Assembly (NCBI GenBank): GCA_035628995.1
Contig: DASPIR010000033.1
Coordinates: 124,001 to 188,000, forward strand
Source of the DNA: Clostridia bacterium
Lineage (GTDB): Bacteria > Bacillota > Clostridia > Lutisporales > Lutisporaceae
DNA: 64,000 bases
Direction of reading: 5' to 3'
This document shows, one piece after another, positions 1 to 64,000 of this stretch. The stretch's first letter is position 1; every line of letters starts with the position of its first letter. The notes beneath the pieces are model-generated. The model worked only from the letters and a program-made list of their open reading frames with translations, was not told the DNA's origin and did no database searches. The translations under genes were made by a program, and so were the position numbers.

Positions 1-57
1 AACAAGTATAAAAAGAACAAGCAAAACGAAAAGAAGCAGCAGCTGCTTTCTCAACAC
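1..57 (-). CDS. Partial CDS at left edge: signal-peptide or membrane N-terminus
   Basis: Reading leftward from a GTG at 57, the frame stays open for 19 codons to the window edge. It encodes Met-Leu-Arg-Lys-Gln followed by an almost unbroken run of Leu, Phe, Val and Ile, which is the shape of a signal peptide or membrane anchor. A GGGGGG ribosome binding site lies at 61-66. The leader and first codons closely match those of the L,D-transpeptidase at 17347-18069, so the gene to the left may be a related exported protein; that is inference. The product cannot be named from 19 residues. Confidence 0.5.
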   Translation of the reverse strand, partial: MLRKQLLLLFVLLVLFILV

Positions 58-175
58 AATCCCCCCTAATTATCTACCGCAAATATATACGTTATTACTT
101 CTTCGTTAAATGCTTTAGTTAAATATATGAGGCAGGGATTGTATTTCTTGCCTAAAAGTTATAAATTGCACTCAT

Positions 176-997
176 TTATATCCATTTTACCTTTGGCAGA
201 TTGCCTTCCACCGTTTTCGTAAAGCTTACCGCAGGGTATCCCATAAACAGTATGCCCTGAATTTTCTTACCTTTTGGCATCTCTAATAATTCTTCTGCTT
301 TTTTACTCCTGGCTAATATCATTTTCCCCGCCCCGGATATGCAAGAACCCAAACCCATTGTTTGTGCCGTCAGCATCATATTGTACATGGCATACTGGCA
401 GCTCTGCTCGGTATAATGGATTTTGGGGTCTGCAGTCAGTATTATCAGTACAGGCGCCTTTTGAAATATATTTCCTCTCTCCAATACCCTTTTTATCTTT
501 TCTCTATCAGTGTCATTCGCTGCTGTTTTAAATAGCTTAAGAATATTGAATACCAGAGGGTTCTTGTATATAAGCCCATCCATTCTTTTAATATAGGAAA
601 GGTTTATCTCTTCCAGCTTTGCCATTTTCTCCACATCCCGTACTACAATAAGCTCAATATCATAGTTGTTCGTAGGAGCCAGCTTTGCAGCAGCGCAGAT
701 CTTCTCCAGCTTCTCCGTCTCGACGGGCTTATCCTTGAAGCTTCTTATGGAATGCCGTGCTTTGAGAAGCTCAGTTAGGCTTTCATCTTCAGGGAGCAGC
801 TCCCTTATTATCTTTCTCGATTTAATACCATTCCAGGACAACGCGCCCGTCGGGCAGCAAGCTATACACTGGCAGCATGTGCTGCACAGCTTGTAATCTA
901 TCTCTATACTTTCACTGCCATTAGAAATCGCAGATGCATGGCATATACTTCTACAGTCACCGCATCTTACACACTTGGAACTGTCAATTGTTATCAT
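176..997 (-). CDS. Nitroreductase with N-terminal 2x[4Fe-4S] ferredoxin domain
   Basis: The first 55 residues form a bacterial ferredoxin domain with two cysteine clusters (CVRCGDCRSIC and CSTCCQCIACC). The rest is a flavin-dependent nitroreductase fold that starts near the LLKARHSIRSFKDKPV segment, where arginines and serines typically contact FMN. This fusion is common in anaerobes, where the ferredoxin domain is thought to feed electrons to FMN; the natural substrate is unknown. I chose the ATG at 997 because GGGGG lies just upstream of it; a start four codons earlier would swallow that site. It is a single gene, with about 100 bp of unremarkable DNA between it and the gene at 1112. Confidence 0.85.
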   Translation of the reverse strand: MITIDSSKCVRCGDCRSICHASAISNGSESIEIDYKLCSTCCQCIACCPTGALSWNGIKSRKIIRELLPEDESLTELLKARHSIRSFKDKPVETEKLEKICAAAKLAPTNNYDIELIVVRDVEKMAKLEEINLSYIKRMDGLIYKNPLVFNILKLFKTAANDTDREKIKRVLERGNIFQKAPVLIILTADPKIHYTEQSCQYAMYNMMLTAQTMGLGSCISGAGKMILARSKKAEELLEMPKGKKIQGILFMGYPAVSFTKTVEGNLPKVKWI

Positions 998-1111
998 AAG
1001 TACCCCCATCGCATTTCCATAAATAAGTCATTTTACTGTATATTTCTAGAAATGTTCCGGAAGTCCTTCATTTTACCGTCTCAATCTATTGCCTATAGCC
1101 CATTGCCTTTC

Positions 1112-1405
1112 TTAGTGGCTGTTATCCTCTTGATCCTTGAGGTACTCCCTTAAAAATACTATAAGCTCTTTTTCATCCTTGCTCAGAAATTCAAGACCTC
1201 TGGACTCATCCACTATATATTTCTTAAGAAGCAGTGCGCTCTGGTTCCAAAGCTCAGGGATATACTGCTTCATAAGTATTATGCAGTTGGCTACCCTATC
1301 ATCATCCATTGACTTAAGGCATTCCATGATTTTCTCATATTTAGACCCTGCATCCTCGTCCCCTGCTTCAGCCATAGCCTTTAATCCATCAACATATTTG
1401 TACAT
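1112..1405 (-). CDS. Hypothetical protein, 97 aa, acidic helical
   Basis: I do not recognise a family. The protein is about 97 residues, helical and charged, with an EAGDEDAGSKYEKI segment and an acidic C-terminus rich in Lys, Glu and Asp. I place the start at the ATG at 1405, which has AGGAAGG about seven bases upstream. A longer frame opens at a TTG at 1498, but that TTG falls inside the terminator hairpin of the preceding GNAT gene and has no ribosome binding site. It may be transcribed by readthrough from the acetyltransferase upstream. Confidence 0.55.
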   Translation of the reverse strand: MYKYVDGLKAMAEAGDEDAGSKYEKIMECLKSMDDDRVANCIILMKQYIPELWNQSALLLKKYIVDESRGLEFLSKDEKELIVFLREYLKDQEDNSH

Positions 1406-1484
1406 TCTTCTACCTTCCTGCATTAATGATTTTGTTTTCTCATATATTCTGGCATATACAGCTTTTTTAATGCAGGCAAATATG

Positions 1485-1508
1485 AAAAACCCGGCCAATC
1501 AAGCCGGG
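1485..1508 (-). terminator. Rho-independent terminator of the GNAT gene
   Basis: On the minus strand CCCGGC, a 7-nt loop and GCCGGG are followed directly by TTTTT. The hairpin overlaps the acetyltransferase stop codon at 1499-1501. Confidence 0.75.
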
Positions 1509-1936
1509 GACAGTGGCACTCTTCTCTTTGCCATATATGTATTCGTTTCAGGCGACGGCACTACAAATCCATACCTTTGGTATAATCCCTGAGCATCCTT
1601 GGTACACAAGGTTCCGTTTAAGTGCATTAAATCCGGGTGATTCACAATAAATTCCACCAGGAACTTACCGATACCCTGCCCTCTGTATTCCTCATCCACA
1701 AAAACATCACACAGCCAGTACATCACAGAATAGTCTGTAACAGCTCTTGCAAAACCCACCTGTCTTCCTGCATCGTACACTCCAAAGCACAGAGAGTTTT
1801 TTATAGACTTTTCTATCTGTTCCTTCGTTCTGTATTTTGCCCAATATGCTTTGTTGACCAGAAAATCATAAACAGTATCTACTGACAGAAGTGATTTCTC
1901 AGTACTTATCAGATATTTCCCGTAGGTCTGTTCCAT
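1499..1936 (-). CDS. GNAT-family N-acetyltransferase
   Basis: This 145-residue protein has the acetyl-CoA binding signature of the GNAT fold in DVFVDEEYRGQGIGKFLVEF (about residues 77-96), matching the R/Q-x-x-G-x-G/A pattern. The C-terminal DAQGLYQRYGFV is the usual beta6-beta7 region. The whole length is one GNAT domain, so it probably acetylates a small molecule or a protein amine; the substrate cannot be inferred. The ATG at 1936 follows a GGAGG site. It lies 30 bp downstream of helD's stop on the other side, and it ends in a strong terminator. Confidence 0.85.
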   Translation of the reverse strand: MEQTYGKYLISTEKSLLSVDTVYDFLVNKAYWAKYRTKEQIEKSIKNSLCFGVYDAGRQVGFARAVTDYSVMYWLCDVFVDEEYRGQGIGKFLVEFIVNHPDLMHLNGTLCTKDAQGLYQRYGFVVPSPETNTYMAKRRVPLSPA

Positions 1937-1966
1937 AATCTATACCCCTCCTTTAGAATAATTGTC

Positions 1967-4252
1967 TTATAACTTCTCAATCAGCTTACTGGGAGTGCCG
2001 CAGTGATATATATAAAGTCTATGCAGAGGCCTTGTCATCGCCACATACAGCAGCTTGATATCCAGTTCGCTGTCCCCATAGCTTTCAGTCTCTGCATCCG
2101 CAATGAACACCACATCAAACTCCAAGCCCTTTGACAAGTGTGCGGGAACAATGACTACCCCACTCTTGTACTCCCTGTCCTTTTCTGTGATTATCCGCGG
2201 AGCATCCTTTCCTGCCCTGAAGCCCTTGCGCAGTTCGCCGCAGGTATCCGCAGTCTTGCATATGATTGCTATAGACTTGAACTTCTGCTTTTTTAGCTCC
2301 TTGATTTTCTCCCATATATCAGAAGCAATATCATGTCGACTTTGCTTCTCTATTACCTCTACTTCGCCTCCATGTCTTATAACCGGTCTGGCAGGAATCA
2401 AATTCTCATTTTTTAAATTAGCAATAACCTTGTTGGCAGCCTCCATAATCTCTACAGTTGTCCTATAACTCTGCTCCAGCACAAGCTTGCCGCACCTGCC
2501 CTCGAAAACATGCTCATCCACATCCCCCCAGTCCTTTATTCCCCTATAGGAATGTATCCCCTGGGCTAAATCACCAAGTATCGTAAAGGAACTGTCCCTA
2601 ATTATGCTTTTCAGTACATAAAGCTGGAATACGCTGAAATCCTGCGCTTCGTCTATTACTATATGTTTAACGGGAAGCTTTTCGTCTACTCCATGGATTT
2701 TATACTTCAGATATATTATAGGTGCCATATCTTCAATATCAATACTTTCTGATTTCAAATTCAGAATAGTGCTCTCCCTGATAAAACCTGCTGCTTCCCT
2801 GCCTATTACCGCATCCACCAGGCTGTGAAACAATTCCTCATTAGACACAAAATCTTTGTAATATTCATACGGGTTGAGTCTGGAGATTTTATTCACATAT
2901 TCTTTTACAGCACCTTTACAGTACTGCTCAACTCTCCCAATGAACTCATTTTTCTTGTCGATAAGCTCAGTAATTACCTTCTGCCGCTCTTCTCCCTCCT
3001 CAAGAACCAGCTTTGCACGGACTATCCTCTTATCACATGCTGATTGGGCTTCCTGGAGAATTGCCTGCTTTTTAGCTTTCAGTCTGTTTGCAAGGTGTTT
3101 CTTTATTTCCTCTATCCTTTTCACAAAGGGCTGTTTCCTGTAATCTATACTGAAGAGTTTATTTATTTCTTCATAGCTGTATATGACCTTCGTCAGCAGC
3201 CTAAAGTCCTCTTTAGGTATGAAATCCTGTTCTGCTGCAGTTATATAATCATCCAGCACATCTCTGAAGGTCATGGAGCTTTTAAACTCCGACTCCTGCC
3301 GCAGGAGTCTGTTCCGCTCCTTCTGTTCCGGACTTGGGTTGTTTATAATAAAGCTTAATAGCTTTTCGTTGGCATCTCTTACTTTGAACTTCTGTCCAAT
3401 TATGTTTGCTGCAAATTCCTCGAAGGTGGTCTGCTTTGTCTTCTCCACCCCCAGCTCCGGCAAAACGTCAGATATGTAATTCAGGAAGAATTTAGTAGGT
3501 GCAATAATCATAAAGTTGTCCGGCATGAAAGTCTTTTCGTATGTATATATCAGGTAAGCTATCCTATGGAGGGCTATGGTGGTTTTCCCGCTTCCGGCTG
3601 CTCCCTGGACAATCAGGGGCTTCCACATATCAGCTCTTATAACACGGTTCTGCTCCTCCTGTATGGTTGATACGATTTCCTTCAGCCTGCTGTCGGCATT
3701 GGCACCCAAGGATGCCTGAAGAAATTCATCATTTGTGGTAATGTCTATGTCAAATATCTCCCTTAGCTTGCCCTCTTCAATGGAAAACTGCCTTTTTAGC
3801 AGCAGCCTTCCGTTTATATTCCCGCCAGGGCTCTGGTAGCTCGCATCCCCCAAACGCCCTTCGTAGTATAAATTGGCTATTGGCGCCCTCCAGTCAACAA
3901 TGATAAGCTCTTGATCCTCATCCCGTATAAGTGCCATTTTCCCTATATATAAGTTCTCCGCTTTTACTTTTTCATCCTCATGGAAGTCAATTCTGGCAAA
4001 ATAAGGCCGGCTCCTTGCACTCATCAGATTTCTGAGCCTTAATGCAGCTCTCTCCTGCAGCATCGAGTTAATCATAAGATCAATGTACTGCTGACTGTTA
4101 TCACCAGTACCATGCCTTTTATTCCTATCTATATCGTTTTCAAGCTTTCCCTTTTTCTCTGACATTCCCGCTATGCTCTTTTCCACATAGCCAAGAGTTG
4201 TTTCCAGCCTAAGCTTTTCTTCTTTATACTGCGGATGCTTTTCGGCAGCCAT
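1967..4252 (-). CDS. helD: HelD-like UvrD/Rep-family helicase, RNA polymerase recycling factor
   Basis: The 761-residue protein has Walker A GAAGSGKT at residues 217-224, Walker B with DEAQD at 534-538, and a C-terminal superfamily 1 helicase region ending in LSKGLEFDVVFIAD and VAMTRPLHRLYIY. The N-terminal 70 residues are charged and coiled-coil-like, as in the secondary-channel arm of Bacillus HelD. A long charged helical insertion (about residues 360-450) interrupts the two ATPase halves, another HelD feature. Known HelD proteins bind RNA polymerase and free stalled complexes using ATP. The ATG at 4252 follows GGAGGTG. It is probably monocistronic. Confidence 0.88.
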   Translation of the reverse strand: MAAEKHPQYKEEKLRLETTLGYVEKSIAGMSEKKGKLENDIDRNKRHGTGDNSQQYIDLMINSMLQERAALRLRNLMSARSRPYFARIDFHEDEKVKAENLYIGKMALIRDEDQELIIVDWRAPIANLYYEGRLGDASYQSPGGNINGRLLLKRQFSIEEGKLREIFDIDITTNDEFLQASLGANADSRLKEIVSTIQEEQNRVIRADMWKPLIVQGAAGSGKTTIALHRIAYLIYTYEKTFMPDNFMIIAPTKFFLNYISDVLPELGVEKTKQTTFEEFAANIIGQKFKVRDANEKLLSFIINNPSPEQKERNRLLRQESEFKSSMTFRDVLDDYITAAEQDFIPKEDFRLLTKVIYSYEEINKLFSIDYRKQPFVKRIEEIKKHLANRLKAKKQAILQEAQSACDKRIVRAKLVLEEGEERQKVITELIDKKNEFIGRVEQYCKGAVKEYVNKISRLNPYEYYKDFVSNEELFHSLVDAVIGREAAGFIRESTILNLKSESIDIEDMAPIIYLKYKIHGVDEKLPVKHIVIDEAQDFSVFQLYVLKSIIRDSSFTILGDLAQGIHSYRGIKDWGDVDEHVFEGRCGKLVLEQSYRTTVEIMEAANKVIANLKNENLIPARPVIRHGGEVEVIEKQSRHDIASDIWEKIKELKKQKFKSIAIICKTADTCGELRKGFRAGKDAPRIITEKDREYKSGVVIVPAHLSKGLEFDVVFIADAETESYGDSELDIKLLYVAMTRPLHRLYIYHCGTPSKLIEKL

Positions 4253-4302
4253 GGCAACACCTCCATAAATGGATTCTAATCGTAATTTCAGCTGTAGTCA
4301 AC

Positions 4303-4353
4303 ACAAATTAGAAAGAGGTTATCGTCTGACAACGTAACCTCTCTCTAATTTGT
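4303..4353. repeat. Long inverted repeat between receptor and helD
   Basis: Arms of about 20 bp (ACAAATTAGAAAGAGGTTA and its near-perfect complement) surround a small loop. It lies between the stop of the receptor gene at 4395 and the helD start at 4252. No clear uridine tract follows on the minus strand, so it may be an mRNA-end hairpin rather than a classic terminator. Confidence 0.55.
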
Positions 4354-4394
4354 AATCCCTTGCTTTTAACTATTCAAAACCTATTTTCATTGCA

Positions 4395-6005
4395 TTAATT
4401 TTCATTAATATTTATATCTGCCATTACAACCCCTTTAAATACTCCGTCCTTTTGAATGGGCATGGACACTGATATATTGTAGTTGTTAGAAACAACTGAG
4501 ATATATTCCTCCGATACAACGGTTTCCCCCAGGGCAGCCCTTGTAAAATAAGGCTTTGCGCTGCAATCCCTGAAATTATCAGGAACTTCAACAGTTGCTG
4601 CTGTAAGATAGCCATTGCCGTCAATAATTGCCATAAGTTCTATATATTCAGATTTCTTCTGCTGCTCTTTAAGATACTTCTCTGCTGTTTTCTCGTTCAT
4701 AACAAGCAGGTTTTCCTTTTGTACCATTTCGTTGAGCAATGCTTGAGCTTTACTGATTTTCCCTTTGATTGCCCCAGTAACCTCAAAGCCCTTCATGAAA
4801 TTTCCCACAATTGCATCAGATTCTTCAAGCCTCTCCAGGAGCTTTACAATATGCCCGTGCACCGATTCAATAGTTGCCAGCTGCTCCTGTGTTGATGCGC
4901 CTATTTCCTCCGATACCGCCGCACTTTGCTGTGTTATGTCGTTTATCTTTTCTATTTCTCTTTCAATGCTGTCAATGTTCTTTATCTGCTCTTTGGTAAG
5001 CACTGTTATTTTCTCTGCAGCATGCATGTTTCCGGTCAGTGTATCATTTATTACGTCGGATTTCTTCAATACCTCTGTTGCATATAGCAGATTCTTATCA
5101 ATAGCATCCGCTTCCTCCTTTATATGGAGAGACAGTTCACTTATCTGTCCTGTTATGCCATCGACCAGCTGCTTGATTTCCTTTGCAGACTGAGAAGAGT
5201 CATCAGCAAGTTTTCCTACCTCACCGGCAACCACCGCAAACCCCCTGCCGGCCTCACCCGCTCTGGCCGCTTCTATAGCGGCATTCAAAGCCAGAAGTTG
5301 AGTCTGGGCTGCGATTCCTTCTACTGCTTCTGTTATTGAATCTATGGCTCTTATCTTATCATCCAGGCTGCCCAAAGCTGTGAGCACCTTTTTATTGTAT
5401 TCTTTAGACTCTTCTATTTTGGACCTTATATCTGTAAATTTGCCAAAGCTGTCCTCTATGGTTCCTTTTGTTTCTTTTGCAACGTTAAGGCTTGTCTCTG
5501 CGTTTTCGCTGATATCCTTGGCATCTCGTGCAAAGCTCTGTATCATATCCATCATGTTTTGAGTGTATGCTGCCTGATTGCTTACAGACTCTGCAATACT
5601 TTGTATCGTCGAGGCTATTTCCCCAGCTGCATATTTGATTGTCTCTGCCTGCTTCTCAACCTCATGGGCATCCTTCATTACTCTCTTGGATACATCTCCG
5701 AAAGAAGCGATTAGCCCTCTGATTTTAAACAAAAAGTCATTTATCCTGGATGACAGACGGTCCAACATCTTGATGCGTGTTTTCTTGATGTTTTGGTTCA
5801 ACTGTCCTTTGTTTATTACTTCAATATTATTTTTGATCTTTCCCGCAGCACTGTTCAGCCATACTAGAAAACCAGCTCCCGAAGCAATCATAAGTGCAAT
5901 TAGCACAGCAGCCGCTAATTCATTGCTGCGCATCATGAAAAGCGCAGCTCCAAGAACAACGTTAATTAGAATATAACCTGATAATAAACCTGTCATCCAA
6001 ACCAC
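4395..6005 (-). CDS. Methyl-accepting chemotaxis protein with C-terminal Cache-like sensor
   Basis: The 536-residue protein begins with two membrane helices (about 5-25 and 30-50) separated by only a few residues, so it has almost no extracellular domain. The receptor signalling hairpin follows; its tip lies in [20 protein letters not shown] with the usual [14 protein letters not shown]. After the signalling domain comes an extra region of about 120 residues. Its pattern ([40 protein letters not shown]) resembles a PAS-like Cache/PDC sensor. That places the sensor in the cytoplasm, C-terminal to the output, the reverse of the usual receptor. The family is certain; the sensor assignment is my reading of the motif. 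It lies downstream of a 63-residue unknown gene. Confidence 0.85.
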
Positions 6006-6180
6006 TCCCTCATTCTTGATTTGTCTTGAGTATGAGCTAGCTGCAGTTCTATTAAATTACAACGAAAGTCACTATTAGCATCACTTAAACTAATTTAATA
6101 ATATTACAAATAGTTCAAATAATCAATTAAATATTCCACAATAATGCAACATTCAACATGGCAATCTGCAAAAACAATAA

Positions 6181-6227
6181 ATTCCAGTCCGGAGATGCCT
6201 TTGCAAAGCTTTTCTCCAGACTGGAAT
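6181..6227 (-). terminator. Terminator hairpin downstream of small gene 6239-6430
   Basis: Two 15-nt arms, at 6181-6195 and 6213-6227, pair with one mismatch. On the minus strand the hairpin is followed by TTATTGTTTTTG. The remaining DNA to 6005 is AT-rich and shows nothing else I can name. Confidence 0.65.
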
Positions 6228-6238
6228 TGGCTAGATTT

Positions 6239-6430
6239 CTAGTTGAGGCTGTTTTCATAAAGTGACAATATATCATTCACACTTTTCATTGAGTTCTTAT
6301 CACTTATATATAGCCTGACCTTTCCTGTCAACTTTTTGTTATACCTGATTTTTGTGTTTTTCTTAAAGAAACTGACTATTTGCTTTACCTGCTTTACTTC
6401 ACTATTATCCAGTTTAATACTTGCAATCAT
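6239..6430 (-). CDS. Small hypothetical protein, 63 aa
   Basis: This is a 63-residue basic protein with alternating hydrophobic strands and helices (IKLDNSEVKQVKQIV, then KVRLYISDKNSMKSVNDI). The ATG at 6430 has AAAGGGGTGG just upstream. A longer frame to 6526 lacks a site and adds unconvincing residues. A terminator follows directly, which supports a real transcription unit. I recognise no family; the alternating pattern could suit a small nucleic-acid or partner-binding fold, but that is a guess. Confidence 0.5.
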   Translation of the reverse strand: MIASIKLDNSEVKQVKQIVSFFKKNTKIRYNKKLTGKVRLYISDKNSMKSVNDILSLYENSLN

Positions 6431-6581
6431 ATTGCCACCCCTTTCAATTACTTGAAGAGCCTCTGTTTGTCTGGAACCTGACTCCAGCAGCAACTTCGGG
6501 TAAAATAATCCTACCATGTGCATCATCTGGTGTCAATCTCAAAAACTATCCATGCTATATTTAATAATATTATATCATATA

Positions 6582-7445
6582 TCAAATATTGCATGCGGTA
6601 ACAATATATTCCGCAGCTTCCAAACCCTCAATACTTACAGTTCTGTCATACTCCTCCGGTATTATGATAGTATCGCCCTTATGAGCCAGTATTAGAGAAT
6701 CCTCAAATCTTAGCACAACAGAGCCGGATATGGTAGTGAACGCCCTGAACCTGCCTGGTTCATAGCTTTGAAATTCTTTATGCTTCAAGCATCTATAGCT
6801 GCTCTCAAAATGCTTGCAATTGATTATATTAATAAAGTTATCCTTTAATGAATTATATATATTGGTGATTTGGGGCAGTTTGGCAGAGTAATTGATAGCC
6901 TCTGCAGCTTTATCTACATGCAGTTCCCTGCTTTTCCCCTGCAGATCTTTTCTGTCCCAATCATAGATTCTGTAGGTCAAGTCAGAGGGCTGCTGAACCT
7001 CATATGCAAGTATCCCTTTGCCCAGGCTGTGCACCGTACCTGCCGGTATATATATGCAATCTCCCTTTCTAACCTTTACATAATTCAGTACCTCAGCTAT
7101 TGACCCTTTTCCCAGAAGGCTCATGATTTCTGCCTTCTCAACAGGCCTGTTGAACCCATATATTATAAAGGCATCCTCTGAACACTCCAACACTACCCAA
7201 GCTTCACTCTTGCCGTTCTTCTCATTTTCAATCTTAAATGCGAATTCGTCATCAGGATGCACTTGCACCGACAGAGTCTCCCTGGCATCTATGAGCTTGA
7301 TAAGGACAGGAGTGTCCCCTTCAAGAGACCCCGTCTCCCAGCTTTCTCCGATTGTGCTTCCTTGAATACTCTTATTGTATCCACATAATCTGCTTCCCCC
7401 CCAAACCCTTTCTACAATCACAGGATTTGTCTTATATGGTCTCAC
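6582..7445 (-). CDS. manA: Class I mannose-6-phosphate isomerase, short Bacillota type
   Basis: This cupin-fold zinc enzyme interconverts fructose-6-phosphate and mannose-6-phosphate. Visible signatures are VWGGSRL near the N-terminus, the metal-binding QVHPDDEFA, IPAGTVHSLGKG, and YEVQQPSDLTYRIYDWDR. At 287 residues it matches the short form found in Bacillus rather than the roughly 390-residue enterobacterial form. I use the GTG at 7445, which has GGGAGGAGG four bases upstream; a TTG further upstream would translate the ribosome binding site itself. It provides mannose units for glycoconjugates or lets the cell use mannose. No other mannose genes are nearby. Confidence 0.85.
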   Translation of the reverse strand: MRPYKTNPVIVERVWGGSRLCGYNKSIQGSTIGESWETGSLEGDTPVLIKLIDARETLSVQVHPDDEFAFKIENEKNGKSEAWVVLECSEDAFIIYGFNRPVEKAEIMSLLGKGSIAEVLNYVKVRKGDCIYIPAGTVHSLGKGILAYEVQQPSDLTYRIYDWDRKDLQGKSRELHVDKAAEAINYSAKLPQITNIYNSLKDNFINIINCKHFESSYRCLKHKEFQSYEPGRFRAFTTISGSVVLRFEDSLILAHKGDTIIIPEEYDRTVSIEGLEAAEYIVTACNI

Positions 7446-7643
7446 ATTTCCTCCTCCCAACAGAACTAAATGCGGGCTAAAGGTCCCTTACTACAATCTA
7501 TTAAAGTACAAGAAAATGTGAAACCCTTTAATATCAGAATACAATGCCTATGACACAGATTTTATTTATCGATGAATTGTATTGGTGGGGATATGAACAA
7601 GCATTGACTCATTTCAACCTAATTAGTATCCTATATATATCAG

Positions 7644-7664
7644 CAGTGAAGCATAGCTTCACTG
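7644..7664. repeat. Perfect 9-bp hairpin in the manA / nitroreductase gap
   Basis: CAGTGAAGC, a 3-nt loop and GCTTCACTG form a perfect hairpin in the 303-bp gap between divergent manA and the nitroreductase. There is no uridine tract on either side. Apart from this hairpin and the repeat at 7677-7736 the gap shows only AT-rich DNA. Confidence 0.45.
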
Positions 7665-7676
7665 AATGGACTGATT

Positions 7677-7736
7677 AAGGAAACATTTACGCTCCATTGG
7701 AATGAAGAATATAAATTGTTTTTCGCGAAATGTATA
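7677..7736 (+). repeat. CGCG-centred dispersed repeat, copy A (short form)
   Basis: It begins AAGGAAACATTTACGC and ends TTTTTCGCGAAATGTATA. The arms ACATTT(A)CGC and GCGAAATGT are inverted, so it can fold into a hairpin. It ends 12 bp before the start codon at 7749, immediately before the ribosome binding site. Related copies lie at 10868-10979, 17242-17259 and 39377-39486. Confidence 0.7.
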
Positions 7737-7748
7737 GGAGGGTATCTT

Positions 7749-8543
7749 ATGGAATTATATGACGCAATTATATATAGAAAGTCCACAAGGAAATACTCCG
7801 ACCAGAGTCTGACAGATGAGCAGCTTCAAGCTGTAAGGGGTGTTGTTGATACTGCCGAAAGGCTTTATAATAACATAAATTTGGGAATCCACCTGATAGA
7901 AAACGGTCAGAAAATACACCAGCTCTTACCAGGTATTATAGGTGGATATGGTAAGGTAAAGGCTCCTTACTACCTTATTATTACTTCAGAGGAAAAAGAG
8001 GGTTACCTCCTGAATATCGGATATACCTTGCAGGGAGTGGTGCTTAGGCTTACTACTATGGGACTTGCAACCTGCTGGCTTGGTGGAAATATAAAGAACA
8101 ACCAGATGAGAGATACGATAGATGTGCCTGAAGGTCAGGTACCGCAGCTTATGATAGCCTTCGGATATCCTGAAAAGGGCAAATCCCCATTCAGGCGGAG
8201 TTCCTCTGAGGCAAAAAGAAAGGACGTGTCGGAAATAACCTCTGGCGCTATGGATATAACCTGGAGTCGGATAATTAGTGCAATAAGGCTTGCACCTTCA
8301 GCAGTAAATACCCAGCCCTGGCAATTTGCTTTTAAAGAGGGCACAGTCCATGTGTACTCTGTAAAGTCGGGCAATTTCCTAATAAGACGTTTCCTGGATC
8401 CCTTCAATTTTATAGATGTCGGAATCGCCCTGTGCCATGCGATGGTTGCTGCCCGGCATTTTTCCAGAAACATACGCTTTACAAAGGATCCCTCTGCTGT
8501 AAGCAAGGAGTATGAATATTTGACAACTATTATTGAAGTCTAA
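7749..8543 (+). CDS. Nitroreductase-family protein (TM_nitroreductase type)
   Basis: The 264-residue protein opens with ELYDAIIYRKSTRKYSDQSLTDEQL, the usual nitroreductase start where Arg and Ser bind FMN phosphate. It then carries two pseudo-repeated halves: the second has RIISAIRLAPSAVNTQPWQFAF, a second FMN-site motif. This two-half layout matches the putative TM_nitroreductase family, which despite its name has no obvious membrane helix here. It probably reduces a flavin-accessible substrate, but which one is unknown. The ATG at 7749 follows AGGAGGG; a start eleven codons earlier would begin inside the CGCG repeat. It converges on csoR across a shared terminator. Confidence 0.8.
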   Translation: MELYDAIIYRKSTRKYSDQSLTDEQLQAVRGVVDTAERLYNNINLGIHLIENGQKIHQLLPGIIGGYGKVKAPYYLIITSEEKEGYLLNIGYTLQGVVLRLTTMGLATCWLGGNIKNNQMRDTIDVPEGQVPQLMIAFGYPEKGKSPFRRSSSEAKRKDVSEITSGAMDITWSRIISAIRLAPSAVNTQPWQFAFKEGTVHVYSVKSGNFLIRRFLDPFNFIDVGIALCHAMVAARHFSRNIRFTKDPSAVSKEYEYLTTIIEV

Positions 8544-8578
8544 AAGACCGGCGGTTTAAATTATACCGCCGGTCTTTT
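8542..8578. terminator. Bidirectional terminator between nitroreductase and csoR
   Basis: AAAAGACCGGCGGT and ACCGCCGGTCTTTT form a perfect 14-bp stem with a 9-nt loop. The A and T tracts at the two ends serve both converging genes. Confidence 0.85.
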
Positions 8579-8904
8579 CATCTCATCATTTTTTCAATGG
8601 TTTCCAGAAGCTCATCGACTACTTCGGTTTCTCCTGCCTGAATCCTATTGACCAGGCATCCCTTCATGTGGCTCTCAAGTATCAGCCTGCTCACTGACTT
8701 CATAGCCGATTGTACAGCTGCTATCTGGTTCAATATGTCATCGCAGTAAATATCCTTCTCCACCATACCTTTAATGCCTCTTACCTGTCCCTCGATACGG
8801 TTCAGTCTTGCCACCAGAGAGGATCTCATTTTCTGCGTGCGAGCGGACATCTTATATCCACTTTCATCTTCACAGCTGCTGCAATCCTTCTTCTCCTCAT
8901 CCAT
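8578..8904 (-). CDS. csoR: CsoR-family copper-sensing repressor
   Basis: This 108-residue helical repressor has the copper triad of the family: Cys54, His79 and Cys83, with the exact 25- and 4-residue spacings of the CsoR Cys-His-Cys site. RLNRIEGQVRGIKGMVE is the conserved DNA- and tetramer-forming helix. Copper(I) binding releases CsoR from its operator. The N-terminus has an added cysteine cluster (CSSCED) of unknown role. It lies 17 bp downstream of copZ in the same orientation, so the two are almost certainly co-transcribed and self-regulated. Confidence 0.87.
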   Translation of the reverse strand: MDEEKKDCSSCEDESGYKMSARTQKMRSSLVARLNRIEGQVRGIKGMVEKDIYCDDILNQIAAVQSAMKSVSRLILESHMKGCLVNRIQAGETEVVDELLETIEKMMR

Positions 8905-8921
8905 GTAATATCCTCCCTTAA

Positions 8922-9137
8922 TTAAAGGTTAGTTATCCCATTTACATCATAACCTACTTCTTGAATAACCTCTGACAGTTGTGAATCTTGTACATCGCCA
9001 TCCAGCTCAACAACTGCATTCTTCCCGTTCAGGTCTACCGTCACCTTGATGACTCCCGCCACTTCTTTAAGAGCCTCCTCCACATGCTTTACACAGTGCA
9101 TACAGCTCATACCTTCGATATTAATCTTCTTTTTCAT
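8922..9137 (-). CDS. copZ: Copper chaperone CopZ-like, heavy-metal-associated domain
   Basis: The 71-residue protein is one HMA domain with GMSCMHC near the N-terminus (Cys12 and Cys15), the metal-binding loop that carries copper(I) to a P-type ATPase or other partner. The rest follows the beta-alpha-beta-beta-alpha-beta pattern. It is the first gene of the copZ-csoR pair. No CopA ATPase occurs in the window, so its delivery partner must be encoded elsewhere. The ATG at 9137 follows AAGGAGGA. Confidence 0.87.
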   Translation of the reverse strand: MKKKINIEGMSCMHCVKHVEEALKEVAGVIKVTVDLNGKNAVVELDGDVQDSQLSEVIQEVGYDVNGITNL

Positions 9138-9260
9138 TTTTATTCCTCCTTCTTAAACTTTTAATTATATTCTCACCTTGCTAAAATGCATACAGATGTA
9201 ATGTATGCTTCCACATTCTATATTTCTTATAACATAATATTATTATTTAAATAACTATTA

Positions 9261-9286
9261 CTATACCCCCCTTATGTATATTATAG
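9261..9286 (-). promoter_or_regulatory. Candidate CsoR operator overlapping copZ promoter
   Basis: A CTATACCCCCC...TATTATAG near-palindrome lies about 125 bp upstream of copZ. On the minus strand it holds a perfect -10 hexamer TATAAT (9280-9285) followed by GGGGGGTATAG, the G-tract character of known CsoR operators. The assignment is inference from the neighbouring csoR and the sequence pattern; the -35 is not clear. Confidence 0.4.
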
Positions 9287-9337
9287 TTTCAGTTTATAAC
9301 ACATCCTTTTATCTGTCAATAGAATAAATGGATACAT

Positions 9338-10792
9338 TTATTCAGACTTGGTAGAGCCTTTCATTAGTGATGTCAATATAGCTGCTGCGGCAAGCACTGA
9401 CGAAACAGCAAGTGTAAAACTCAGTGCTCCCATAAATGAAGCAACTTCAAGTTTACTGCCTGCAATGCCTTGAGAAGACATCACACTCTTCAAATATCCC
9501 AACCGACTGCTGAATAAAGCTCCAGAAACAGCGACCCCCATTACCATTCCCATGTTTCTCATAGTGGCAAGCATGCTGGAGGCTATTCCCCTCCTGTTCC
9601 CGGGGACGCTTCCCATGATTGCACTGTTATTCGGGGTCTGGAATAATCCGGAACCAAGCCCTATTATGGCTAAAGTCAGGATTATATAGGCTGTGGTTGA
9701 GTCGAAGCTCAGCCTGCTTAAAAGGAATATTCCAAAGGATATCAACCCCATGCCGGCTGAGCTTATATACCTGCTGTCGAACCGATCTGACAATGCTCCG
9801 CTTATAGGCGCCACAATCATCATAGTAACAGGCATCGGTATAAGCATTAAGCCTGCCTTTGACGGTGGAAGTCCTTTGAGCTGCATCAGATAAAAAGGCA
9901 TTAGCAGAGTGACAGAAAACTGAGCCATATAGTTAATAAGGGCAGATACGTTGCTCATTGTGAATAACCTGCTCTTGAAAAGTCCCAAATCCATCATAGG
10001 GCTTTTTATTTTATTTTCTATGTATACAAAAAGTAAAAGCAGCAAAACGCCAAAAATAAGTGAAGCTATAATGTAACTGTTGCCCCAGCCATACTTTTCT
10101 GTATAGCTTAAGGGTATCAAAATACTCATTAAGGCTAAAAACACAGTAGCAGCACCTGCCACGTCAAAGTTCTGAACCTCGCATAGTGATTGGTTGGGTA
10201 CTATTTTGTAAACCCAAAAGGTACCTATAATTCCTATAGGAATATTTATAAAGAAAATACTCTGCCAGCCAAAATGTGTGGTCAGGAAACCTCCCAGCAC
10301 AGGGCCAGTCGTTAAGGCAACAGAGACTGCTACCGCTGTGATGCCAAGGGCTTTTCCTCTTCTGTAAGCAGGAGTGACATCTGTGACAATTGCCGGCCCC
10401 ATGGACATAAGCATCCCGGCACCTAAAGCCTGAACAGCTCTGAAAGCTATAAGCATGGCTATTGTCGGGGCAACCCCGCATAGCAGTGACCCTATAGTGA
10501 ATATAACAAACCCGGCTATGTATATTTTCTTATGTCCATACATATCTCCAAGCCTGCCATAAGTCAAAAGCAAGCTGCTTATAACAAGCAAATACGACAT
10601 TACCACCCATTCAATAATAAAAAGAGGAGCTTTAAAATGGCTGCTTATGCTTGGAAGAGCAATGTTGACAACGCTGGAATCCAGCGCTGACATGAAGGTA
10701 CCTACTGCAACCGCCAGTAGAATAAGCTTCGCCCTTCTGCCATCAATTTCATCAGAGTCAGTGTCTTTTTTATGTTCAGTGTTTGAGGTCAT
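9338..10792 (-). CDS. MFS drug exporter, DHA2 (EmrB/QacA) family, 14 TM
   Basis: The 484-residue protein has many hydrophobic helices, consistent with the 14-helix DHA2 family. Early in the sequence ALDSSVVNIALPSIS is a signature of this family, and GRLGDMYGHKKIY is MFS motif A between helices 2 and 3. ALGAGMLMSMGPAIVTDV and VLGGFLTTHFGWQSIFFINIP carry the antiporter motif C region. Such proteins export lipophilic drugs by proton antiport; the substrate here is unknown. I chose the ATG at 10792, preceded by GAGAGGAGA. A CGCG repeat copy lies in its upstream region. Confidence 0.85.
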   Translation of the reverse strand: MTSNTEHKKDTDSDEIDGRRAKLILLAVAVGTFMSALDSSVVNIALPSISSHFKAPLFIIEWVVMSYLLVISSLLLTYGRLGDMYGHKKIYIAGFVIFTIGSLLCGVAPTIAMLIAFRAVQALGAGMLMSMGPAIVTDVTPAYRRGKALGITAVAVSVALTTGPVLGGFLTTHFGWQSIFFINIPIGIIGTFWVYKIVPNQSLCEVQNFDVAGAATVFLALMSILIPLSYTEKYGWGNSYIIASLIFGVLLLLLFVYIENKIKSPMMDLGLFKSRLFTMSNVSALINYMAQFSVTLLMPFYLMQLKGLPPSKAGLMLIPMPVTMMIVAPISGALSDRFDSRYISSAGMGLISFGIFLLSRLSFDSTTAYIILTLAIIGLGSGLFQTPNNSAIMGSVPGNRRGIASSMLATMRNMGMVMGVAVSGALFSSRLGYLKSVMSSQGIAGSKLEVASFMGALSFTLAVSSVLAAAAILTSLMKGSTKSE

Positions 10793-10867
10793 GGTATTCT
10801 CCTCTCTATACCGCTTTGTTCTATATGTAATCAATTCATCTATTATTAATACTAGCATATTAATATA

Positions 10868-10979
10868 TTGAACGCACTTAGAGTATTACATCGGGTATAG
10901 TGCGAATTCAATAACAACCAAGGAAACATTTACGCGAAACTTGAAATAATAATGTAAAATGTTTTTCGCGAAATGTATA
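10868..10979 (+). repeat. CGCG-centred dispersed repeat, copy B (long form)
   Basis: The 112-bp unit starts TTGAACGCACTTAG and ends GTTTTTCGCGAAATGTATA. It closely matches the minus strand of 39377-39486, with about a dozen differences by eye. The right half contains the hairpin arms ACATTTACGCGAAA and TTTCGCGAAATGT. It sits between the 5' end of the MFS gene and the terminator of leuS. Confidence 0.8.
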
Positions 10980-10985
10980 ATAGAT

Positions 10986-11018
10986 GAAAAAGAAGCTGCG
11001 AAATTATCCGCAGCTTAC
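10986..11018 (-). terminator. leuS terminator
   Basis: On the minus strand AAGCTGCG, an 8-nt loop and CGCAGCTT are followed by CTTTTTC. It lies a few bases after the leuS stop. Confidence 0.8.
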
Positions 11019-11023
11019 TATTA

Positions 11024-13468
11024 CTATTTAACTACTATGTTAACCAATCTGCTTTTTATTACTATTACCTTTAGAACCTGTTTGCCGGCAAGGGCTGCTT
11101 TTATTTCAGGATTTGCCATTGCCATATCCTCTATTTCCTTTTCCGCAGTGGACGATATTACTTCTATTTTGCCCTTTACCTTGCCGTTTATCTGTATCGC
11201 CAGTTCTACCGTATCCTTGACAAGGGCTTTTTCATCCCATGTCGGCCACTGATGGTTGAATATCGAGTATCCATATCCCAATTCTGCCCACATTTCCTCT
11301 GCAAAGTGAGGTGCAAAGGGAGCCAAGAGCTTAAGCAGGTCTGCAACAACGCCTTCAAGATATGGTATGTTCTTGTTTTCCACATCCTGATCATATTTGT
11401 ACAAAGCGTTGATAAGCTCCATCATCTTGGCAACGGAGGTGTTGAACTGGAATATTTCCGCATCCTTGGACACACCCTTTACAGCCATGTGCCTTACATA
11501 ATCCAATTCCTTTTCGTCCTTTGATACTTCATTCCTGCTCTTCCGATTTCTAAGCTCAAGTATTCTTTCAACCATTCTTTCCACTCTGCCCAGGAACCTG
11601 GATATTGCTTTTATACCATCATCATTCCAAGGCCCTCCGTCTATATAGTTGAAGCCGAAGCACAGGTAGAGTCTGAATACATCAGAACCGAATTCGTCTA
11701 TATAGGTATCAGGGGATACGACATTGCCTCTGGTTTTGCTCATTTTCTCACCGTCAGGGCCTAGTATTGTGCCCTGATGAACCAAGGAAAGAAACGGTTC
11801 GTCAAACTTGAGGTATCCGATATCCCTCAATGCCTTTGTTACAAATCTTGCATAGAGCAGATGCATTGCTGCATGCTCAGCCCCGCCTATATATTTGTCA
11901 ACCGGCAGCATTTTGTTTATCCATTCCTTATCGAAGGGCTCGTCATTGTTCTTATTGTCAGGATATCTGAGATAATAAAACGAGGAACACACAAAGGTGT
12001 CAAGGGTATCAGGGTCTCTATGTGCTGGTTTGCCGCACTTGGGGCAAACTACGTTCATGAATTCATCGCTCTTCTTCAGAGGAGATTCTCCATCCGGAGT
12101 GAATTCCACATTGTATGGAAGCATTACCGGCAGATCCTTTTCAGGCACCGGCACTATACCGCACTCCTCGCAGTGTACAACAGGTATTGGAGCTCCCCAA
12201 TATCTCTGTCTTGATACCAGCCAGTCCCTGAGTCTGAAGTTTATCTTAAGATCACCCTTGCCCACCTTGGCAAGCTCTTCGGTTATTTTCGTCTTTGCGG
12301 CTCCAGAGGTTATCCCATCGAATTTGCCGCTGTTTACAAGAACTCCATATTCCGTATAAGGAAGCTTATCGTCTGCATCTCCCACTCCCTTGACTACTCT
12401 GTTTATTGGCAGGCTGAACTTTTCAGCAAACTCAAAGTCTCTTTCATCATGGGCCGGAACTGCCATAACACAGCCAGTGCCATAGGTTGCAAGAGCATAG
12501 TCAGCTATCCATATCTGAACCCTTTCGCCAGTTATGGGGTGTGCTGCATAAGCGCCTGTAAAAACTCCCGTCTTTTCTCTTGTTGTTGAGAGTCTCTCTA
12601 TTTCGCTTACTTTTCTTGCATAGTCCTTGTAAGCCTCCACAGTTTCCTTCTGTTCAGGAGTGGTAAGGAGGTTTACAAGCTCCAGCTCAGGAGCAAGCAC
12701 TACATAGGTAACTCCCATAAGAGTATCTGCTCTTGTGGTAAATACCTTGAAGGATAGGTCCTTGCCTTCTACTTTGAACTCTATTTCTGAGCCCTCTGAC
12801 CTTCCTATCCAGTTCTTCTGAATTTTCTTTGTCTTTTCCGGCCAATCAAGACCATCTACCATATCTAAAAGTTCTTGTGCATAAGCAGTTATTTTGAAGA
12901 ACCACTGGGTCAAGTTTCTTCTGGTTACTTCTGTTTCACATCTCTCGCAATGTCCGTCTATTACCTGCTCGTTGGCAAGAACGGTATTGCACTTTGGGCA
13001 CCAGTTTACAGGTGCTTGCTTTCTGTATGCAAGACCGTTTTCATAAAGCTTCAGGAATACCCATTGAGTCCATTTATAATAATCAGGAGCGCAGGTTACT
13101 ACCTCGTAATTCCAGTCGAAGGTCGCCCCCATTTCTCTGAGCTGCTGCTCCATGGTGGCTATATTTTTCAAAGTGGAGTCCTGTGGATGTATACCCGTCT
13201 TTATTGCGTAGTTTTCCGCGGGGAGTCCAAAGGCATCAAAGCCCATAGGCTGGAATACCTCATACCCCTGCATTCTCTTCATTCTTGCCCAGGAATCACT
13301 TGGCCCATAGTTGTACCAATGTCCTACATGAAGCTTTGCTCCTGAGGGATAAGAGAACATTTCCAAGCAATAAAGCTTTTTATCTGCATTTTCAGGATGG
13401 AACTTATAGAGCTCTGTTTCTTCCCATTTTTTTTGCCACTTCTTGTCAATGTCTTTAGAATAAGGCAT
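11024..13468 (-). CDS. leuS: Leucine--tRNA ligase
   Basis: The 814-residue class I synthetase charges tRNA-Leu. The HIGH-type motif is [12 protein letters not shown] in the N-terminal Rossmann fold, the CP1 editing domain has [17 protein letters not shown], and the KMSKS motif is [15 protein letters not shown]. Two CxxC zinc-ribbon pairs ([10 protein letters not shown]... CERC and [11 protein letters not shown]) are visible. Length is normal for bacterial LeuRS. I use the ATG at 13468, preceded by GAAAGGAGTG; the extra N-terminal residues of a longer frame come from the T-box terminator region. Expression is under the leucine T-box at 13503-13745. Confidence 0.96.
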
Positions 13469-13502
13469 AATAACACTCCTTTCAGATTGAAAAAATAACA
13501 AA

Positions 13503-13745
13503 ATAAAAAACTCCATCTCAATAAGAGACGAAGTCTATTCGCGGTACCACTCTTTTTGATTTCTCGGCCTACAATGCCAAAAAATCCACTTCTTCGATGG
13601 CGAATTACTACCATCTATCCCTTTAACGGAGGAATGCCGGCTTGCCCTACTAGTACTTCAGGAAGCTGCTCCAGGGTGAGTTCAAAGAATTCATACTGCC
13701 GGATTTCACCTTTCTCCAGCTCTCTGTAAGTCATTCATTCTTCTA
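13503..13745 (-). promoter_or_regulatory. T-box leader for leuS, specifier CUC (Leu)
   Basis: The minus strand carries the T-box sequence AGAGTGGTACCGCG (13540-13553) and a downstream terminator: CTTCGTCTC and GAGATGGAG pair around a 5-nt loop and precede TTTTTTATTT. Upstream is a stem I region with AGAGAGCTGGAG and a specifier segment GAACTCACC. The CTC at 13678-13680 reads leucine, matching the downstream gene. Uncharged tRNA-Leu should stabilise the antiterminator. Confidence 0.9.
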
Positions 13746-13820
13746 CTATTCCCATTCCTTGCATATAGCGATATTTACGATTTATGTTAGCATGTTTTAC
13801 AACCTGTGTCAATATTTTTT

Positions 13821-13974
13821 GGTTCGAGGTTCGAGGTTCGGGGTTCGAGGAATATCAGGGCATTTCTGTTGGGTACGGTTGCACGTAGGTCTAGTATGCC
13901 TTCGGAGCCTCACTTTTATACTCGGGTTTAATACCTCGTATCCCCCCGCACCTCGCACCTCGCACCTCGCACCC
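13821..13974. repeat. Short-tandem-armed repeat element, copy 1
   Basis: The left arm is a run of GGTTCGAGG-like units and the right arm is a run of CACCTCG-like units that complement it imperfectly. The core reads GCAACCGTACCCAACAG on the minus strand, shared with copies near 43654-43768 and 57690-57745. It fills the gap between the leuS T-box and the radical SAM gene and could fold into a long hairpin. Confidence 0.65.
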
Positions 13975-13979
13975 GTTAT

Positions 13980-14933
13980 TTATATAAATATATTCTGTAT
14001 ATCTTTATTCGGTGTATACTTTTTGCCCTGCCAGGTATCTCTATCCATCATAAGATGCTCAATGGCATTTATTACTTCAAATTTCTTCAGGCTCCATTCT
14101 GGACCTATAAGAGTATCTCTTGGTCCGTCGCCGGTTATTCTATGTATTACCATGCTCTCAGGTATCCTTTCAATGCAGTCGACTACCGTCTCGACATAAT
14201 CCTCCATTGACATCAGCTGAAACTCTCCACGCTGGTGCATCTCTACCAGCTTGGTGTTCTTCAAAAGATGAAGCAGATGCAGTTTTATACCCTGAGTCCC
14301 GGTATTAGCTATAAAATCTACCGTCTGAAGCATTTCCTGCTTATTTTCTGCCGGCAGCCCCAGTATTTCATGGGTTACAACCTCTATATTGCGCTTCTTA
14401 AGCTCTTTTACTGAAGCTACATATGCATCCAGCCCATAGCCTCTGTTAATGAGCTTGGCTGTCCCTTCATGCATGGTCTGCAAACCTAGCTCCACCCACA
14501 AATAAGTCTTGGAATTTATCTCTTCCAGAAGGTCCAGCACATCCATAGGAAGACAGTCTGGTCTGGTTGCCACAGCAATGCCAACCACATCCTCCAGATT
14601 AAGAATGGAATAATACCGTTCTCTTAATGTTTCAACAGCAGCATAAGTGTTGGTATATGCCTGAAAATATGCAATATATCTGCCCGCCTTCCATTTCTTG
14701 TTCATCATGCTTTTTACTTCATGGAACTGCTCTACAAGATTGCCGGCGGTTCCCGCAAAGTCTCCGGATCCCCTTGGACTGCAGAAAACACAGCCTCCGG
14801 TAGATACACTGCCATCCCTGTTCGGACAGGTAAAACCTGCATCCAATGATATCTTGAATACCTTGTCTCCAAACTTTTCCCTCAGAAAGTGATTTAGGGT
14901 ATGGTACCTCTTTTCGTCCCAGGTTTTTGCCAT
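13980..14933 (-). CDS. YtqA/YhcC-type radical SAM protein (TIGR01212 family)
   Basis: The 317-residue protein opens with KRYHTLNHFLREKFGDKVFKI and has the radical SAM cluster as CPNRDGSVSTGGCVFC (about residues 31-46), an unusual spacing typical of this Elp3-like family. VATRPDCLPMDVLDLL and LWVELGLQTMHEGTAKLINRG match the barrel of that family. Its substrate is uncertain; relatives act on nucleic acids or tRNA. It follows the histidine kinase gene 26 bp upstream in the same direction and could be co-transcribed with it. Confidence 0.85.
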   Translation of the reverse strand: MAKTWDEKRYHTLNHFLREKFGDKVFKISLDAGFTCPNRDGSVSTGGCVFCSPRGSGDFAGTAGNLVEQFHEVKSMMNKKWKAGRYIAYFQAYTNTYAAVETLRERYYSILNLEDVVGIAVATRPDCLPMDVLDLLEEINSKTYLWVELGLQTMHEGTAKLINRGYGLDAYVASVKELKKRNIEVVTHEILGLPAENKQEMLQTVDFIANTGTQGIKLHLLHLLKNTKLVEMHQRGEFQLMSMEDYVETVVDCIERIPESMVIHRITGDGPRDTLIGPEWSLKKFEVINAIEHLMMDRDTWQGKKYTPNKDIQNIFI

Positions 14934-14959
14934 GCTGTCTCCACCTTTGTGTTTTAATA

Positions 14960-17185
14960 TTAGTATATATCCGAGAATTCAATATTAACCATATCTATAC
15001 ATACACTTGCCTTCTCTTCTGCAGTTGCCGCTATTTCATCGCTATCAACCAGCCATATGGGAAGCTTCACAATAAACTCGCTCCCTTTTCCATATTCACT
15101 TTTCACCTCAATTGAGCCGCTATGCATTTCCACAAGCGATTTTACCAGGGAAAGACCTATGCCGCTCCCCTCACATTTTCGTGTGAAGGACTTGTCCACT
15201 TGCCTGAATCTCTGGAAAATAAGCTCTTTCATTTCATCTGCTATCCCGATGCCTGTATCCTTAACAGATATGTAAACATAACCATTCTTGCGAAATAATG
15301 AGACATTTATAGTGTCCCCTTTGTCTGTGAATTTTACCGCATTGGAGAGGAGATTTAAAAGTACTCTTTTAATTTTATCAGCATCGCAAGCAGTTTCCAG
15401 ACAAAGGTCCTTTGAATCCAGAGAAAGCTGTACGCCTTTACTCTCAATAAATCTGGAGGCATCTGACAGTATATTCTTTACCATTTGTACCAGATCATGA
15501 TTCTGCACATGCATCTCTACAAATCCGGAGTCGATTTCAGTAATATATATTAAATTATTAAGCATCCTTAACAGTCTAAAACAGTTCTGCCTCATAATAG
15601 TTGTGTACTTTTCCAATTTATCAATGCCTTCAAAAGTATTTTGACCATTTAGAATAAGCTCAAAAAGCTGAAGTGTCCCAATAATTATATTTAGAGGCGT
15701 CTTAATCTCGTGAGATATATTTGCAAAAAACTCAGTCTTGATTTTATCATATTCAAGGGTCTCTCTGACAAGCTTCATATTTTCGTCCATCGTATGCTTC
15801 ATCTCTTCAGTCCGCTTGCGCTCAGAAATATCCCTTGCTACACACATCACTGCATTTTCGCCCCTATAGGGTACTATTGAGGATACTGCTTCAATTTCAA
15901 TACTCCTGCCATCTAATCGTCTTATCTTCTGCTCGGACATGGACAGTATGTCTTCGCCGTTTATAATACCATTGATGTGCTGCTCCGTCAAAGCTTTTGT
16001 GTCCAAATGTATAAAATCAAGAATATCCCCCTTGTAAATACTCTCTCTACTGTTGGCACCAAGCATTTTTACCCCTGCCATATTGGAAAATACAGTTTTG
16101 CCGTCCACACTGACAAATATAGCATCAGGACTTAGCTCCACCAGAGTTCTATATCTTTCCTCGCTCTTATGCAGCTCATTCTCCGCATTTACTCTCGCTG
16201 TGATATCCCTGAAACTGCACACCCTGCCAATCATATGTCCCTTATCCATCAATGGGGTGGAGAATACTTCATATATTCTTCCATCTGTGAGCTCTGCGGT
16301 GTAATGCTCCGTTACAGGAACTTCATATGTGAAGTTCACCCAGGCTTCGAAAATATCAGGCTCTTTGAGCTGCTTCTTGATATGCTTTAGAAGTGCTGTT
16401 TCATTGTTTAGACTGTATATATCCCACGGTATACTCCACATCCTGAAATAAAGCTCGTTTGCCTCCAGAACCTGTCTGTTATTGTCAACTACCAATATAC
16501 CATCATCTGTCGCATTAAGGGTTGCTCTCAGAATTTTTTCCTTTCTTTCGAGCTTTTCCTCCGCTTCCTTATGCATAGTAATATCTCTTGCCAGTGTCAC
16601 TATCCCCTTTCGTCTTCCGTCCTTATAAAAAATAGGAGTTTTTATTACATCATAGGTTCTTCTTACTCCACCAGATATATTTATTATATCTGTTGACCTG
16701 TATATAGAACCCTTTTTCCAGGCCTTTTCATCTGAAGCACTGCACTTTTCGCTTACGACATTATAAGACGGACTTGATCGTGCCAGTTCATGCCTATCCA
16801 TGCCTTTATAATTTTCTATGTCAAAACCAAATGCATGAAGCATTGAATCATTCATCTCAAGATATCTCCCATTTGCATCCTTGAAAAATATCAAGTCTGG
16901 TGTGCCATTAATGAGAGTTCTAAGCACTTCCTCATTTCCCATCATGGAAACTTCTGCGTCTTTTCTTTTATTAATATTAACTATTACTATTATTTTAGCA
17001 AGCAGCAATATAAAAATAAAAGATATAACAACTGACCATACAACACTTTTTTTTATCTGATATAATACATCGGAATCATCAAAAAATACCCTTGCATGAC
17101 TGCTCCCATAGACTGCAGAAAGTGGGAAAAGCCCAGCAATAGCAACGGTCAATATAATTGCAAAAAGAAACCACCTTTTATTCAT
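14960..17185 (-). CDS. Membrane-bound histidine kinase with three PAS domains
   Basis: The 741-residue protein begins with two membrane helices (about 5-25 and 46-70). Three PAS domains follow (about 85-205, 215-330 and 340-455), each ending in the DIT/DIS-type motif seen before coiled linkers. The phospho-accepting His492 lies in FFANISHEIKTPLN. The ATPase region has the N box (LLNLLSNAVKFTD), G1 (DTGIGIADE) and G2 (GSGIGLSLVKSLVE). No response regulator is encoded next to it, so it is an orphan kinase. The only extracytoplasmic part is a loop of about 20 residues, so sensing is probably in the PAS domains. A CGCG-repeat core lies upstream. Confidence 0.9.
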   Translation of the reverse strand: MNKRWFLFAIILTVAIAGLFPLSAVYGSSHARVFFDDSDVLYQIKKSVVWSVVISFIFILLLAKIIVIVNINKRKDAEVSMMGNEEVLRTLINGTPDLIFFKDANGRYLEMNDSMLHAFGFDIENYKGMDRHELARSSPSYNVVSEKCSASDEKAWKKGSIYRSTDIINISGGVRRTYDVIKTPIFYKDGRRKGIVTLARDITMHKEAEEKLERKEKILRATLNATDDGILVVDNNRQVLEANELYFRMWSIPWDIYSLNNETALLKHIKKQLKEPDIFEAWVNFTYEVPVTEHYTAELTDGRIYEVFSTPLMDKGHMIGRVCSFRDITARVNAENELHKSEERYRTLVELSPDAIFVSVDGKTVFSNMAGVKMLGANSRESIYKGDILDFIHLDTKALTEQHINGIINGEDILSMSEQKIRRLDGRSIEIEAVSSIVPYRGENAVMCVARDISERKRTEEMKHTMDENMKLVRETLEYDKIKTEFFANISHEIKTPLNIIIGTLQLFELILNGQNTFEGIDKLEKYTTIMRQNCFRLLRMLNNLIYITEIDSGFVEMHVQNHDLVQMVKNILSDASRFIESKGVQLSLDSKDLCLETACDADKIKRVLLNLLSNAVKFTDKGDTINVSLFRKNGYVYISVKDTGIGIADEMKELIFQRFRQVDKSFTRKCEGSGIGLSLVKSLVEMHSGSIEVKSEYGKGSEFIVKLPIWLVDSDEIAATAEEKASVCIDMVNIEFSDIY

Positions 17186-17241
17186 GCGCTACACTCCCGG
17201 ATATTATGAATAGCATCATTTCATAAGTTAATATGAAAAAA

Positions 17242-17259
17242 ATGTTTTTCGCGAAACAT
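17242..17259. repeat. CGCG-centred dispersed repeat, copy C (core only)
   Basis: ATGTTTTTCGCGAAACAT is present about 55 bp upstream of the histidine kinase start. It matches the 3' hairpin arm of the longer copies and is itself a palindrome around TTCGCGAA with one offset. No full-length copy surrounds it. Confidence 0.5.
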
Positions 17260-17346
17260 ATAATATAATTATTCCACAGCAACTGAGTTATTTCAATGAA
17301 CTTCGTCATACAATAAACGACACGAAATTCCATGACAAAAATCGAC

Positions 17347-18069
17347 TTATTCCTGAAGTACTATGCCCAGCCTTTCATACGTCTTATCATCTATAACATT
17401 GCTGATTGGGAGCTTGCTGGCCTTCTGAAAACTATTCAAAGCTCTCTCTGTAGACACGCTGTAATAACCACTTAAATGCCCTTTATAATAGCCCTTAAGC
17501 TGTAGATTCCTCTGCACCTCCATGACATCGGCCCCTGTATCGCCGGGATGCAGCTCTCTGAAGCCTTTTCCAAAAGGTCCAAAAGGTCCCCCATATATTT
17601 CGACAGTCGTCCCATGCTTCACCAGTTTATACAACTCGACTATGTCCCTGTTTCTCATTCTTATGCAGCCGTGGGAGGCCGCTCTTCCAATGCTGCTTGG
17701 TTTCGTAGTGCCATGTATCCCATAAACCCCCCAGGGTACATTCAACCCCATCCATCTGCCGCCGAAGCCCTTACCCCAATCTCCCTTTTCTATGACTCTG
17801 AATATACCTATTGGAGAGGGATTTTCATTTGTGCCTATTGCTACGCTGAATTTTTTAATTTGCTCTCCGTTTTCGAAAAAATACAGCGTCCGCTTGGTTA
17901 GATCAATGAAGATATATAGCCCTTTGCTCTCATTGTACTCTTTCAAGCATGACTCTTCCCAGCGTATATAATCTATTTGAACAGTCTGACTCTTATTTGA
18001 ATCCATTAGCAGCAAAAGTGTGATGCTAAAGACGAGTATCCCAATAAGGTGAATAAATCTTCTCAACAC
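17347..18069 (-). CDS. L,D-transpeptidase (YkuD) with peptidoglycan-binding domain
   Basis: The 240-residue protein has a signal-anchor helix (about 5-22), a YkuD catalytic domain (about 50-160) and a C-terminal peptidoglycan-binding repeat (HPGDTGADVMEVQRNLQLKGYYKG). The active site is SHGCIRMRNRD with His133 and the nucleophile Cys135; IHGT at 118-121 is the second conserved motif. Such enzymes make 3-3 cross-links or attach proteins to peptidoglycan. The start is GTG at 18069, with TTG one codon later equally plausible; GGGGGG lies just upstream. The leader resembles that of the partial gene at 1-57. Confidence 0.88.
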   Translation of the reverse strand: MLRRFIHLIGILVFSITLLLLMDSNKSQTVQIDYIRWEESCLKEYNESKGLYIFIDLTKRTLYFFENGEQIKKFSVAIGTNENPSPIGIFRVIEKGDWGKGFGGRWMGLNVPWGVYGIHGTTKPSSIGRAASHGCIRMRNRDIVELYKLVKHGTTVEIYGGPFGPFGKGFRELHPGDTGADVMEVQRNLQLKGYYKGHLSGYYSVSTERALNSFQKASKLPISNVIDDKTYERLGIVLQE

Positions 18070-18137
18070 AATCCCCCCAAAACATTCTATTAATTTATAT
18101 GAATGCTGGAGGTTTAAAATAACAAGGGCAGTGAAAA

Positions 18138-18165
18138 GCCATCCTTCAAAACTTTAAAGGATGGC
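18138..18165 (-). terminator. Hairpin downstream of DUF4397 gene
   Basis: GCCATCCTT and AAGGATGGC pair across a 10-nt loop just after the stop of the gene at 18172. The minus strand continues with TTTTCAC, a short uridine tract. Confidence 0.6.
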
Positions 18166-18171
18166 CTTGAT

Positions 18172-18831
18172 CTATCTGGCTGCACTTATATAACTATTCC
18201 CATCAAGAGCTATGAGCATTTGCAGTGTCGGATTTTCCCCTGCAAGCCCTACAGCATAAATTGTATAAAACCTGCGGGGCTTTATATTGATATTCGGTAC
18301 ATTCAATATTACCTGGTTCATTCCTGCAGCTCTTGCCTGAAGGGTATACTGTCCCGGGTTTACAGCGATGTAGTTGGTTACTTCCTTGAACTCTACGTCA
18401 CTAAAGAGCTTTGTACCATTAGGCAGGGTGACATCCACACTTTGTGCATTTGGCGATAAGTGTACAAATCTAATATATGTTTTACCAGGAGGTATAGGCA
18501 TCAATCTGTCTGCGACAGACAATATACTCAAATTTGGTGCAACTCCTACTCCCGCCACCGTAAGTATGGATCCTGCAGGTACGCTAATATTTGTTGACAA
18601 TACAGGGTTGGACTTTTGTCCTGTTGGAAATGCACTTATGCGATAGCTGCTCGCAGGCACTGGAAAATACTCTGTGAATTCCTTGTACGACAGGTTTCGA
18701 GCTACTAAATTATCATTCGCATATACATCAACGGTTGGTGTATTTGGCGAAGCGTGTAAAAGCCTGATAAAGGGGCTCTTCGCTATCCTACTGTATTGAC
18801 GGTTGTATGGACAGCATGGCGAACCGAACAT
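18172..18831 (-). CDS. DUF4397 domain protein (two repeats)
   Basis: The 219-residue protein contains two copies of a beta-rich unit, seen in FIRLLHASPNTPTVDVYAN and FVHLSPNAQSVDVTLPNG, each followed by a strand pattern like YRISAFPTGQ or YTLQARAAG. That matches DUF4397. There is no signal peptide; instead the N-terminus is short and Cys/Tyr-rich (FGSPCCPYNRQYSR). A spore-coat or cell-surface role would fit such a protein in a clostridial genome, but that is speculation. The ATG at 18831 follows AAAAGGTGG. It is monocistronic, with a terminator on each side. Confidence 0.75.
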   Translation of the reverse strand: MFGSPCCPYNRQYSRIAKSPFIRLLHASPNTPTVDVYANDNLVARNLSYKEFTEYFPVPASSYRISAFPTGQKSNPVLSTNISVPAGSILTVAGVGVAPNLSILSVADRLMPIPPGKTYIRFVHLSPNAQSVDVTLPNGTKLFSDVEFKEVTNYIAVNPGQYTLQARAAGMNQVILNVPNINIKPRRFYTIYAVGLAGENPTLQMLIALDGNSYISAAR

Positions 18832-18905
18832 ATCAAAAACCACCTTTTAATAAAATACAATATATAATAATATATGTAGCTTACTGCCTCTCTGTGAATA
18901 GTGGA

Positions 18906-18938
18906 ATAAAAAACCGGATACAAAAAATCGTATCCGGA
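18906..18938 (-). terminator. Terminator of the peptidoglycan-binding protein gene
   Basis: On the minus strand CCGGATAC and GTATCCGG form a stem followed by TTTTTTATT. It lies 29 bp after the stop codon at 18967. Confidence 0.85.
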
Positions 18939-18966
18939 ATTACCGCACTGCAATATCATGCTCTTT

Positions 18967-20091
18967 TTATAACTTCGCTGCTGCAGCCTCTTTTATAGCT
19001 TTTTGATGAGCCGGATCTACTCGGTTCGTACCATGAGTCCTGCTCTTTAGGAAGTGTATGTCAAAATGCCCGCTCATATTGTTATTCTTTATAGTATCAA
19101 GATTAGCTCCTCGTCCATAGCCTAAACTCCTGCTGCTTACTGTTACATTAGCAGGCTTGCTGTCAAGGCCGGCATGGGGCATTCCAGCCATTGAAGCTGC
19201 CAAACGTCTTCCGTCAACTTCAACTATCACCGGTCTTCTGCTCCAACTAAACTCGCCGCCCCAGATCTCTTTCATAATTTTTGTGTCCTCTTTTGTGAGG
19301 GTTTCACAATCAGCATGATTGCCGCCATACGTTCTTTTTATATTAAAGCTTTTGCCGGTTCTGACATCAATGACCTTTGCATTGCTTCCTCTTGCAAATA
19401 CCTTACTGGCCTGAGTCCACCAGTCCAGCACTTCAATTTTGCCTTTGCTGTCTGTTTCAACAGGTTCTTGGCTTTTCTCTTCACTCTCAGAAGCTGCTGC
19501 ACTGTCTGGCTCAATTGCCTCAACCGCTTCTATTCTGGAAGTCTTGCTGTTTGATGCTGTACTTCCACCTCTGCTGCTTGCAGCTGCAGTGGCATAATGG
19601 CTGAGAATCCTTGTCTCTGTTTCTTTGTCAATAACTCCTGTTGATTTCATGCCATATTTCTTTTGAAATTCTTTTACTGCAGCTGATGTCAGCTTACCGT
19701 ACAACCCATCGATTTTTCCTTTGTAAATGTCCATTTTATTAAGTATCGTCTGAACTTTCTTAAGTACCTCTTTTTCAGCAGCACTCTGTACTTTGCTTTT
19801 TGAGTTTCTACTGCTTGTCCCAGTGCTGTAAAGAGCTTTTGTCGTTTGCGGTCCAAAAGTTCCTGTGGTGCTTATGCCTTTTTTTGCTTGGAACTTTTTA
19901 ACCGCTGCTTTCGTCTCACTTCCGAAGTAACCTGTAGCTTTTCCGCTGAAGTAACCCAGTTTCTTAAGCTCTGTCTGGAGCTTTGTAACTTCAGATCCCT
20001 TGCTTCCAAACTTCAAAGTATCTGCAAAAGTGACTGATGTCAAAGAAATAATTAACACCATCAAAAAAATAAAAAGTTTACCCTTCTTCAT
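18967..20091 (-). CDS. Secreted protein with two peptidoglycan-binding domains and a conserved His-rich C-terminal domain
   Basis: A signal peptide (about 1-23) is followed by two peptidoglycan-binding type 1 repeats: GSKGSEVTKLQTELKKLGY at about 29-47 and VLKKVQTILNKMDIYKGKIDGLYG further on. A Ser/Glu-rich linker (about 170-220) joins them to a C-terminal domain of about 150 residues with clustered His and Asp (GGNHADCETL, MAGMPHAG, GHFDIHFLKSRTHG). I recall this C-terminal pattern from clostridial wall proteins but cannot name it; the spacing suggests a metal-dependent hydrolase. It is controlled by the c-di-AMP riboswitch upstream, which often regulates wall hydrolases. It has its own terminator. 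Confidence 0.8.
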   Translation of the reverse strand: MKKGKLFIFLMVLIISLTSVTFADTLKFGSKGSEVTKLQTELKKLGYFSGKATGYFGSETKAAVKKFQAKKGISTTGTFGPQTTKALYSTGTSSRNSKSKVQSAAEKEVLKKVQTILNKMDIYKGKIDGLYGKLTSAAVKEFQKKYGMKSTGVIDKETETRILSHYATAAASSRGGSTASNSKTSRIEAVEAIEPDSAAASESEEKSQEPVETDSKGKIEVLDWWTQASKVFARGSNAKVIDVRTGKSFNIKRTYGGNHADCETLTKEDTKIMKEIWGGEFSWSRRPVIVEVDGRRLAASMAGMPHAGLDSKPANVTVSSRSLGYGRGANLDTIKNNNMSGHFDIHFLKSRTHGTNRVDPAHQKAIKEAAAAKL

Positions 20092-20100
20092 TTGCTCTCC

Positions 20101-20232
20101 TCTCGCAGCTTACGAGGTTAGTTGACGGATTCGGACTGAGAGTTCGCCCTAAGGATTCAGCTGCATTGCCACATCCTATTCACCCCAAAGAAATCCCCCG
20201 TTCCTGAACAAAAATATCAGGATTCAGCCTAA
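20101..20232 (-). promoter_or_regulatory. c-di-AMP riboswitch (ydaO/yuaA class)
   Basis: The minus strand carries conserved ydaO pieces in order: CTGAATCCTGAT, AGGAACGGGGGATTTC, GGGGTGAAT, and the 3' block CCGAATCCGTCAACTAAC followed by CTCGTAAGC. It ends just upstream of the ribosome binding site of the peptidoglycan-binding protein. In known members, c-di-AMP binding turns expression off. The rest of the gap to 20420 shows AT-rich DNA only. Confidence 0.88.
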
Positions 20233-20420
20233 CAATATTTATGTAGCATCAATTGCAGTACGGTATGTCATAAGTTTACATAATCAATACCATTTTTTCA
20301 ATGGAACTATATCCCATGCCATAATGTGGGGATTAAATTGGCAAATATTTATTGTCAAAACACATATATTCGACCTTCTGAATAGAATGAATATATAAAA
20401 TATAATGGCGGGTGAAATGG

Positions 20421-21758
20421 ATGTTTGTAAAATATAACACAAATTATAGCGAGCTCATTGTCGGCGCCGATTCTAAAATACCCCTTTCCAACGGTCAAAT
20501 GGTCACTTCAATAAATTTCGACAATGCTGCCACAACCCCACCCTTTTCATCTGTACTCCAGTCAGTAGTGAGCTTTGCGCCTTGGTATTCTTCAATACAT
20601 AGAGGAACAGGCTATAAATCTCAATACTCCTCGGAGATATATGAAAAGTCCAGAGCGGTAATAAGAGATTTTGTCAAAGCCGATTCGAGCAACACGGTAG
20701 TTTTTGTAAAAAATACCTCCGAGGCAATAAACAAGCTTTCATATAGGCTTTATCACAAAAACAAGCACAGCGTGATTCTTTCTACGCATATGGAACACCA
20801 TTCCAATGATTTGCCCTGGAGGAACAAATATGACGTCGATTACATTAATGTAGATGAGAACGGAAGGCTCTCAATGCACGACCTTGAAAAAAAGCTCCGA
20901 AAGTATAAAAAAAATGTTGCACTGGTTACTGTAACGGGAGCTTCCAATGTAACAGGCTATAAGAATCCTATCCATGATATTGCTGAGCTTGTCCATAAGT
21001 TTGATGCAAGGGTTATGGTTGACGCAGCTCAGCTAATAGGTCACTCCTGCGTGGATATGAAGCCTGATTACTCCAGTCAGCATATTGACTATATTGTATT
21101 TTCTGCTCATAAAATGTATGCACCTTTTGGCGCTGGGGTTCTTATAGGTCCTGAATGTGCTTTTGAAAAAGGAGAACCTGAATATAGCGGCGGCGGTACA
21201 ATTGACATTGTCACCCACGATCTTGTTAAATGGGCGGCGCCGCCTCACAAGGATGAAGCTGGGACCCCAAACATAATGGGTGTTGTAGCTCTTTGCGAAG
21301 CAGTCAGAACACTTAATTCCATAGGTATGGAGAATCTGGAGGCTTATGAGAGCAGTCTAGCCGAATATGCACTTGCAAGACTGGCAGAAATACCCGGATT
21401 AGAACTGTATTGTGATAATGACATAAGGGATAGGGTTGGCATCATACCCTTTAACATTTCTGGTATACATCATCAGATAGTAGCTGCTGCATTGTCTGCC
21501 GAATCAGGTATATCGGTAAGAAACGGCTGTTTCTGTGCACAGCCCTACGTTCAAAGGCTTATGAAAATACCCCGCAATGAAATAAGAAGACGCATTAAGA
21601 ATCCATCGCTGCCTCGTTCCGGAATGGTCAGACTGAGCTTTGGACTATATAATAATTATGACGAGATTGATGTTCTTGTGCAGAAGCTGAGTGAGATATC
21701 AAACCACAAGGAAGAGTATCTGGAAAGGTATGACGGAGAAATGGCACCGCATGATTAA
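20421..21758 (+). CDS. Class V aminotransferase-fold protein, SufS-like cysteine desulfurase candidate
   Basis: The 445-residue PLP enzyme has the fold signatures NFDNAATTPPF, HMEHHSNDLPWR (His in the SufS pattern), VDAAQLIGH and the Schiff-base lysine in SAHKMYAPFGAG (about residue 231). A late NGCFCAQPYV aligns with the catalytic-cysteine loop of SufS, so the second cysteine is placed to be the persulfide donor. That supports a cysteine desulfurase reaction, but no SUF scaffold gene is nearby. It is followed 70 bp later by a DsrE-like sulfur-carrier candidate. The start at 20421 has GGCGGGTG upstream; a GTG nine bases earlier is the alternative. Confidence 0.8.
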   Translation: MFVKYNTNYSELIVGADSKIPLSNGQMVTSINFDNAATTPPFSSVLQSVVSFAPWYSSIHRGTGYKSQYSSEIYEKSRAVIRDFVKADSSNTVVFVKNTSEAINKLSYRLYHKNKHSVILSTHMEHHSNDLPWRNKYDVDYINVDENGRLSMHDLEKKLRKYKKNVALVTVTGASNVTGYKNPIHDIAELVHKFDARVMVDAAQLIGHSCVDMKPDYSSQHIDYIVFSAHKMYAPFGAGVLIGPECAFEKGEPEYSGGGTIDIVTHDLVKWAAPPHKDEAGTPNIMGVVALCEAVRTLNSIGMENLEAYESSLAEYALARLAEIPGLELYCDNDIRDRVGIIPFNISGIHHQIVAAALSAESGISVRNGCFCAQPYVQRLMKIPRNEIRRRIKNPSLPRSGMVRLSFGLYNNYDEIDVLVQKLSEISNHKEEYLERYDGEMAPHD

Positions 21759-21829
21759 TGTATTACTTCCCTGCTTTCTGGATAGAATACAGGATAATCT
21801 ATAGTCAATAATAGGGAGGTATTTATATA

Positions 21830-22306
21830 TTGAGCAAACGAATGAACATACTCATGTTCAGCGGTGAGTATGATAAGGCTATGGCGGCACTTATACTTGC
21901 TAATACGGCGAGAGAAATGCAGGTAGAGGTTACTATGTTCTTTACCTTTTGGGGACTCTTTCTTGTAAGAGATCCTGAAAAGTTTTCAGCAGAGGATAAA
22001 ACAACTTATGAAAAAATGTTTGGAGCAGTTACACCTAAGGGACCGGAGCAACTCCCCCTCTCTCGTATGAATATAGCTGGCATCGGCAAGAAAATGCTTC
22101 TTGAGATGATAGATGACGACAGTGCCCCCCATCTTATAGACTTCCTCAAAGGTGCAATAAAGAAGGGTGTAAAGTTCTATGGCTGCAAGCTCTCAATGGA
22201 AATAATGGGGCTTAAGCAAGAAGAAATGATTCCTGAATTGGAGGTAATAGAAGCGAAGGAATATCTCAAGGATGCTTTGGAATCAGATATGCAGTTGTTT
22301 ATATAA
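21830..22306 (+). CDS. DsrE/DsrF-like family protein
   Basis: The 158-residue protein begins KRMNILMFSGEYDKAMAALILANTAREM, the nucleotide-like loop of the DsrE/F/DrsH fold, and has VTMFFTFWGLFLVRD. A single conserved cysteine lies in VKFYGCKLSMEIMGL, the position used for persulfide in related sulfur carriers. It lies directly after the desulfurase-like gene and in the same direction, so it may accept sulfur from it; this is inference. The TTG at 21830 is the only start with a good site (GGGAGG 10 bases upstream). Confidence 0.8.
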   Translation: MSKRMNILMFSGEYDKAMAALILANTAREMQVEVTMFFTFWGLFLVRDPEKFSAEDKTTYEKMFGAVTPKGPEQLPLSRMNIAGIGKKMLLEMIDDDSAPHLIDFLKGAIKKGVKFYGCKLSMEIMGLKQEEMIPELEVIEAKEYLKDALESDMQLFI

Positions 22307-22315
22307 AAAAACAAG

Positions 22316-22335
22316 GAAGGGCATGAATGCCCTTC
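22316..22335. terminator. Bidirectional terminator after the DsrE-like gene
   Basis: GAAGGGCAT and ATGCCCTTC form a short-loop stem, followed on the plus strand by TATTTTT and on the minus strand by CTTGTTTTTTT. It sits between converging genes and touches the stop of the next one. Confidence 0.8.
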
Positions 22336-22604
22336 TATTTTTGTGCAGCCTCAGTCAATTTATTAATCCGCTCAGTAATCTTATCATTTTCTTCGAGCAT
22401 GCCATTATACTGATTCTCCAGTTCACTTAGCTCCGCATCCAAACTGGCCAATTCAGCCTCCTTAATAGTGATTTCCTCCTCTAGTGTGTAAATATATCTT
22501 TTTAAATCTTCCCTGCGCTCCTGCAGATCGGAATCCAACTGCAAAGGTATAACTATAGGCATTATGCACAAAACAACCATTACAAGAAGCTTCAATAATC
22601 GCAC
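22335..22604 (-). CDS. Small membrane-anchored coiled-coil protein
   Basis: About 89 residues. The first 20 are a hydrophobic anchor or signal segment (LLVMVVLCIMPIVIPL); the rest is a strongly charged heptad coil (LEEEITIKEAELASLDAELSELE). The layout resembles FtsL/DivIC-like or SlyB-like tethers, but I cannot assign a family. Two starts are possible: GTG at 22604 or TTG at 22595, the latter with better spacing from GAGAGGGG. It shares the terminator at 22316-22335. Confidence 0.55.
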   Translation of the reverse strand: MRLLKLLVMVVLCIMPIVIPLQLDSDLQERREDLKRYIYTLEEEITIKEAELASLDAELSELENQYNGMLEENDKITERINKLTEAAQK

Positions 22605-22779
22605 CCCTCTCTAGGTCGAAAATAATTCGACTATTCATTATCGATTATAAACGAGTTAATAAAAAAAGGGTACTGAAACATGTCCATAAACTATAAAACT
22701 ATATTACAAATTATGCTGTCACTATTACTTTTTTCATCTAAATATACAAATTTTTTATATTATAATGCGGCTTCCAAAT

Positions 22780-24621
22780 CTACTTGATCTTCACCTTGTA
22801 TTCTCTCATCCAGGTATCTATCTGTATGAAATAGGCCAAAAGCTGCGGTCCTCTCATCAGCTGTCCGTACCATGGCTTTCCAAAAGCTATGCCACCACTA
22901 TTAACAATCTCATTTACCAATTTAGCATTTACAAGTTGAAGCAGAGGCGACTCTTTATCAGCCATTATTTCAGTCATCTTTTTCTGTACTGCACTTAGAT
23001 ATTCCGGATTGTGCGTCTTTGGGTAGGGACTCTTTTTTCTATTTAGAATATCCTCGGGCAATATTCCTTTGAGTGCCCTCCGCAAAAGACCTTTTTCCCT
23101 CTGATCGCAATACTTGATGCTCCAAGGTATATTGTAAGCATATTCTACAATTCTATAATCAGCAAAGGGAACCCTTACCTCAAGGCTATTGGACATGCTC
23201 ATCCGGTCTTTTCTATTTAAGAGTGTTATCATTTGCCATTTGAGGTTCAGATAGAACATTTCCCTCATCCTATCCTCCGTTTTGCTCTCCCCTTCAAGTC
23301 TTGGTACTTCTTTTATGGTTTCGTAATATTTTTCCTGAATGTAGTCTTCTAAAGCAAGCCCCTGAAAATCGCCTGACAATATGCTCTTACGCTCCTGAAT
23401 CGCTTCAGACCAAGGAAAAGTGCTGCTGTTAATGAGTTCCGGCTTGGTATACCAAGGATAGCCCCCGAATATCTCATCTGCACATTCACCGGAAACTGCC
23501 ACTGTTGCATCCTTTCGAACCTCTTTACAGAAAAGATATAGTGACGAATCAATATCTGCCATACCAGGAAGGTCATTGGCAAGTACAGCCTCTTTAAGCG
23601 AAGATACCAGCTGTCCAGTATCAATATATATAGTTTTGTGGTTGCTTCCTATGAATTCCGACATTTTATTAGCCCACTGACTGTCTGAATTGGGTTGGTA
23701 ATCGTCCGCCTTAAAAAAAAGCTCATTGTCCACATAGTCAATAGCATAGGTATTCAATACCTCTTTCCCATGCTTCCTAAAATAATCAGCAGCCACTGCA
23801 GAAATTGCACTTGAATCAAGACCTCCTGAAAGGAAGGTACATACAGGAACATCGGAAACCATTTGCCTTTCAATGGCATCTACCAGCAACATCCTCGTCT
23901 TTTCCACCGTCGTATCAAAATCATCAGTATGTGGCTCTGCTGTGAGCTGCCAATATTGTTCCAATTTAATTCCTCGGGAGTTATATGTCAAGCAGTGGGC
24001 AGGAGGTATTTCCTTCATACCCCTGAATACCCCACATCCGGGAGACCTTGCAGGTCCCAAGCCGAATATCTCCATTATACCTGTTTCATCCAGTACCGGC
24101 TCTACCTCAGGATGTGGCAAAATAGCTTTTATTTCAGAACCAAAGATTAAGGAACCGTTCACTTGCGTATAGAATAATGGTTTTACCCCCAGAGGGTCTC
24201 TGGCTGCAAATAGGGTTCTCTTGTTCTTATCCCATATCCCGAAGGCGTAGATCCCATTGAACCTTTTCAGGCAGTCTACTCCCCACTCCACATAAGAGAC
24301 AAGCAACACCTCTGTATCTGAGTATGACTTGAAATGATGGCCCTTGGCACGCAGTTCAGATCTCAGCTCATCGGTATTGTAAAGCTCCCCATTATATACC
24401 AAGGTATAGCTGTTCCCCTCTACCCAGCGTGTCATTGGCTGCCCCCCGCCCTCTGGATCGACAACCACCAGGCGTCTGTGACCCAGAAGTGCATTTCGCG
24501 ACGTGTATATTCCTGAGTCATCAGGTCCTCTTTTACTTAAGGTCGCTGTCATTTTCTCTATGGTTTCTCTCTCATTCATTAGATCTCTTTCCGTATTGAC
24601 CCATCCGACAAATCCGCACAT
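22780..24621 (-). CDS. asnB: Asparagine synthetase (glutamine-hydrolysing)
   Basis: The 613-residue enzyme makes asparagine from aspartate, ATP and glutamine. Cys2 is the glutaminase nucleophile right after the initiator Met. The N-terminal amidotransferase part has RGPDDSG, HRRL and YNGELYN. The synthetase half has the ATP pyrophosphatase loop SGGLDSSAIS at 265-274 and GECADEIFGGYPW. Length is typical. The ATG at 24621 follows AAGGAGGAG. Its 3' end shows no clear terminator, only about 175 bp of AT-rich DNA. Upstream lies a repeat element (24797-25007). Confidence 0.95.
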   Translation of the reverse strand: MCGFVGWVNTERDLMNERETIEKMTATLSKRGPDDSGIYTSRNALLGHRRLVVVDPEGGGQPMTRWVEGNSYTLVYNGELYNTDELRSELRAKGHHFKSYSDTEVLLVSYVEWGVDCLKRFNGIYAFGIWDKNKRTLFAARDPLGVKPLFYTQVNGSLIFGSEIKAILPHPEVEPVLDETGIMEIFGLGPARSPGCGVFRGMKEIPPAHCLTYNSRGIKLEQYWQLTAEPHTDDFDTTVEKTRMLLVDAIERQMVSDVPVCTFLSGGLDSSAISAVAADYFRKHGKEVLNTYAIDYVDNELFFKADDYQPNSDSQWANKMSEFIGSNHKTIYIDTGQLVSSLKEAVLANDLPGMADIDSSLYLFCKEVRKDATVAVSGECADEIFGGYPWYTKPELINSSTFPWSEAIQERKSILSGDFQGLALEDYIQEKYYETIKEVPRLEGESKTEDRMREMFYLNLKWQMITLLNRKDRMSMSNSLEVRVPFADYRIVEYAYNIPWSIKYCDQREKGLLRRALKGILPEDILNRKKSPYPKTHNPEYLSAVQKKMTEIMADKESPLLQLVNAKLVNEIVNSGGIAFGKPWYGQLMRGPQLLAYFIQIDTWMREYKVKIK

Positions 24622-24707
24622 AGTGCTCCTCCTTAATGAGTTTTGTTATCACCTAATTAATACAGATTATGAATCGATAGTGTAAATGTTACAGGTAAAT
24701 AAAAAGA

Positions 24708-24725
24708 AGAAGCTCTAGAGCTTCT
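24708..24725 (-). terminator. Hairpin with uridine tract upstream of asnB
   Basis: AGAAGCTCTAGAGCTTCT is a perfect palindrome followed on the minus strand by TCTTTTTATTT. It probably ends transcripts from the amidase gene at 25147-26265, with the repeat element lying between. Between 25008 and 25146 I see only AT-rich DNA with a weak hairpin built on two AAGCTT sites. Confidence 0.6.
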
Positions 24726-24796
24726 GGGATAACTGGAAAACATCCAAATAAGAACAGCCATGTCATAGCCACATATGAGTATACGTAGAAGAATGT

Positions 24797-25007
24797 GACA
24801 CAAAGGAACGTGTACCACTGAACACACGGATGTTCCACGGATTCCTACGGAATTGCACGGTTAATTTACATAATAATAGCGACATTATAGAGTTTTGATA
24901 CTTACTTCATTATCGGTTATTACTTATGCTTCAGAATACTTTTTCCCGCCGTGTATTTCGTGGATTTCAGTGTTTTTTCGAAGAAAAACCGTGGTACCCG
25001 TTCCCCC
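24797..25007 (+). repeat. Approx. 215-bp repeat with terminal inverted repeats, copy 1
   Basis: It runs from GACACAAAGGAACGTGTACCAC to CCGTGGTACCCGTTCCCCC (written as ends only). The minus strand of 42499-42718 is clearly homologous, sharing GAACACACGGATGTT, CACGGATTCCT, GCGATACTTACTTC-like and TTATTACTTATG segments. The outer GGGGAACG...GTACCAC ends are inverted. No open reading frame inside resembles a transposase. Confidence 0.75.
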
Positions 25008-25146
25008 ATTCTATTTGTCGCAGTCTTGGGCTTATGTGCGTTAGGGTTTTACAAGTATCAAGCTCTAATTCTGTCCAAAGCTTATATTGTGTGAGTCGAT
25101 ATACAAAGCTTATGCTTACTTATGTAGCGATACATTGCTATTTTAT

Positions 25147-26265
25147 CTAAAAGTGCACCCGCACAAGCCAGAACTTAATTTTGCTGCCGCTCCAGCCAAG
25201 ATCCCAGGGAACCTTGTTTCTGTCAGTGTTGTGGCAGCTGACCAAGGAGTATCCCCTTGAGTCGGCACCAGTTACCATGGATATATGTGTGATATCCCCT
25301 TTTTTTTCATAGGCTATAAAGTCTCCGGGCAAAAGCTTATACGAAGCCTTATACACCTTCTCATAGCTTCCATAGGCAATAAGTGAAGCCCTGCCGCTGT
25401 ATATCATATAGCTTTTGAAGCCGTCCGCATTGACCCATGCCCTGGTAGCTCCCCCGCTGTCATAATTCCACATGTGGTTTTTCTTGAACTTCCCGCCTTC
25501 ATAAAGCACCTGTGATGCGAAGTTAGCGCAGTCACCGCCCTGAGAATTATAATTTCTGTACTTCTTGTTGTATTTAAAACCATACTTTTCTTCACTTGCA
25601 GCACCACAATACTTATCAGCATACTCCACTGCAGCCTTTCTCCTATCACCTATATTCGAGAGGTCTCTCGCTTGATGGGTGGATATGTACTGATTTATAG
25701 AATCTACATTTATTCTCCCCAGATTTAGAATGTCTTCAAAAGGATCCTTATACCACTCCCTTGTTATTATCCACACTTCGTCCATGTACAATAGATCAAG
25801 CACATGGTAGGTCCCTACCCTGAAGCTATTGACAACATCCGGCTCATCCACATATGAATACTTATACTCAGTTGAACATAACAGGTTGATTGTAAACTTT
25901 TCTCCTTTAGGCTTAATGCTTCTTATCTTCACTGTAGGTATAATTTCAGTGAATTTCACACCCTGCTTTTGCTCCCAATTGCCGATATATTTCACCTTTG
26001 ACGATTCATGCTGATATGCCCAAATCCCGTACTTAGTACTTGTATCATACATAGATTCAATAAGCTTCAAATCCCCATTTATAATTGCATTATTCCTATT
26101 TCGGAATATCTGATATACTGAATCCTTAAGCTCTTCATTTTCATTCAAGTTAAAGAATACATGCATTATTCCTTCAGGCTGCTCAATAAATACTGTTAAC
26201 AAGACAATCAATATCATCAGGCCTGCTGCAACCTTCATCACCTTACTTGTCATAATCCTTCTCAT
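25147..26265 (-). CDS. Secreted amidase-domain protein (Amidase_6, PF12671-like)
   Basis: The 372-residue protein has a signal or anchor helix (about 12-32), a middle alpha-beta region and a C-terminal domain of about 160 residues. That domain starts AVEYADKYCG and has GGDCANFASQVLYEGG, where the cysteine is the likely nucleophile, then GDFIAYEKKGDITHISMVTG with the histidine, and SCHNTD. These are the marks of the putative amidase family related to NlpC/P60 peptidases. The role is probably cell-wall or spore related. I use the ATG at 26265 with GAGGGGT upstream; a longer frame lacks a site. Confidence 0.82.
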   Translation of the reverse strand: MRRIMTSKVMKVAAGLMILIVLLTVFIEQPEGIMHVFFNLNENEELKDSVYQIFRNRNNAIINGDLKLIESMYDTSTKYGIWAYQHESSKVKYIGNWEQKQGVKFTEIIPTVKIRSIKPKGEKFTINLLCSTEYKYSYVDEPDVVNSFRVGTYHVLDLLYMDEVWIITREWYKDPFEDILNLGRINVDSINQYISTHQARDLSNIGDRRKAAVEYADKYCGAASEEKYGFKYNKKYRNYNSQGGDCANFASQVLYEGGKFKKNHMWNYDSGGATRAWVNADGFKSYMIYSGRASLIAYGSYEKVYKASYKLLPGDFIAYEKKGDITHISMVTGADSRGYSLVSCHNTDRNKVPWDLGWSGSKIKFWLVRVHF

Positions 26266-26340
26266 TATACTACCCCTCAATTTGCATTTACTTAAATATA
26301 CTTTTGCCTTGCTGCTTTTATTACTTTTAAGGGGCAAGAA

Positions 26341-26374
26341 AAATCCCATGTCCTAAAATTCAGACATGGGATTT
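26341..26374 (-). terminator. Terminator of the HD-GYP gene
   Basis: AAATCCCATGTC and GACATGGGATTT form a 12-bp stem, followed on the minus strand by TTTCTTG. It overlaps the region just upstream of the amidase gene. Confidence 0.8.
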
Positions 26375-26395
26375 GGTATTCTTCTGTCAAATCAT

Positions 26396-27007
26396 TCAAG
26401 AAGCTAAATCTCCTCCTGATAATATATCCACAAATATATCAACTATATTTTCATCAAACTGTGTATTCTTATGTCTTACAAATTCATTGATAACTTGTTC
26501 CCTGCTAAGTCTATCCCTTCGGTATGGTCTAACCGTAGTCATTGCATCATAAGCATCCGCCACTGCCAGTATCTTGGCTAGTTTATGGATTTCCTGCGCT
26601 TCCAGTCCATATGGATAACCCCTGCCGTCTATTCTTTCATGGTGCTGCAGTAGAATTTTGTTGCTGGAATCAAGAAACGCCATGCTTTTCAGTAAGTCAT
26701 AACCTATCTCTGGATGTCTTTTTATTAACTCATACTCTTCAAAAGTCAGTATTCCTTGTTTATTGATTATTTCACTGGGAATTCCAAGCTTTCCTATGTC
26801 ATGCAGCAGTCCCGCAAACTCAAGGCTTAGGAGTTCTTCGTCATTTAGTCCCATTTTTTTTGCTATAACGAGAGAGTATTCGGTAACTCTCTCACAATGA
26901 TTTCTCGTATATTTGTCTTTCTCTTCCAAGGAGTTAGCCAGGTTCCTCACTGTACAAAGATAATTGGCACGAATTTCGTTAAGTAAATTATATAATTCTT
27001 TGCTCAT
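26396..27007 (-). CDS. HD-GYP domain phosphodiesterase
   Basis: The 203-residue protein is essentially one HD-GYP domain, which hydrolyses the second messenger c-di-GMP. The HD pair is in LLHDIGKLGIP and the signature is HHERIDGRGYPYGL, complete and intact. NHCERVTEYSLVIA at the N-terminus carries a further metal-ligand histidine. There is no sensor or receiver domain, so regulation is not visible. It is one of two c-di-GMP enzymes in the window, the other being the GGDEF-EAL protein at 35126. Confidence 0.9.
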   Translation of the reverse strand: MSKELYNLLNEIRANYLCTVRNLANSLEEKDKYTRNHCERVTEYSLVIAKKMGLNDEELLSLEFAGLLHDIGKLGIPSEIINKQGILTFEEYELIKRHPEIGYDLLKSMAFLDSSNKILLQHHERIDGRGYPYGLEAQEIHKLAKILAVADAYDAMTTVRPYRRDRLSREQVINEFVRHKNTQFDENIVDIFVDILSGGDLAS

Positions 27008-27102
27008 AGTACATCCTCTTTACCATTATTTTTACGTATAAGCTTTTATGAATTACAGCACTATTGCTTATTATATCAGAAATATCTGCATAATTAAACA
27101 AT

Positions 27103-27140
27103 AAATACATCTTTAACGTAAAATCGTCAAAGATGTATTT
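27103..27140 (-). terminator. fdhF terminator
   Basis: AAATACATCTTTAACG and CGTCAAAGATGTATTT pair with one mismatch, 10 bp downstream of the stop at 27150. The minus strand continues TATTGTTTAAT. Confidence 0.7.
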
Positions 27141-27149
27141 ATAATGCTA

Positions 27150-29819
27150 TTATTTACTTATCGCTACCGCGCATACCTTTAGCTCCGGAGTTTTGCTAAC
27201 AGGGTCCAGTACCCCGTTTGTCAGTATATTTGCAGAAGCTTCAGCAAAGTGGAAAGGTATGAATACCACATTTTCATCTACGATATCTGTTACCTTTGCC
27301 TTAACTAGTATGCTGCCCCTTCGTGAGGATACCTTAATCATTTCGCCGTCTTTGATTTTCAATTTTGCCGCTGCAGCTGGGTTTATCTCTATATAGTTTT
27401 CGGACATTTTAGCTTCCAAGCCTTTTACCCTGCCTGTCATTGTCCTTGTATGATAATGATATAATACACGACCTGTTGTCATAATGAATGGGTATTCCTC
27501 ATCTGTCGTTTCTATGGAGTCCTTATGCTCTATGCCCTTAAACAAACCCTTGCCCCTTGAGAATGCATCCTTATGCATGTATCTTGTTCCTGGATGGTCA
27601 AGTGTCGGACACGGCCACTGCAAACCTTCCGCCTCAAGCCTTTCATAGCTTATTCCGCCATAGGATGGTGTCACTGCTGCAATCTCCTCCATAATCTCAG
27701 AAGGGTTCTTATGGCTCTTGTCATAGCCCAGCTTTTTCATCAGCTCTAAAAGTATAGTCCAGTCTGCTTTTGCATTTCCTGCCGGTTCCACTGCCTTTCT
27801 GACCCTCTGAACTCTTCTTTCGGTATTGGAGAAGGTCCCATCCTTTTCTGCAAAGGCTGCTGCCGGCAGTACAACATCTGCAAGCTCTGCTGTCTCAGTC
27901 ATGAATATGTCCTGAACTATCAAAAACTCTGTGTGCTCCAATGTATGCTTCACATGATTGGTATCAGGATCTGAAACCATAGGATTTTCTCCCATAATGT
28001 AAAGCAGCTTTATTTCTCCCGTTCCCGCCCTCTCCATCATTTCCGGCACAGTAAGACCAGCTCTCGATGAAAGCTTTGTACCCCAAGCCTTTTCAAACTT
28101 TTCAAGTACTCCCGGCTTAGCTACTGGTTGATATCCTGGCAGTGTATCCGGCAAAGCTCCCATGTCGCACGCGCCCTGAACATTGTTCTGCCCCCTCAGA
28201 GGATTTACTCCTGAGGCTTCCTTCCCAATGTTGCCGCACAGCATTGCAAGGTTCGAAACTGACATTACATTATTTACTCCGCTGCTGTGCTGTGTTATTC
28301 CCATGCAATATATTATGCCGGCTTTATCTGCTTTTGCATAAAGCCTTGCCGCCGACCTGATATCCTCCGCCTTTACCCCGCAAATCTCTGCCGCTTTTTC
28401 AGGGGTGTAGCTCCTTACTGTCTTTTCTAGCTCTTCAAAGTTTTCGGTCCTCTCTGAAATATATTTCTTATCCTGAAGATCTTCTTCCAGAATCACGTTC
28501 ATCATGCCATTCAACAGTGCTACGTTCGTTCCTGGCTTTATCTGCAGGAATATGTCAGCATTCTTTGCCAGTTCAATTTCCCTGGGCTCTGCAACAATGA
28601 GCTTTGCCCCACGTTTTTGCGCCTGTTTTATTTTTGCTCCTATAACGGGGTGATTTTCAGTAGTATTAGAACCCATTATAAATATTGCCTCAGCATCAAT
28701 TATCTCGCTTATGCTATTTGTCATAGCTCCGCTGCCTAATGTAGTTGCAAGACCTGCAACTGTTGAGGCATGTCAGAGGCGGGCGCAGTGGTCAACGTTA
28801 TTGGTGCCGATCACCGCCCTAAACAGCTTTTGAAACAAATAGTTTTCCTCGTTGGTACACCTTGCAGATGAGAAACCGCCTAAAGCGTCGGGACCATATT
28901 TGCCTTTTGTTTCCTCTATCTTATCTGCTATCAGTTGATAAGCCTCATCCCAGGTTGCTTCTACAAGCTTACCGTCCTTTCGTATATACGGAGTCTTAAG
29001 CCTGTCCGGATGGTCGATGAACTTATAACCGAACTTTCCTTTCACACAGAGAAGTCCATTGTTTGGCTCGGCATTGACAGGTTCCACACCTACCACTTTA
29101 TTACCCTTAACCAGGAGTTCCATCTGGCAGCCTACACCGCAGTATGAGCAAGTAGTCTGCACCTTGCTGAGTTCCCAAGTCCTGAACTTTTCCGGATGTT
29201 TTGGCATCAATGCTCCAACCGGACAAATCGATACACAATTACCACAAGATACACAGGTTGATTGCTCAAAATCTCTTTCATAAGGAACTCCTATATGAGT
29301 TTCAAAGCCCCTGTCATTGAAATTAATAGCCCCGCTGCACTGAAGCTCATTGTCTACCCTTATGCATTTGCCGCACATTATACATTTGTTTCTATCCAAA
29401 TAGAAGAATGGATTGCTGTCATCAATAGGATAATTTTTTTTCTTCCCATTGTATCCACCCTCCTTTATGTCATATTCATAGCAATAATCCTGGAGCTTGC
29501 ACTTTCCTGATTTTTCGCAGGTCAGGCAATCAAGGGGATGATTCTCAAGCATAAGTCTTAATATTTCTCTTCGCGCTGCAATCACATCAGGTGAGTGAGT
29601 CTCCACCACCATTCCCTCTGCAGCAGGAGCAGTACATGCAGTCTGAAGAGCCCTTGCACCCTTTACTTCAACGACACAGATTCGGCAAGCGCCATGACCT
29701 GCAAGACGCTCGTCATAGCAAAACGTAGGAATGCTTATACCCAGTTTTTCTGCTGCTTGAAGTAAGGTGGTGTTATTCTCAACCTGCACTTGCTGGTCGT
29801 TAATAGTCAAGTTCACCAT
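27150..29819 (-). CDS. fdhF: Selenocysteine-containing formate dehydrogenase, alpha subunit
   Basis: The 889-residue enzyme oxidises formate or reduces CO2 at a Mo or W pterin centre. Its reading frame is interrupted by an in-frame TGA at 28773-28775 (residue 349), which I read as selenocysteine: the context is DHCARL-U-HASTVAGL, the canonical site, with a SECIS hairpin just after it. The N-terminal part has a [2Fe-2S] plant-type domain (GHGACRICVVEVKGA), a His/Cys-ligated cluster (HPLDCLTC), and two [4Fe-4S] clusters (CIMCGKC, CVSCGNC). The catalytic-domain [4Fe-4S] follows as CSYCGVGC. The start ATG at 29819 follows AAAGGGTGG. The hydrogenase gene lies upstream. Confidence 0.93.
28744..28772 (-). 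promoter_or_regulatory. Bacterial SECIS element in fdhF mRNA
   Basis: Starting 12 bases after the UGA, GTTGCA, a GGTCT loop and TGCAAC form a perfect hairpin at 28744-28760. The GGTCT apical loop and its spacing match the SelB-binding hairpin of E. coli fdhF. It would direct selenocysteine insertion at residue 349. Confidence 0.85.
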
Positions 29820-29910
29820 ATAAACCACCCTTTATTTAATATTATTATTTAATATTAAATCTTTACAAGTATTTTATCAATACCAAATACTCCTACCATA
29901 AGGCTTCTTG

Positions 29911-29964
29911 ATTGTCTAAATATTATCTATCATATAGAGTCTTAGTATCATAATTATAGACAAT
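29911..29964. promoter_or_regulatory. Inverted repeat upstream of fdhF
   Basis: ATTGTCTA at 29911-29918 and TAGACAAT at 29957-29964 are perfect complements 38 bp apart, about 100 bp upstream of the fdhF start. It may be a regulatory site or a looped leader; I do not know the factor. The half-site TTGTCTA is only partly Rex-like. Confidence 0.3.
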
Positions 29965-30000
29965 GTCAGATGTCAGCCTGCTTTTCATACAATTTTATTA

Positions 30001-30042
30001 AAAAACAAAAGCCGACCAAAGCATATTTCTGCTAAAGCCGGC
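30001..30042 (-). terminator. hydA terminator
   Basis: GCCGGC and GTCGGC arms (wobble pairs) surround a hairpin that is followed on the minus strand by TTTTGTTTTTT. It lies 16 bp after the hydrogenase stop. Confidence 0.75.
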
Positions 30043-30057
30043 AATATTTTTATTTTC

Positions 30058-31794
30058 TTATACTTTGCTTCTCTTGGTGTAGTGTGTGTGCAGAATGTGA
30101 TGAGCTTTATGGCTGTTAGGTTTTTCCATATATTCTTCATAAAGCTTCTTAACTTCCGGGTTCTCATGGGATTTTCTCAGCTTTCTCCCTCTATCAATGG
30201 AGTACAAGCCTTGCGCCCTCAACTTCTTTACTTCTTCAGTCTTCTCTTTATTCATTATTATCGGCTGTCCGCCGCCGTTTATACAGCCTCCAGGACAACC
30301 CATTACTTCGATAAAGTGGTAATTTGCTTCACCGCTCTTGACCTTGTCAAGCAGCTTTGATGCATTTCCTGTGCCGTGGACAACTGCAACCTTGATATCC
30401 ATGCCATTAATATTCACAGATGCTTCTTTTATGCCTTCCATACCTCTTACAGGTGTGTATTCAATTTCCTTCAGGTCCTGTCCGGTCAATATATCTGCAA
30501 CAGTTCTGAGTGCTGCTTCACATACTCCGCCAGTTGCTCCAAATATAACCCCGGCGCCTGTGGAGTTGCCTAATATGCTGTCATACTCCCCATCTCTGAT
30601 AGCCGTAAAGTCTATTCTTGCCTGCTTTATCATCTTTGCAAGCTCCCTTGTAGTAAGAACCGCATCAACATCCATCAAACCGTCGACACTGAGCTCTTCC
30701 CTGCCTGCTTCATACTTCTTGGCTGTACATGGCATGATTGATACAACGAAAATGTCTTTAGGATCAATGCCTGCCTTTTCTGCATAGTATGACTTTGCAA
30801 CAGCGCCGAACATCTGCTGCGGTGACTTGCAGGTTGAAAGATTGTCAAGGAATTCATGGTAGTTATGCTCGCAGTACTTTATCCAGCCCGGTGAACAGGA
30901 TGTAATGAGTGGGAGTTTTTCGCCGCTCTTTACCCTGGAGATAAGCTCTGTGCCTTCTTCAAGTATAGTAAGATCGGCTGCAAAGTTTGTATCAAATACT
31001 TTGTCAAAGCCTAATCTCTTAAGGGCTGTTATCATTTTACCCTCTACATTTGAGCCAATTGGCATTCCAAACTCTTCTCCCAGTGCAACTCTTACTGCCG
31101 GAGCAGTCTGCACCACAACATGCTTGGTCTGGTCTCCGATTGCTTTCCATACCTTCTCTGTGTCGTCCTTTTCTCTTAATGCTCCCACAGGACATATCTT
31201 AATGCACTGACCGCAGTTTATGCAGTTAACTTCTGTGAGACCCTTGTTATAGGAGGTAGTTACTGTTGTGTTTACTCCCCTTTGTGCAAAATCAATAGCA
31301 CCTGTGTCCTGCACCTTTTTACATACAGCAACACATCTTCCGCATAATATACATTTGTTCTGATCTCTTACAACAGACGGTGATGCATCATCCAGCTTAT
31401 ATCTTATCTTTTGGCCTTCATATTTTACCTTGTCTATTCCAATTTCTTCACAAAGCTTCTGAAGCTCACAGTTTAAATTCCTTGAGCATGTGAGACATTC
31501 TCTTTCATGTCTTGCGAGAATAAGATCCAATATTGTTCTTCTTGCTTCTAAAACAACTGGTGTGTTAGTCTTAACAACCATACCCTCAGCCACAGGCTGC
31601 ACACATGAAGCCTGCAATGTTCTTGCTCCCTGAACCTCAACCACGCACATCCTGCATGCGCCAACCTCATTGAGTCCTTTCAGAAAACAAAGGGTAGGTA
31701 TGTTTATGTTCAAAGTCCTTGCAGCTTCAAGTACGGTATAGTTCTTTGGAACCTGGGTTTTGATACCGTCAATAGTAATGTTTATCATTTCCAT
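30058..31794 (-). CDS. hydA: [FeFe] hydrogenase with Fe-S-rich N-terminus (HydA type)
   Basis: The 578-residue enzyme makes or consumes H2. The H-cluster ligands are visible in all three signatures: Cys300 in TSCSPGW, Cys356 in MPCTAKK, and Cys500 and Cys504 in MGCPGGC. Upstream are a [2Fe-2S] domain (EVGACRMCVVEV), a His/Cys cluster (HERECLTC) and a 2x[4Fe-4S] ferredoxin domain (CILCGRC, CINCGQC). The first 130 residues are clearly homologous to those of the formate dehydrogenase next door. HydB and HydC-like subunits of the bifurcating form are absent from the window. The ATG at 31794 follows GGAGGT; a second ATG two codons later also fits. Confidence 0.95.
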   Translation of the reverse strand: MEMINITIDGIKTQVPKNYTVLEAARTLNINIPTLCFLKGLNEVGACRMCVVEVQGARTLQASCVQPVAEGMVVKTNTPVVLEARRTILDLILARHERECLTCSRNLNCELQKLCEEIGIDKVKYEGQKIRYKLDDASPSVVRDQNKCILCGRCVAVCKKVQDTGAIDFAQRGVNTTVTTSYNKGLTEVNCINCGQCIKICPVGALREKDDTEKVWKAIGDQTKHVVVQTAPAVRVALGEEFGMPIGSNVEGKMITALKRLGFDKVFDTNFAADLTILEEGTELISRVKSGEKLPLITSCSPGWIKYCEHNYHEFLDNLSTCKSPQQMFGAVAKSYYAEKAGIDPKDIFVVSIMPCTAKKYEAGREELSVDGLMDVDAVLTTRELAKMIKQARIDFTAIRDGEYDSILGNSTGAGVIFGATGGVCEAALRTVADILTGQDLKEIEYTPVRGMEGIKEASVNINGMDIKVAVVHGTGNASKLLDKVKSGEANYHFIEVMGCPGGCINGGGQPIIMNKEKTEEVKKLRAQGLYSIDRGRKLRKSHENPEVKKLYEEYMEKPNSHKAHHILHTHYTKRSKV

Positions 31795-31885
31795 TTACTC
31801 ATACCTCCATAAAATACATCTGTTATAAATAACATGATTTTTATCACAAAATATACCATAACCAATTTACTATATCCAGCAATGA

Positions 31886-31903
31886 TTGTCAATAGTTTAT
31901 CAA
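31886..31903 (-). promoter_or_regulatory. Candidate Rex operator, proximal to hydA
   Basis: TTGTCAATAGTTTATCAA differs from the Rex consensus TTGTTAA-N4-TTAACAA at one position in each half-site. It lies about 90 bp upstream of hydA, in a 400-bp gap that otherwise shows only AT-rich DNA and a second similar site. rex is encoded at 46230-46883. Confidence 0.6.
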
Positions 31904-31981
31904 TGTCATTGGGATATCATGGAATTAGTGTATACAATGTTCTTTACAATCCTATATCTATCATATATAATACGCCTTAGA

Positions 31982-31999
31982 TTGTCAATAGTTTAACAC
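31982..31999 (-). promoter_or_regulatory. Candidate Rex operator, distal to hydA
   Basis: TTGTCAATAGTTTAACAC has the right-hand half-site almost perfect and the left half with one mismatch to the Rex consensus. It repeats the same TTGTCAATAGTTTA core as the site at 31886-31903, about 95 bp further upstream. Confidence 0.55.
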
Positions 32000-32181
32000 A
32001 CTTTTTCATTCTTTCAAATAGAACATATATTTACTAGAACTGCTTTCTCTGTCAATTAATTCTAACCCCATTTTGAAATTATTGCTATATATGCTAGCTA
32101 TTTTTTGACCAATAATAAGGGAAATCAGTATGTCACAGAAATGGTCCCATGAGAAATGATTTAGACTTCCATGATGAATAT

Positions 32182-32214
32182 CAAAGAAGCAGATACTATT
32201 TAGCATCTGCTTCT
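32182..32214 (-). terminator. motB terminator overlapping the 3' end of the gene
   Basis: AGAAGCAGAT and ATCTGCTTCT form a stem whose arms span the stop codon of motB, followed on the minus strand by TTGATATT. Weak uridine tract. Confidence 0.55.
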
Positions 32215-32951
32215 TCGTCTTTACTCTCGTTATTCATCTTGGGCTCTAACTTGCTGTTTGCCTGAGTCATTACTACTATATCCACTCTTCTATTTAGCTT
32301 TCTATCAATTTCATTATCATTCGGAACCGTAGGCCTGTATTCCCCATAACTAACAGTCGAAATTCTCTGGGGAATAAACCCTCCGTCAATCAATATCTGT
32401 GCTACATTGATAGCTCTCTGGGATGCAAGCTCCCAGTTGGATTTATACCGAACAGACCTTATTGGAATATTGTCTGTAAAACCTTCAACACGCACATAAT
32501 TGGGCAGCCCTGAAATCGCTCCGCTTATTTTCTTGAGAATCTCATTGGATTTTTCATCCAACTCTGCGGAACCCGAGGAAAAAAGCAATCCCTCACTGAG
32601 ACTGACCACCATACCTCTCTCATCCTTATAAATTGAGGCCATAGACCCAAGACCGTTAGCTTCAATATACTCTTGAAGCTTCATTTGCGTCTCATCCAAT
32701 TCTACCTTTGGATTGTATGGAATGTCTTTCAAAAGCCCTCCCCCGCCTGCATCCTTTACTGAAATAACCTGACCGTTACCAAATACAACACCCATTTGTT
32801 CTGCCATTGCCATGAATTTATTCTTGTCTACTGCACTCATGGAATACATTACTATAAAAAATATCATTAGCAGCGTTATAAGATCCGCGTAAGTGAGAAG
32901 CCATCGTTCATGGTTGTCGCCATGCTCTTCTTCCATATGCCTCTTAGCCAT
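32196..32951 (-). CDS. motB: MotB-type flagellar motor stator protein
   Basis: The 251-residue protein has a single membrane helix near the N-terminus (LLTYADLITLLMIFFIVMYSMS) that contains the ion-binding aspartate. It is followed by a linker and a C-terminal OmpA-like peptidoglycan-binding domain (VEGFTDNIPIRS, SNWELASQRAINVAQIL, NRRVDIVV). It anchors the stator to the wall. Its start overlaps the end of motA by 8 bp, so the pair is translated as a unit. Whether the ion is H+ or Na+ cannot be decided here. No other flagellar genes are in the window. Confidence 0.9.
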   Translation of the reverse strand: MAKRHMEEEHGDNHERWLLTYADLITLLMIFFIVMYSMSAVDKNKFMAMAEQMGVVFGNGQVISVKDAGGGGLLKDIPYNPKVELDETQMKLQEYIEANGLGSMASIYKDERGMVVSLSEGLLFSSGSAELDEKSNEILKKISGAISGLPNYVRVEGFTDNIPIRSVRYKSNWELASQRAINVAQILIDGGFIPQRISTVSYGEYRPTVPNDNEIDRKLNRRVDIVVMTQANSKLEPKMNNESKDEEADAK

Positions 32952-33753
32952 TTAATTCTGCCCCCTCAACTGGCGCTGCCTCAATGCTCTTGTCTCTATC
33001 CTCCGTTTTAAAGGTCTGTAGTTTTCTGCGGATTATACTTGGGTTTTCTCCCGCTTGAATTGATAAGACACCTTCCATAATAAGCTGCCTTTCTATTGTT
33101 TCCTGTTTAGCCTTCTGCTTGAGCTTGGATGCCATGGGCAGATAAACTAAATTCGCAAAGCAAACTCCATATAAAGTAGCAATGAAGGCACCAGCAATTG
33201 ACTTGGATAATTCCTCGGGAGAAGAAAGGTTGCCAAGTACATGAACAAGCCCCATAACAGTACCTATAATACCCATTGTCGGTGAGTACCCTCCAGCTGC
33301 TTCAAACATAGATGCTTCATTTTTTCTTAGCTGGTCATGTATATAAAGCTCATTTTCGAACATGCTCTTTACCAGATCTGCATCTGTGCCATCTACAACC
33401 ATTTTAACCCCTTCCTTAAGCATTGGGTCAAACTTGCTGCCATACTCCTTGTCCACTATACCCTCAAGACTCAATAAGCCTTCTTTTCTAGCTGATTCCC
33501 CCAGTCTTACAAAAGCATCAATAAGCTCGTCCTCTGAGCTTTTATGCGCGGTCATCGTTGACATGACAAGCTGCGGAAGTCTCTTAACATCCTTCATATT
33601 ATAGGAAACTAATATTGCTCCCATTGTTCCTCCAAATACTATGATTGCGGGAGCCAGGAGAAAAAGCGCATGCATTTCCCCACCCTCAAGAAGAAATCCA
33701 AACAATAGCATTCCAAACCCAAATATCAGACCTAAAAGCGTAGATAATTCCAT
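32944..33753 (-). CDS. motA: MotA-type flagellar motor stator protein
   Basis: This 269-residue partner of MotB has four predicted membrane helices: two at the N-terminus (about 1-50) and two in the middle (about 150-200, with GIIGTVMGLVHVLGNL). The cytoplasmic loop carries the charged segments that contact FliG. AGGYSPTMGIIGTVMGLVHVL is the family signature. The ATG at 33753 has GGGGGTAA upstream. The stator pair is found as an isolated two-gene operon. Confidence 0.92.
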   Translation of the reverse strand: MELSTLLGLIFGFGMLLFGFLLEGGEMHALFLLAPAIIVFGGTMGAILVSYNMKDVKRLPQLVMSTMTAHKSSEDELIDAFVRLGESARKEGLLSLEGIVDKEYGSKFDPMLKEGVKMVVDGTDADLVKSMFENELYIHDQLRKNEASMFEAAGGYSPTMGIIGTVMGLVHVLGNLSSPEELSKSIAGAFIATLYGVCFANLVYLPMASKLKQKAKQETIERQLIMEGVLSIQAGENPSIIRRKLQTFKTEDRDKSIEAAPVEGAELNG

Positions 33754-33821
33754 ATGATTACCCCCTACATATCATCAATAATTTTGTAAATATTGAATAA
33801 ATAATAAGTGTTTATGTGTTA

Positions 33822-34319
33822 CTACTTGCCACCACACTCGGTCGCCTGACCTGTTAATATCTCTATTCCATGCTCCAACGCAGGCATTATTACTTCAAGG
33901 TTCTCTCTTACACCCTTGGGGCTTCCCGGAAGGTTTATTATAAGTGTCTGCTTTCTAATACCTGCTTGTGCCCTTGAGAGCATTGCCTTAGGAGTAACCA
34001 ACAGACTTCTCGCCCTCATTGCTTCGGGTATGCCAGGCACATGCCTTTCGATAACCTCAAGGGTTGCCTCAGGAGTCACATCCCTTTGGGAAAAACCGGT
34101 TCCTCCCGTTGTCAGTATTAGGTTGAGCTTGAGCTTGTCGGACATATCTATAATCGCATTTTTTATATCCGCCTTTTCATCGGGAACTATAACATATTTC
34201 TCCACCCTGCCGCCTATCTGTCTTATCATATCCTCTATGGCAGGGCCTGAAGTATCAACCCGCTCTCCCCTTGAACCCTTATCACTTACTGTTATGATTC
34301 CCACACTGAATCCATCCAT
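33822..34319 (-). CDS. mog: MogA/MoaB-family molybdopterin protein
   Basis: The 165-residue protein adenylylates molybdopterin before metal insertion in MogA relatives. Key signatures are GIITVSDKGSRGERVDTSGP, TTGGTGFSQRDVTPEAT and NLPGSPKGVRENLEVI, all of the MogA/MoaB fold. It serves the cofactor of the nearby formate dehydrogenase. It lies 31 bp after moaC in the same direction, so the two form an operon. Whether it is MogA or MoaB in function cannot be told from sequence. Confidence 0.88.
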   Translation of the reverse strand: MDGFSVGIITVSDKGSRGERVDTSGPAIEDMIRQIGGRVEKYVIVPDEKADIKNAIIDMSDKLKLNLILTTGGTGFSQRDVTPEATLEVIERHVPGIPEAMRARSLLVTPKAMLSRAQAGIRKQTLIINLPGSPKGVRENLEVIMPALEHGIEILTGQATECGGK

Positions 34320-34350
34320 TTTAAGTCCCCCGTTCGCTTCATTCCAAACC

Positions 34351-34896
34351 TTAACATTTCGTATTGTTTATGCTTTCATTCAGCTTCTCGCTGAAATTGA
34401 ATTCTCCAGACTTGCCGCCTCTTTTATGTACAAGATGTATATCACTTATCACCATAAACTTATCAATGGCCTTACACATGTCATATATAGTCAGCGCAGC
34501 GACAGATACCGCTGTCAACGCCTCCATTTCGACTCCCGTAACACCCACAGTCTTCACAACTGCTTCAATATCAAGCTTTGAATTCTCCAGATCAGCCTGG
34601 AACTCTATATCAGCACCATATATGTTCACATTGTGACACATAGGTATTATATCCGATGTCGACTTGGCACCCATTATGCCTCCTACCTGAGCTACCGAAA
34701 GCACATCACCCTTTTTTATCCTGCCTTCTGCTATAGCCTTCAAGGTTTCTCTTTTCATATACACTGAGCCTCTTGCTATAGCCTCTCTTACGCTTTCCTC
34801 CTTTTCAGAGACATCGACCATTCTTGCGTAGCCCTTATCGTTTATATGTGTGAATTCCCCCACGCCCTGAGCTTCCTTCTTATTCTTATCGTTCAT
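34351..34896 (-). CDS. moaC: Cyclic pyranopterin monophosphate synthase MoaC
   Basis: The 181-residue enzyme acts in the first step of molybdopterin synthesis, converting the MoaA product to cyclic pyranopterin monophosphate. Signatures are [41 protein letters not shown] (active-site region), and [26 protein letters not shown]. The C-terminus has the conserved Lys-Gly-Gly-Lys-Ser-Gly segment. It opens the moaC-mog operon. moaA and other pathway genes are not in the window. Confidence 0.92.
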
Positions 34897-35125
34897 ACAA
34901 TCACCTCAACATAATTTTACACTGTACTATTATTGTTGTCTACAAAATAAATATAACTCTTAATGAACAATCTATAATCTGCTATTTATAACATAATCAT
35001 GCAATTCATATAGCTATCCATGCATCTTTTTGATATAATTTGTCATATAATGTTTTTTATAGTCTTTATTTAAGTATTCTCAGTATCGCTACACACTATT
35101 CCAATCGTATAAGGGGGACTTAGGC

Positions 35126-37480
35126 ATGTTTAAAATCAAAAGCCGAAGTATAATGTTCAAGATACTATTGATGATATTGACTATATGTGTATTGGAATCT
35201 TTGGTTTTTACCATCATGTCTGAAAGACTTACCGAGCATACCTTGGAGAGCATGATTACCGAAAACAGTAGAAAAAATGCAGAGCTCTGCTCTGAATTCA
35301 TCGGCAACTGGCTCATAGAGCGAATGAGGGAAATTGATGTCTATGCAAATTCACCCTTGGTAAGAACAATGGATTGGGATAGTATAGAACCTTATCTAAA
35401 AACGGAAGTGGCAAAAAAGCTTGAGCTATATGATCATTTCATAGTTGCGGATACAAGTGGAAATTACAATTCAACCCTAAAAAGGAATGTAGGAAATGCC
35501 GCCGATAGAGAGTACTTTAAAGCTGCCATGGAAGGCAGCGCCATTGTGTCAAACCCCATTATCTCCAGGACTAATGGAAAACCGATAACTGTTGTCTCAG
35601 CACCTATACGAAATGATGATGGGAAAGTAGAAGGAGTAATGGCCGGTACTATTAACCTTATCAAGCTTTCAAATATTATTGAGAATCTGAAATATAATTA
35701 CTCTAACTCATACTCTTACATAGTAGATAAAAACGGCTTAATTATTGCTCACCCCCAGGTCGAGTACATATTAAAGGAAAATATAACAGTAAAGTCCGAC
35801 ACTATCACCGAGGAGACAACTAAAGCATCAGCTGAAATACTGAAAAATGATGAAGGTTCCAATAAATATTCATTTAAAAATGTGACCAGCATGAGCTATT
35901 ATCACATTATTCCCAACACCGACGACTGGAAACTGGTAATTAAGACCCCTGTAGAATATTGGCATGCACCCATTAGATATGCAACAACACGTCTTATATT
36001 AATAAGCCTTGCAGGGCTTATAATAACTTCGATTCTCGGGTACTTTGTGACAAGAAGCATATCAAATCCTATTATAAAGCTTAGGGAGGTATTTACAAAA
36101 GCAGCCGCCGGAGATCTAACAGTCAGGTCAGCAATTGACACTGATGATGAAATTGGGGATGCAGCAAGAAGCTTTAACCAGATGATGGACACCATAAGCA
36201 GCTTGACCTATTATGATGTCATTACTCTTCTACCCAACAGAATGCTATTTAATGCAAGCCTAGATATAGAACTGGAAAAAGCTAACCTTGAAAATAGCAA
36301 GCTTGCTATCATGATATTGGACATAGACAAGTTTGAGAGTATAAACAATACCTTAGGTCATACAGCAGGGGACAAGCTTCTTAAGAGCTTGGCAGAAAAA
36401 ATCACCTCTCTTGTTGACCATAACCATATGGTTTCCCATATGGGAGAGGACAGATTTGCAGTTCTATTTAAAAGCTTTGTACATAAAAATGACGTGATAG
36501 AGCTGGCCAATTTAGTCCGGGATGCCGTCAAACAGCCATGGGTTATTGATGAACATAGATTTTATATCACTGCCTGCATTGGTATGGCCTTCTACCCTGA
36601 AGACGGTGAGCATAGCGACAGCTTATTCAAGAATGCGTTTTCTGCAATGCAGAAAGCAAAGGGTCGAGGCCGTGATAATTATCAACTGTATGAATCTTCT
36701 ATAAACGCACGGCTCCTGGAGCAGCTGAATTTGGACAGCAGCATGCATAATGCATTGGACAATGGTGAGTTTTCCTTGCATTATCAGCCCCAGGTAGATA
36801 CCAAGACCAAAGAAGTGCTCGGCTGCGAGGCCCTTATAAGATGGAATCATCCCGAGCTTGGAATGATTAGTCCACTTAAATTCATCCCTGTTGCCGAAGC
36901 AAATGGATTAATAATGAACATAGGCAGATGGGTTCTTTATACAGCTTGTATGCAGAACAAGCTGTGGCAGGACTCAGGCTGCAAGCCGATTTATGTATCG
37001 GTTAACTTATCCGCTGTGCAGCTTATTCAGGAGGGCTTCATCGATGTAGTTTCTGATGTTCTGAAAGAAACAGGCCTTTCATCAGAATATTTGGAGCTTG
37101 AGATAACTGAAAGTGTTGCAGTAAAGAATCCAGAATACATAACCGGTATTCTGGAAAAACTCAAGAGCATGGGAATACGCATAGCCCTTGACGATTTCGG
37201 AACCGGCTACTCTTCCCTGAATTATCTTAAGAATTTTGCAATTTCTACTTTAAAGATAGACCGCAGCTTTATAATTGATATTAATGATAATCCCAAGAAT
37301 GCCGCAATTGTATCTACCATACTTGCAATGGGCCACAACTTGAAGCTGAAGGTAACTGCGGAGGGCGTCGAAACTGAGGAACAATACGAAGCCTTGAGGG
37401 ATAAGGGCTGTGATATCATACAAGGATATTACTTCAGCAAACCCCTTCCACATAATGAATTTGAAAAGCAGTGGCTGTAG
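35126..37480 (+). CDS. Membrane sensor with Cache, HAMP, degenerate GGDEF and EAL domains
   Basis: The 784-residue protein has a membrane helix at about 10-30, an extracellular double Cache sensor (about 35-275), a second helix (about 287-308), HAMP (about 310-362), GGDEF (about 363-520) and EAL (about 530-780). In the GGDEF domain the catalytic motif reads Met-Gly-Glu-Asp-Arg (439-443), so it should be inactive. The EAL motif (568-570, CEALIRW) and DDFGTGYSSL are intact, so the expected net activity is c-di-GMP hydrolysis. The ATG at 35126 follows AGGGGG. It is the only gene of its block on the plus strand. Confidence 0.88.
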   Translation: MFKIKSRSIMFKILLMILTICVLESLVFTIMSERLTEHTLESMITENSRKNAELCSEFIGNWLIERMREIDVYANSPLVRTMDWDSIEPYLKTEVAKKLELYDHFIVADTSGNYNSTLKRNVGNAADREYFKAAMEGSAIVSNPIISRTNGKPITVVSAPIRNDDGKVEGVMAGTINLIKLSNIIENLKYNYSNSYSYIVDKNGLIIAHPQVEYILKENITVKSDTITEETTKASAEILKNDEGSNKYSFKNVTSMSYYHIIPNTDDWKLVIKTPVEYWHAPIRYATTRLILISLAGLIITSILGYFVTRSISNPIIKLREVFTKAAAGDLTVRSAIDTDDEIGDAARSFNQMMDTISSLTYYDVITLLPNRMLFNASLDIELEKANLENSKLAIMILDIDKFESINNTLGHTAGDKLLKSLAEKITSLVDHNHMVSHMGEDRFAVLFKSFVHKNDVIELANLVRDAVKQPWVIDEHRFYITACIGMAFYPEDGEHSDSLFKNAFSAMQKAKGRGRDNYQLYESSINARLLEQLNLDSSMHNALDNGEFSLHYQPQVDTKTKEVLGCEALIRWNHPELGMISPLKFIPVAEANGLIMNIGRWVLYTACMQNKLWQDSGCKPIYVSVNLSAVQLIQEGFIDVVSDVLKETGLSSEYLELEITESVAVKNPEYITGILEKLKSMGIRIALDDFGTGYSSLNYLKNFAISTLKIDRSFIIDINDNPKNAAIVSTILAMGHNLKLKVTAEGVETEEQYEALRDKGCDIIQGYYFSKPLPHNEFEKQWL

Positions 37481-37490
37481 CCACTGCTTT
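37466..37490 (+). terminator. Terminator overlapping the GGDEF-EAL stop codon
   Basis: AAGCAGTGGC and GCCACTGCTT pair around a 4-nt loop that contains part of the stop codon, followed by TCTTAT. It also faces the receptor gene that converges from the right. Confidence 0.65.
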
Positions 37491-37491
37491 C

Positions 37492-39201
37492 TTATACCTT
37501 AAATACTTCAATTGAGTCCTTTAGCTTTGTAATCATGCTGTCAAGCTCCTGGATAGAGGCTGATACCTCTTCAACAGAAGCTACTTGCTCTTCTACCGAA
37601 GCATTCACCTCTTCAGCCGAGGCAGCCGACTGTTCAACCACGTCAGAAATACTGCTGATAGAATTAATTACCTTATCCTTCGCCAGATCGACTTCATTAG
37701 CATCTTCACTCAGGGATTGTATTTCTTTCATTACAGACTCAGTTGACAGCTTTATTTCTTCAAAGGCTTTCATTGTTGATTCAAGTGAAATATCAGCCTC
37801 CTCTACCATCCTGCCTGCATATTCCATATTAATTTCTGTACCTTCAATAGTACCGATTATTTCATCTATTATTTTATTTATTTCGATAGTAGCTTTTGCA
37901 GATTGCTCAGCTAGCTTTCTGACCTCTTCCGCCACAACCGCGAAGCCCTTTCCATGCTCCCCTGCCCTTGCAGCCTCAATAGCCGCATTCAAAGCAAGCA
38001 TATTAGTCTGGTCGGCTATATTGCTAATTGTCCCAACAATTTGACCAATTGATTTGGATTTTTCATTTAGCTCTCTTACTTCTTCTGCCACCTTCATAGT
38101 AGCTGCCTTATTGTTTCGGAATTTTTCCTTCAGTATTTCGACAGACTCGATACCAATATTGTTCTTATCTCTTACAGTATTTGTGCTTTCCAGAGTATTT
38201 ACTGATTTCTGGAATATGCTTTTTATCTTCTCTGCAAGTCGGTTGGTATTATCCATACATTCACCCACTTCACGGGTCTGTTCCATCGAACCAGCCGCAA
38301 TTTGCTGTATTGCCTGTGCCACTTCTCCACTTGTTACATTCATGGTTTCAGCTGAGTCAGATATTGTGCCGGAGGCATCCTTGAGCTTTGTTATTATTCC
38401 CATGATATTGTTAATCAGGCTTTGCAGACTGCTGATTGTGCTGTTCAATCCCTTTGATATATCCCCGATTTCATCTTTTGTTCGAACCTCACATTTGCTG
38501 GTCAGTTCTCCCTTTTCCACTTTATCCAGTGTAGACATAATCTCTTTTACATTCCTGATTATTTTGTTAATAATAAATCCAAAGATAATCATATTAATCA
38601 TTAACATTATTATACCGGTATAAGCTATCCAACGGTTCAGGGCAAACACTTCCTGGTTTATTTTACTGTCTTCAATGCCCGCGAACCACATTCCTATTAC
38701 ATTCCCACCTGCATCCTTTAAAGGCATATACATGGTCTGACACTTCTTTCCTGCAACATCTGCAATGCCTTTATATATATTCCCGCCTTTTAGAACTGCC
38801 TCAACTACCTTATCTGCAGCCTTTGTCCCTGTAGCCCTGCTTCCGTCGGCTTTAGCCACATTTGTGGCTACTCTGGTATCTCTCAAAAATATCGTTGCCA
38901 AAGAACCAGTGTTTTCTTTAATTAAGTCCACAATATTTGTATCATCATTAATAAGCTTGTCACCCTTAAAAAGCTTGTCACCCTCCACTCTCCAGTCACC
39001 CGGGTACTCCTTTTCCAGGAGGGTATAACCAAGGTTAGATGTTGAACTCAGCAGGTTATTGGTTACAAAGCTTTTGAATTGGAAGTTCACAATAGCAAAT
39101 ATTGCAATCCCAAAGATTATAAGCTGCAGCGCCATAAGAACCATTAGCTTGCCTTTCAGTTTCAAAATAGGAGCCTTTGACTTATTAGTTTTAGAGCTCA
39201 T
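37492..39201 (-). CDS. Methyl-accepting chemotaxis protein with single Cache sensor
   Basis: The 569-residue receptor has two membrane helices (about 19-38 and 193-215) around a periplasm-type outer domain of about 150 residues. That domain resembles the single Cache fold ([16 protein letters not shown]... [20 protein letters not shown]). A HAMP domain follows, then the signalling hairpin with [34 protein letters not shown]. It probably senses a small ligand at the cell surface. A long CGCG repeat copy lies in its upstream region. Confidence 0.92.
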
Positions 39202-39376
39202 TAAATACTATTCCTCCATTCAGATTATTTAGTTGCGACATGGTAAATATTTGTTATTAATGGATATACTTACCATATAGGCTAATATTAATATAACACA
39301 TTTCCCCATATTTAGACAATTTATTTCTTTTTTTGACATTTACACTTTCGATTATATATTCAATATTGGTTATCAA

Positions 39377-39486
39377 TATATTTCGCGAAAAACATTATAC
39401 ATTACTAATTCAAATTTCGCGTAAATGTTACCTTGATTTTCATTGAATTCGCACTATACCCCATGTAATACCCTAAGTGCGTTCAA
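39377..39486 (-). repeat. CGCG-centred dispersed repeat, copy D (long form)
   Basis: The minus strand runs from TTGAACGCACTTAGGG to TTTTTCGCGAAATATATA and matches copy B over its whole length with about a dozen differences by eye. It sits between groEL and the receptor start, in a 355-bp gap that otherwise holds the groEL terminator and AT-rich DNA. Confidence 0.8.
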
Positions 39487-39520
39487 TCTAATCTGAATTT
39501 GTTAAGTATTAATGCATAAA

Positions 39521-39550
39521 AAAACCTGCTGATTTTATCAGCAGGTTTTT
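39521..39550. terminator. groEL terminator
   Basis: AAAACCTGCTGA and TCAGCAGGTTTTT form a 12-bp stem with a small loop, just after the groEL stop. The A and T runs make it work in both directions. Confidence 0.85.
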
Positions 39551-39557
39551 GCCTGTC

Positions 39558-41500
<1,943 letters not shown>

Positions 41501-41539
41501 TTAAAAGTTCTTATTAAAAATAATATGTACTTTTTCTTA

Positions 41540-41566
41540 TTAGCACTCACTCTAGTCGAGTGCTAA
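41540..41566 (-). promoter_or_regulatory. CIRCE operator for HrcA
   Basis: TTAGCACTC, 9 bases, GAGTGCTAA: a perfect CIRCE inverted repeat. HrcA binding here represses groESL until heat shock. Between 41567 and 41777 I see only AT-rich DNA. Confidence 0.95.
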
Positions 41567-41777
41567 CTACACTTCTTATAATAATTAATGGGAATTACAT
41601 TATCAAACTCCAATATTGCCCGAAATAAGCATGATTCGCTTATTCTGGGTCATTATTTAGTATTATATCCATATTACGCTATATTTATGCTGTTTTATCA
41701 GTATTTCTTTAAAAATTGAAAAAACTGCATAAATAAGCATCAAATACTTACAAATACAGCTTGTCCATGGTCCTCAG

Positions 41778-42461
41778 TTACTTCATAAACAGCATGAATA
41801 ATATCGGAAGGAATATTGCAGGCAGCATATTGCCAACCTTTATCTTCTTTATCTCCAGTATGCTTATACCCACTCCTATAAGGAGAACTCCCCCTGTGGC
41901 TGTCATTTCTGTCATTACCGCCTCACTGAGGTATGGAGCTACCGCTGAAGCAAGTAAAGTAATAGTGCCCTGGTAAATGAACACAGGTAGGAAGGATAAA
42001 GCAACCCCAATGCCCAAAGTAGATGCGAAAACAACCGCTATGACTCCGTCCATTATCGCTTTTGTATATAATATCTTGTGGTCATTCATCAGTCCGCTTT
42101 GCAGTGCTCCCATTATTGCCATGGAGCCAACACATAAAAGAAGGCTTGCTGTTACAAAACCCTGTGAAAAATTCCCTTCCTTGGATTTGAGCTTGTCCTG
42201 AACAAAGTCTCCCAAATCATTCATTCTTTTCTCAATGTCAATCCATTCCCCTAATACTGCTCCGAGCACCAGGCTGAAAACTACAACCATGATATTTTTG
42301 GACTGTATTGCAAACATCATCCCTAATGCTATGGTTAGCAGCCCTAAGGCTGAAATAATCAAGCTGCTGAAACGCTCTGAAAGTCCTTTCTTTAAAATGC
42401 TTCCTGCTATTCCTCCAACAACTATTGCTGCTGCATTTGCCAAAGAACCTAGTAAGATCAT
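41778..42461 (-). CDS. DUF554 membrane protein (YdfK/YqgA-like)
   Basis: The 227-residue integral membrane protein has about six hydrophobic helices and the DUF554 pattern: GSLANAAAIVVGGIAGSILKKG at the start, VVFSLVLGAVLGEWIDIE, and SMAIMGALQSGL. Members are uncharacterised and may be transporters. I use the ATG at 42461, which has GAGGGGG upstream; the longer frame to 42536 translates part of the repeat element at 42499-42718. It stands alone. Confidence 0.85.
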   Translation of the reverse strand: MILLGSLANAAAIVVGGIAGSILKKGLSERFSSLIISALGLLTIALGMMFAIQSKNIMVVVFSLVLGAVLGEWIDIEKRMNDLGDFVQDKLKSKEGNFSQGFVTASLLLCVGSMAIMGALQSGLMNDHKILYTKAIMDGVIAVVFASTLGIGVALSFLPVFIYQGTITLLASAVAPYLSEAVMTEMTATGGVLLIGVGISILEIKKIKVGNMLPAIFLPILFMLFMK

Positions 42462-42498
42462 AGTAATAACCCCCTCATAATAGTACGTCTTAAGCAAC

Positions 42499-42718
42499 GG
42501 GGGAACGGGTACCACGGTTTTCCTTCGGAAAAACACTAAAACCCACTGAATTCACGGAGGGAAAAATTTCTAAAACATAAGTAATAATCGATAAGGAAGT
42601 AAGTATCGCAATTCAGTAGAGTCGCTATGTAGTAATAATAGTTACCGTGTTATTCCGCAGGAATCCGTGTAACATCCGTGTGTTCCGTGGTTCCCGTACC
42701 CCCGTTCCCCTGTGTCTC
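42499..42718 (-). repeat. Approx. 215-bp repeat with terminal inverted repeats, copy 2
   Basis: GGGGGAACGGGTACCACGG at the left end is inverted to CCGTGGTTCCCGTACC and CCCCGTTCCCC at the right. Its minus strand is homologous to 24797-25007, with a fuller right end. It separates the DUF554 start from the Ogg stop. Confidence 0.78.
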
Positions 42719-42735
42719 ATTTATCTACTGATACT

Positions 42736-43623
42736 TTAGATCTTTTTATCCGGATTTATCTTGAATTCTCTTGCGTAATAGAAAAGATACTCCTGGGCAA
42801 AACCTGCCAAATCTCCGAACTTTTCTACTGCAAACTGCTGTATTTCTTTCATTTTGACATCTCTTTTAAGGAAGAAATATTCAGTTACTCTCTTTACCCA
42901 TACATCGACAGGATAGGCTTTATATTTCTGCATGGAAAAAAGCATGATGCAATCTGCTACCTTTGGACCCACTCCAGGAATCTTAATGAGCTCTTTCCTG
43001 GCATTATCCATATCCATGCTGACAATGTCATTCAGCTTTATTTCTCCCTTATTCAGCATTCTTACAGCCTGATATATGTACTTGCATCTGAACCCGGCTC
43101 TGCACATGGATATTCCTTCAATAGTTACCTCTTGAAGCTCCGACTGGGTTGGAAAGGTATAATAGGTTTTCCCCTTGTAATGGACTTCTCTGCCATACAT
43201 TTCAGAAAGTAGTCTGATGCTTCTTGCTATCATCGGTATACTATTGTTTGCTGACATTATATATGATATCAGGAGCTCCCAAGGTTCCTGCTTCAGTATT
43301 CTAATCCCTCTTCCATACTTAATAGCCATATCAAGTACAGAATCCTTGGATAGCGTTTCTTTAATAAGCCCATAATCCCTTCCCAGATCAAAGTAATCAA
43401 ACCATATATCCTGAAAATCCCTCAGGTTGGTATTACTAAGCATCACGATTCCTTTATCATAATCCGACTTGACATTCAGCACTTTATCAAATGCAATTCC
43501 GGTATAGCTTCCATCCTCTTCTTTTGTCCAGCGGAAGCATTGACCGCATTCAAATATATGCTTGGCATCAAAATCTTTTATGCCTTCCAATATTAGACCA
43601 TTCTCGACTTCATTTATTTTCAT
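42736..43623 (-). CDS. ogg: 8-oxoguanine DNA glycosylase (Ogg1 type)
   Basis: The 295-residue enzyme removes 8-oxoguanine and nicks the strand. CGQCFRWTKEEDGS near the N-terminus is typical of the Ogg1-like family. The helix-hairpin-helix motif is IPGVGPKVADCIMLFS, with the catalytic Lys in GPKVADC and the Asp in YPVDVWVKRV. It is a base-excision repair function for oxidative damage in an anaerobe. The start is the ATG at 43623, with GAAGGAG upstream; 41 extra residues of a longer frame are translated from the repeat at 43654-43768. Confidence 0.88.
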   Translation of the reverse strand: MKINEVENGLILEGIKDFDAKHIFECGQCFRWTKEEDGSYTGIAFDKVLNVKSDYDKGIVMLSNTNLRDFQDIWFDYFDLGRDYGLIKETLSKDSVLDMAIKYGRGIRILKQEPWELLISYIMSANNSIPMIARSIRLLSEMYGREVHYKGKTYYTFPTQSELQEVTIEGISMCRAGFRCKYIYQAVRMLNKGEIKLNDIVSMDMDNARKELIKIPGVGPKVADCIMLFSMQKYKAYPVDVWVKRVTEYFFLKRDVKMKEIQQFAVEKFGDLAGFAQEYLFYYAREFKINPDKKI

Positions 43624-43653
43624 ATAGATACTCCTTCGAATAAAGTTGCATTT

Positions 43654-43768
43654 GGTTACGGGTTTCGCGTTTCGCGTTTCGCGTGTTAAAGCCAGCCTTC
43701 GAAGCACTGTCCCGAACACCCGCAACTCGTAACTCGTAACTCGCAACCATACCCTATAGGAATCCCCA
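43654..43768 (+). repeat. Short-tandem-armed repeat element, copy 2
   Basis: The left arm is a run of GTTTCGC units (43662-43685) and the right arm a run of AACTCGT units (43723-43743). It ends in the core CGCAACCATACCCTATAGG, which also occurs near 57718-57735 and, complemented, near 13851-13881. It lies between the ogg start and the stop of the next gene. Confidence 0.65.
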
Positions 43769-43770
43769 TG

Positions 43771-44577
43771 CTACGTAGTTATCCCCTTTACAGTTACATT
43801 TATGCTTAATACATTCAGCCCCGTCATATATTCAATTTCTTCAACCAGATTTTTCTGAAGCTCAACTATCATAAGATCAATTCTGGTTATAAGCTTTATA
43901 GATAAATCAAGGTCAATAATTACTCCATCAGGCTTATTCTCTATCCTGACTCTCAGAATCTTATTTATCCTCTCCACCTTGGATACGCAAATGCTTATCA
44001 ACTGCACAAGAGCCACTTTTGAGAGCTCATACTTACCAAGGTAGCTGAAGGTTGGTCTTATTATTGTCTTTTCTACAATATCTGCAAATCGATCCTTTTT
44101 ACTGAATACCTTCAGTGAGTCTATAAAGTAGCCGGAAAAATCCTTTTTAATCTCAAAGGTAGGCACCGGTATTACATGCTTTCCATCCTCACGGCGTGAT
44201 TTCCTTGCCAACTCTATTTCTTTTTCTGTCGATACATCTTCTATATGGAGTATTTCATGAAACTCCGGCAGCCCAAGGACTTGACATATTTCCTGAACCA
44301 TTTTGAGCGAAGTGCCGAGAACAATAATCTTTTCCGGTTTTATTTCTTCCAGAGCATTCTTAACCTTTTCCCTGTGATCAGGATCATTAAATAACGCTCT
44401 TCTTACTGATGCAATCTTTGTGCTTTCTCTCTTAGCTGATTGACCGGCAATTACTCTGGTACCGCCTATAAGAAGTCCATCATCAATTATATACCCAATA
44501 TCCCTGTCTTTTGCAACTATGAAAGCCTTGTAGCTTTTCCCTGTACCACTTTGACCAATAAGCGCGTATACCTTCAC
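43771..44577 (-). CDS. P-loop NTPase fused to an Asp23/Gls24-like domain
   Basis: The 268-residue protein has a Walker A motif GQSGTGKS at 8-15 in an N-terminal nucleotide-binding domain (about 1-160). The last 110 residues show the Asp23/Gls24 pattern: LGKYELSKVALVQLISICVSKVERI, then VIIDLDLSIKLITRIDLMIVELQKNLVEEIEYMTGLNV and INVTVKG at the end. Asp23 proteins are membrane-linked envelope-stress proteins in Bacillota. The fusion suggests an ATP-dependent envelope function, but this is inference. The GTG at 44577 follows GGGGGT seven bases upstream. Confidence 0.72.
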   Translation of the reverse strand: MKVYALIGQSGTGKSYKAFIVAKDRDIGYIIDDGLLIGGTRVIAGQSAKRESTKIASVRRALFNDPDHREKVKNALEEIKPEKIIVLGTSLKMVQEICQVLGLPEFHEILHIEDVSTEKEIELARKSRREDGKHVIPVPTFEIKKDFSGYFIDSLKVFSKKDRFADIVEKTIIRPTFSYLGKYELSKVALVQLISICVSKVERINKILRVRIENKPDGVIIDLDLSIKLITRIDLMIVELQKNLVEEIEYMTGLNVLSINVTVKGITT

Positions 44578-44668
44578 GGCTATACCCCCAATGCCTTAAA
44601 ATGACTTGTTATATACGTTTTATTCTATCATATTTGGGCGATTTTGAAACAAAAATTTGTTTTAAAAT

Positions 44669-44704
44669 AAAGAAAGTCGACATGTTCACATGTCGACTTT
44701 CTTT
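44669..44704 (-). terminator. Terminator of the decarboxylase beta / small subunit operon
   Basis: AAAGAAAGTCGACATG and CATGTCGACTTTCTTT form a 16-bp stem with a 4-nt loop. It starts at the stop codon of the small gene 44704-44835. The minus strand continues with ATTTTAAAAC. Confidence 0.75.
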
Positions 44705-44835
44705 TAGTTCCCTTTCTCAGGGAAGACCTTACCAAGTAATACTATTGTTCCGTAAAATACAGCAATTACTATAAATATTCCAAGCATCCCAAATCCCATG
44801 ACCCTAATGCTTTCATAAAATACACCCATATTCAT
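44704..44835 (-). CDS. OadG-like small membrane subunit, 43 aa
   Basis: A 43-residue protein is encoded between the stop of the beta subunit and the terminator. It reads MNMGVFYESIRVMGFGMLG then a hydrophobic stretch and the basic-acidic tail LLGKVFPEKGN: one membrane helix, matching the N-terminal part of OadG-type gamma subunits of sodium-pumping decarboxylases. GAGGTAGGG lies just upstream of the ATG at 44835. The gene is 30 bp downstream of the beta-subunit gene in the same operon. Confidence 0.75.
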   Translation of the reverse strand: MNMGVFYESIRVMGFGMLGIFIVIAVFYGTIVLLGKVFPEKGN

Positions 44836-44865
44836 TTTCCCTACCTCTTTCATTAATAATGGATT

Positions 44866-45969
44866 CTATTTAGCCACCAATGCAAGTATCAAGCCACCGG
44901 CAATTATTGAGCCAATCTGCCCTGCAACATTGGCACTTACTGCTTGCATCAGTATGAAGTTCGTGGGGTCAGCCTTCTGTGCTTCCCTCTGTATAACTCT
45001 CGCCGACATTGGGAAAGCAGATATACCTGCAGCTCCAACCATCGGATTTATCTTATTTTTTGAAAACAGGTTCAGGAACTTGGCAAACATTACTCCGCCG
45101 GCAGTGTCAAATGTAAAGGCAACAAGGCCCATAGCCATTATCTTGATAGTATCTATATTAAGGAATCTGTCGGCAGACATTGTTGAACCTATTGTAATAC
45201 CAAGAAGTATAGTAACAAGGTTTGCAAGTTCATTTTGAGCGGATTTCGAAAGTCGCTCAGTAACGCCGCTTTCCCTTAAGAGATTACCAAACATCAGGAA
45301 GCCTACCAAAGCTATGCTTATAGGAGCCACCAGACCTGCTATAACAGTAACAACTATCGGGAATAGTACCTTAACCTTCTTGGATACAGAATGCTCCTCA
45401 TATGGCATCCTAATCCTTCTTTCCTCCAATGTAGTAAGGGCTCGTATGACAGGAGGCTGTATAATTGGCACCAGCGACATATATGAGTATGCCGCAACCG
45501 AAATCGGAGCCAGCAGGTGTTCAGCAAACTGCGATGCTACATATATTGAAGTAGGACCGTCCGCTGCTCCTATGATGCCTATTGATGCTGCTTCTTTGAG
45601 ACTGTAGCCCATCAATGCTGCCATTGACATGGTGAAGAATATTCCGAACTGTGCTGCCCCACCGAAAAGCAGCATCTTAGGATTCTTTAAAAGCGGTCCG
45701 AAATCTATCATGGCACCGACTGCCACAAATATCAGCAAAGGGAACAATTCCGACTTTATACCTGCATTATAAAGCTCAAGAAGAGGATTCATTCCTCCGG
45801 TCTCAAAAACCAGGGGAATATTTGCCATTATGGCTCCAAAGCCTATCGGCAGAAGAAGTACCGGCTCATATTCTTTTGCAATTGCCAAATAAATAAGTAT
45901 TCCTGCTATTAGCAGCATAATAAGATGTCCAAGTTGAAATGCTTTTAGTCCGACTAATAAACTCTCCAT
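44866..45969 (-). CDS. Sodium-translocating decarboxylase, beta subunit (OadB family)
   Basis: This 367-residue membrane protein couples decarboxylation of a carboxy-biotin group to Na+ export. The family signatures are GAADGPTSIYVASQFA with the conserved Asp, and near the C-terminus AAGISAFPMSARVIQREAQKADPTNFILMQAVSANVAGQIGS, written here in two parts because of its length. Many membrane helices are visible. The alpha (carboxyltransferase) and biotin-carrier subunits are not in the window, so the acid substrate is unknown. The ATG at 45969 has GGAGGG upstream. A 43-residue gamma-like subunit follows. Confidence 0.88.
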   Translation of the reverse strand: MESLLVGLKAFQLGHLIMLLIAGILIYLAIAKEYEPVLLLPIGFGAIMANIPLVFETGGMNPLLELYNAGIKSELFPLLIFVAVGAMIDFGPLLKNPKMLLFGGAAQFGIFFTMSMAALMGYSLKEAASIGIIGAADGPTSIYVASQFAEHLLAPISVAAYSYMSLVPIIQPPVIRALTTLEERRIRMPYEEHSVSKKVKVLFPIVVTVIAGLVAPISIALVGFLMFGNLLRESGVTERLSKSAQNELANLVTILLGITIGSTMSADRFLNIDTIKIMAMGLVAFTFDTAGGVMFAKFLNLFSKNKINPMVGAAGISAFPMSARVIQREAQKADPTNFILMQAVSANVAGQIGSIIAGGLILALVAK

Positions 45970-46121
45970 TTTATAACTCCCTCCAAAGGTGAATTTGCGC
46001 TTCCCACTCAACAAATGCCTCGCTTATATATACTAGCAATATGTTGTGTTGAAACTATTGCTTATAACGATGCAATTAATACTATATATGTAAAATTACG
46101 CACATCTTATAGTTTAACGTA

Positions 46122-46159
46122 AAAACTCACAAATGTAAAACTGTACATTTGTGAGTTTT
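46122..46159. terminator. rex terminator hairpin
   Basis: AAAACTCACAAATGTA and TACATTTGTGAGTTTT form a perfect 16-bp stem with a 6-nt loop. On the minus strand a TTTTTAC tract follows. Confidence 0.8.
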
Positions 46160-46229
46160 GGCTTTAAACTATTGATATTTTTCTATCAATTCAAAATAAG
46201 TATGCTTATCACAGTAAATCTCTGTAACT

Positions 46230-46883
46230 CTACTTTTTCTTCTTCTTAGTCTCATCTTGCTCCTTGAGCAGGTATGATATTGTAAACAAACTTTCACTTA
46301 AGTGAACATTTTCAATAATGACATTGCTGTCCAGCTTTAAGTCTACAGGCGCAAAATTCCATATACCCTTTATTCCGCACTCCACCAGTCTTTCTGCAAT
46401 CTTCTGTGTGCCTTCCTTGGGGGTGCAGAGTATGCCAATCTCTATTTCGTTCTCTTTTATGAAGCTTTCAAGCTCATCAATTGGCATAACTGTAATATTT
46501 TTAATATTATCGCCTATTTTTTTAGGGCTATTGTCAAACATGCCATGCAGTTTAAAGCCACTCTCATCAAAGAAGGTGTAGTTGGCTATTGCCCTTCCTA
46601 CATTACCTGCGCCTATAATAACAGTCTTATACGTCTTGTCCAGACCAAGTATCTTCCCAATCTCCTTATACAACTCATCAACATTATACCCATAACCCTG
46701 CTGCCCAAAGCCGCCAAAGCAATTCAAGTCCTGCCTTATCTGAGAGGCTGTAAAACCTGTGATACGGCTAAGCTCTTGAGATGATACCCTCCTTATGTCG
46801 TTGTTCAATAAGTCTCCCAAGTACCTGTGATATTTAGGAAGCCTTCTAACTACCGCCATAGAAATATTACTAAATCTTTCCAT
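46230..46883 (-). CDS. rex: Redox-sensing transcriptional repressor Rex
   Basis: The 217-residue repressor binds NADH and leaves its operators when NADH is high. The N-terminal winged helix has RLPKYHRYLGDLLNND and SQELSRITGFTASQIRQDLNCFGGFGQQGYGYNV. The NAD-binding domain has GAGNVGRAIANY. The C-terminus ends in a Lys run (KKKKK). It is expected to control the hydrogenase at 30058 through the sites at 31886 and 31982. I start at the ATG at 46883, with GGGAG eight bases upstream. Confidence 0.94.
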   Translation of the reverse strand: MERFSNISMAVVRRLPKYHRYLGDLLNNDIRRVSSQELSRITGFTASQIRQDLNCFGGFGQQGYGYNVDELYKEIGKILGLDKTYKTVIIGAGNVGRAIANYTFFDESGFKLHGMFDNSPKKIGDNIKNITVMPIDELESFIKENEIEIGILCTPKEGTQKIAERLVECGIKGIWNFAPVDLKLDSNVIIENVHLSESLFTISYLLKEQDETKKKKK

Positions 46884-47138
46884 CTTATCTACTCCCAACT
46901 ATTGATATTTATTATAACATTACGGTTAAGATAATAGAGATTTCTCTTTAGTTATTTTTTTAACGTAGCTATTCACATATGTATATACTTATAGTTTCGT
47001 AAATTAATTTTATTATATACTTTACACGTTGTCAAGAATTTACATATATTGGTATTTTTTAACACTATATACAAAATAGCAGATTTTTTGGTAAAATGGT
47101 TATTGGGTTAAGACAAAGTAAGTTCGGAGGTCACTTTC

Positions 47139-49055
47139 ATGATTATTATTTCTAGTAAGGATGTAAAAAAAAGCTATGGTATAGATGTTATTATTGAGGA
47201 TATAACCTTCACTGTGCAGGAAAATGATAAAGTAGGCATTGTAGGAGTCAATGGGGCGGGAAAGTCTACTCTTTTCAAGATTATTACCGGCGACCTTGAG
47301 CAGGAGGTCGGTGATATATTCATCAGCAAGAATTCCAGCATAGGATATATGTCGCAAGATTTCAGCTTTGAATCCAACAATAATATCTGGGATGAAATGC
47401 TGACGGTTTTTGCCCAGCTTATCCAGATGGAGAAAACTATACAGGATTTCGAGCTAAAAATCAGCAGTATGAGCACTTCTTCAGATAATGAGGCTTTGGA
47501 GCCCCTGCTTAAAACATATGCCAATTTGCAGGAGGAGTACAAGAACAGCAACGGCTTTGGTTATAAAAGCCAGATAAAAGGTGTACTTAAGGGTCTTGGC
47601 TTTTCACCTGAGGATTATGATAAGCCTATATCCATACTCAGCGGCGGGCAAAAAACAAGAGTCGCACTAGGAAAGGTGCTTCTGCAGAATTTTAATATAC
47701 TGCTTCTGGACGAACCAACCAACTATCTTGATATTCAATCTGTGGAGTGGTTGGAGGAATACCTTAAGAACCTTAAATGTGCGGCACTTATCGTATCCCA
47801 TGACCGTTATTTCCTTGACATGGTTACCAACAGAACCTTTGAAATCGAAAACAGGACTCTTAAGGAGTATAACGGCAATTATTCAAAATATGTTGAGAAG
47901 AAGCAGCAGCAAAGAGAAATAATGCTGAAGGATTATGCAGAGCAGCAAAAGGAAATTGCCAGGCAAGAGGCAATAATAGCAAAGTTCAGACAGTATAACA
48001 GGGAAAAAAGCATAAAGCAGGCAGAGAGCAGGGAGAAAGCTCTTGACCGCATTGAAAGGATTGACAGGCCTGATGCACTTCCCAAGAATATAGGCTTCAA
48101 ATTTGATCCAGGGATTAGAAGTGGAAATGATGTGCTCTCAGTGGAAAATCTCTCGAAAACTTTTGACAGACTGCTTTTCAAGGATGCAAGCTTTGCTGTC
48201 AAACGGGGGGAAAAAGTCGCGCTGCTGGGACCTAATGGAATAGGCAAAACCACCATGCTCAAAATAATAGCTGGTTTATCAAAGGCAGATGCCGGTTTTG
48301 TACGCCTCGGGACCAATGTTATTATAGGTTATTATGACCAAGAGCAGGAAAGCCTGGATTACAGCAAGACAGTAATAGACGAAATATGGGATGAGTACCC
48401 TCAATTAAACCAGACGGAGATAAGAACCAAGTTGGCCGCCTTCCTGTTCCAGGGTGAGGATGTGTTCAAAGAGATCAGCAAGCTCAGCGGCGGAGAGAGA
48501 AGCAGAATTGCACTTTTAAAGATTATGCTCTCCAAGTCCAATTTTCTCCTTATGGATGAACCCACCAACCATTTGGACATATTATCAAAAGAAGTGCTGG
48601 AGAGTGCATTGACAAATTATCCAGGCACAGTGCTGCTGGTTTCTCATGACAGGTATTTCCTGAACAAGGTCGCTACTAAAATAATCGAACTTAAGCAGGA
48701 TGATTGCTTGCAATACAACGGCAACTACTCTTATTATATCTATAAAAAAGGCTTATTGGAAAACAGCGCTGACCTCCAGCAGGCGGAGGATTCCGAAGCA
48801 GCCACAGCCACTAAGAATGATTGGCTTAAGCAGAAGGAGGAAAAGTCAAGCCTACGAAGGCAGCAGAAAAGGCTTGAGACAGTTGAGATGGAAATAGCGC
48901 AGTCCGAGGAGCGCATTAAGGAAATAGGCGCTTTACTGGAGACCTCTGAGGTGTACAGCAACCACGTCAGATGCCAGGAGCTCCATCATGAGCAGGAAAA
49001 ACTTAAGAAAAACCTGGATTCGCTTTATGAAGAATGGAGCGAGCTTAGTGAATAA
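47139..49055 (+). CDS. ABC-F family ATPase
   Basis: The 638-residue soluble protein has two ABC ATPase domains in tandem and no membrane segment. The first has Walker A GVNGAGKST (about 36-44) and LSGGQKTRVALGKVLL; the second has GPNGIGKTT and LSGGERSRIALLKIML. Between them lies the positively charged interdomain helix typical of ABC-F ribosome factors, and the C-terminus is a coiled coil (LRRQQKRLETVEMEIAQSEE). Such proteins act on the ribosome as translation factors or antibiotic resistance factors. It reads toward the minus-strand isocitrate dehydrogenase gene. Confidence 0.9.
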   Translation: MIIISSKDVKKSYGIDVIIEDITFTVQENDKVGIVGVNGAGKSTLFKIITGDLEQEVGDIFISKNSSIGYMSQDFSFESNNNIWDEMLTVFAQLIQMEKTIQDFELKISSMSTSSDNEALEPLLKTYANLQEEYKNSNGFGYKSQIKGVLKGLGFSPEDYDKPISILSGGQKTRVALGKVLLQNFNILLLDEPTNYLDIQSVEWLEEYLKNLKCAALIVSHDRYFLDMVTNRTFEIENRTLKEYNGNYSKYVEKKQQQREIMLKDYAEQQKEIARQEAIIAKFRQYNREKSIKQAESREKALDRIERIDRPDALPKNIGFKFDPGIRSGNDVLSVENLSKTFDRLLFKDASFAVKRGEKVALLGPNGIGKTTMLKIIAGLSKADAGFVRLGTNVIIGYYDQEQESLDYSKTVIDEIWDEYPQLNQTEIRTKLAAFLFQGEDVFKEISKLSGGERSRIALLKIMLSKSNFLLMDEPTNHLDILSKEVLESALTNYPGTVLLVSHDRYFLNKVATKIIELKQDDCLQYNGNYSYYIYKKGLLENSADLQQAEDSEAATATKNDWLKQKEEKSSLRRQQKRLETVEMEIAQSEERIKEIGALLETSEVYSNHVRCQELHHEQEKLKKNLDSLYEEWSELSE

Positions 49056-49061
49056 AATTAA

Positions 49062-49084
49062 GGGCGAACACTGTTCGCCCCTAC
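49062..49084. repeat. GGGCGAACA palindrome, copy 1
   Basis: GGGCGAACACTGTTCGCCC followed by CTAC, between convergent genes. It is identical to the copy at 61832-61850. Confidence 0.85.
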
Positions 49085-49088
49085 TATT

Positions 49089-50084
49089 TCATAGATTCTT
49101 AATTATTTCTGCTACCATTTCATCCGTGGAGGCTGCTCCACCCAGGTCCGGAGTTACATGTTTCGCTTCAGCAAGCACTTTGATAACGGAATTATGTATC
49201 TTTTCTGATGCCATTTTTTCTCCGAGACGTTTAATCAGCATCGCTCCACAGAGTATGCTGGCTGTGGGATTGGCAATGCCTTTACCTACCAGATCCGGAG
49301 CTGTGCCATGGGTTGCTTCGTATACTGCAGATTCCGCACCTATATTGGCGCCGGGCACTACGCCAAGTCCTCCCACAAGTCCCGCCCCAAGCTCTGATAC
49401 CAGATCACCGTATAGGTTAGGCAATACGAGTATATCAAACTCTTCAGGACACATGACAAGCTTCATACATAAGTTCTCAGCAGTCATTTCATCATATTTT
49501 ATATCGGGGTATTTGCTGGCTATGTATCTTACGCTTGAAAGAAAAAGTCCATCAGTAAGCTGCATAATATTCGCTTTGTGAATGCAGGTAACCTTTCTCC
49601 GCTTCTCCTTAACTGCGTAATTGAAGGCAAAGGAGGCTATCCTCTCAGATGCATGCCTAGTAATCAATTTTACGCATTCAGCAGCATCAGTACCAATCAT
49701 ATGCTCAAATCCCATGTATAAGTCTTCAGTATTTTCCCTGAATACTACAAGGTCAACATTTTTAAACCTTGACTTTACTCCTTCGAAGGATTTAATCGGC
49801 CTAATATTGGCATACAGGTTAAGCTGCTGTCTGAGACTGACATTAGAACTTCTGAAGCCTCTGCCTATCTGTGTCATTACAGGACCCTTCAATGCTATTT
49901 TGTTATTTTCAATGGATCTTACCGTGTCCTCAGGCAAAGGAGTCCCAAACCGTTCTAATGCAATCTGTCCCATATACTTTGTCTCCCATTGGATATCAAT
50001 ACCTGCAGCTTCAATTACCTTAATAGCCGCGTTGGTTACCTCCGGTCCTATGCCATCCCCGGGTATGAGTGTAGCTCTATACAT
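49089..50084 (-). CDS. Isocitrate/isopropylmalate dehydrogenase family, probable NAD-dependent isocitrate dehydrogenase
   Basis: The 331-residue protein has IPGDGIGPEVTNAAIKVIE at the N-terminus, the substrate loop RSSNVSLRQQLNLYANIRP, and a C-terminal DLVGKGIANPTASI region that favours NAD rather than NADP. The short length matches the homodimeric NAD-linked type of clostridia rather than the NADP enzyme. Isopropylmalate dehydrogenase is less likely, because the Ser-x-x-Asn-x-x-Leu-Arg motif suits isocitrate. It lies 35 bp after the radical SAM/DUF512 gene in the same direction. Confidence 0.82.
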   Translation of the reverse strand: MYRATLIPGDGIGPEVTNAAIKVIEAAGIDIQWETKYMGQIALERFGTPLPEDTVRSIENNKIALKGPVMTQIGRGFRSSNVSLRQQLNLYANIRPIKSFEGVKSRFKNVDLVVFRENTEDLYMGFEHMIGTDAAECVKLITRHASERIASFAFNYAVKEKRRKVTCIHKANIMQLTDGLFLSSVRYIASKYPDIKYDEMTAENLCMKLVMCPEEFDILVLPNLYGDLVSELGAGLVGGLGVVPGANIGAESAVYEATHGTAPDLVGKGIANPTASILCGAMLIKRLGEKMASEKIHNSVIKVLAEAKHVTPDLGGAASTDEMVAEIIKNL

Positions 50085-50119
50085 ACCGTCACCTCCAAAA
50101 TCTTGTTGTTAAATATATT

Positions 50120-51439
50120 CTATATCACTTCCACCTTGATTCCAAGAGCTTCTTCCATTTCTTTAAAATGTCTCCCTCGAAGATCCCTTCCTGATGAGTC
50201 AAACATTATCCCGGGCAGCATTATAACCTCAGGTCTATGTTCTCTGCTGTCCAGATGAGTTTCTATGTCGTTCAAAGTAAGAAGCCCTGCACACATGATA
50301 TTTCCACCAAAGTAATTATTTCTGACAGCCTCAATTTTTATCCCGTCATTTTGCGTGATACAGCCAGCTAATATGTCATAAGCTAATTCTGAGGTTAAGA
50401 GAAGACATTGGCTCCCTCTGTTTCTTAATATGCCTCTTTCAATCTCATCTATTGCTTCTGGATGAATATCATAATTAAATACCATTCCTGAAGCGGTCTT
50501 CACCGGTTTATTTACAGTTATATTCTTGAATTCCCCGTTTCTTAACACTCCAAGCTTAGGGCTGCAAGCTTTGAGGGTTCTATAATATGCATCAACTCTT
50601 GATGCTGCAGCTTTGCCATTGACTCTTAGTACTATATCACCCTTTAAGATTCCTGAATCCCAGGCAGGCGAGCCTCTCAGCACCCCCTCAACCCTGGCAT
50701 GAAGGTCTTTTATTCCGGAAGGCTCCATAATAAGCGGCGTATCCACAGAATTTCGAAGTTCACCAGTGAATCTCTCCAGACTGCTTCTGATATCCTCAGG
50801 GGGCAGTATTCCTTTTGAAAACCTTGTATAGCCTGGCATAAAGATCCTAATAGTGGCAGCCCCATATTTGCTGAGGAACAGCACTGTATCCCTTATGTCT
50901 TCCCAACCAACCAAATGTGGCATTGCAACTATGCTGCCACTGTAATTAATGCCATAATGACTCAGCTGCTTCACTGAAGCGACAGCTTCCATATGCGCCT
51001 TTCCCCGGTAAAGCTTTTCTCTGCCTTGGATACTGCTGCTGTTCAACGATACATTAAGCTCAATATTACCTATTTGGCTCAGCCCTGATAAAACAGCTTC
51101 GCTCAGATGTATACCGCTGGTAGTTATCTGAATTGGCGTATCGCTGTACTTGAGTCTTAGATTACCCAGTATTTCCATTATATCATTACGCAGGAATGGC
51201 TCACCCTCGCAAATGCGGGTAGCTGATTCTCCTATAACTATCTTTCTTGTCTCATCCAAAAACTCAGTCAGAGTATCGATTTGCTCCCTGCTTAGTTTTT
51301 CAATATAGAATGCGTTTATCTCTTCAGGATTCTGCAAATGGCTGCAGAAAATACAGGAAGTACTGCAATCGGTTGTGAGTACCAATATGTTATCCTTGCT
51401 TGCAGTCTCAAGCAATAAATTAAAGGGAGCCGGTTTCAT
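50120..51439 (-). CDS. Radical SAM, PDZ and DUF512 domain protein
   Basis: The 439-residue protein has a radical SAM cluster as CSTSCIFC near residue 25, then a barrel with ITTSGIHLSEAVL. A PDZ-like segment follows (VEGVLRGSPAWDSGILKGDIVLRVNG) and a C-terminal DUF512 region (FGGNIMCAGLLTLNDIE and VIMLPGIMFD). In the DUF512 proteins I remember, the PDZ domain usually comes first, so this order is unusual. The function is unknown. It lies 18 bp downstream of tsaD and probably shares its transcript. Confidence 0.75.
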   Translation of the reverse strand: MKPAPFNLLLETASKDNILVLTTDCSTSCIFCSHLQNPEEINAFYIEKLSREQIDTLTEFLDETRKIVIGESATRICEGEPFLRNDIMEILGNLRLKYSDTPIQITTSGIHLSEAVLSGLSQIGNIELNVSLNSSSIQGREKLYRGKAHMEAVASVKQLSHYGINYSGSIVAMPHLVGWEDIRDTVLFLSKYGAATIRIFMPGYTRFSKGILPPEDIRSSLERFTGELRNSVDTPLIMEPSGIKDLHARVEGVLRGSPAWDSGILKGDIVLRVNGKAAASRVDAYYRTLKACSPKLGVLRNGEFKNITVNKPVKTASGMVFNYDIHPEAIDEIERGILRNRGSQCLLLTSELAYDILAGCITQNDGIKIEAVRNNYFGGNIMCAGLLTLNDIETHLDSREHRPEVIMLPGIMFDSSGRDLRGRHFKEMEEALGIKVEVI

Positions 51440-51457
51440 AATACACCTACCCCCTTC

Positions 51458-52474
51458 TTATTCCAACGCAAGATTCGGCATTGCGTTAAGCGTGAAATCA
51501 GATCTTGTACCGTTTATATATCTATAATATGCCGCACAACCAATCATTGCTGCATTATCTGTACACAGTATGGGCGAAGGGTAAAGCACCTTTAAGCCCG
51601 CCTGTTCCCCTCTATGCTTCAATAACTCTCTCAGTCTGCTGTTGGAAGCCACGCCTCCTGCCAGGACCACATATTCCGACTTCTTATCAAGCGCTGCTTT
51701 TACAAGCTTGGCAGACAATACATCCACCACAGCCTCTTGGAAACTTGCAGCAATATCTGCTGTATTTATTTCCTCATCCCTCATTTTCTTTGAGTTAAGA
51801 TAATTAAGCGCAGCGGATTTTAGACCGCTGAAGCTGAAGTCATAGCTGCCTTCCTCTAAAAAGGCTCTTGGAAAGCTAATCGCATCACGATTGCCGGAAG
51901 TTGCAAGCTTATCAATCAGAGGGCCTCCCGGATAACCAAGCCCCAGCGCCCGTGCTATTTTGTCAAAGGCTTCGCCGGCAGCATCATCTCTTGTCCTGCC
52001 CAAAATCTCATACTTGTTATAATCAATGACATTCACAATATGGCTGTGGCCTCCCGATGCAACAAGACAGGTGAAAGGCGGCTCCAGCTCCTTATTTTCT
52101 ATGTAGTTGGCTGCAATATGCCCTTCAATATGATTTACCCCAATTAAAGGCAGATTGCAGCTGTAGGCAATGGCTTTAGCTGTTGAAAGTCCTATTAGCA
52201 GAGCTCCTACAAGCCCCGGCCCGCAAGTAACCGCAACAGCATCAACATCTTTTTGTGAGGTGCCCGCCTCAGATAGTGCTTCATCTATAACCCAGCTGAT
52301 GCTCTCAAGATGTTTCCGTGAAGCAACCTCAGGCACAACCCCCCCAAACTTCTTATGTATGTCTATCTGGCTAGATATAACATTTGACAGTATTATGCGG
52401 CCATTTTTTACAACTGCCGCTGAAGTCTCATCACAAGAGGTCTCAATAGCCAGTATTGTAATATCCTTAACCAT
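51458..52474 (-). CDS. tsaD: tRNA N6-threonylcarbamoyladenosine transferase TsaD
   Basis: The 338-residue Kae1-type enzyme adds the threonylcarbamoyl group to A37 of tRNAs reading ANN codons. Signatures are [14 protein letters not shown] at the start, [14 protein letters not shown] with its metal-binding His, the second His pair in [11 protein letters not shown], and [14 protein letters not shown]. Its partners TsaB and TsaE are encoded at 55961-57554, with an ECF operon and a small gene in between. The ATG at 52474 follows GGAGTG. Confidence 0.95.
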
Positions 52475-52498
52475 AGTTAACACTCCAAACATACTATT

Positions 52499-52521
52499 AA
52501 AGACAGGGATAGCCTGTCTTT
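52499..52521 (-). terminator. Hairpin downstream of small gene 52523-52750
   Basis: AAAGACAGG and CCTGTCTTT form a 9-bp stem just after the stop. Only a weak uridine tract follows, so some readthrough into tsaD is likely. Confidence 0.55.
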
Positions 52522-52522
52522 C

Positions 52523-52750
52523 TTATGTAGTACTTTTCTCAAGTATTCCAATTACATCCTTAATATCAACATTGTCCGAGTTAATAGCCTGTACTATTTC
52601 ATCAAAACATATCTTAATAATTTCATAATCCTTGTACTCATGGCAAAAAAGCTTTTTCCCGCTTTTATTTGTAACCTTGGCTATATATAGCGCACCTTCC
52701 TGTATAAGGCTGATCATGTGATTCTCTATAACAAATTCTCTAAGCAGCAT
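52523..52750 (-). CDS. Hypothetical protein, 75 aa
   Basis: I recognise no family. The 75 residues form a mixed alpha-beta pattern with LLREFVIENHMISLIQEG at the start and a charged middle (KDYEIIKICFDEIVQAINSD). GGGGGGGA lies just upstream of the ATG at 52750. It precedes tsaD with a weak terminator between, so it may be part of that operon. Confidence 0.45.
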   Translation of the reverse strand: MLLREFVIENHMISLIQEGALYIAKVTNKSGKKLFCHEYKDYEIIKICFDEIVQAINSDNVDIKDVIGILEKSTT

Positions 52751-52881
52751 TCTGTCCCCCCCGTTCATCACTTGTGGAAAGCGTAATATAAAACATTATA
52801 TCACAAGGGTATATTAATTAGAAGCATACATTATTCTTATATATCAGTCTAAATATTATTTCCCTCTTTATTAATATTATT

Positions 52882-52910
52882 AGGCAATAAGAACAAAGTT
52901 CCCATTGCCT
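52882..52910. terminator. Hairpin near the ECF operon end
   Basis: AGGCAAT and ATTGCCT flank GTTC/GAAC segments in a 13-bp imperfect stem. It lies about 75 bp past the stop of the lipoprotein gene at 52984. No uridine tract is clear. Confidence 0.4.
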
Positions 52911-52940
52911 ATGTTAAAAGTTCAAATACTATTTCACACA

Positions 52941-52963
52941 CAGGCGAACAATGTTCGCCCCTG
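52941..52963. repeat. GGGCGAACA palindrome, copy 2 (variant)
   Basis: GGCGAACAATGTTCGCC followed by CCTGCC: a diverged copy of the palindrome at 49062-49084, located 20 bp after the stop of the lipoprotein gene. Confidence 0.7.
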
Positions 52964-52983
52964 CCTTCCTCGTACCCTGTGAC

Positions 52984-53856
52984 CTACTCTATGGTCAAGG
53001 TGGTTACATTCAAATCTACGTATATCTTAAGAGTACTCTCTGTCTTTTCATAGTTTTTTGTAACATATTCCTTATCAGAACGGCTTAATACATCACTATT
53101 ATTGATCTTTACTGAGGATATATCATATTTATCTATTACAATTCTTACCCCAACGTTTTCAGGCAGTCTAAGCTTAAGGCTGGAGGCATTGGCATCTATC
53201 CTGACTTCTCCATCCCTTTCATTTTCTCCTGTCAGGTCCAAAGTTATCTTTGATGCATTAGCATCTATATCCAGAGTTTCAAAGCCGCTGTTGCATGCTT
53301 CATATATACTTGCACTACTTGCATCTGCTTTCAGTTTAAACTTTTTCAGCAATTCTTTGTTGGGTTCATCAAAATAAATCTTCGCCATTGACGCATTCAA
53401 TGTAGCATCTACACTTTTAATAAGCATGCTGCCCATATTCAGCTTCAAATCCGAGGCATCAGCTCTAAGCTTCACCTCCAAGGGCAATTTATCCGTAAGC
53501 TTGACATCCCACAGATTTACAGGTTTGCCTAGGCTAAACCCTTCCAGTTCATTTTTAATGCTTATCTCATCATCTTCTACTGTAAACTCCGGTTTTAATG
53601 ATTCCGAGTTATATGAGAATTTCACATCTGCAAGCTTATCATCTGTACTGTCAATTACAGCCTTTGCTACCTTCATATCCAGGTTCAGCTCCATTGACTG
53701 GCCACTTTGATGTTTATCACTCAACTCGACAGCTTCCTTATATTCCTTCAATACTCCCGAAACCATGCTCTGTGCATTATCGAACTCCATTACACAAGCC
53801 GTAAGCGATAGTCCTATCGCTATAGACAGTATTATCAAAAACCCTTTCTTAAACAT
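52984..53856 (-). CDS. Lipoprotein with repeated beta-strand (DUF4097-like) region
   Basis: The 290-residue protein starts with a lipoprotein signal ending in LTAC (about residues 17-20), so Cys21-type lipidation is expected. The rest is a repeated beta pattern in which LKADAS, LNAS, IDANAS and IDANASSLKLRLPE recur, like the toastrack fold of DUF4097 proteins. These often act downstream of envelope-stress sigma factors. The ATG at 53856 lies inside the upstream gene's last codons, overlapping by 8 bp; translational coupling is likely. It is the last gene of the ECF operon. Confidence 0.72.
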   Translation of the reverse strand: MFKKGFLIILSIAIGLSLTACVMEFDNAQSMVSGVLKEYKEAVELSDKHQSGQSMELNLDMKVAKAVIDSTDDKLADVKFSYNSESLKPEFTVEDDEISIKNELEGFSLGKPVNLWDVKLTDKLPLEVKLRADASDLKLNMGSMLIKSVDATLNASMAKIYFDEPNKELLKKFKLKADASSASIYEACNSGFETLDIDANASKITLDLTGENERDGEVRIDANASSLKLRLPENVGVRIVIDKYDISSVKINNSDVLSRSDKEYVTKNYEKTESTLKIYVDLNVTTLTIE

Positions 53857-54760
53857 TTGATGCCTGCTTTCTGACTGCAGGAGCTCCAATTCTGGTGTCA
53901 GCAGCGACACCAATGGCATAAGTCACCAATGCAAGGTATGCCAGCCATCCCAGTATAGGGATTATCTTCAGCACATATACCAGTACAACCCCAACTAATA
54001 GGTGTATATACATCGAATTCCTGCCTTCCAAGTAGCCCGTGACCCGATAGCCAATAGCAACTTCAAGAGCTACCATTCCGGCAAAAGCGATCAGAACGAA
54101 TGCTATGAATATAAATGGTATGAAAATGATTCCTACTAGGGTTATAGCCAAAAGTACTGAAAGCACAACGGCCGCCGGTATAAACAATATCATAATCAAG
54201 AACCCTATCCCAAAATGTCTGCCTATCCTACGCTTGCTTTCCTCTGCCATCAGTCCTACCCTGTCAGGTGCAATGAGCAATGCGAGACAGGAGAATGCAT
54301 ATACAACAAACAGGCCAATCATGTCCCCGTAAGAAATTCTTGGAACCAATCCATCATGCCTTTTTATATCGAAGGGGGCATTTATATCCGCAATTTCTCC
54401 TCTTATATTCGCATTCGGAGACTTATCCACCCCACCGAATACTCCGGCAGCATCCCCATTTATCAGTCCATTGTTTTTTGCGGATACTCTCCCGAATACA
54501 GCTACAGCATCTCCGTCAATGGTTCCGCTAACCGTCACATCCCCAAATATCGCAACCGCATCCCCGGTCAGGCTGCCATTAACAGTTATATCCCCAAATA
54601 TTGCAACTGCATCTCCATTGACAGTAATTCCCCCGGGAACCTCTATGTTATTAAATATCGCTACTTTATCTTTATTGTCTACATCTAATGCAAAGGCACA
54701 AAGCATCAGTACAATCAGCATCATGCCCGCCAGCGCTGCTGCTCCCCTCTTCATTCTCAT
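53849..54760 (-). CDS. Bactofilin-like beta-helix protein with membrane C-terminus
   Basis: The 303-residue protein has a signal or anchor helix (about 8-25), then about 80 residues of repeated short units with the pattern VNGDAVAIFGDITVNG, typical of a polymer-forming beta-helix. The second half has four or more membrane helices (FVVYAFSCLALLIAP, LLAITLVGIIFIPFIFIAF and others). The repeats are visible at the DNA level as near-identical segments. It lies between the anti-sigma gene and the lipoprotein gene, so it is a likely target of the sigma factor. Function unknown. Confidence 0.75.
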   Translation of the reverse strand: MRMKRGAAALAGMMLIVLMLCAFALDVDNKDKVAIFNNIEVPGGITVNGDAVAIFGDITVNGSLTGDAVAIFGDVTVSGTIDGDAVAVFGRVSAKNNGLINGDAAGVFGGVDKSPNANIRGEIADINAPFDIKRHDGLVPRISYGDMIGLFVVYAFSCLALLIAPDRVGLMAEESKRRIGRHFGIGFLIMILFIPAAVVLSVLLAITLVGIIFIPFIFIAFVLIAFAGMVALEVAIGYRVTGYLEGRNSMYIHLLVGVVLVYVLKIIPILGWLAYLALVTYAIGVAADTRIGAPAVRKQASNV

Positions 54761-54772
54761 TCAAATAACCTC

Positions 54773-55330
54773 CTAATTCTCTCGCAAGTTAAGCCTAAAT
54801 ATTAAGATCAAGTTAATTCCCATAAATGCCATTACTATAGTTGTAACAAAAGTCACATAATCTCTAAGCAGAACATTCCTCAAAACCAGAATCTTTCCTA
54901 GAAGTACTGATATCGTAACAAGCACCTCTCTTAAGATGCCAGAAATTATGTTTACTCCGTATATGAGTACATTTTGTGCTGCTATCAGCACTCCACTTTC
55001 TCTTACAAAAGGTATTGTCACGAAAGTCAGCATATTCCAAGCAAAAACTATAAGTCCCAGCACTGAAATCAACCAGAAGGCTACGATTTTAGGGTTTGTG
55101 AAGTACATCCTCTGGGTCTTTATTCCTTCCATTACCCTTGACTCAAATCCAATAGGAACTTCTATTTCAAGAAACTCTTCCAGAGTGCCTATAGCTTCCC
55201 TGAGTACTCTGAATTCCTCTGCACAACCAGAGCATTTGTCGTTATGCTTTATTATCATTTCTCGTTCCAGTTCACTGATATTCCCATCGAAATACTTCAT
55301 GACTAAACTACTTATTTCCTTGCACTGCAA
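54773..55330 (-). CDS. Membrane anti-sigma factor with zinc-binding motif
   Basis: The 185-residue protein has an N-terminal anti-sigma zinc finger: Cys near residue 3 (QCKEISSLV) and HNDKCSGC with the His-x3-Cys-x2-Cys pattern. It is followed by membrane helices (about residues 79-100 and two more toward the C-terminus). It should hold the ECF sigma factor inactive and release it on envelope stress. I start at the TTG at 55330, with AAAGGAGC upstream, giving the family-typical MQCKEI start; the overlap with the sigma gene is 23 bp. Confidence 0.82.
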   Translation of the reverse strand: MQCKEISSLVMKYFDGNISELEREMIIKHNDKCSGCAEEFRVLREAIGTLEEFLEIEVPIGFESRVMEGIKTQRMYFTNPKIVAFWLISVLGLIVFAWNMLTFVTIPFVRESGVLIAAQNVLIYGVNIISGILREVLVTISVLLGKILVLRNVLLRDYVTFVTTIVMAFMGINLILIFRLNLREN

Positions 55331-55883
55331 ACTTCTCACGCTCCTTTTCTCTGCTGAGCAATTCATCCTTAAGCATTTGCCGGGCTCTATATAGCCTATT
55401 CTTTACTATAGTGAGTGATTCACCTGTAATATCCATTATTTCCTGGTAGGATAAATTTCTATGATGGAACAATATCAGAAATTCTCTGTATTTTTCCGGC
55501 AGCTTCATTATTGCATCCTGCACCAGCTTCTGGTTCTCTTTCCTTATATACTCTTCTTCCGGAGTATCTTTCCCATCCTTGATTTCGAACCCATCATCTA
55601 TAGGTATAGTTTCTGCTTTTCTTTTACGCAAGCTATCCAAACAAAGGTTTGTGGTAACCTTCAATGCCCATGTCATAAACTTATATTCAGGATTGTATTT
55701 AGAAAGGGAATTGTACATCCTTATAAATGCCTCCTGAGAGACATCCTCGGCTTCTTCCCTGTTTCCCATCATCCTGAATGCTGTGTTGTAAATAGCCTTC
55801 TTATACCTCTCAATGAGTACCTCAAAAGCATTTAAATCTCCAGCCAGGCACTGGTTCACTATTTCAATGTCAGAGGCATTCAA
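55308..55883 (-). CDS. ECF-type RNA polymerase sigma factor
   Basis: The 191-residue protein has sigma region 2 (DLNAFEVLIERYKKAIYNTAFRMMGNREEAEDVSQEAFIRMYNSLSKY, written here as a single line of evidence only in part) and region 4 (LPEKYREFLILFHHRNLSYQEIMDITG...). Region 4 carries the helix-turn-helix that reads the -35 element. It is the first gene of a four-gene operon with an anti-sigma factor, a bactofilin-like protein and a DUF4097-like lipoprotein. The start TTG at 55883 has AGGTGGGG six bases upstream; a GTG four codons earlier would overlap that site. Confidence 0.88.
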   Translation of the reverse strand: MNASDIEIVNQCLAGDLNAFEVLIERYKKAIYNTAFRMMGNREEAEDVSQEAFIRMYNSLSKYNPEYKFMTWALKVTTNLCLDSLRKRKAETIPIDDGFEIKDGKDTPEEEYIRKENQKLVQDAIMKLPEKYREFLILFHHRNLSYQEIMDITGESLTIVKNRLYRARQMLKDELLSREKEREKFAVQGNK

Positions 55884-55960
55884 ACTTATCCCCACCTCAA
55901 TATACTTCTATTAATATATACGCTCCCAAAATACAATTGTCTGAAAATGTATGAAAATAT

Positions 55961-57097
55961 CTATTTCAGTTCCTTCCACATTATCACCGCATCTTCTCCT
56001 GTATCCGCATAGTAGCCCTTTCTTCTTCCGCTGTCTACAAAACCCAGCTTCTTATAGAGATTCCGCGCAACTTCATTTGAAGCTCTTACCTCTAAAGTAA
56101 CATGTACAGCCTTGCTGTCCTTTGCTGCCTTAAGCAATGACTGCACTATCTTTTCTCCAATCCTCCGGCCTCTAAAATCAGGGTGAACTGCTATATTTGT
56201 TATATGACCCTCATCAAGTACAATCCACATTCCTCCATAAGCCGCAACCACACCATCCACCTTTGCTACAAAATACTTTGCCAAGGTGTTTTTGGAAAGC
56301 TCCGATTCAAAGGATTCACGAGACCAAGGGGTTGTAAAGCTCAAGCTCTCTATTTCATATACCTGATCAATATCTTCAAAACTCATCTCTTGCAGCTCTA
56401 ACTTCTGTTTCTTCTCATATTCAACTTCAGCTTGGGATTTTCTTATATATGTGAGTTTAAAAGTGTTATATGTATCAGCCATGCCCTTACCATACAAATC
56501 CTCAGCTAAGGCTGCACAGGAGGAAGCACGCGGCAGCAAGCCGTCAGCAGGTGCCATATAATATTCTCCAAGACCTTTTTTCAAGCTTTCTTGAAAAAGC
56601 AGCACACCATCTCCAAGGAAAGTGGTAGGTACCGCCTTCTCCTTAATCAGTTTAATAAGGTCCTCAATTAGAATCGCCCTAAGATCCTCCAGTTTCACCA
56701 GCCTGCCCTTTTCCCATGAGTACAGACTGCTGTAGACCATCCCTCTTTGAGCATCAAGCATTGGACAAACCAAGCCTGTACAATTGTAAAGGTTGTATGC
56801 CAATGCATCAAGCGTGGGCACTCCGACAATAGGCTTCCTGAAGGTTTGAGCCATCCCCTTCATTATTGATGCTCCAATGCGAAGCCCCGTAAAAGAGCCC
56901 GGGCCTGAAGAGCATGCATATATATCGATTTCAGCAGGTTCCATTCCTGATTTCTTGAAGAGGTCATCTATTATGCCCATTATCTTCTGTGAATGGGCTC
57001 TATTAATATTCAATATATACTCTGAAACAAGTCTTCCATCTTCCATTATTGCTGCTGTCGCTGCAGAAGTGGACGTATCAACAGCCAGGATTTTCAT
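55961..57097 (-). CDS. tsaB: TsaB-RimI fusion protein
   Basis: Residues 1 to about 215 are TsaB, the partner that supports TsaD in t6A synthesis: ILAVDTSTSAATAAIM at the start and GPGSFTGLRIGASIMKG match the family. Residues about 230 to 378 are a GNAT domain like RimI, which acetylates ribosomal protein S18: EIESLSFTTPWSRESFE and VHPDFRGRRIGEKIVQ are its signatures. TsaB and RimI are separate neighbours in many clostridia; here they are one polypeptide. The gene overlaps tsaE by 20 bp. Confidence 0.9.
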   Translation of the reverse strand: MKILAVDTSTSAATAAIMEDGRLVSEYILNINRAHSQKIMGIIDDLFKKSGMEPAEIDIYACSSGPGSFTGLRIGASIMKGMAQTFRKPIVGVPTLDALAYNLYNCTGLVCPMLDAQRGMVYSSLYSWEKGRLVKLEDLRAILIEDLIKLIKEKAVPTTFLGDGVLLFQESLKKGLGEYYMAPADGLLPRASSCAALAEDLYGKGMADTYNTFKLTYIRKSQAEVEYEKKQKLELQEMSFEDIDQVYEIESLSFTTPWSRESFESELSKNTLAKYFVAKVDGVVAAYGGMWIVLDEGHITNIAVHPDFRGRRIGEKIVQSLLKAAKDSKAVHVTLEVRASNEVARNLYKKLGFVDSGRRKGYYADTGEDAVIMWKELK

Positions 57098-57554
57098 TAT
57101 GCTCCATCCCTTTCACTATATCGTCATAAGCTTCACCGGTGGGCTCCATTATTATTTCACGGGAATCGTCTCCCTTTGTATTCAATATGGTTATCCAAAG
57201 CCTGTCTCCCGGAATTATATCTCTTACTATATCCGCCCATTCCAATACCACTATCCCATCACCGAAGAAATACTCCTCATAGCCTAATTCATACATTTCT
57301 TCAACATCATTGAGTCTATATACATCAAAGTGGTAAAGAGGCAATCTGCCCTGATACTCATTGATAATTGTATAGGTTGGGCTGGTCACATAGTCCTCAA
57401 CGCCCAGACCCTTTGCTATTCCTTTTGTAAAAGCGGTCTTACCCGCCCCGAGATCTCCTGAGAGACATATGATATTCCCTTTGCTTAGCAGTCTGCCCAG
57501 CTGTTCACCAATAATTGACGTCTCTTCAGCACTTTCAGTAATAAATCTAAGCAT
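57078..57554 (-). CDS. tsaE: tRNA threonylcarbamoyladenosine biosynthesis ATPase TsaE
   Basis: The 158-residue ATPase works with TsaB and TsaD in t6A synthesis. The Walker A motif is GDLGAGKTAFTKGIA (around residue 36). TSPTYTIINEYQ, HFDVYRLNDVEEMYELGYEEYF and VVLEWAD are the usual conserved parts. It precedes tsaB-rimI and overlaps its start, so the two are co-translated. The start ATG at 57554 follows GGAGGTA. Confidence 0.93.
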   Translation of the reverse strand: MLRFITESAEETSIIGEQLGRLLSKGNIICLSGDLGAGKTAFTKGIAKGLGVEDYVTSPTYTIINEYQGRLPLYHFDVYRLNDVEEMYELGYEEYFFGDGIVVLEWADIVRDIIPGDRLWITILNTKGDDSREIIMEPTGEAYDDIVKGMEHNENPGC

Positions 57555-57585
57555 TAGCTTACCTCCAGAAAAACTTTCCTATATA

Positions 57586-57629
57586 ACAAAATATCTATAG
57601 CAATCCCTTAAGAATTGCTATAGATATTA
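57586..57629 (-). terminator. Terminator of the amidohydrolase gene
   Basis: ATATCTATAGCAAT and ATTGCTATAGATAT form a 14-bp stem with a 9-nt loop, followed on the minus strand by TTTTGTT. A repeat element lies between it and the stop codon at 57747. Confidence 0.75.
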
Positions 57630-57689
57630 TACTCTGTTTAAAGGTAAATGTATACATCTATGCCCTGCTCTACGGAGCATACGCTCAGT

Positions 57690-57745
57690 CCACGCGGAAC
57701 TCGAAACGCGTAACACGCAACCATGCCCAATAGGAATGCCCCATG
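57690..57745 (+). repeat. Short-tandem-armed repeat element, copy 3 (right half only)
   Basis: It has ACGCGGAACTCG, AACGCGTAACACGC and then the core CGCAACCATGCCCAATAGG, matching the end of the copy at 43654-43768. It starts immediately after the amidohydrolase stop and lacks the left arm. Confidence 0.55.
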
Positions 57746-57746
57746 A

Positions 57747-58904
57747 TTAACGTCTAAATATGACCTTACCGTCTATAAGCACTGCATATGTTCTACTGGT
57801 AAGCTCGAAAGGATGTCCATCCATTATTACGATATCAGCGTCCTTACCCTTTTCAAGACTGCCTATTCTGTCCTCAAGACCCAATATTTCCGCTGCATTA
57901 ATTGTTATAGCCTTTAATGCCTCCATCTCATCCAGCCCATCTCTAGCTGCCAAGCCCGCACACACAGGCAAGTACTGTATCGGTACAACCGGATGATCTG
58001 TTGTAATGGAGAATTTGATTCCTGCCTTGCTAAGAACCGCCGGAGTCTTAAAGGTTTTATTCTTAAGCTCAAACTTTGTCCTTTCTGTCAGGTGAGGTCC
58101 ATTTATTATGTATTTCCCTTCCTTTGCAAGCTCATCAGCTATAAGGTGACCTTCTGTGCAATGGTCAATAGTGATATCTACGTCAAACTCTTTGGCAATC
58201 CTAAGTGCCGTAAAAATATCGTCAGCTCTGTGAGCATGTGCTTTAAGAGGTATCTCTTTGTTGATGACCTTTATCATCGCTTCCATTTTCATATCAAACT
58301 CCGGCTTTTTATCCGGGTCCTGCGACCCCTTTTGAAGCTTCTCATTATATGCCTTTGCTTTAAAAAGCTGCTCTCTTAGTATCGCTGCTGTAGCCATCCT
58401 CGTTGTGGGGGATATCTTCTTTTCTGCATAAGTTCTCTTCGGATTTTCTCCAAAGGCTACCTTCATAGCAGCAGGCTCTTTTAGAATCATATCATCCACT
58501 CTGTTTCCATAGGTTTTTATGGTCACAAAGGTTCCTCCGATTACATTTGCGCTTCCTGGGCCGGTACATACTGTGGTTATGCCGCCCTCCCTTGCTTCTT
58601 CAAAGGTTCTGTCCATAGGGTTTATGGAATCTATTGCCCTAAGCTGCGGCGTGACAGGATCTACCGCTTCATTGCCATCCGCTCCCTCGAAACCAATGGC
58701 ATCCTCCCACATCCCCAAATGACAATGTGCCTCTATCATGCCGGGCATTACCAGCTTGCCCTCAGCATCAATAACCTCAGCATCTGCCGGAGCCTCAACA
58801 TTCTCCCCTACAGCAACAATTTTCCCATTGTCCACTAATATGCTGCCACTTTCATATATCTTTTCTGCCATAGTATAGATCTTACCGTTTTTAATGAGTA
58901 TCAT
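57747..58904 (-). CDS. Metal-dependent amidohydrolase
   Basis: The 385-residue protein has the amidohydrolase metal ligands: GMIEAHCHLG (HxH), a lysine-containing strand, KAHAHRADD, TIDHCTEGHL and the Asp in TTDHPV. A composite beta domain is formed by the N- and C-terminal ends, with MILIKNGKIYTM and KDADIVIMDGHPF. It belongs near the imidazolonepropionase and adenine deaminase relatives; the substrate is not clear. The gene stands 20 bp downstream of tex, in the same direction. Confidence 0.82.
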   Translation of the reverse strand: MILIKNGKIYTMAEKIYESGSILVDNGKIVAVGENVEAPADAEVIDAEGKLVMPGMIEAHCHLGMWEDAIGFEGADGNEAVDPVTPQLRAIDSINPMDRTFEEAREGGITTVCTGPGSANVIGGTFVTIKTYGNRVDDMILKEPAAMKVAFGENPKRTYAEKKISPTTRMATAAILREQLFKAKAYNEKLQKGSQDPDKKPEFDMKMEAMIKVINKEIPLKAHAHRADDIFTALRIAKEFDVDITIDHCTEGHLIADELAKEGKYIINGPHLTERTKFELKNKTFKTPAVLSKAGIKFSITTDHPVVPIQYLPVCAGLAARDGLDEMEALKAITINAAEILGLEDRIGSLEKGKDADIVIMDGHPFELTSRTYAVLIDGKVIFRR

Positions 58905-58924
58905 CCATTAACCCCCCCCTAGTA

Positions 58925-61075
58925 TTAATTCAAGCCCTTCATACTTAGGCTAATTCTATTCCTGTCCATATCCACATCCAGAACCTTAACCTTTACAATG
59001 TCCCCTACCTGAACAACATCAAGAGGCCTTTTTACAAATCTGTCTGCCAGCTCAGATATGTGCACCAAACCATCCTGATGTACTCCAATGTCCACGAAGG
59101 CTCCAAAGTCAATAACATTCCTTACTGTCCCGGTGAGAATCATTTCCGGCCTTAAGTCCTTAATATCCAGTACATCTGACATTAATATAGGCTTCGGCAT
59201 TTCGTCCCTTGGGTCTCTGCCAGGCTTCTGCAGCTCATTCAATATATCTCTCAGAGTAGGAACTCCTACACCTAACTCAGCTGCCAGAGCGTTTATATCC
59301 ATACTCACTAATTGGTGTACAACACCGCTCATTTCCTTCTGCTTTAGCTCTGACAATGAATAGCCGGCCTTTTCCAATAGCTTCTTAGCCGCCTCATAGG
59401 ATTCTGGGTGTACCGAGGTATTATCCAATATATTTTTGCTTTCAGGTATCCTTAAGAAGCCTGCTGCTTGTTCGAAAGCCTTCGCTCCAAGCTTTTTAAC
59501 CTTCAGCAGCTCCTTCCTGCTCTTAAACATCCCATTTTCTTCCCTGTAAGCCACAATATTTTTAGCAATACCTGAATTTACTCCTGATATATGCTGGAGT
59601 AGTGATGGAGAGGCTGTATTCAAATCCACTCCGACACTATTCACGCAGTCTTCCACAACACCCCCAAGAGAGTCAGAAAGCTTCTTCTGGGTGACATCGT
59701 GCTGATATTGTCCAACCCCTATAGCCTTAGGGTCTATCTTTACCAATTCGGCAAGAGGGTCCTGAAGCCTTCTTGCAATTGAGATAGCTCCTCTAATGGA
59801 TACATTAATATCAGGATATTCCTGTGCTGCCAGCTCTGATGCTGAATAAACCGACGCACCCGCCTCATTGACTATTACATAATGAAGCGGTATATTCATT
59901 TCCTTGATTATCTCTGCACATATCTTTTCTGATTCTCTTGATGCAGTCCCATTGCCCAAGGATATGACTTCTACATTATATTTCCTAATAAGATTCTCCA
60001 ACACTCTTTTGCCTTCTGCCAGCTGGTTCTCCGACGCTGTAAGATATACTGTGGTTGTATCCAGCAATTTTCCGGTCTCATCCAATACTGCAATCTTGCA
60101 GCCGGTTCTGAAAGCCGGGTCAAAGCCCATTACCACCTTTCCCTTTATAGGTGCCTGCAGAAGAAGATTCCTTAGATTAGCGGCAAATACCTTGATTGCT
60201 TGCTCCTCAGCCTTATCAGTAAGCTCGTTTCTTATCTCCCTCTCTATTGATGGAGCAATAAGCCTGCTGTATGCATCCTTTACAACAGCTCCCAGCACGT
60301 CTCTATAAGGCGAATTTTCAATTATTGAACCGTTGCTTAAGTAAGTCAATATTCTGTCCACAGGAGCTTCAACCTTGATAGAAAGAAATTCTTCTTTTTC
60401 TCCTCTGTTTATTGCAAGTATCCTATGTGGGGCAATTTTGAAAACTGGCTCACTAAAATCATAATACATCTGGTATTCCGATTTTTCCTCCTTAGTGCCC
60501 TTTGCAGCAATGATACCGTTTCTGAAGGTCAGCTCCCTTATTTCCTTCCTGAACTCCGCATTATCAGATATGCGCTCTGCAATAATATCCGAAGCCCCAT
60601 TGATTGCATCCTGAGTTGTTTCTACTCCAAGCTCGGGATTTACAAATTTCATTGCGATTTCTTCCAGAGATTCCTTTGAACTCTCCTGAATCCATATTAT
60701 ATCCGCTAACGGCTCCAAACCTTTTTCCTTGGCTATGGTAGCCCTTGTTCTCTTTTTTTGTTTGTATGGACGGTATAAATCCTCAACCTCCTGCAATAGC
60801 TCAGCTTTATCAATAGAAGCCCTGAGCTCGTCAGTGAGCTTGCCCTGCTCTTCAATTAGCCTTATTACCTCTGCCTTTCTATTTTCAAGATTTCTGAGAT
60901 ATGTAAGCCTTTCATTCAGGTCTCTTAATATAGTGTCTGAAAGCTCCCCTGTAAGTTCTTTTCTGTATCGAGCAATAAAAGGTATTGTATTGCCATCGTC
61001 TATTAGTTTTACTGTACTTTCAACCTGCCAGAGTTTAACCGACAGTTCCTTCGCTAGTTTTGCAACTATATCCAT
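58925..61075 (-). CDS. tex: Tex-family RNA-binding protein
   Basis: The 716-residue protein has the Tex layout: an N-terminal helical domain (ELSVKLWQVESTVKLIDDGNTIPFIARYRKE), a YqgF-like domain (KGKVVMGFDPAFRTGCKIAVLD), helix-hairpin-helix pairs (SGVNSGIAKNIVAYREENG) and a C-terminal S1 domain (GTVRNVIDFGAFVDIGVHQDGLVHIS). Such proteins bind RNA and affect transcription and fitness. I use the ATG at 61075, after GAAGGAGA. Its upstream region holds a GGGCGATTCA palindrome. Confidence 0.93.
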   Translation of the reverse strand: MDIVAKLAKELSVKLWQVESTVKLIDDGNTIPFIARYRKELTGELSDTILRDLNERLTYLRNLENRKAEVIRLIEEQGKLTDELRASIDKAELLQEVEDLYRPYKQKKRTRATIAKEKGLEPLADIIWIQESSKESLEEIAMKFVNPELGVETTQDAINGASDIIAERISDNAEFRKEIRELTFRNGIIAAKGTKEEKSEYQMYYDFSEPVFKIAPHRILAINRGEKEEFLSIKVEAPVDRILTYLSNGSIIENSPYRDVLGAVVKDAYSRLIAPSIEREIRNELTDKAEEQAIKVFAANLRNLLLQAPIKGKVVMGFDPAFRTGCKIAVLDETGKLLDTTTVYLTASENQLAEGKRVLENLIRKYNVEVISLGNGTASRESEKICAEIIKEMNIPLHYVIVNEAGASVYSASELAAQEYPDINVSIRGAISIARRLQDPLAELVKIDPKAIGVGQYQHDVTQKKLSDSLGGVVEDCVNSVGVDLNTASPSLLQHISGVNSGIAKNIVAYREENGMFKSRKELLKVKKLGAKAFEQAAGFLRIPESKNILDNTSVHPESYEAAKKLLEKAGYSLSELKQKEMSGVVHQLVSMDINALAAELGVGVPTLRDILNELQKPGRDPRDEMPKPILMSDVLDIKDLRPEMILTGTVRNVIDFGAFVDIGVHQDGLVHISELADRFVKRPLDVVQVGDIVKVKVLDVDMDRNRISLSMKGLN

Positions 61076-61119
61076 GTTTATTCTCCTTCGCTTATGCAAT
61101 AATATATAGAACATTGTAC

Positions 61120-61143
61120 GGGCGATTCATGAATCGCCCCTAC
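61120..61143. repeat. GGGCGATTCA palindrome, copy 3
   Basis: GGGCGATTCATGAATCGCCC is a perfect 20-bp palindrome followed by CTAC. It resembles the GGGCGAACA copies at 49062 and 61832 but with a different centre. Confidence 0.75.
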
Positions 61144-61268
61144 TAATTATATTAACCGTTTTTATATATACTTTTCAATAGGTATGAGTCCCTAGTTCAT
61201 CTCTTGCCCGCAGTACATAAATATGTTAGTATACCATATAAGTACAAATGTTTATTATACGCAGACAT

Positions 61269-61366
61269 GGTGCCTCGTAAAGTATATCTCTTCCAGAGCA
61301 GGCGAGGCACCAAACAGATGAAATGCATTTTCAACACTTGAAGGAAGAATTCAGATGTGTTGAAAA
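61269..61366 (+). promoter_or_regulatory. Structured leader with two inverted repeats upstream of the ACT gene
   Basis: First pair: GGTGCCTCG at 61269-61277 and CGAGGCACC at 61303-61311. Second pair: TTTTCAACAC at 61328-61337 and GTGTTGAAAA at 61357-61366, the latter ending 5 bp before the ribosome binding site. Both are perfect. It could be an attenuator-like leader. I recognise no known riboswitch class. Confidence 0.45.
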
Positions 61367-61383
61367 GCACTAGGAGGTAATAT

Positions 61384-61827
61384 GTGATGGTAGAAACAAA
61401 GATGTTCATAGTTGATTCCAACATACTCCCAAAGGTATATGAGAAGGTCATAGCTGCAAAGCTCTTGTTGAAGGCAGGAGATGCCACGACAATTCAAGAG
61501 GCATGTCAAAAGATAGGATTAAGCAGAAGTGCTTTTTATAAATATAAGGATAGTGTCTTTGATTATACTACTCAGGATCTCGGGCGGATTGTTACTTTGT
61601 TTATGGTTCTCAAACATACCCCAGGAGTGCTATCTGATATTATAAACAGGATTTCATCTGCTAAAGGCAATATCATTACAATTAATCAGAACATACCTGT
61701 AATGGGCTCTGCCTCACTAACAGCATCCATTGATACACAGTCTATGGAGATAAATCCCGAGGAACTGATGGAGCTGCTGCTGTCCTGCAAGGGCTGCAAA
61801 AAAGTAGAAATCATAGGGATGGAATAA
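61384..61827 (+). CDS. ACT domain protein, UPF0735 / PheB family
   Basis: The 147-residue protein has a short N-terminal helix-turn-helix-like segment (TIQEACQKIGLSRSAFYKYKDSVF), then an ACT fold with VLKHTPGVLSDIINRISSAKGNIITINQNIPVMG. ACT domains bind amino acids, and the PheB family is linked to phenylalanine metabolism, so it is probably a regulator. The start is GTG at 61384 with AGGAGG six bases upstream, or the ATG one codon later. A structured leader lies upstream. Confidence 0.85.
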   Translation: MMVETKMFIVDSNILPKVYEKVIAAKLLLKAGDATTIQEACQKIGLSRSAFYKYKDSVFDYTTQDLGRIVTLFMVLKHTPGVLSDIINRISSAKGNIITINQNIPVMGSASLTASIDTQSMEINPEELMELLLSCKGCKKVEIIGME

Positions 61828-61831
61828 AAAG

Positions 61832-61854
61832 GGGCGAACACTGTTCGCCCCTAC
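61832..61854. terminator. GGGCGAACA palindrome, copy 4, acting as bidirectional terminator
   Basis: Flanked by AAAAAG on the left and CTACGTTTTT on the right, GGGCGAACACTGTTCGCCC sits between two convergent stop codons. The sequence is identical to the copy at 49062-49080, and the A and T runs would make it a terminator for both genes. Confidence 0.8.
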
Positions 61855-61858
61855 GTTT

Positions 61859-64000
61859 TTAGCAATCAAATTTATTAACTATAGTTCTCAGCTCAACTGC
61901 CATTTCATTCAATCTGACAGCAGAACTGTTTATCTCCTGCATTGCAGAAGATTGCTCCTCTGTGCTGGCCAGAACATTCTGAGTGCCTCTCGAAGTAGTT
62001 TCAGCAATAGAACTTACTTCTCTTACCGCATCAATTACCTGTATATTATCATTCCTAAGCTCAAGCACCGAGTTAGATACAACCCTTACTTCCTCAGCTA
62101 CAAGATGTATTTCCTTTATTATCTTATCAAAAGTACTATATGTAGAGCTAATGGCTTCAGTACCCTTTTCCACCTCTATCAGTCCTTCGTTCATTGCTAC
62201 AACTGTTACCTGAGTTTCTCTCTGAACTTCCAACAGAAGAGTTTCTATACTCTTCGAAGCATCCCTTGTCTGCTCTGCAAGGTTTCTTATTTCATTTGCA
62301 ACTACTGCAAAGCCTTTACCGGCATCTCCTGCACGGGCAGCCTCAATTGCTGCATTCAACGCAAGCATATTTGTCTTCCCTGCTATATCCCTTATTACCT
62401 TTACGATTCCTGTTATTTGAGCTGATTTGCTGCCTAAACGCTCAACCAGTGAAGCAGAATTGACAACACTTTCTTTTATTATACCGATTGTTCCGTTTAT
62501 AATATTTATATTCTCAGAACCCTCTTCGGCAATTTTAGCAGCTCCCTCAGCTGACACTGCAACAGCCTGAGTTTTTTGGGCTGTCTCATCAACTTTGTTA
62601 GTAATTTCTTCAACAACTCCAGAAGTCACCTCTACTGATGCCATCTGGGACTGAGCTCCTTCAGCAACACTTTCCACTATTGCAGAAATTTCCTCTGTCG
62701 CTGCCGAGCTTATATTTGCACTTTCACTAAGTTTTTGAGCTGCTTCAGTAATTTCAGAAACCGCATCACTTACCTCATTCAGTATAGTGCATAGAGAATC
62801 CGTCATAAGGTTGAAAGAGCTTTGGAGTTCTCCAATTTCATCCTTTGAAGTGACAGCCAACCTTTTCTTAAGGTTTCCATTCTTGATTTCTCCGACGACC
62901 TTTGACATATTGACAAGAGGCTTGACAATTATGTATGCCAGAAGCAAGCTGCCTCCCAAAGATATTATAAATGCTATTGCTATTAATGCATAAGCTTTGC
63001 TCTCTGCAGCTTTCACAGGCTGCAGAGCTTCCTTAACTCCCGTCTCAGTTACAAGTCCCCATCCGGTTAGTGGTACTCTATAATAAGTGCCTATTACTTC
63101 TTCACCCTCGTTGTTCTCATACTGTGAGGAACCTTCCTTACCTTTCACCAGGTTTATAGGACCTTCTATCATATTTTCTACTGTATTATAGCTTTTCAGC
63201 ACCATGTCCTTATATTGAGGGTGTGCAAACACTATTCCGTTTTTATCTATTATATATGCAACCCCGCTTTGGCCTATCTTAGTTTGGGTTATAAACGCCT
63301 GGATTTCGTCCAACACAACCTTGGCGCACAAAACCCCAGCTACAGACTTATTCTGGTCCAATACCGGAACAGCTATATTGAAGGCCGGAGCACGGAGCTT
63401 GGCATCCAGGTATGAATCAGATATAAAGCTTTGGCCTCTCATGGACTCGGTGTACCATCTTTCCTGTCCTATGTTTGTACCATTTAACTGCGTATTCATT
63501 GAATACAGCACTGTACCATTTACATCCGTGAGTGTGATCTCCTTAAAAGCTGACTGCTGGCTTGAGGCAATTTTTCTTATAAGCCTTTCCTGCTGGTAGC
63601 TGTCCATTGCAAGTACATCCACCGACTGTGGTATCAGCTCCAAGGTCTTAAGACTTTGTGTAATATTTGCGTTTATCCTCTCAACAAGCCCCTTATTTAC
63701 AGATGTATTCAGCTCATTCATATTGCCCATTATCGTATCTTTCTGAGCGTTTATGCTGGACAGTGTGAGAAATGTAAGTGGTATGAGAGTCATAAGCATA
63801 ACAAGCAAAATAATTCTTCCCCTGATACCTCCGACCAACTTGTGGATGTCGAATTTGACCTTTATATGTTCCTTTGGTCCCTTGGGGCTTGGAGTCTTTG
63901 CATTTGACTTCCTTATCTTAAATGCAGGAAGCTTAATGTTCAGCTTAGGGAATTTGACATTTTTTAAAAAACCAAAATAATTCCTTTTATGTTTAAAAGA
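61859..64000 (-). CDS. Methyl-accepting chemotaxis protein with double Cache sensor (5' partial)
   Basis: The receptor has a membrane helix ([17 protein letters not shown]), an outer Cache domain of about 240 residues ([51 protein letters not shown]), a second helix, HAMP, and the signalling hairpin with [35 protein letters not shown]. The frame stays open past 63838 to the window edge, encoding at least 54 more residues rich in Lys and Pro ([18 protein letters not shown]), and I see no good start inside. So the gene is cut by the right edge and carries an unusual basic cytoplasmic N-tail. Confidence 0.9.

Follow-up and report, generated by a model that had tools for sequence, protein, structure and literature searches.

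What would an ECF sigma factor gene control, and with which partners would its product act, when it is closely followed by genes for a zinc-motif anti-sigma factor, a beta-helix membrane protein and a lipoprotein? We addressed this question for a locus in a 64,000-nucleotide stretch of Clostridia DNA, hereafter the window. The reading that we favor, at a probability of roughly 0.72 and on the basis of sequence comparisons, is that the locus encodes an autoregulated cell-envelope stress module in which the beta-helix protein is a core part. The four genes lie on the minus strand between 55883 and 52984 (Table 1) and, as an earlier note on this DNA had described, they overlap or nearly touch: the start of the anti-sigma gene overlaps the sigma gene by 23 nt, a gap of 12 nt separates the anti-sigma gene from the beta-helix gene, and the lipoprotein and beta-helix genes share 8 nt. 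An in-frame GTG occurs at 55895, close to the TTG start of the sigma gene at 55883.

Table 1. Features of the sigma factor locus, in window coordinates.
Feature	Position	Strand	Remarks
Promoter element TCAGAC-N16-CGTATA	55917..55944	-	precedes sigma gene
ECF sigma factor, SigW-like	55308..55883	-	TTG start, AGGTGG before start
Membrane anti-sigma, Hx3Cx2C zinc motif	54773..55330	-	TTG start
Beta-helix membrane protein, 303 aa	53849..54760	-	predicted beta-solenoid residues 24-126, helices 144-292
Predicted toastrack lipoprotein, 290 aa	52984..53856	-	lipobox LTAC; LiaF C-terminal-half resemblance

The sigma protein (195 aa) contains sigma-70 regions 2 and 4 and no other sigma domains, as defines an ECF factor; in the Pfam search both Sigma70_r2 (2.9e-20) and Sigma70_r4_2 (1.9e-9) scored above their cut-offs. 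The anti-sigma protein combines the Hx3Cx2C motif with a predicted membrane segment, matched zf-HC2 at 1.6e-5 (25.3 bits, Pfam cut-off 22.2), and has H41, C45 and C48 invariant across 15 sequences. The pair resembles SigW-RsiW of Bacillus subtilis in that SigW is the best equivalog model for the sigma protein, the anti-sigma is a membrane protein with a zinc motif, and the -10 box is CGTA. However, the SigW cut-offs were not reached (NF007223, 152 vs. 209 bits; TIGR02948, 136 vs. 243 bits; NCBIfam), the -35 box is TCAGAC here whereas it is TGAAAC for SigW, the recognition helix has Ile168/Asn171 where SigW has Thr/Thr, and here a beta-helix gene comes after the anti-sigma gene.

We assessed how widely these genes are kept together. 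Sigma, anti-sigma and beta-helix genes occurred in this order in 18 of 19 further loci from the same class outside the Lutispora family, and a scan seeded with the beta-helix protein alone showed an ECF gene upstream of the beta-helix gene in 17 of 20 loci from named genomes that do not belong to this family. An anti-sigma was recognized in only 7 of these 17 ECF-linked loci, and for several genes that occupy its place at distant loci we found no family match. Beta-helix genes lacking a sigma gene were seen at two named loci (L165 and L169) and among weak same-class matches (L207 and G058). The stable unit is the trio of sigma factor, anti-sigma factor and beta-helix protein. A toastrack gene, by comparison, adjoins the trio in 5 of 22 family genomes, belonging to two genera, a count in which one contig (G004) stops after the beta-helix gene and two genomes (G060 and G104) gave weak matches. 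The earlier note had proposed a four-gene ECF unit; an ECF-type unit is borne out by the trio, whereas this low count does not support a fixed unit of four, and the toastrack gene is an add-on to the trio. One could argue that the lipoprotein and the beta-helix protein have no functional relation to the sigma factor and are neighbors by chance, given that most family genera have the trio without the lipoprotein gene. We consider this highly improbable, because the beta-helix gene is linked in the 18/19 and 17/20 loci given above, and because the lipoprotein gene overlaps its neighbor and toastrack DUF4097 genes stand behind a sigma gene at two loci far from this class (L163 and L176).

The sigma gene is preceded by the element TCAGAC-N16-CGTATA, and the form TCAGAC-N16/17-CGTA was present before the sigma gene in all 17 family loci that were scored. 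The same element preceded a gene elsewhere in the genome, which encodes a membrane protein of the LiaI/LiaF type, in all 18 family genomes that carry that gene, including the genome of the window, so that a matching motif was found both upstream of 55883 and elsewhere in the genome, where the earlier note had suggested looking for one. Information content was 1.9-2.0 bits at the box positions and 0.45-0.76 in the spacers. In the 22 family genomes, 30 of 35 strict sites preceded the sigma gene or the LiaI/LiaF gene, compared with 12 sites in the reversed control. In the window's own genome the strict motif gave 3 sites, equal to the control (3), and neither the loose pattern TCAGACN{15,17}CGTA (9 sites vs. 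28 in the reversed control) nor a scan for the strict motif with one mismatch (10 vs. 27) gave an excess. Since the totals for looser motifs are not above control, counts alone prove nothing, and it is position and conservation that carry the case. The five further strict sites in the family, located at genes for a radical SAM protein (G000), LemA (G013), UPF0182 (G006) and a small lipoprotein (G009) and once in G008, are fewer than the control total of 12 and we therefore do not claim them as targets. In another family, the element precedes the sigma gene and the gene of a TM2 protein, and it also lies before UppP, at distances of 199 and 332 nt. Among 12 LiaI/LiaF loci that are paralogous or outside the Lutispora family (L100-L111), we found one TCAGAC-N17-TGTA, about 470 nt upstream (L104), and the nine of them that were scored included near matches at L105 and L111 (11/13) and at L110, the G008 paralogue (10/13). 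Judging from these loci, the link between element and LiaI/LiaF gene is limited to the Lutispora family. Another candidate, AAC-N14..19-CGT, matched 3 of 22 regions upstream of sigma genes (L037, L038 and L018), none of them conserved, and was rejected.

TCAGAC accompanies an Asn in the recognition helix of the sigma factor: it was found at 32 of 37 loci with the Asn and at none of 15 without it, a correlation that is confounded by descent. TGAAAC-N15..18-CGTA was not found upstream of the window sigma gene and occurred at 2 of the 52 scored loci (L163 and L175), both lacking the Asn-type helix. A -10 CGTA at this spacing is ECF-like, of the SigW type. It may be asked whether the element belongs to a different sigma factor while the resident one reads something else. 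Its assignment to the resident sigma goes by position and conservation, and, in the passages of PMC6713349 that deal with this contact, the base touched by SigW T171 is not one of those at which the two boxes differ (-35 and -33). We nevertheless hold this explanation to be highly improbable, as the -10 box and spacing resemble those of ECF promoters, the boxes hold while the spacers diverge, and the element tracks the helix type. In our favored reading it is the resident sigma that would recognize the element and thereby control its own operon.

The beta-helix gene does not contain the near-identical DNA repeats of variable copy number that had been attributed to it. Identity among its three 51-nt units is 73, 53, and 47%, Tandem Repeats Finder reported nothing inside the gene, and no variation in repeat number was visible in relatives, as 16 full-length family proteins measure 292-304 aa. 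A search with the predicted fold ranked bactofilins at the top (6RIB, Z 12.3 over 91 residues at 2.2 A; 2N3D, Z 9.8), although Z values below about 13 in repeat proteins may reflect a common arrangement, and the search bears mainly on the beta-helix half, the membrane half being scarcely covered. In Foldseek, neither the beta-helix nor the toastrack model had a match at E<=0.001; against bactofilins, the former reached E values of only 0.18 and 0.086. PF04519 (bactofilin) did not match the window protein at E<=1, short of the Pfam gathering score, whereas a distant homologue exceeded the cut-off (L176, 32.5 vs. 27.9 bits); second genes adjoining the trio at L159 and L160 also passed it. The description as bactofilin-like thus finds some backing in the predicted fold and in the distant homologue, and none in a Pfam match of the protein itself. 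Bactofilins are cytoplasmic proteins that polymerize. The window protein may resemble them in its predicted beta-helix of about 100 residues but differs in having a hydrophobic N-terminus and C-terminal membrane helices, and its beta-helix is placed outside by the predicted topology.

The lipoprotein belongs by sequence to the toastrack group (DUF2154/DUF4097/DUF2807). It matched Toast_rack_N at 7.4e-5 (23.4 bits, Pfam cut-off 22) and LiaF-like_C at 2.1e-4 (21.6 bits, under the cut-off of 29), and a profile search matched PDB 4QRK at 1.8e-14. Its structural model was poor (mean pLDDT 64), with best VIA matches at Z 8.5 and lower and the toastrack-type adhesins 4OPW and 4QRK at Z 7.6 and 6.7. 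It had been called DUF4097-like; the toastrack assignment stands, but the type is DUF2154/LiaF-C, and Pfam gave no match to DUF4097 itself. The LiaI/LiaF-type membrane protein and the toastrack protein are encoded in the same genome by separate genes. As the toastrack protein resembles the C-terminal half of LiaF and ECF-type promoters are present, an ECF sigma factor seems to govern a "split LiaF". In B. subtilis, toastrack/PspC genes likewise belong to the SigW regulon. Passages of PMC11237479 bring LiaI, LiaF and toastrack domains together in Lia/PSP envelope stress systems, argue that the toastrack domain is intracellular, and describe toastrack contexts in which a sigma factor is linked. 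The system here is like Lia/PSP systems in having a LiaI-LiaF-type membrane protein and a toastrack close to 4QRK. It differs in that each LiaF half has its own gene, the toastrack protein is predicted to be a lipoprotein where those passages of PMC11237479 favor an intracellular domain, an ECF-type promoter precedes both, and the genome gave no match to PspA (PF04012) at E<=0.001, a threshold at which 9 of 14 control genomes were positive.

Together, these observations suggest how the module may work. In the absence of stress, the membrane anti-sigma would keep the ECF sigma inactive, and membrane damage would release it, as expected from the protein families. The sigma would then read TCAGAC-N16-CGTATA upstream of its operon and, within the Lutispora family, also upstream of the unlinked LiaI/LiaF-type gene. 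The products would work on the outer side of the membrane, where they may protect it or tune the signal: the membrane protein whose bactofilin-like beta-helix is predicted to be extracytoplasmic, the LiaI/LiaF part, and the toastrack lipoprotein of two genera. Scattered genes without shared regulation in relatives, which the earlier note had named as a result that would count against it, were not seen; the trio stays together in the family and the class and has a shared promoter element. Of that note's picture, the ECF-type unit and its bactofilin-like membrane protein are supported, and a role in envelope stress would fit. Its failure to match any described system has to be qualified, since the parts resemble SigW-type ECF regulons and the sigma-linked toastrack contexts found in passages of PMC11237479.

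The role of the beta-helix protein may be viewed in two ways. It may be an effector that stands outside signaling and, as a scaffold or filament bound to the membrane, reinforces the envelope when needed, which is close to the envelope-repair scaffold that the earlier note had suggested. The predicted bactofilin-like fold agrees with this, bactofilins polymerize and 6RIB is a filament, and ECF operons can hold effector genes, as in sigV-rsiV-oatA of B. subtilis. This possibility is a serious one, with a chance somewhat short of even. However, the beta-helix gene stays beside the sigma gene across the class and beyond, while the other putative targets vary between families (LiaI/LiaF in the Lutispora family; the TM2 protein and UppP in another). 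We therefore take it as a core part of the switch, and it appears more likely to act on the anti-sigma, as its sensor or modulator, than to be an effector alone. Such constancy is more typical of a signaling partner such as RseB, which is encoded beside sigma and anti-sigma genes and has an extracytoplasmic domain. As a mode of action, the rpoE-rseA-rseB system of Escherichia coli is the likeness, with a third gene by the sigma and anti-sigma genes and a predicted extracytoplasmic domain, whereas the fold here is a beta-helix with membrane helices. A wider scheme, which is speculative and as a whole rather unlikely, is that ECF switches across phyla use an extracytoplasmic, possibly polymerizing bactofilin-like beta-helix on a membrane anchor as a sensor that gates the anti-sigma, that the Clostridia sigma gained the TCAGAC -35 code along with a changed helix, and that Lutispora relatives took over the split LiaF.

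In the openly available literature that was searched, we found no paper on this module or its ECF sigma factor, for which we can now propose a readable promoter code and a regulon of two putative targets. In the putative regulon, an ECF-type promoter stands before LiaF-type parts, and the way in which the promoter box goes with the type of recognition helix offers a ready case for how ECF sigma factors change their -35 specificity. In phyla far apart, the gene for a bactofilin-like membrane protein adjoins that for an ECF sigma factor, and the possible role of this protein in sensing is testable.

The four-gene set of sigma, anti-sigma, beta-helix and lipoprotein genes has tsaD downstream, beyond an 82-aa ORF that is kept at the same place in most loci of the Lutispora family at about 39-61% identity. 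The TTG starts of the sigma and anti-sigma genes were picked by ribosome-binding site and comparison with relatives. According to the earlier note the repeats of the beta-helix gene are near-identical at the DNA level; we found no tandem array in the gene, and three units are 73, 53 and 47% identical.

Genes of the ECF locus and its flanks (window positions)
Feature	Position	Strand	Domains and remarks
ECF sigma factor	55883-55308	minus	Sigma70_r2 and r4_2
Anti-sigma	55330-54773	minus	zf-HC2
Beta-helix membrane protein	54760-53849	minus	no family above Pfam cut-off
Lipoprotein	53856-52984	minus	Toast_rack_N; LiaF-like_C below cut-off
tsaB-rimI fusion	57097-55961	minus	upstream of sigma gene
82-aa ORF	52523-52771	minus	between lipoprotein gene and tsaD; no Pfam family above cut-off

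The trio of sigma, anti-sigma and beta-helix genes sits between tsaB and tsaD in all 10 of the family loci whose retrieved sequence shows both flanks (L011, L029, L032-L039). The family, which takes in Lutispora thermophila and L. saccharofermentans, apparently also holds a mislabeled record, locus L151, titled 'Calditrichales bacterium MX18-03'. Among 291 sampled genomes of the class Clostridia, the beta-helix protein was detected at E<=1e-5 in 34, 11 of them in the family. From the 23 non-family genomes we fetched the loci of 19, leaving out genomes G058, which has no such sigma gene near its beta-helix gene, G119, G201 and G221; the order sigma, anti-sigma, beta-helix gene was found in 18 of the 19, locus L207 being the exception. 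A polysaccharide deacetylase gene lies downstream of the trio in two genomes of family f21 (L041:7696-8505 and L042:5523-6347). In genome G057 (family f37) the beta-helix gene overlaps at its end with a gene for a VTT-domain membrane protein (L045:8360-8953), and the sigma factor there carries a GTVKSR helix and lacks the TCAGAC element.

A scan of named genomes, using ten family beta-helix proteins as the only query, yielded 32 loci. In 28 of them an ECF sigma gene in the same orientation lies a short way upstream; the others are either cut by contig ends (L150, L164) or have no sigma gene there (L165, L169). Outside the family the sigma gene was present upstream in 17/20 loci, including those of Geosporobacter, Anaerosolibacter, Gemmatimonadetes, Verrucomicrobia, Zixibacteriota, a GN15 record and a Steroidobacter record (by record titles). 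The anti-sigma model was reached in 7 of these 17 at a lax E<=0.1 (L159, L160, L162, L163, L170, L171, L175). For the gene between sigma and beta-helix, Pfam gave zf-HC2 in L162 (0.069) and L164 (8.5e-9), no match in L161 (E<=0.1), L166 and L174 (E<=1), and nothing relevant in L172 (E<=1). Beyond the class, gene order thus shows the link between predicted sigma and beta-helix genes, and a putative anti-sigma only in part.

The AlphaFold2 model of the beta-helix protein (21-sequence alignment, mean pLDDT 77, pTM 0.52) has strands at residues 24-126 and helices at 144-292. In a second look with VIA-align, bactofilins 6RIB (Z 12.3, 91 residues, 2.2 A) and 2N3D (Z 9.8, 92 residues, 2.6 A) ranked first and second, although for repeats a Z below about 13 may reflect merely a common arrangement. 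Both were again on top in Foldseek at non-significant values (E 0.086 and 0.18), and a PDB profile search reached a bactofilin at E 0.28 only. The window protein itself fails the Pfam bactofilin test; nevertheless, its solenoid is probably of the bactofilin type, since homologues form a bridge: the distant L176 protein exceeds the Pfam cut-off (32.5 vs 27.9 bits), and a second gene 3' of the trio in Geosporobacter (L159:7003-8151) and Anaerosolibacter (L160:6846-7997) matches both the beta-helix model and PF04519. A hydrophobic segment at 3-29, with no further one before 144, and a basic loop at 171-178 (3 Lys/Arg, 2 acidic) behind the next segment suggest that the beta-helix lies outside. The beta-helix ORFs of L166 and L173 (Steroidobacter and Verrucomicrobia records) have a C-terminal RDD membrane domain.

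A putative ECF-type promoter element, TCAGAC-N16-CGTATA, is conspicuous 5' of the sigma gene, and TCAGAC-N16/17-CGTA was found upstream of sigma in 17/17 scored family loci (L031, with a cut sigma gene, was unscored). The earlier note had proposed a search for a matching motif before 55883 and in the genome, and one was indeed found: the three strict sites of the organism's own genome lie before the sigma gene, an unlinked gene and a radical-SAM gene. The unlinked gene encodes a LiaI/LiaF-type membrane protein (PF18917, 2.2e-17; PF22570, 2.1e-12), found in 18/22 family genomes and preceded by TCAGAC-N16-CGTA (N17 in genome G009) in all 18 carriers. Mononucleotide shuffles of this upstream stretch matched the observed score in 0/60 cases in 17 genomes and 1/60 in G021. 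Box positions average 1.9-2.0 bits, whereas the spacers average 0.76 over 15 sigma sites and 0.45 over 17 LiaI/LiaF sites; because of their position or length, the sites of L009, L035 and G009 did not enter these averages. The strict pattern occurs 35 times in 19 of the 22 family genomes (reversed pattern, 12): 15 sites before sigma, 15 before LiaI/LiaF and 5 elsewhere. The third site of the own genome, a perfect element 30 nt 5' of a radical-SAM/SPASM protein gene (G000:C23:667190-667217), was not seen in the relatives searched and may be due to chance.

In seven genomes of families f25 and f21, TCAGACA-N15-CGTA gave 17 sites, versus 5 for the reversed pattern. Six lie before sigma, four before a zinc-ribbon/TM2 protein, two upstream of BacA/UppP (199 and 332 nt), two at 63 and 439 nt ahead of a lipoprotein of 99 aa with no Pfam family, one before a nitroreductase and two inside genes; one protein per kind was Pfam-scanned and the others were assigned by likeness. 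UppP works in the lipid carrier cycle that serves wall synthesis, so this putative target fits envelope stress.

In B. subtilis SigW, T171 contacts base A-34 and T168 its phosphate, while R175 and R172 contact G-35 (PMC6713349). Aligned on VK-x-R, the window sigma factor instead has Ile and Asn at places 168 and 171. After five duplicates were dropped, 52 loci were scored: 37 have the Asn-type helix, 32 of them with an upstream TCAGAC-N15..17-[CT]GTA (27 CGTA, 5 TGTA), versus 0/15 non-Asn loci (the unaligned L177 among them), two of which have TGAAAC-CGTA. Three of the five Asn-type loci without the element (L159, L160, L189) have Lys at 168. The association is confounded by descent, as most of the Asn types belong to a single class, and the positions that depart from TGAAAC (-35 and -33) are not the base touched by T171 in SigW.

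The five-member profile of the lipoprotein, whose lipobox Cys is invariant (5/5), matched 4QRK at 1.8e-14, named a toastrack structure in PMC11237479. Its gene was found in 5/22 family genomes, in two genera (g1 and g4). At E<=0.001 the window toastrack is the only LiaF-C match in the own genome, which has no PspA match at this threshold; a separate DUF4097 protein is encoded at G000:C12. DUF4097 toastrack genes also stand after the ECF sigma gene and before the beta-helix gene in L163 (4230-5285, 1.1e-30) and L176 (4574-5587, 5.5e-17), which places toastracks in units of this kind well outside the family, too. According to section 27 of PMC11237479, some toastrack contexts include a sigma factor linked in the operon; the words 'bactofilin' and 'ECF' are absent from its main text.

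Taken at the level of sequence, the bactofilin-like membrane protein is the constant third component of a predicted ECF switch, whose promoter type is also that of the LiaI/LiaF gene in the Lutispora family, and whose operon the toastrack lipoprotein has joined in two genera; both LiaF halves thus appear to be under one ECF-type promoter.
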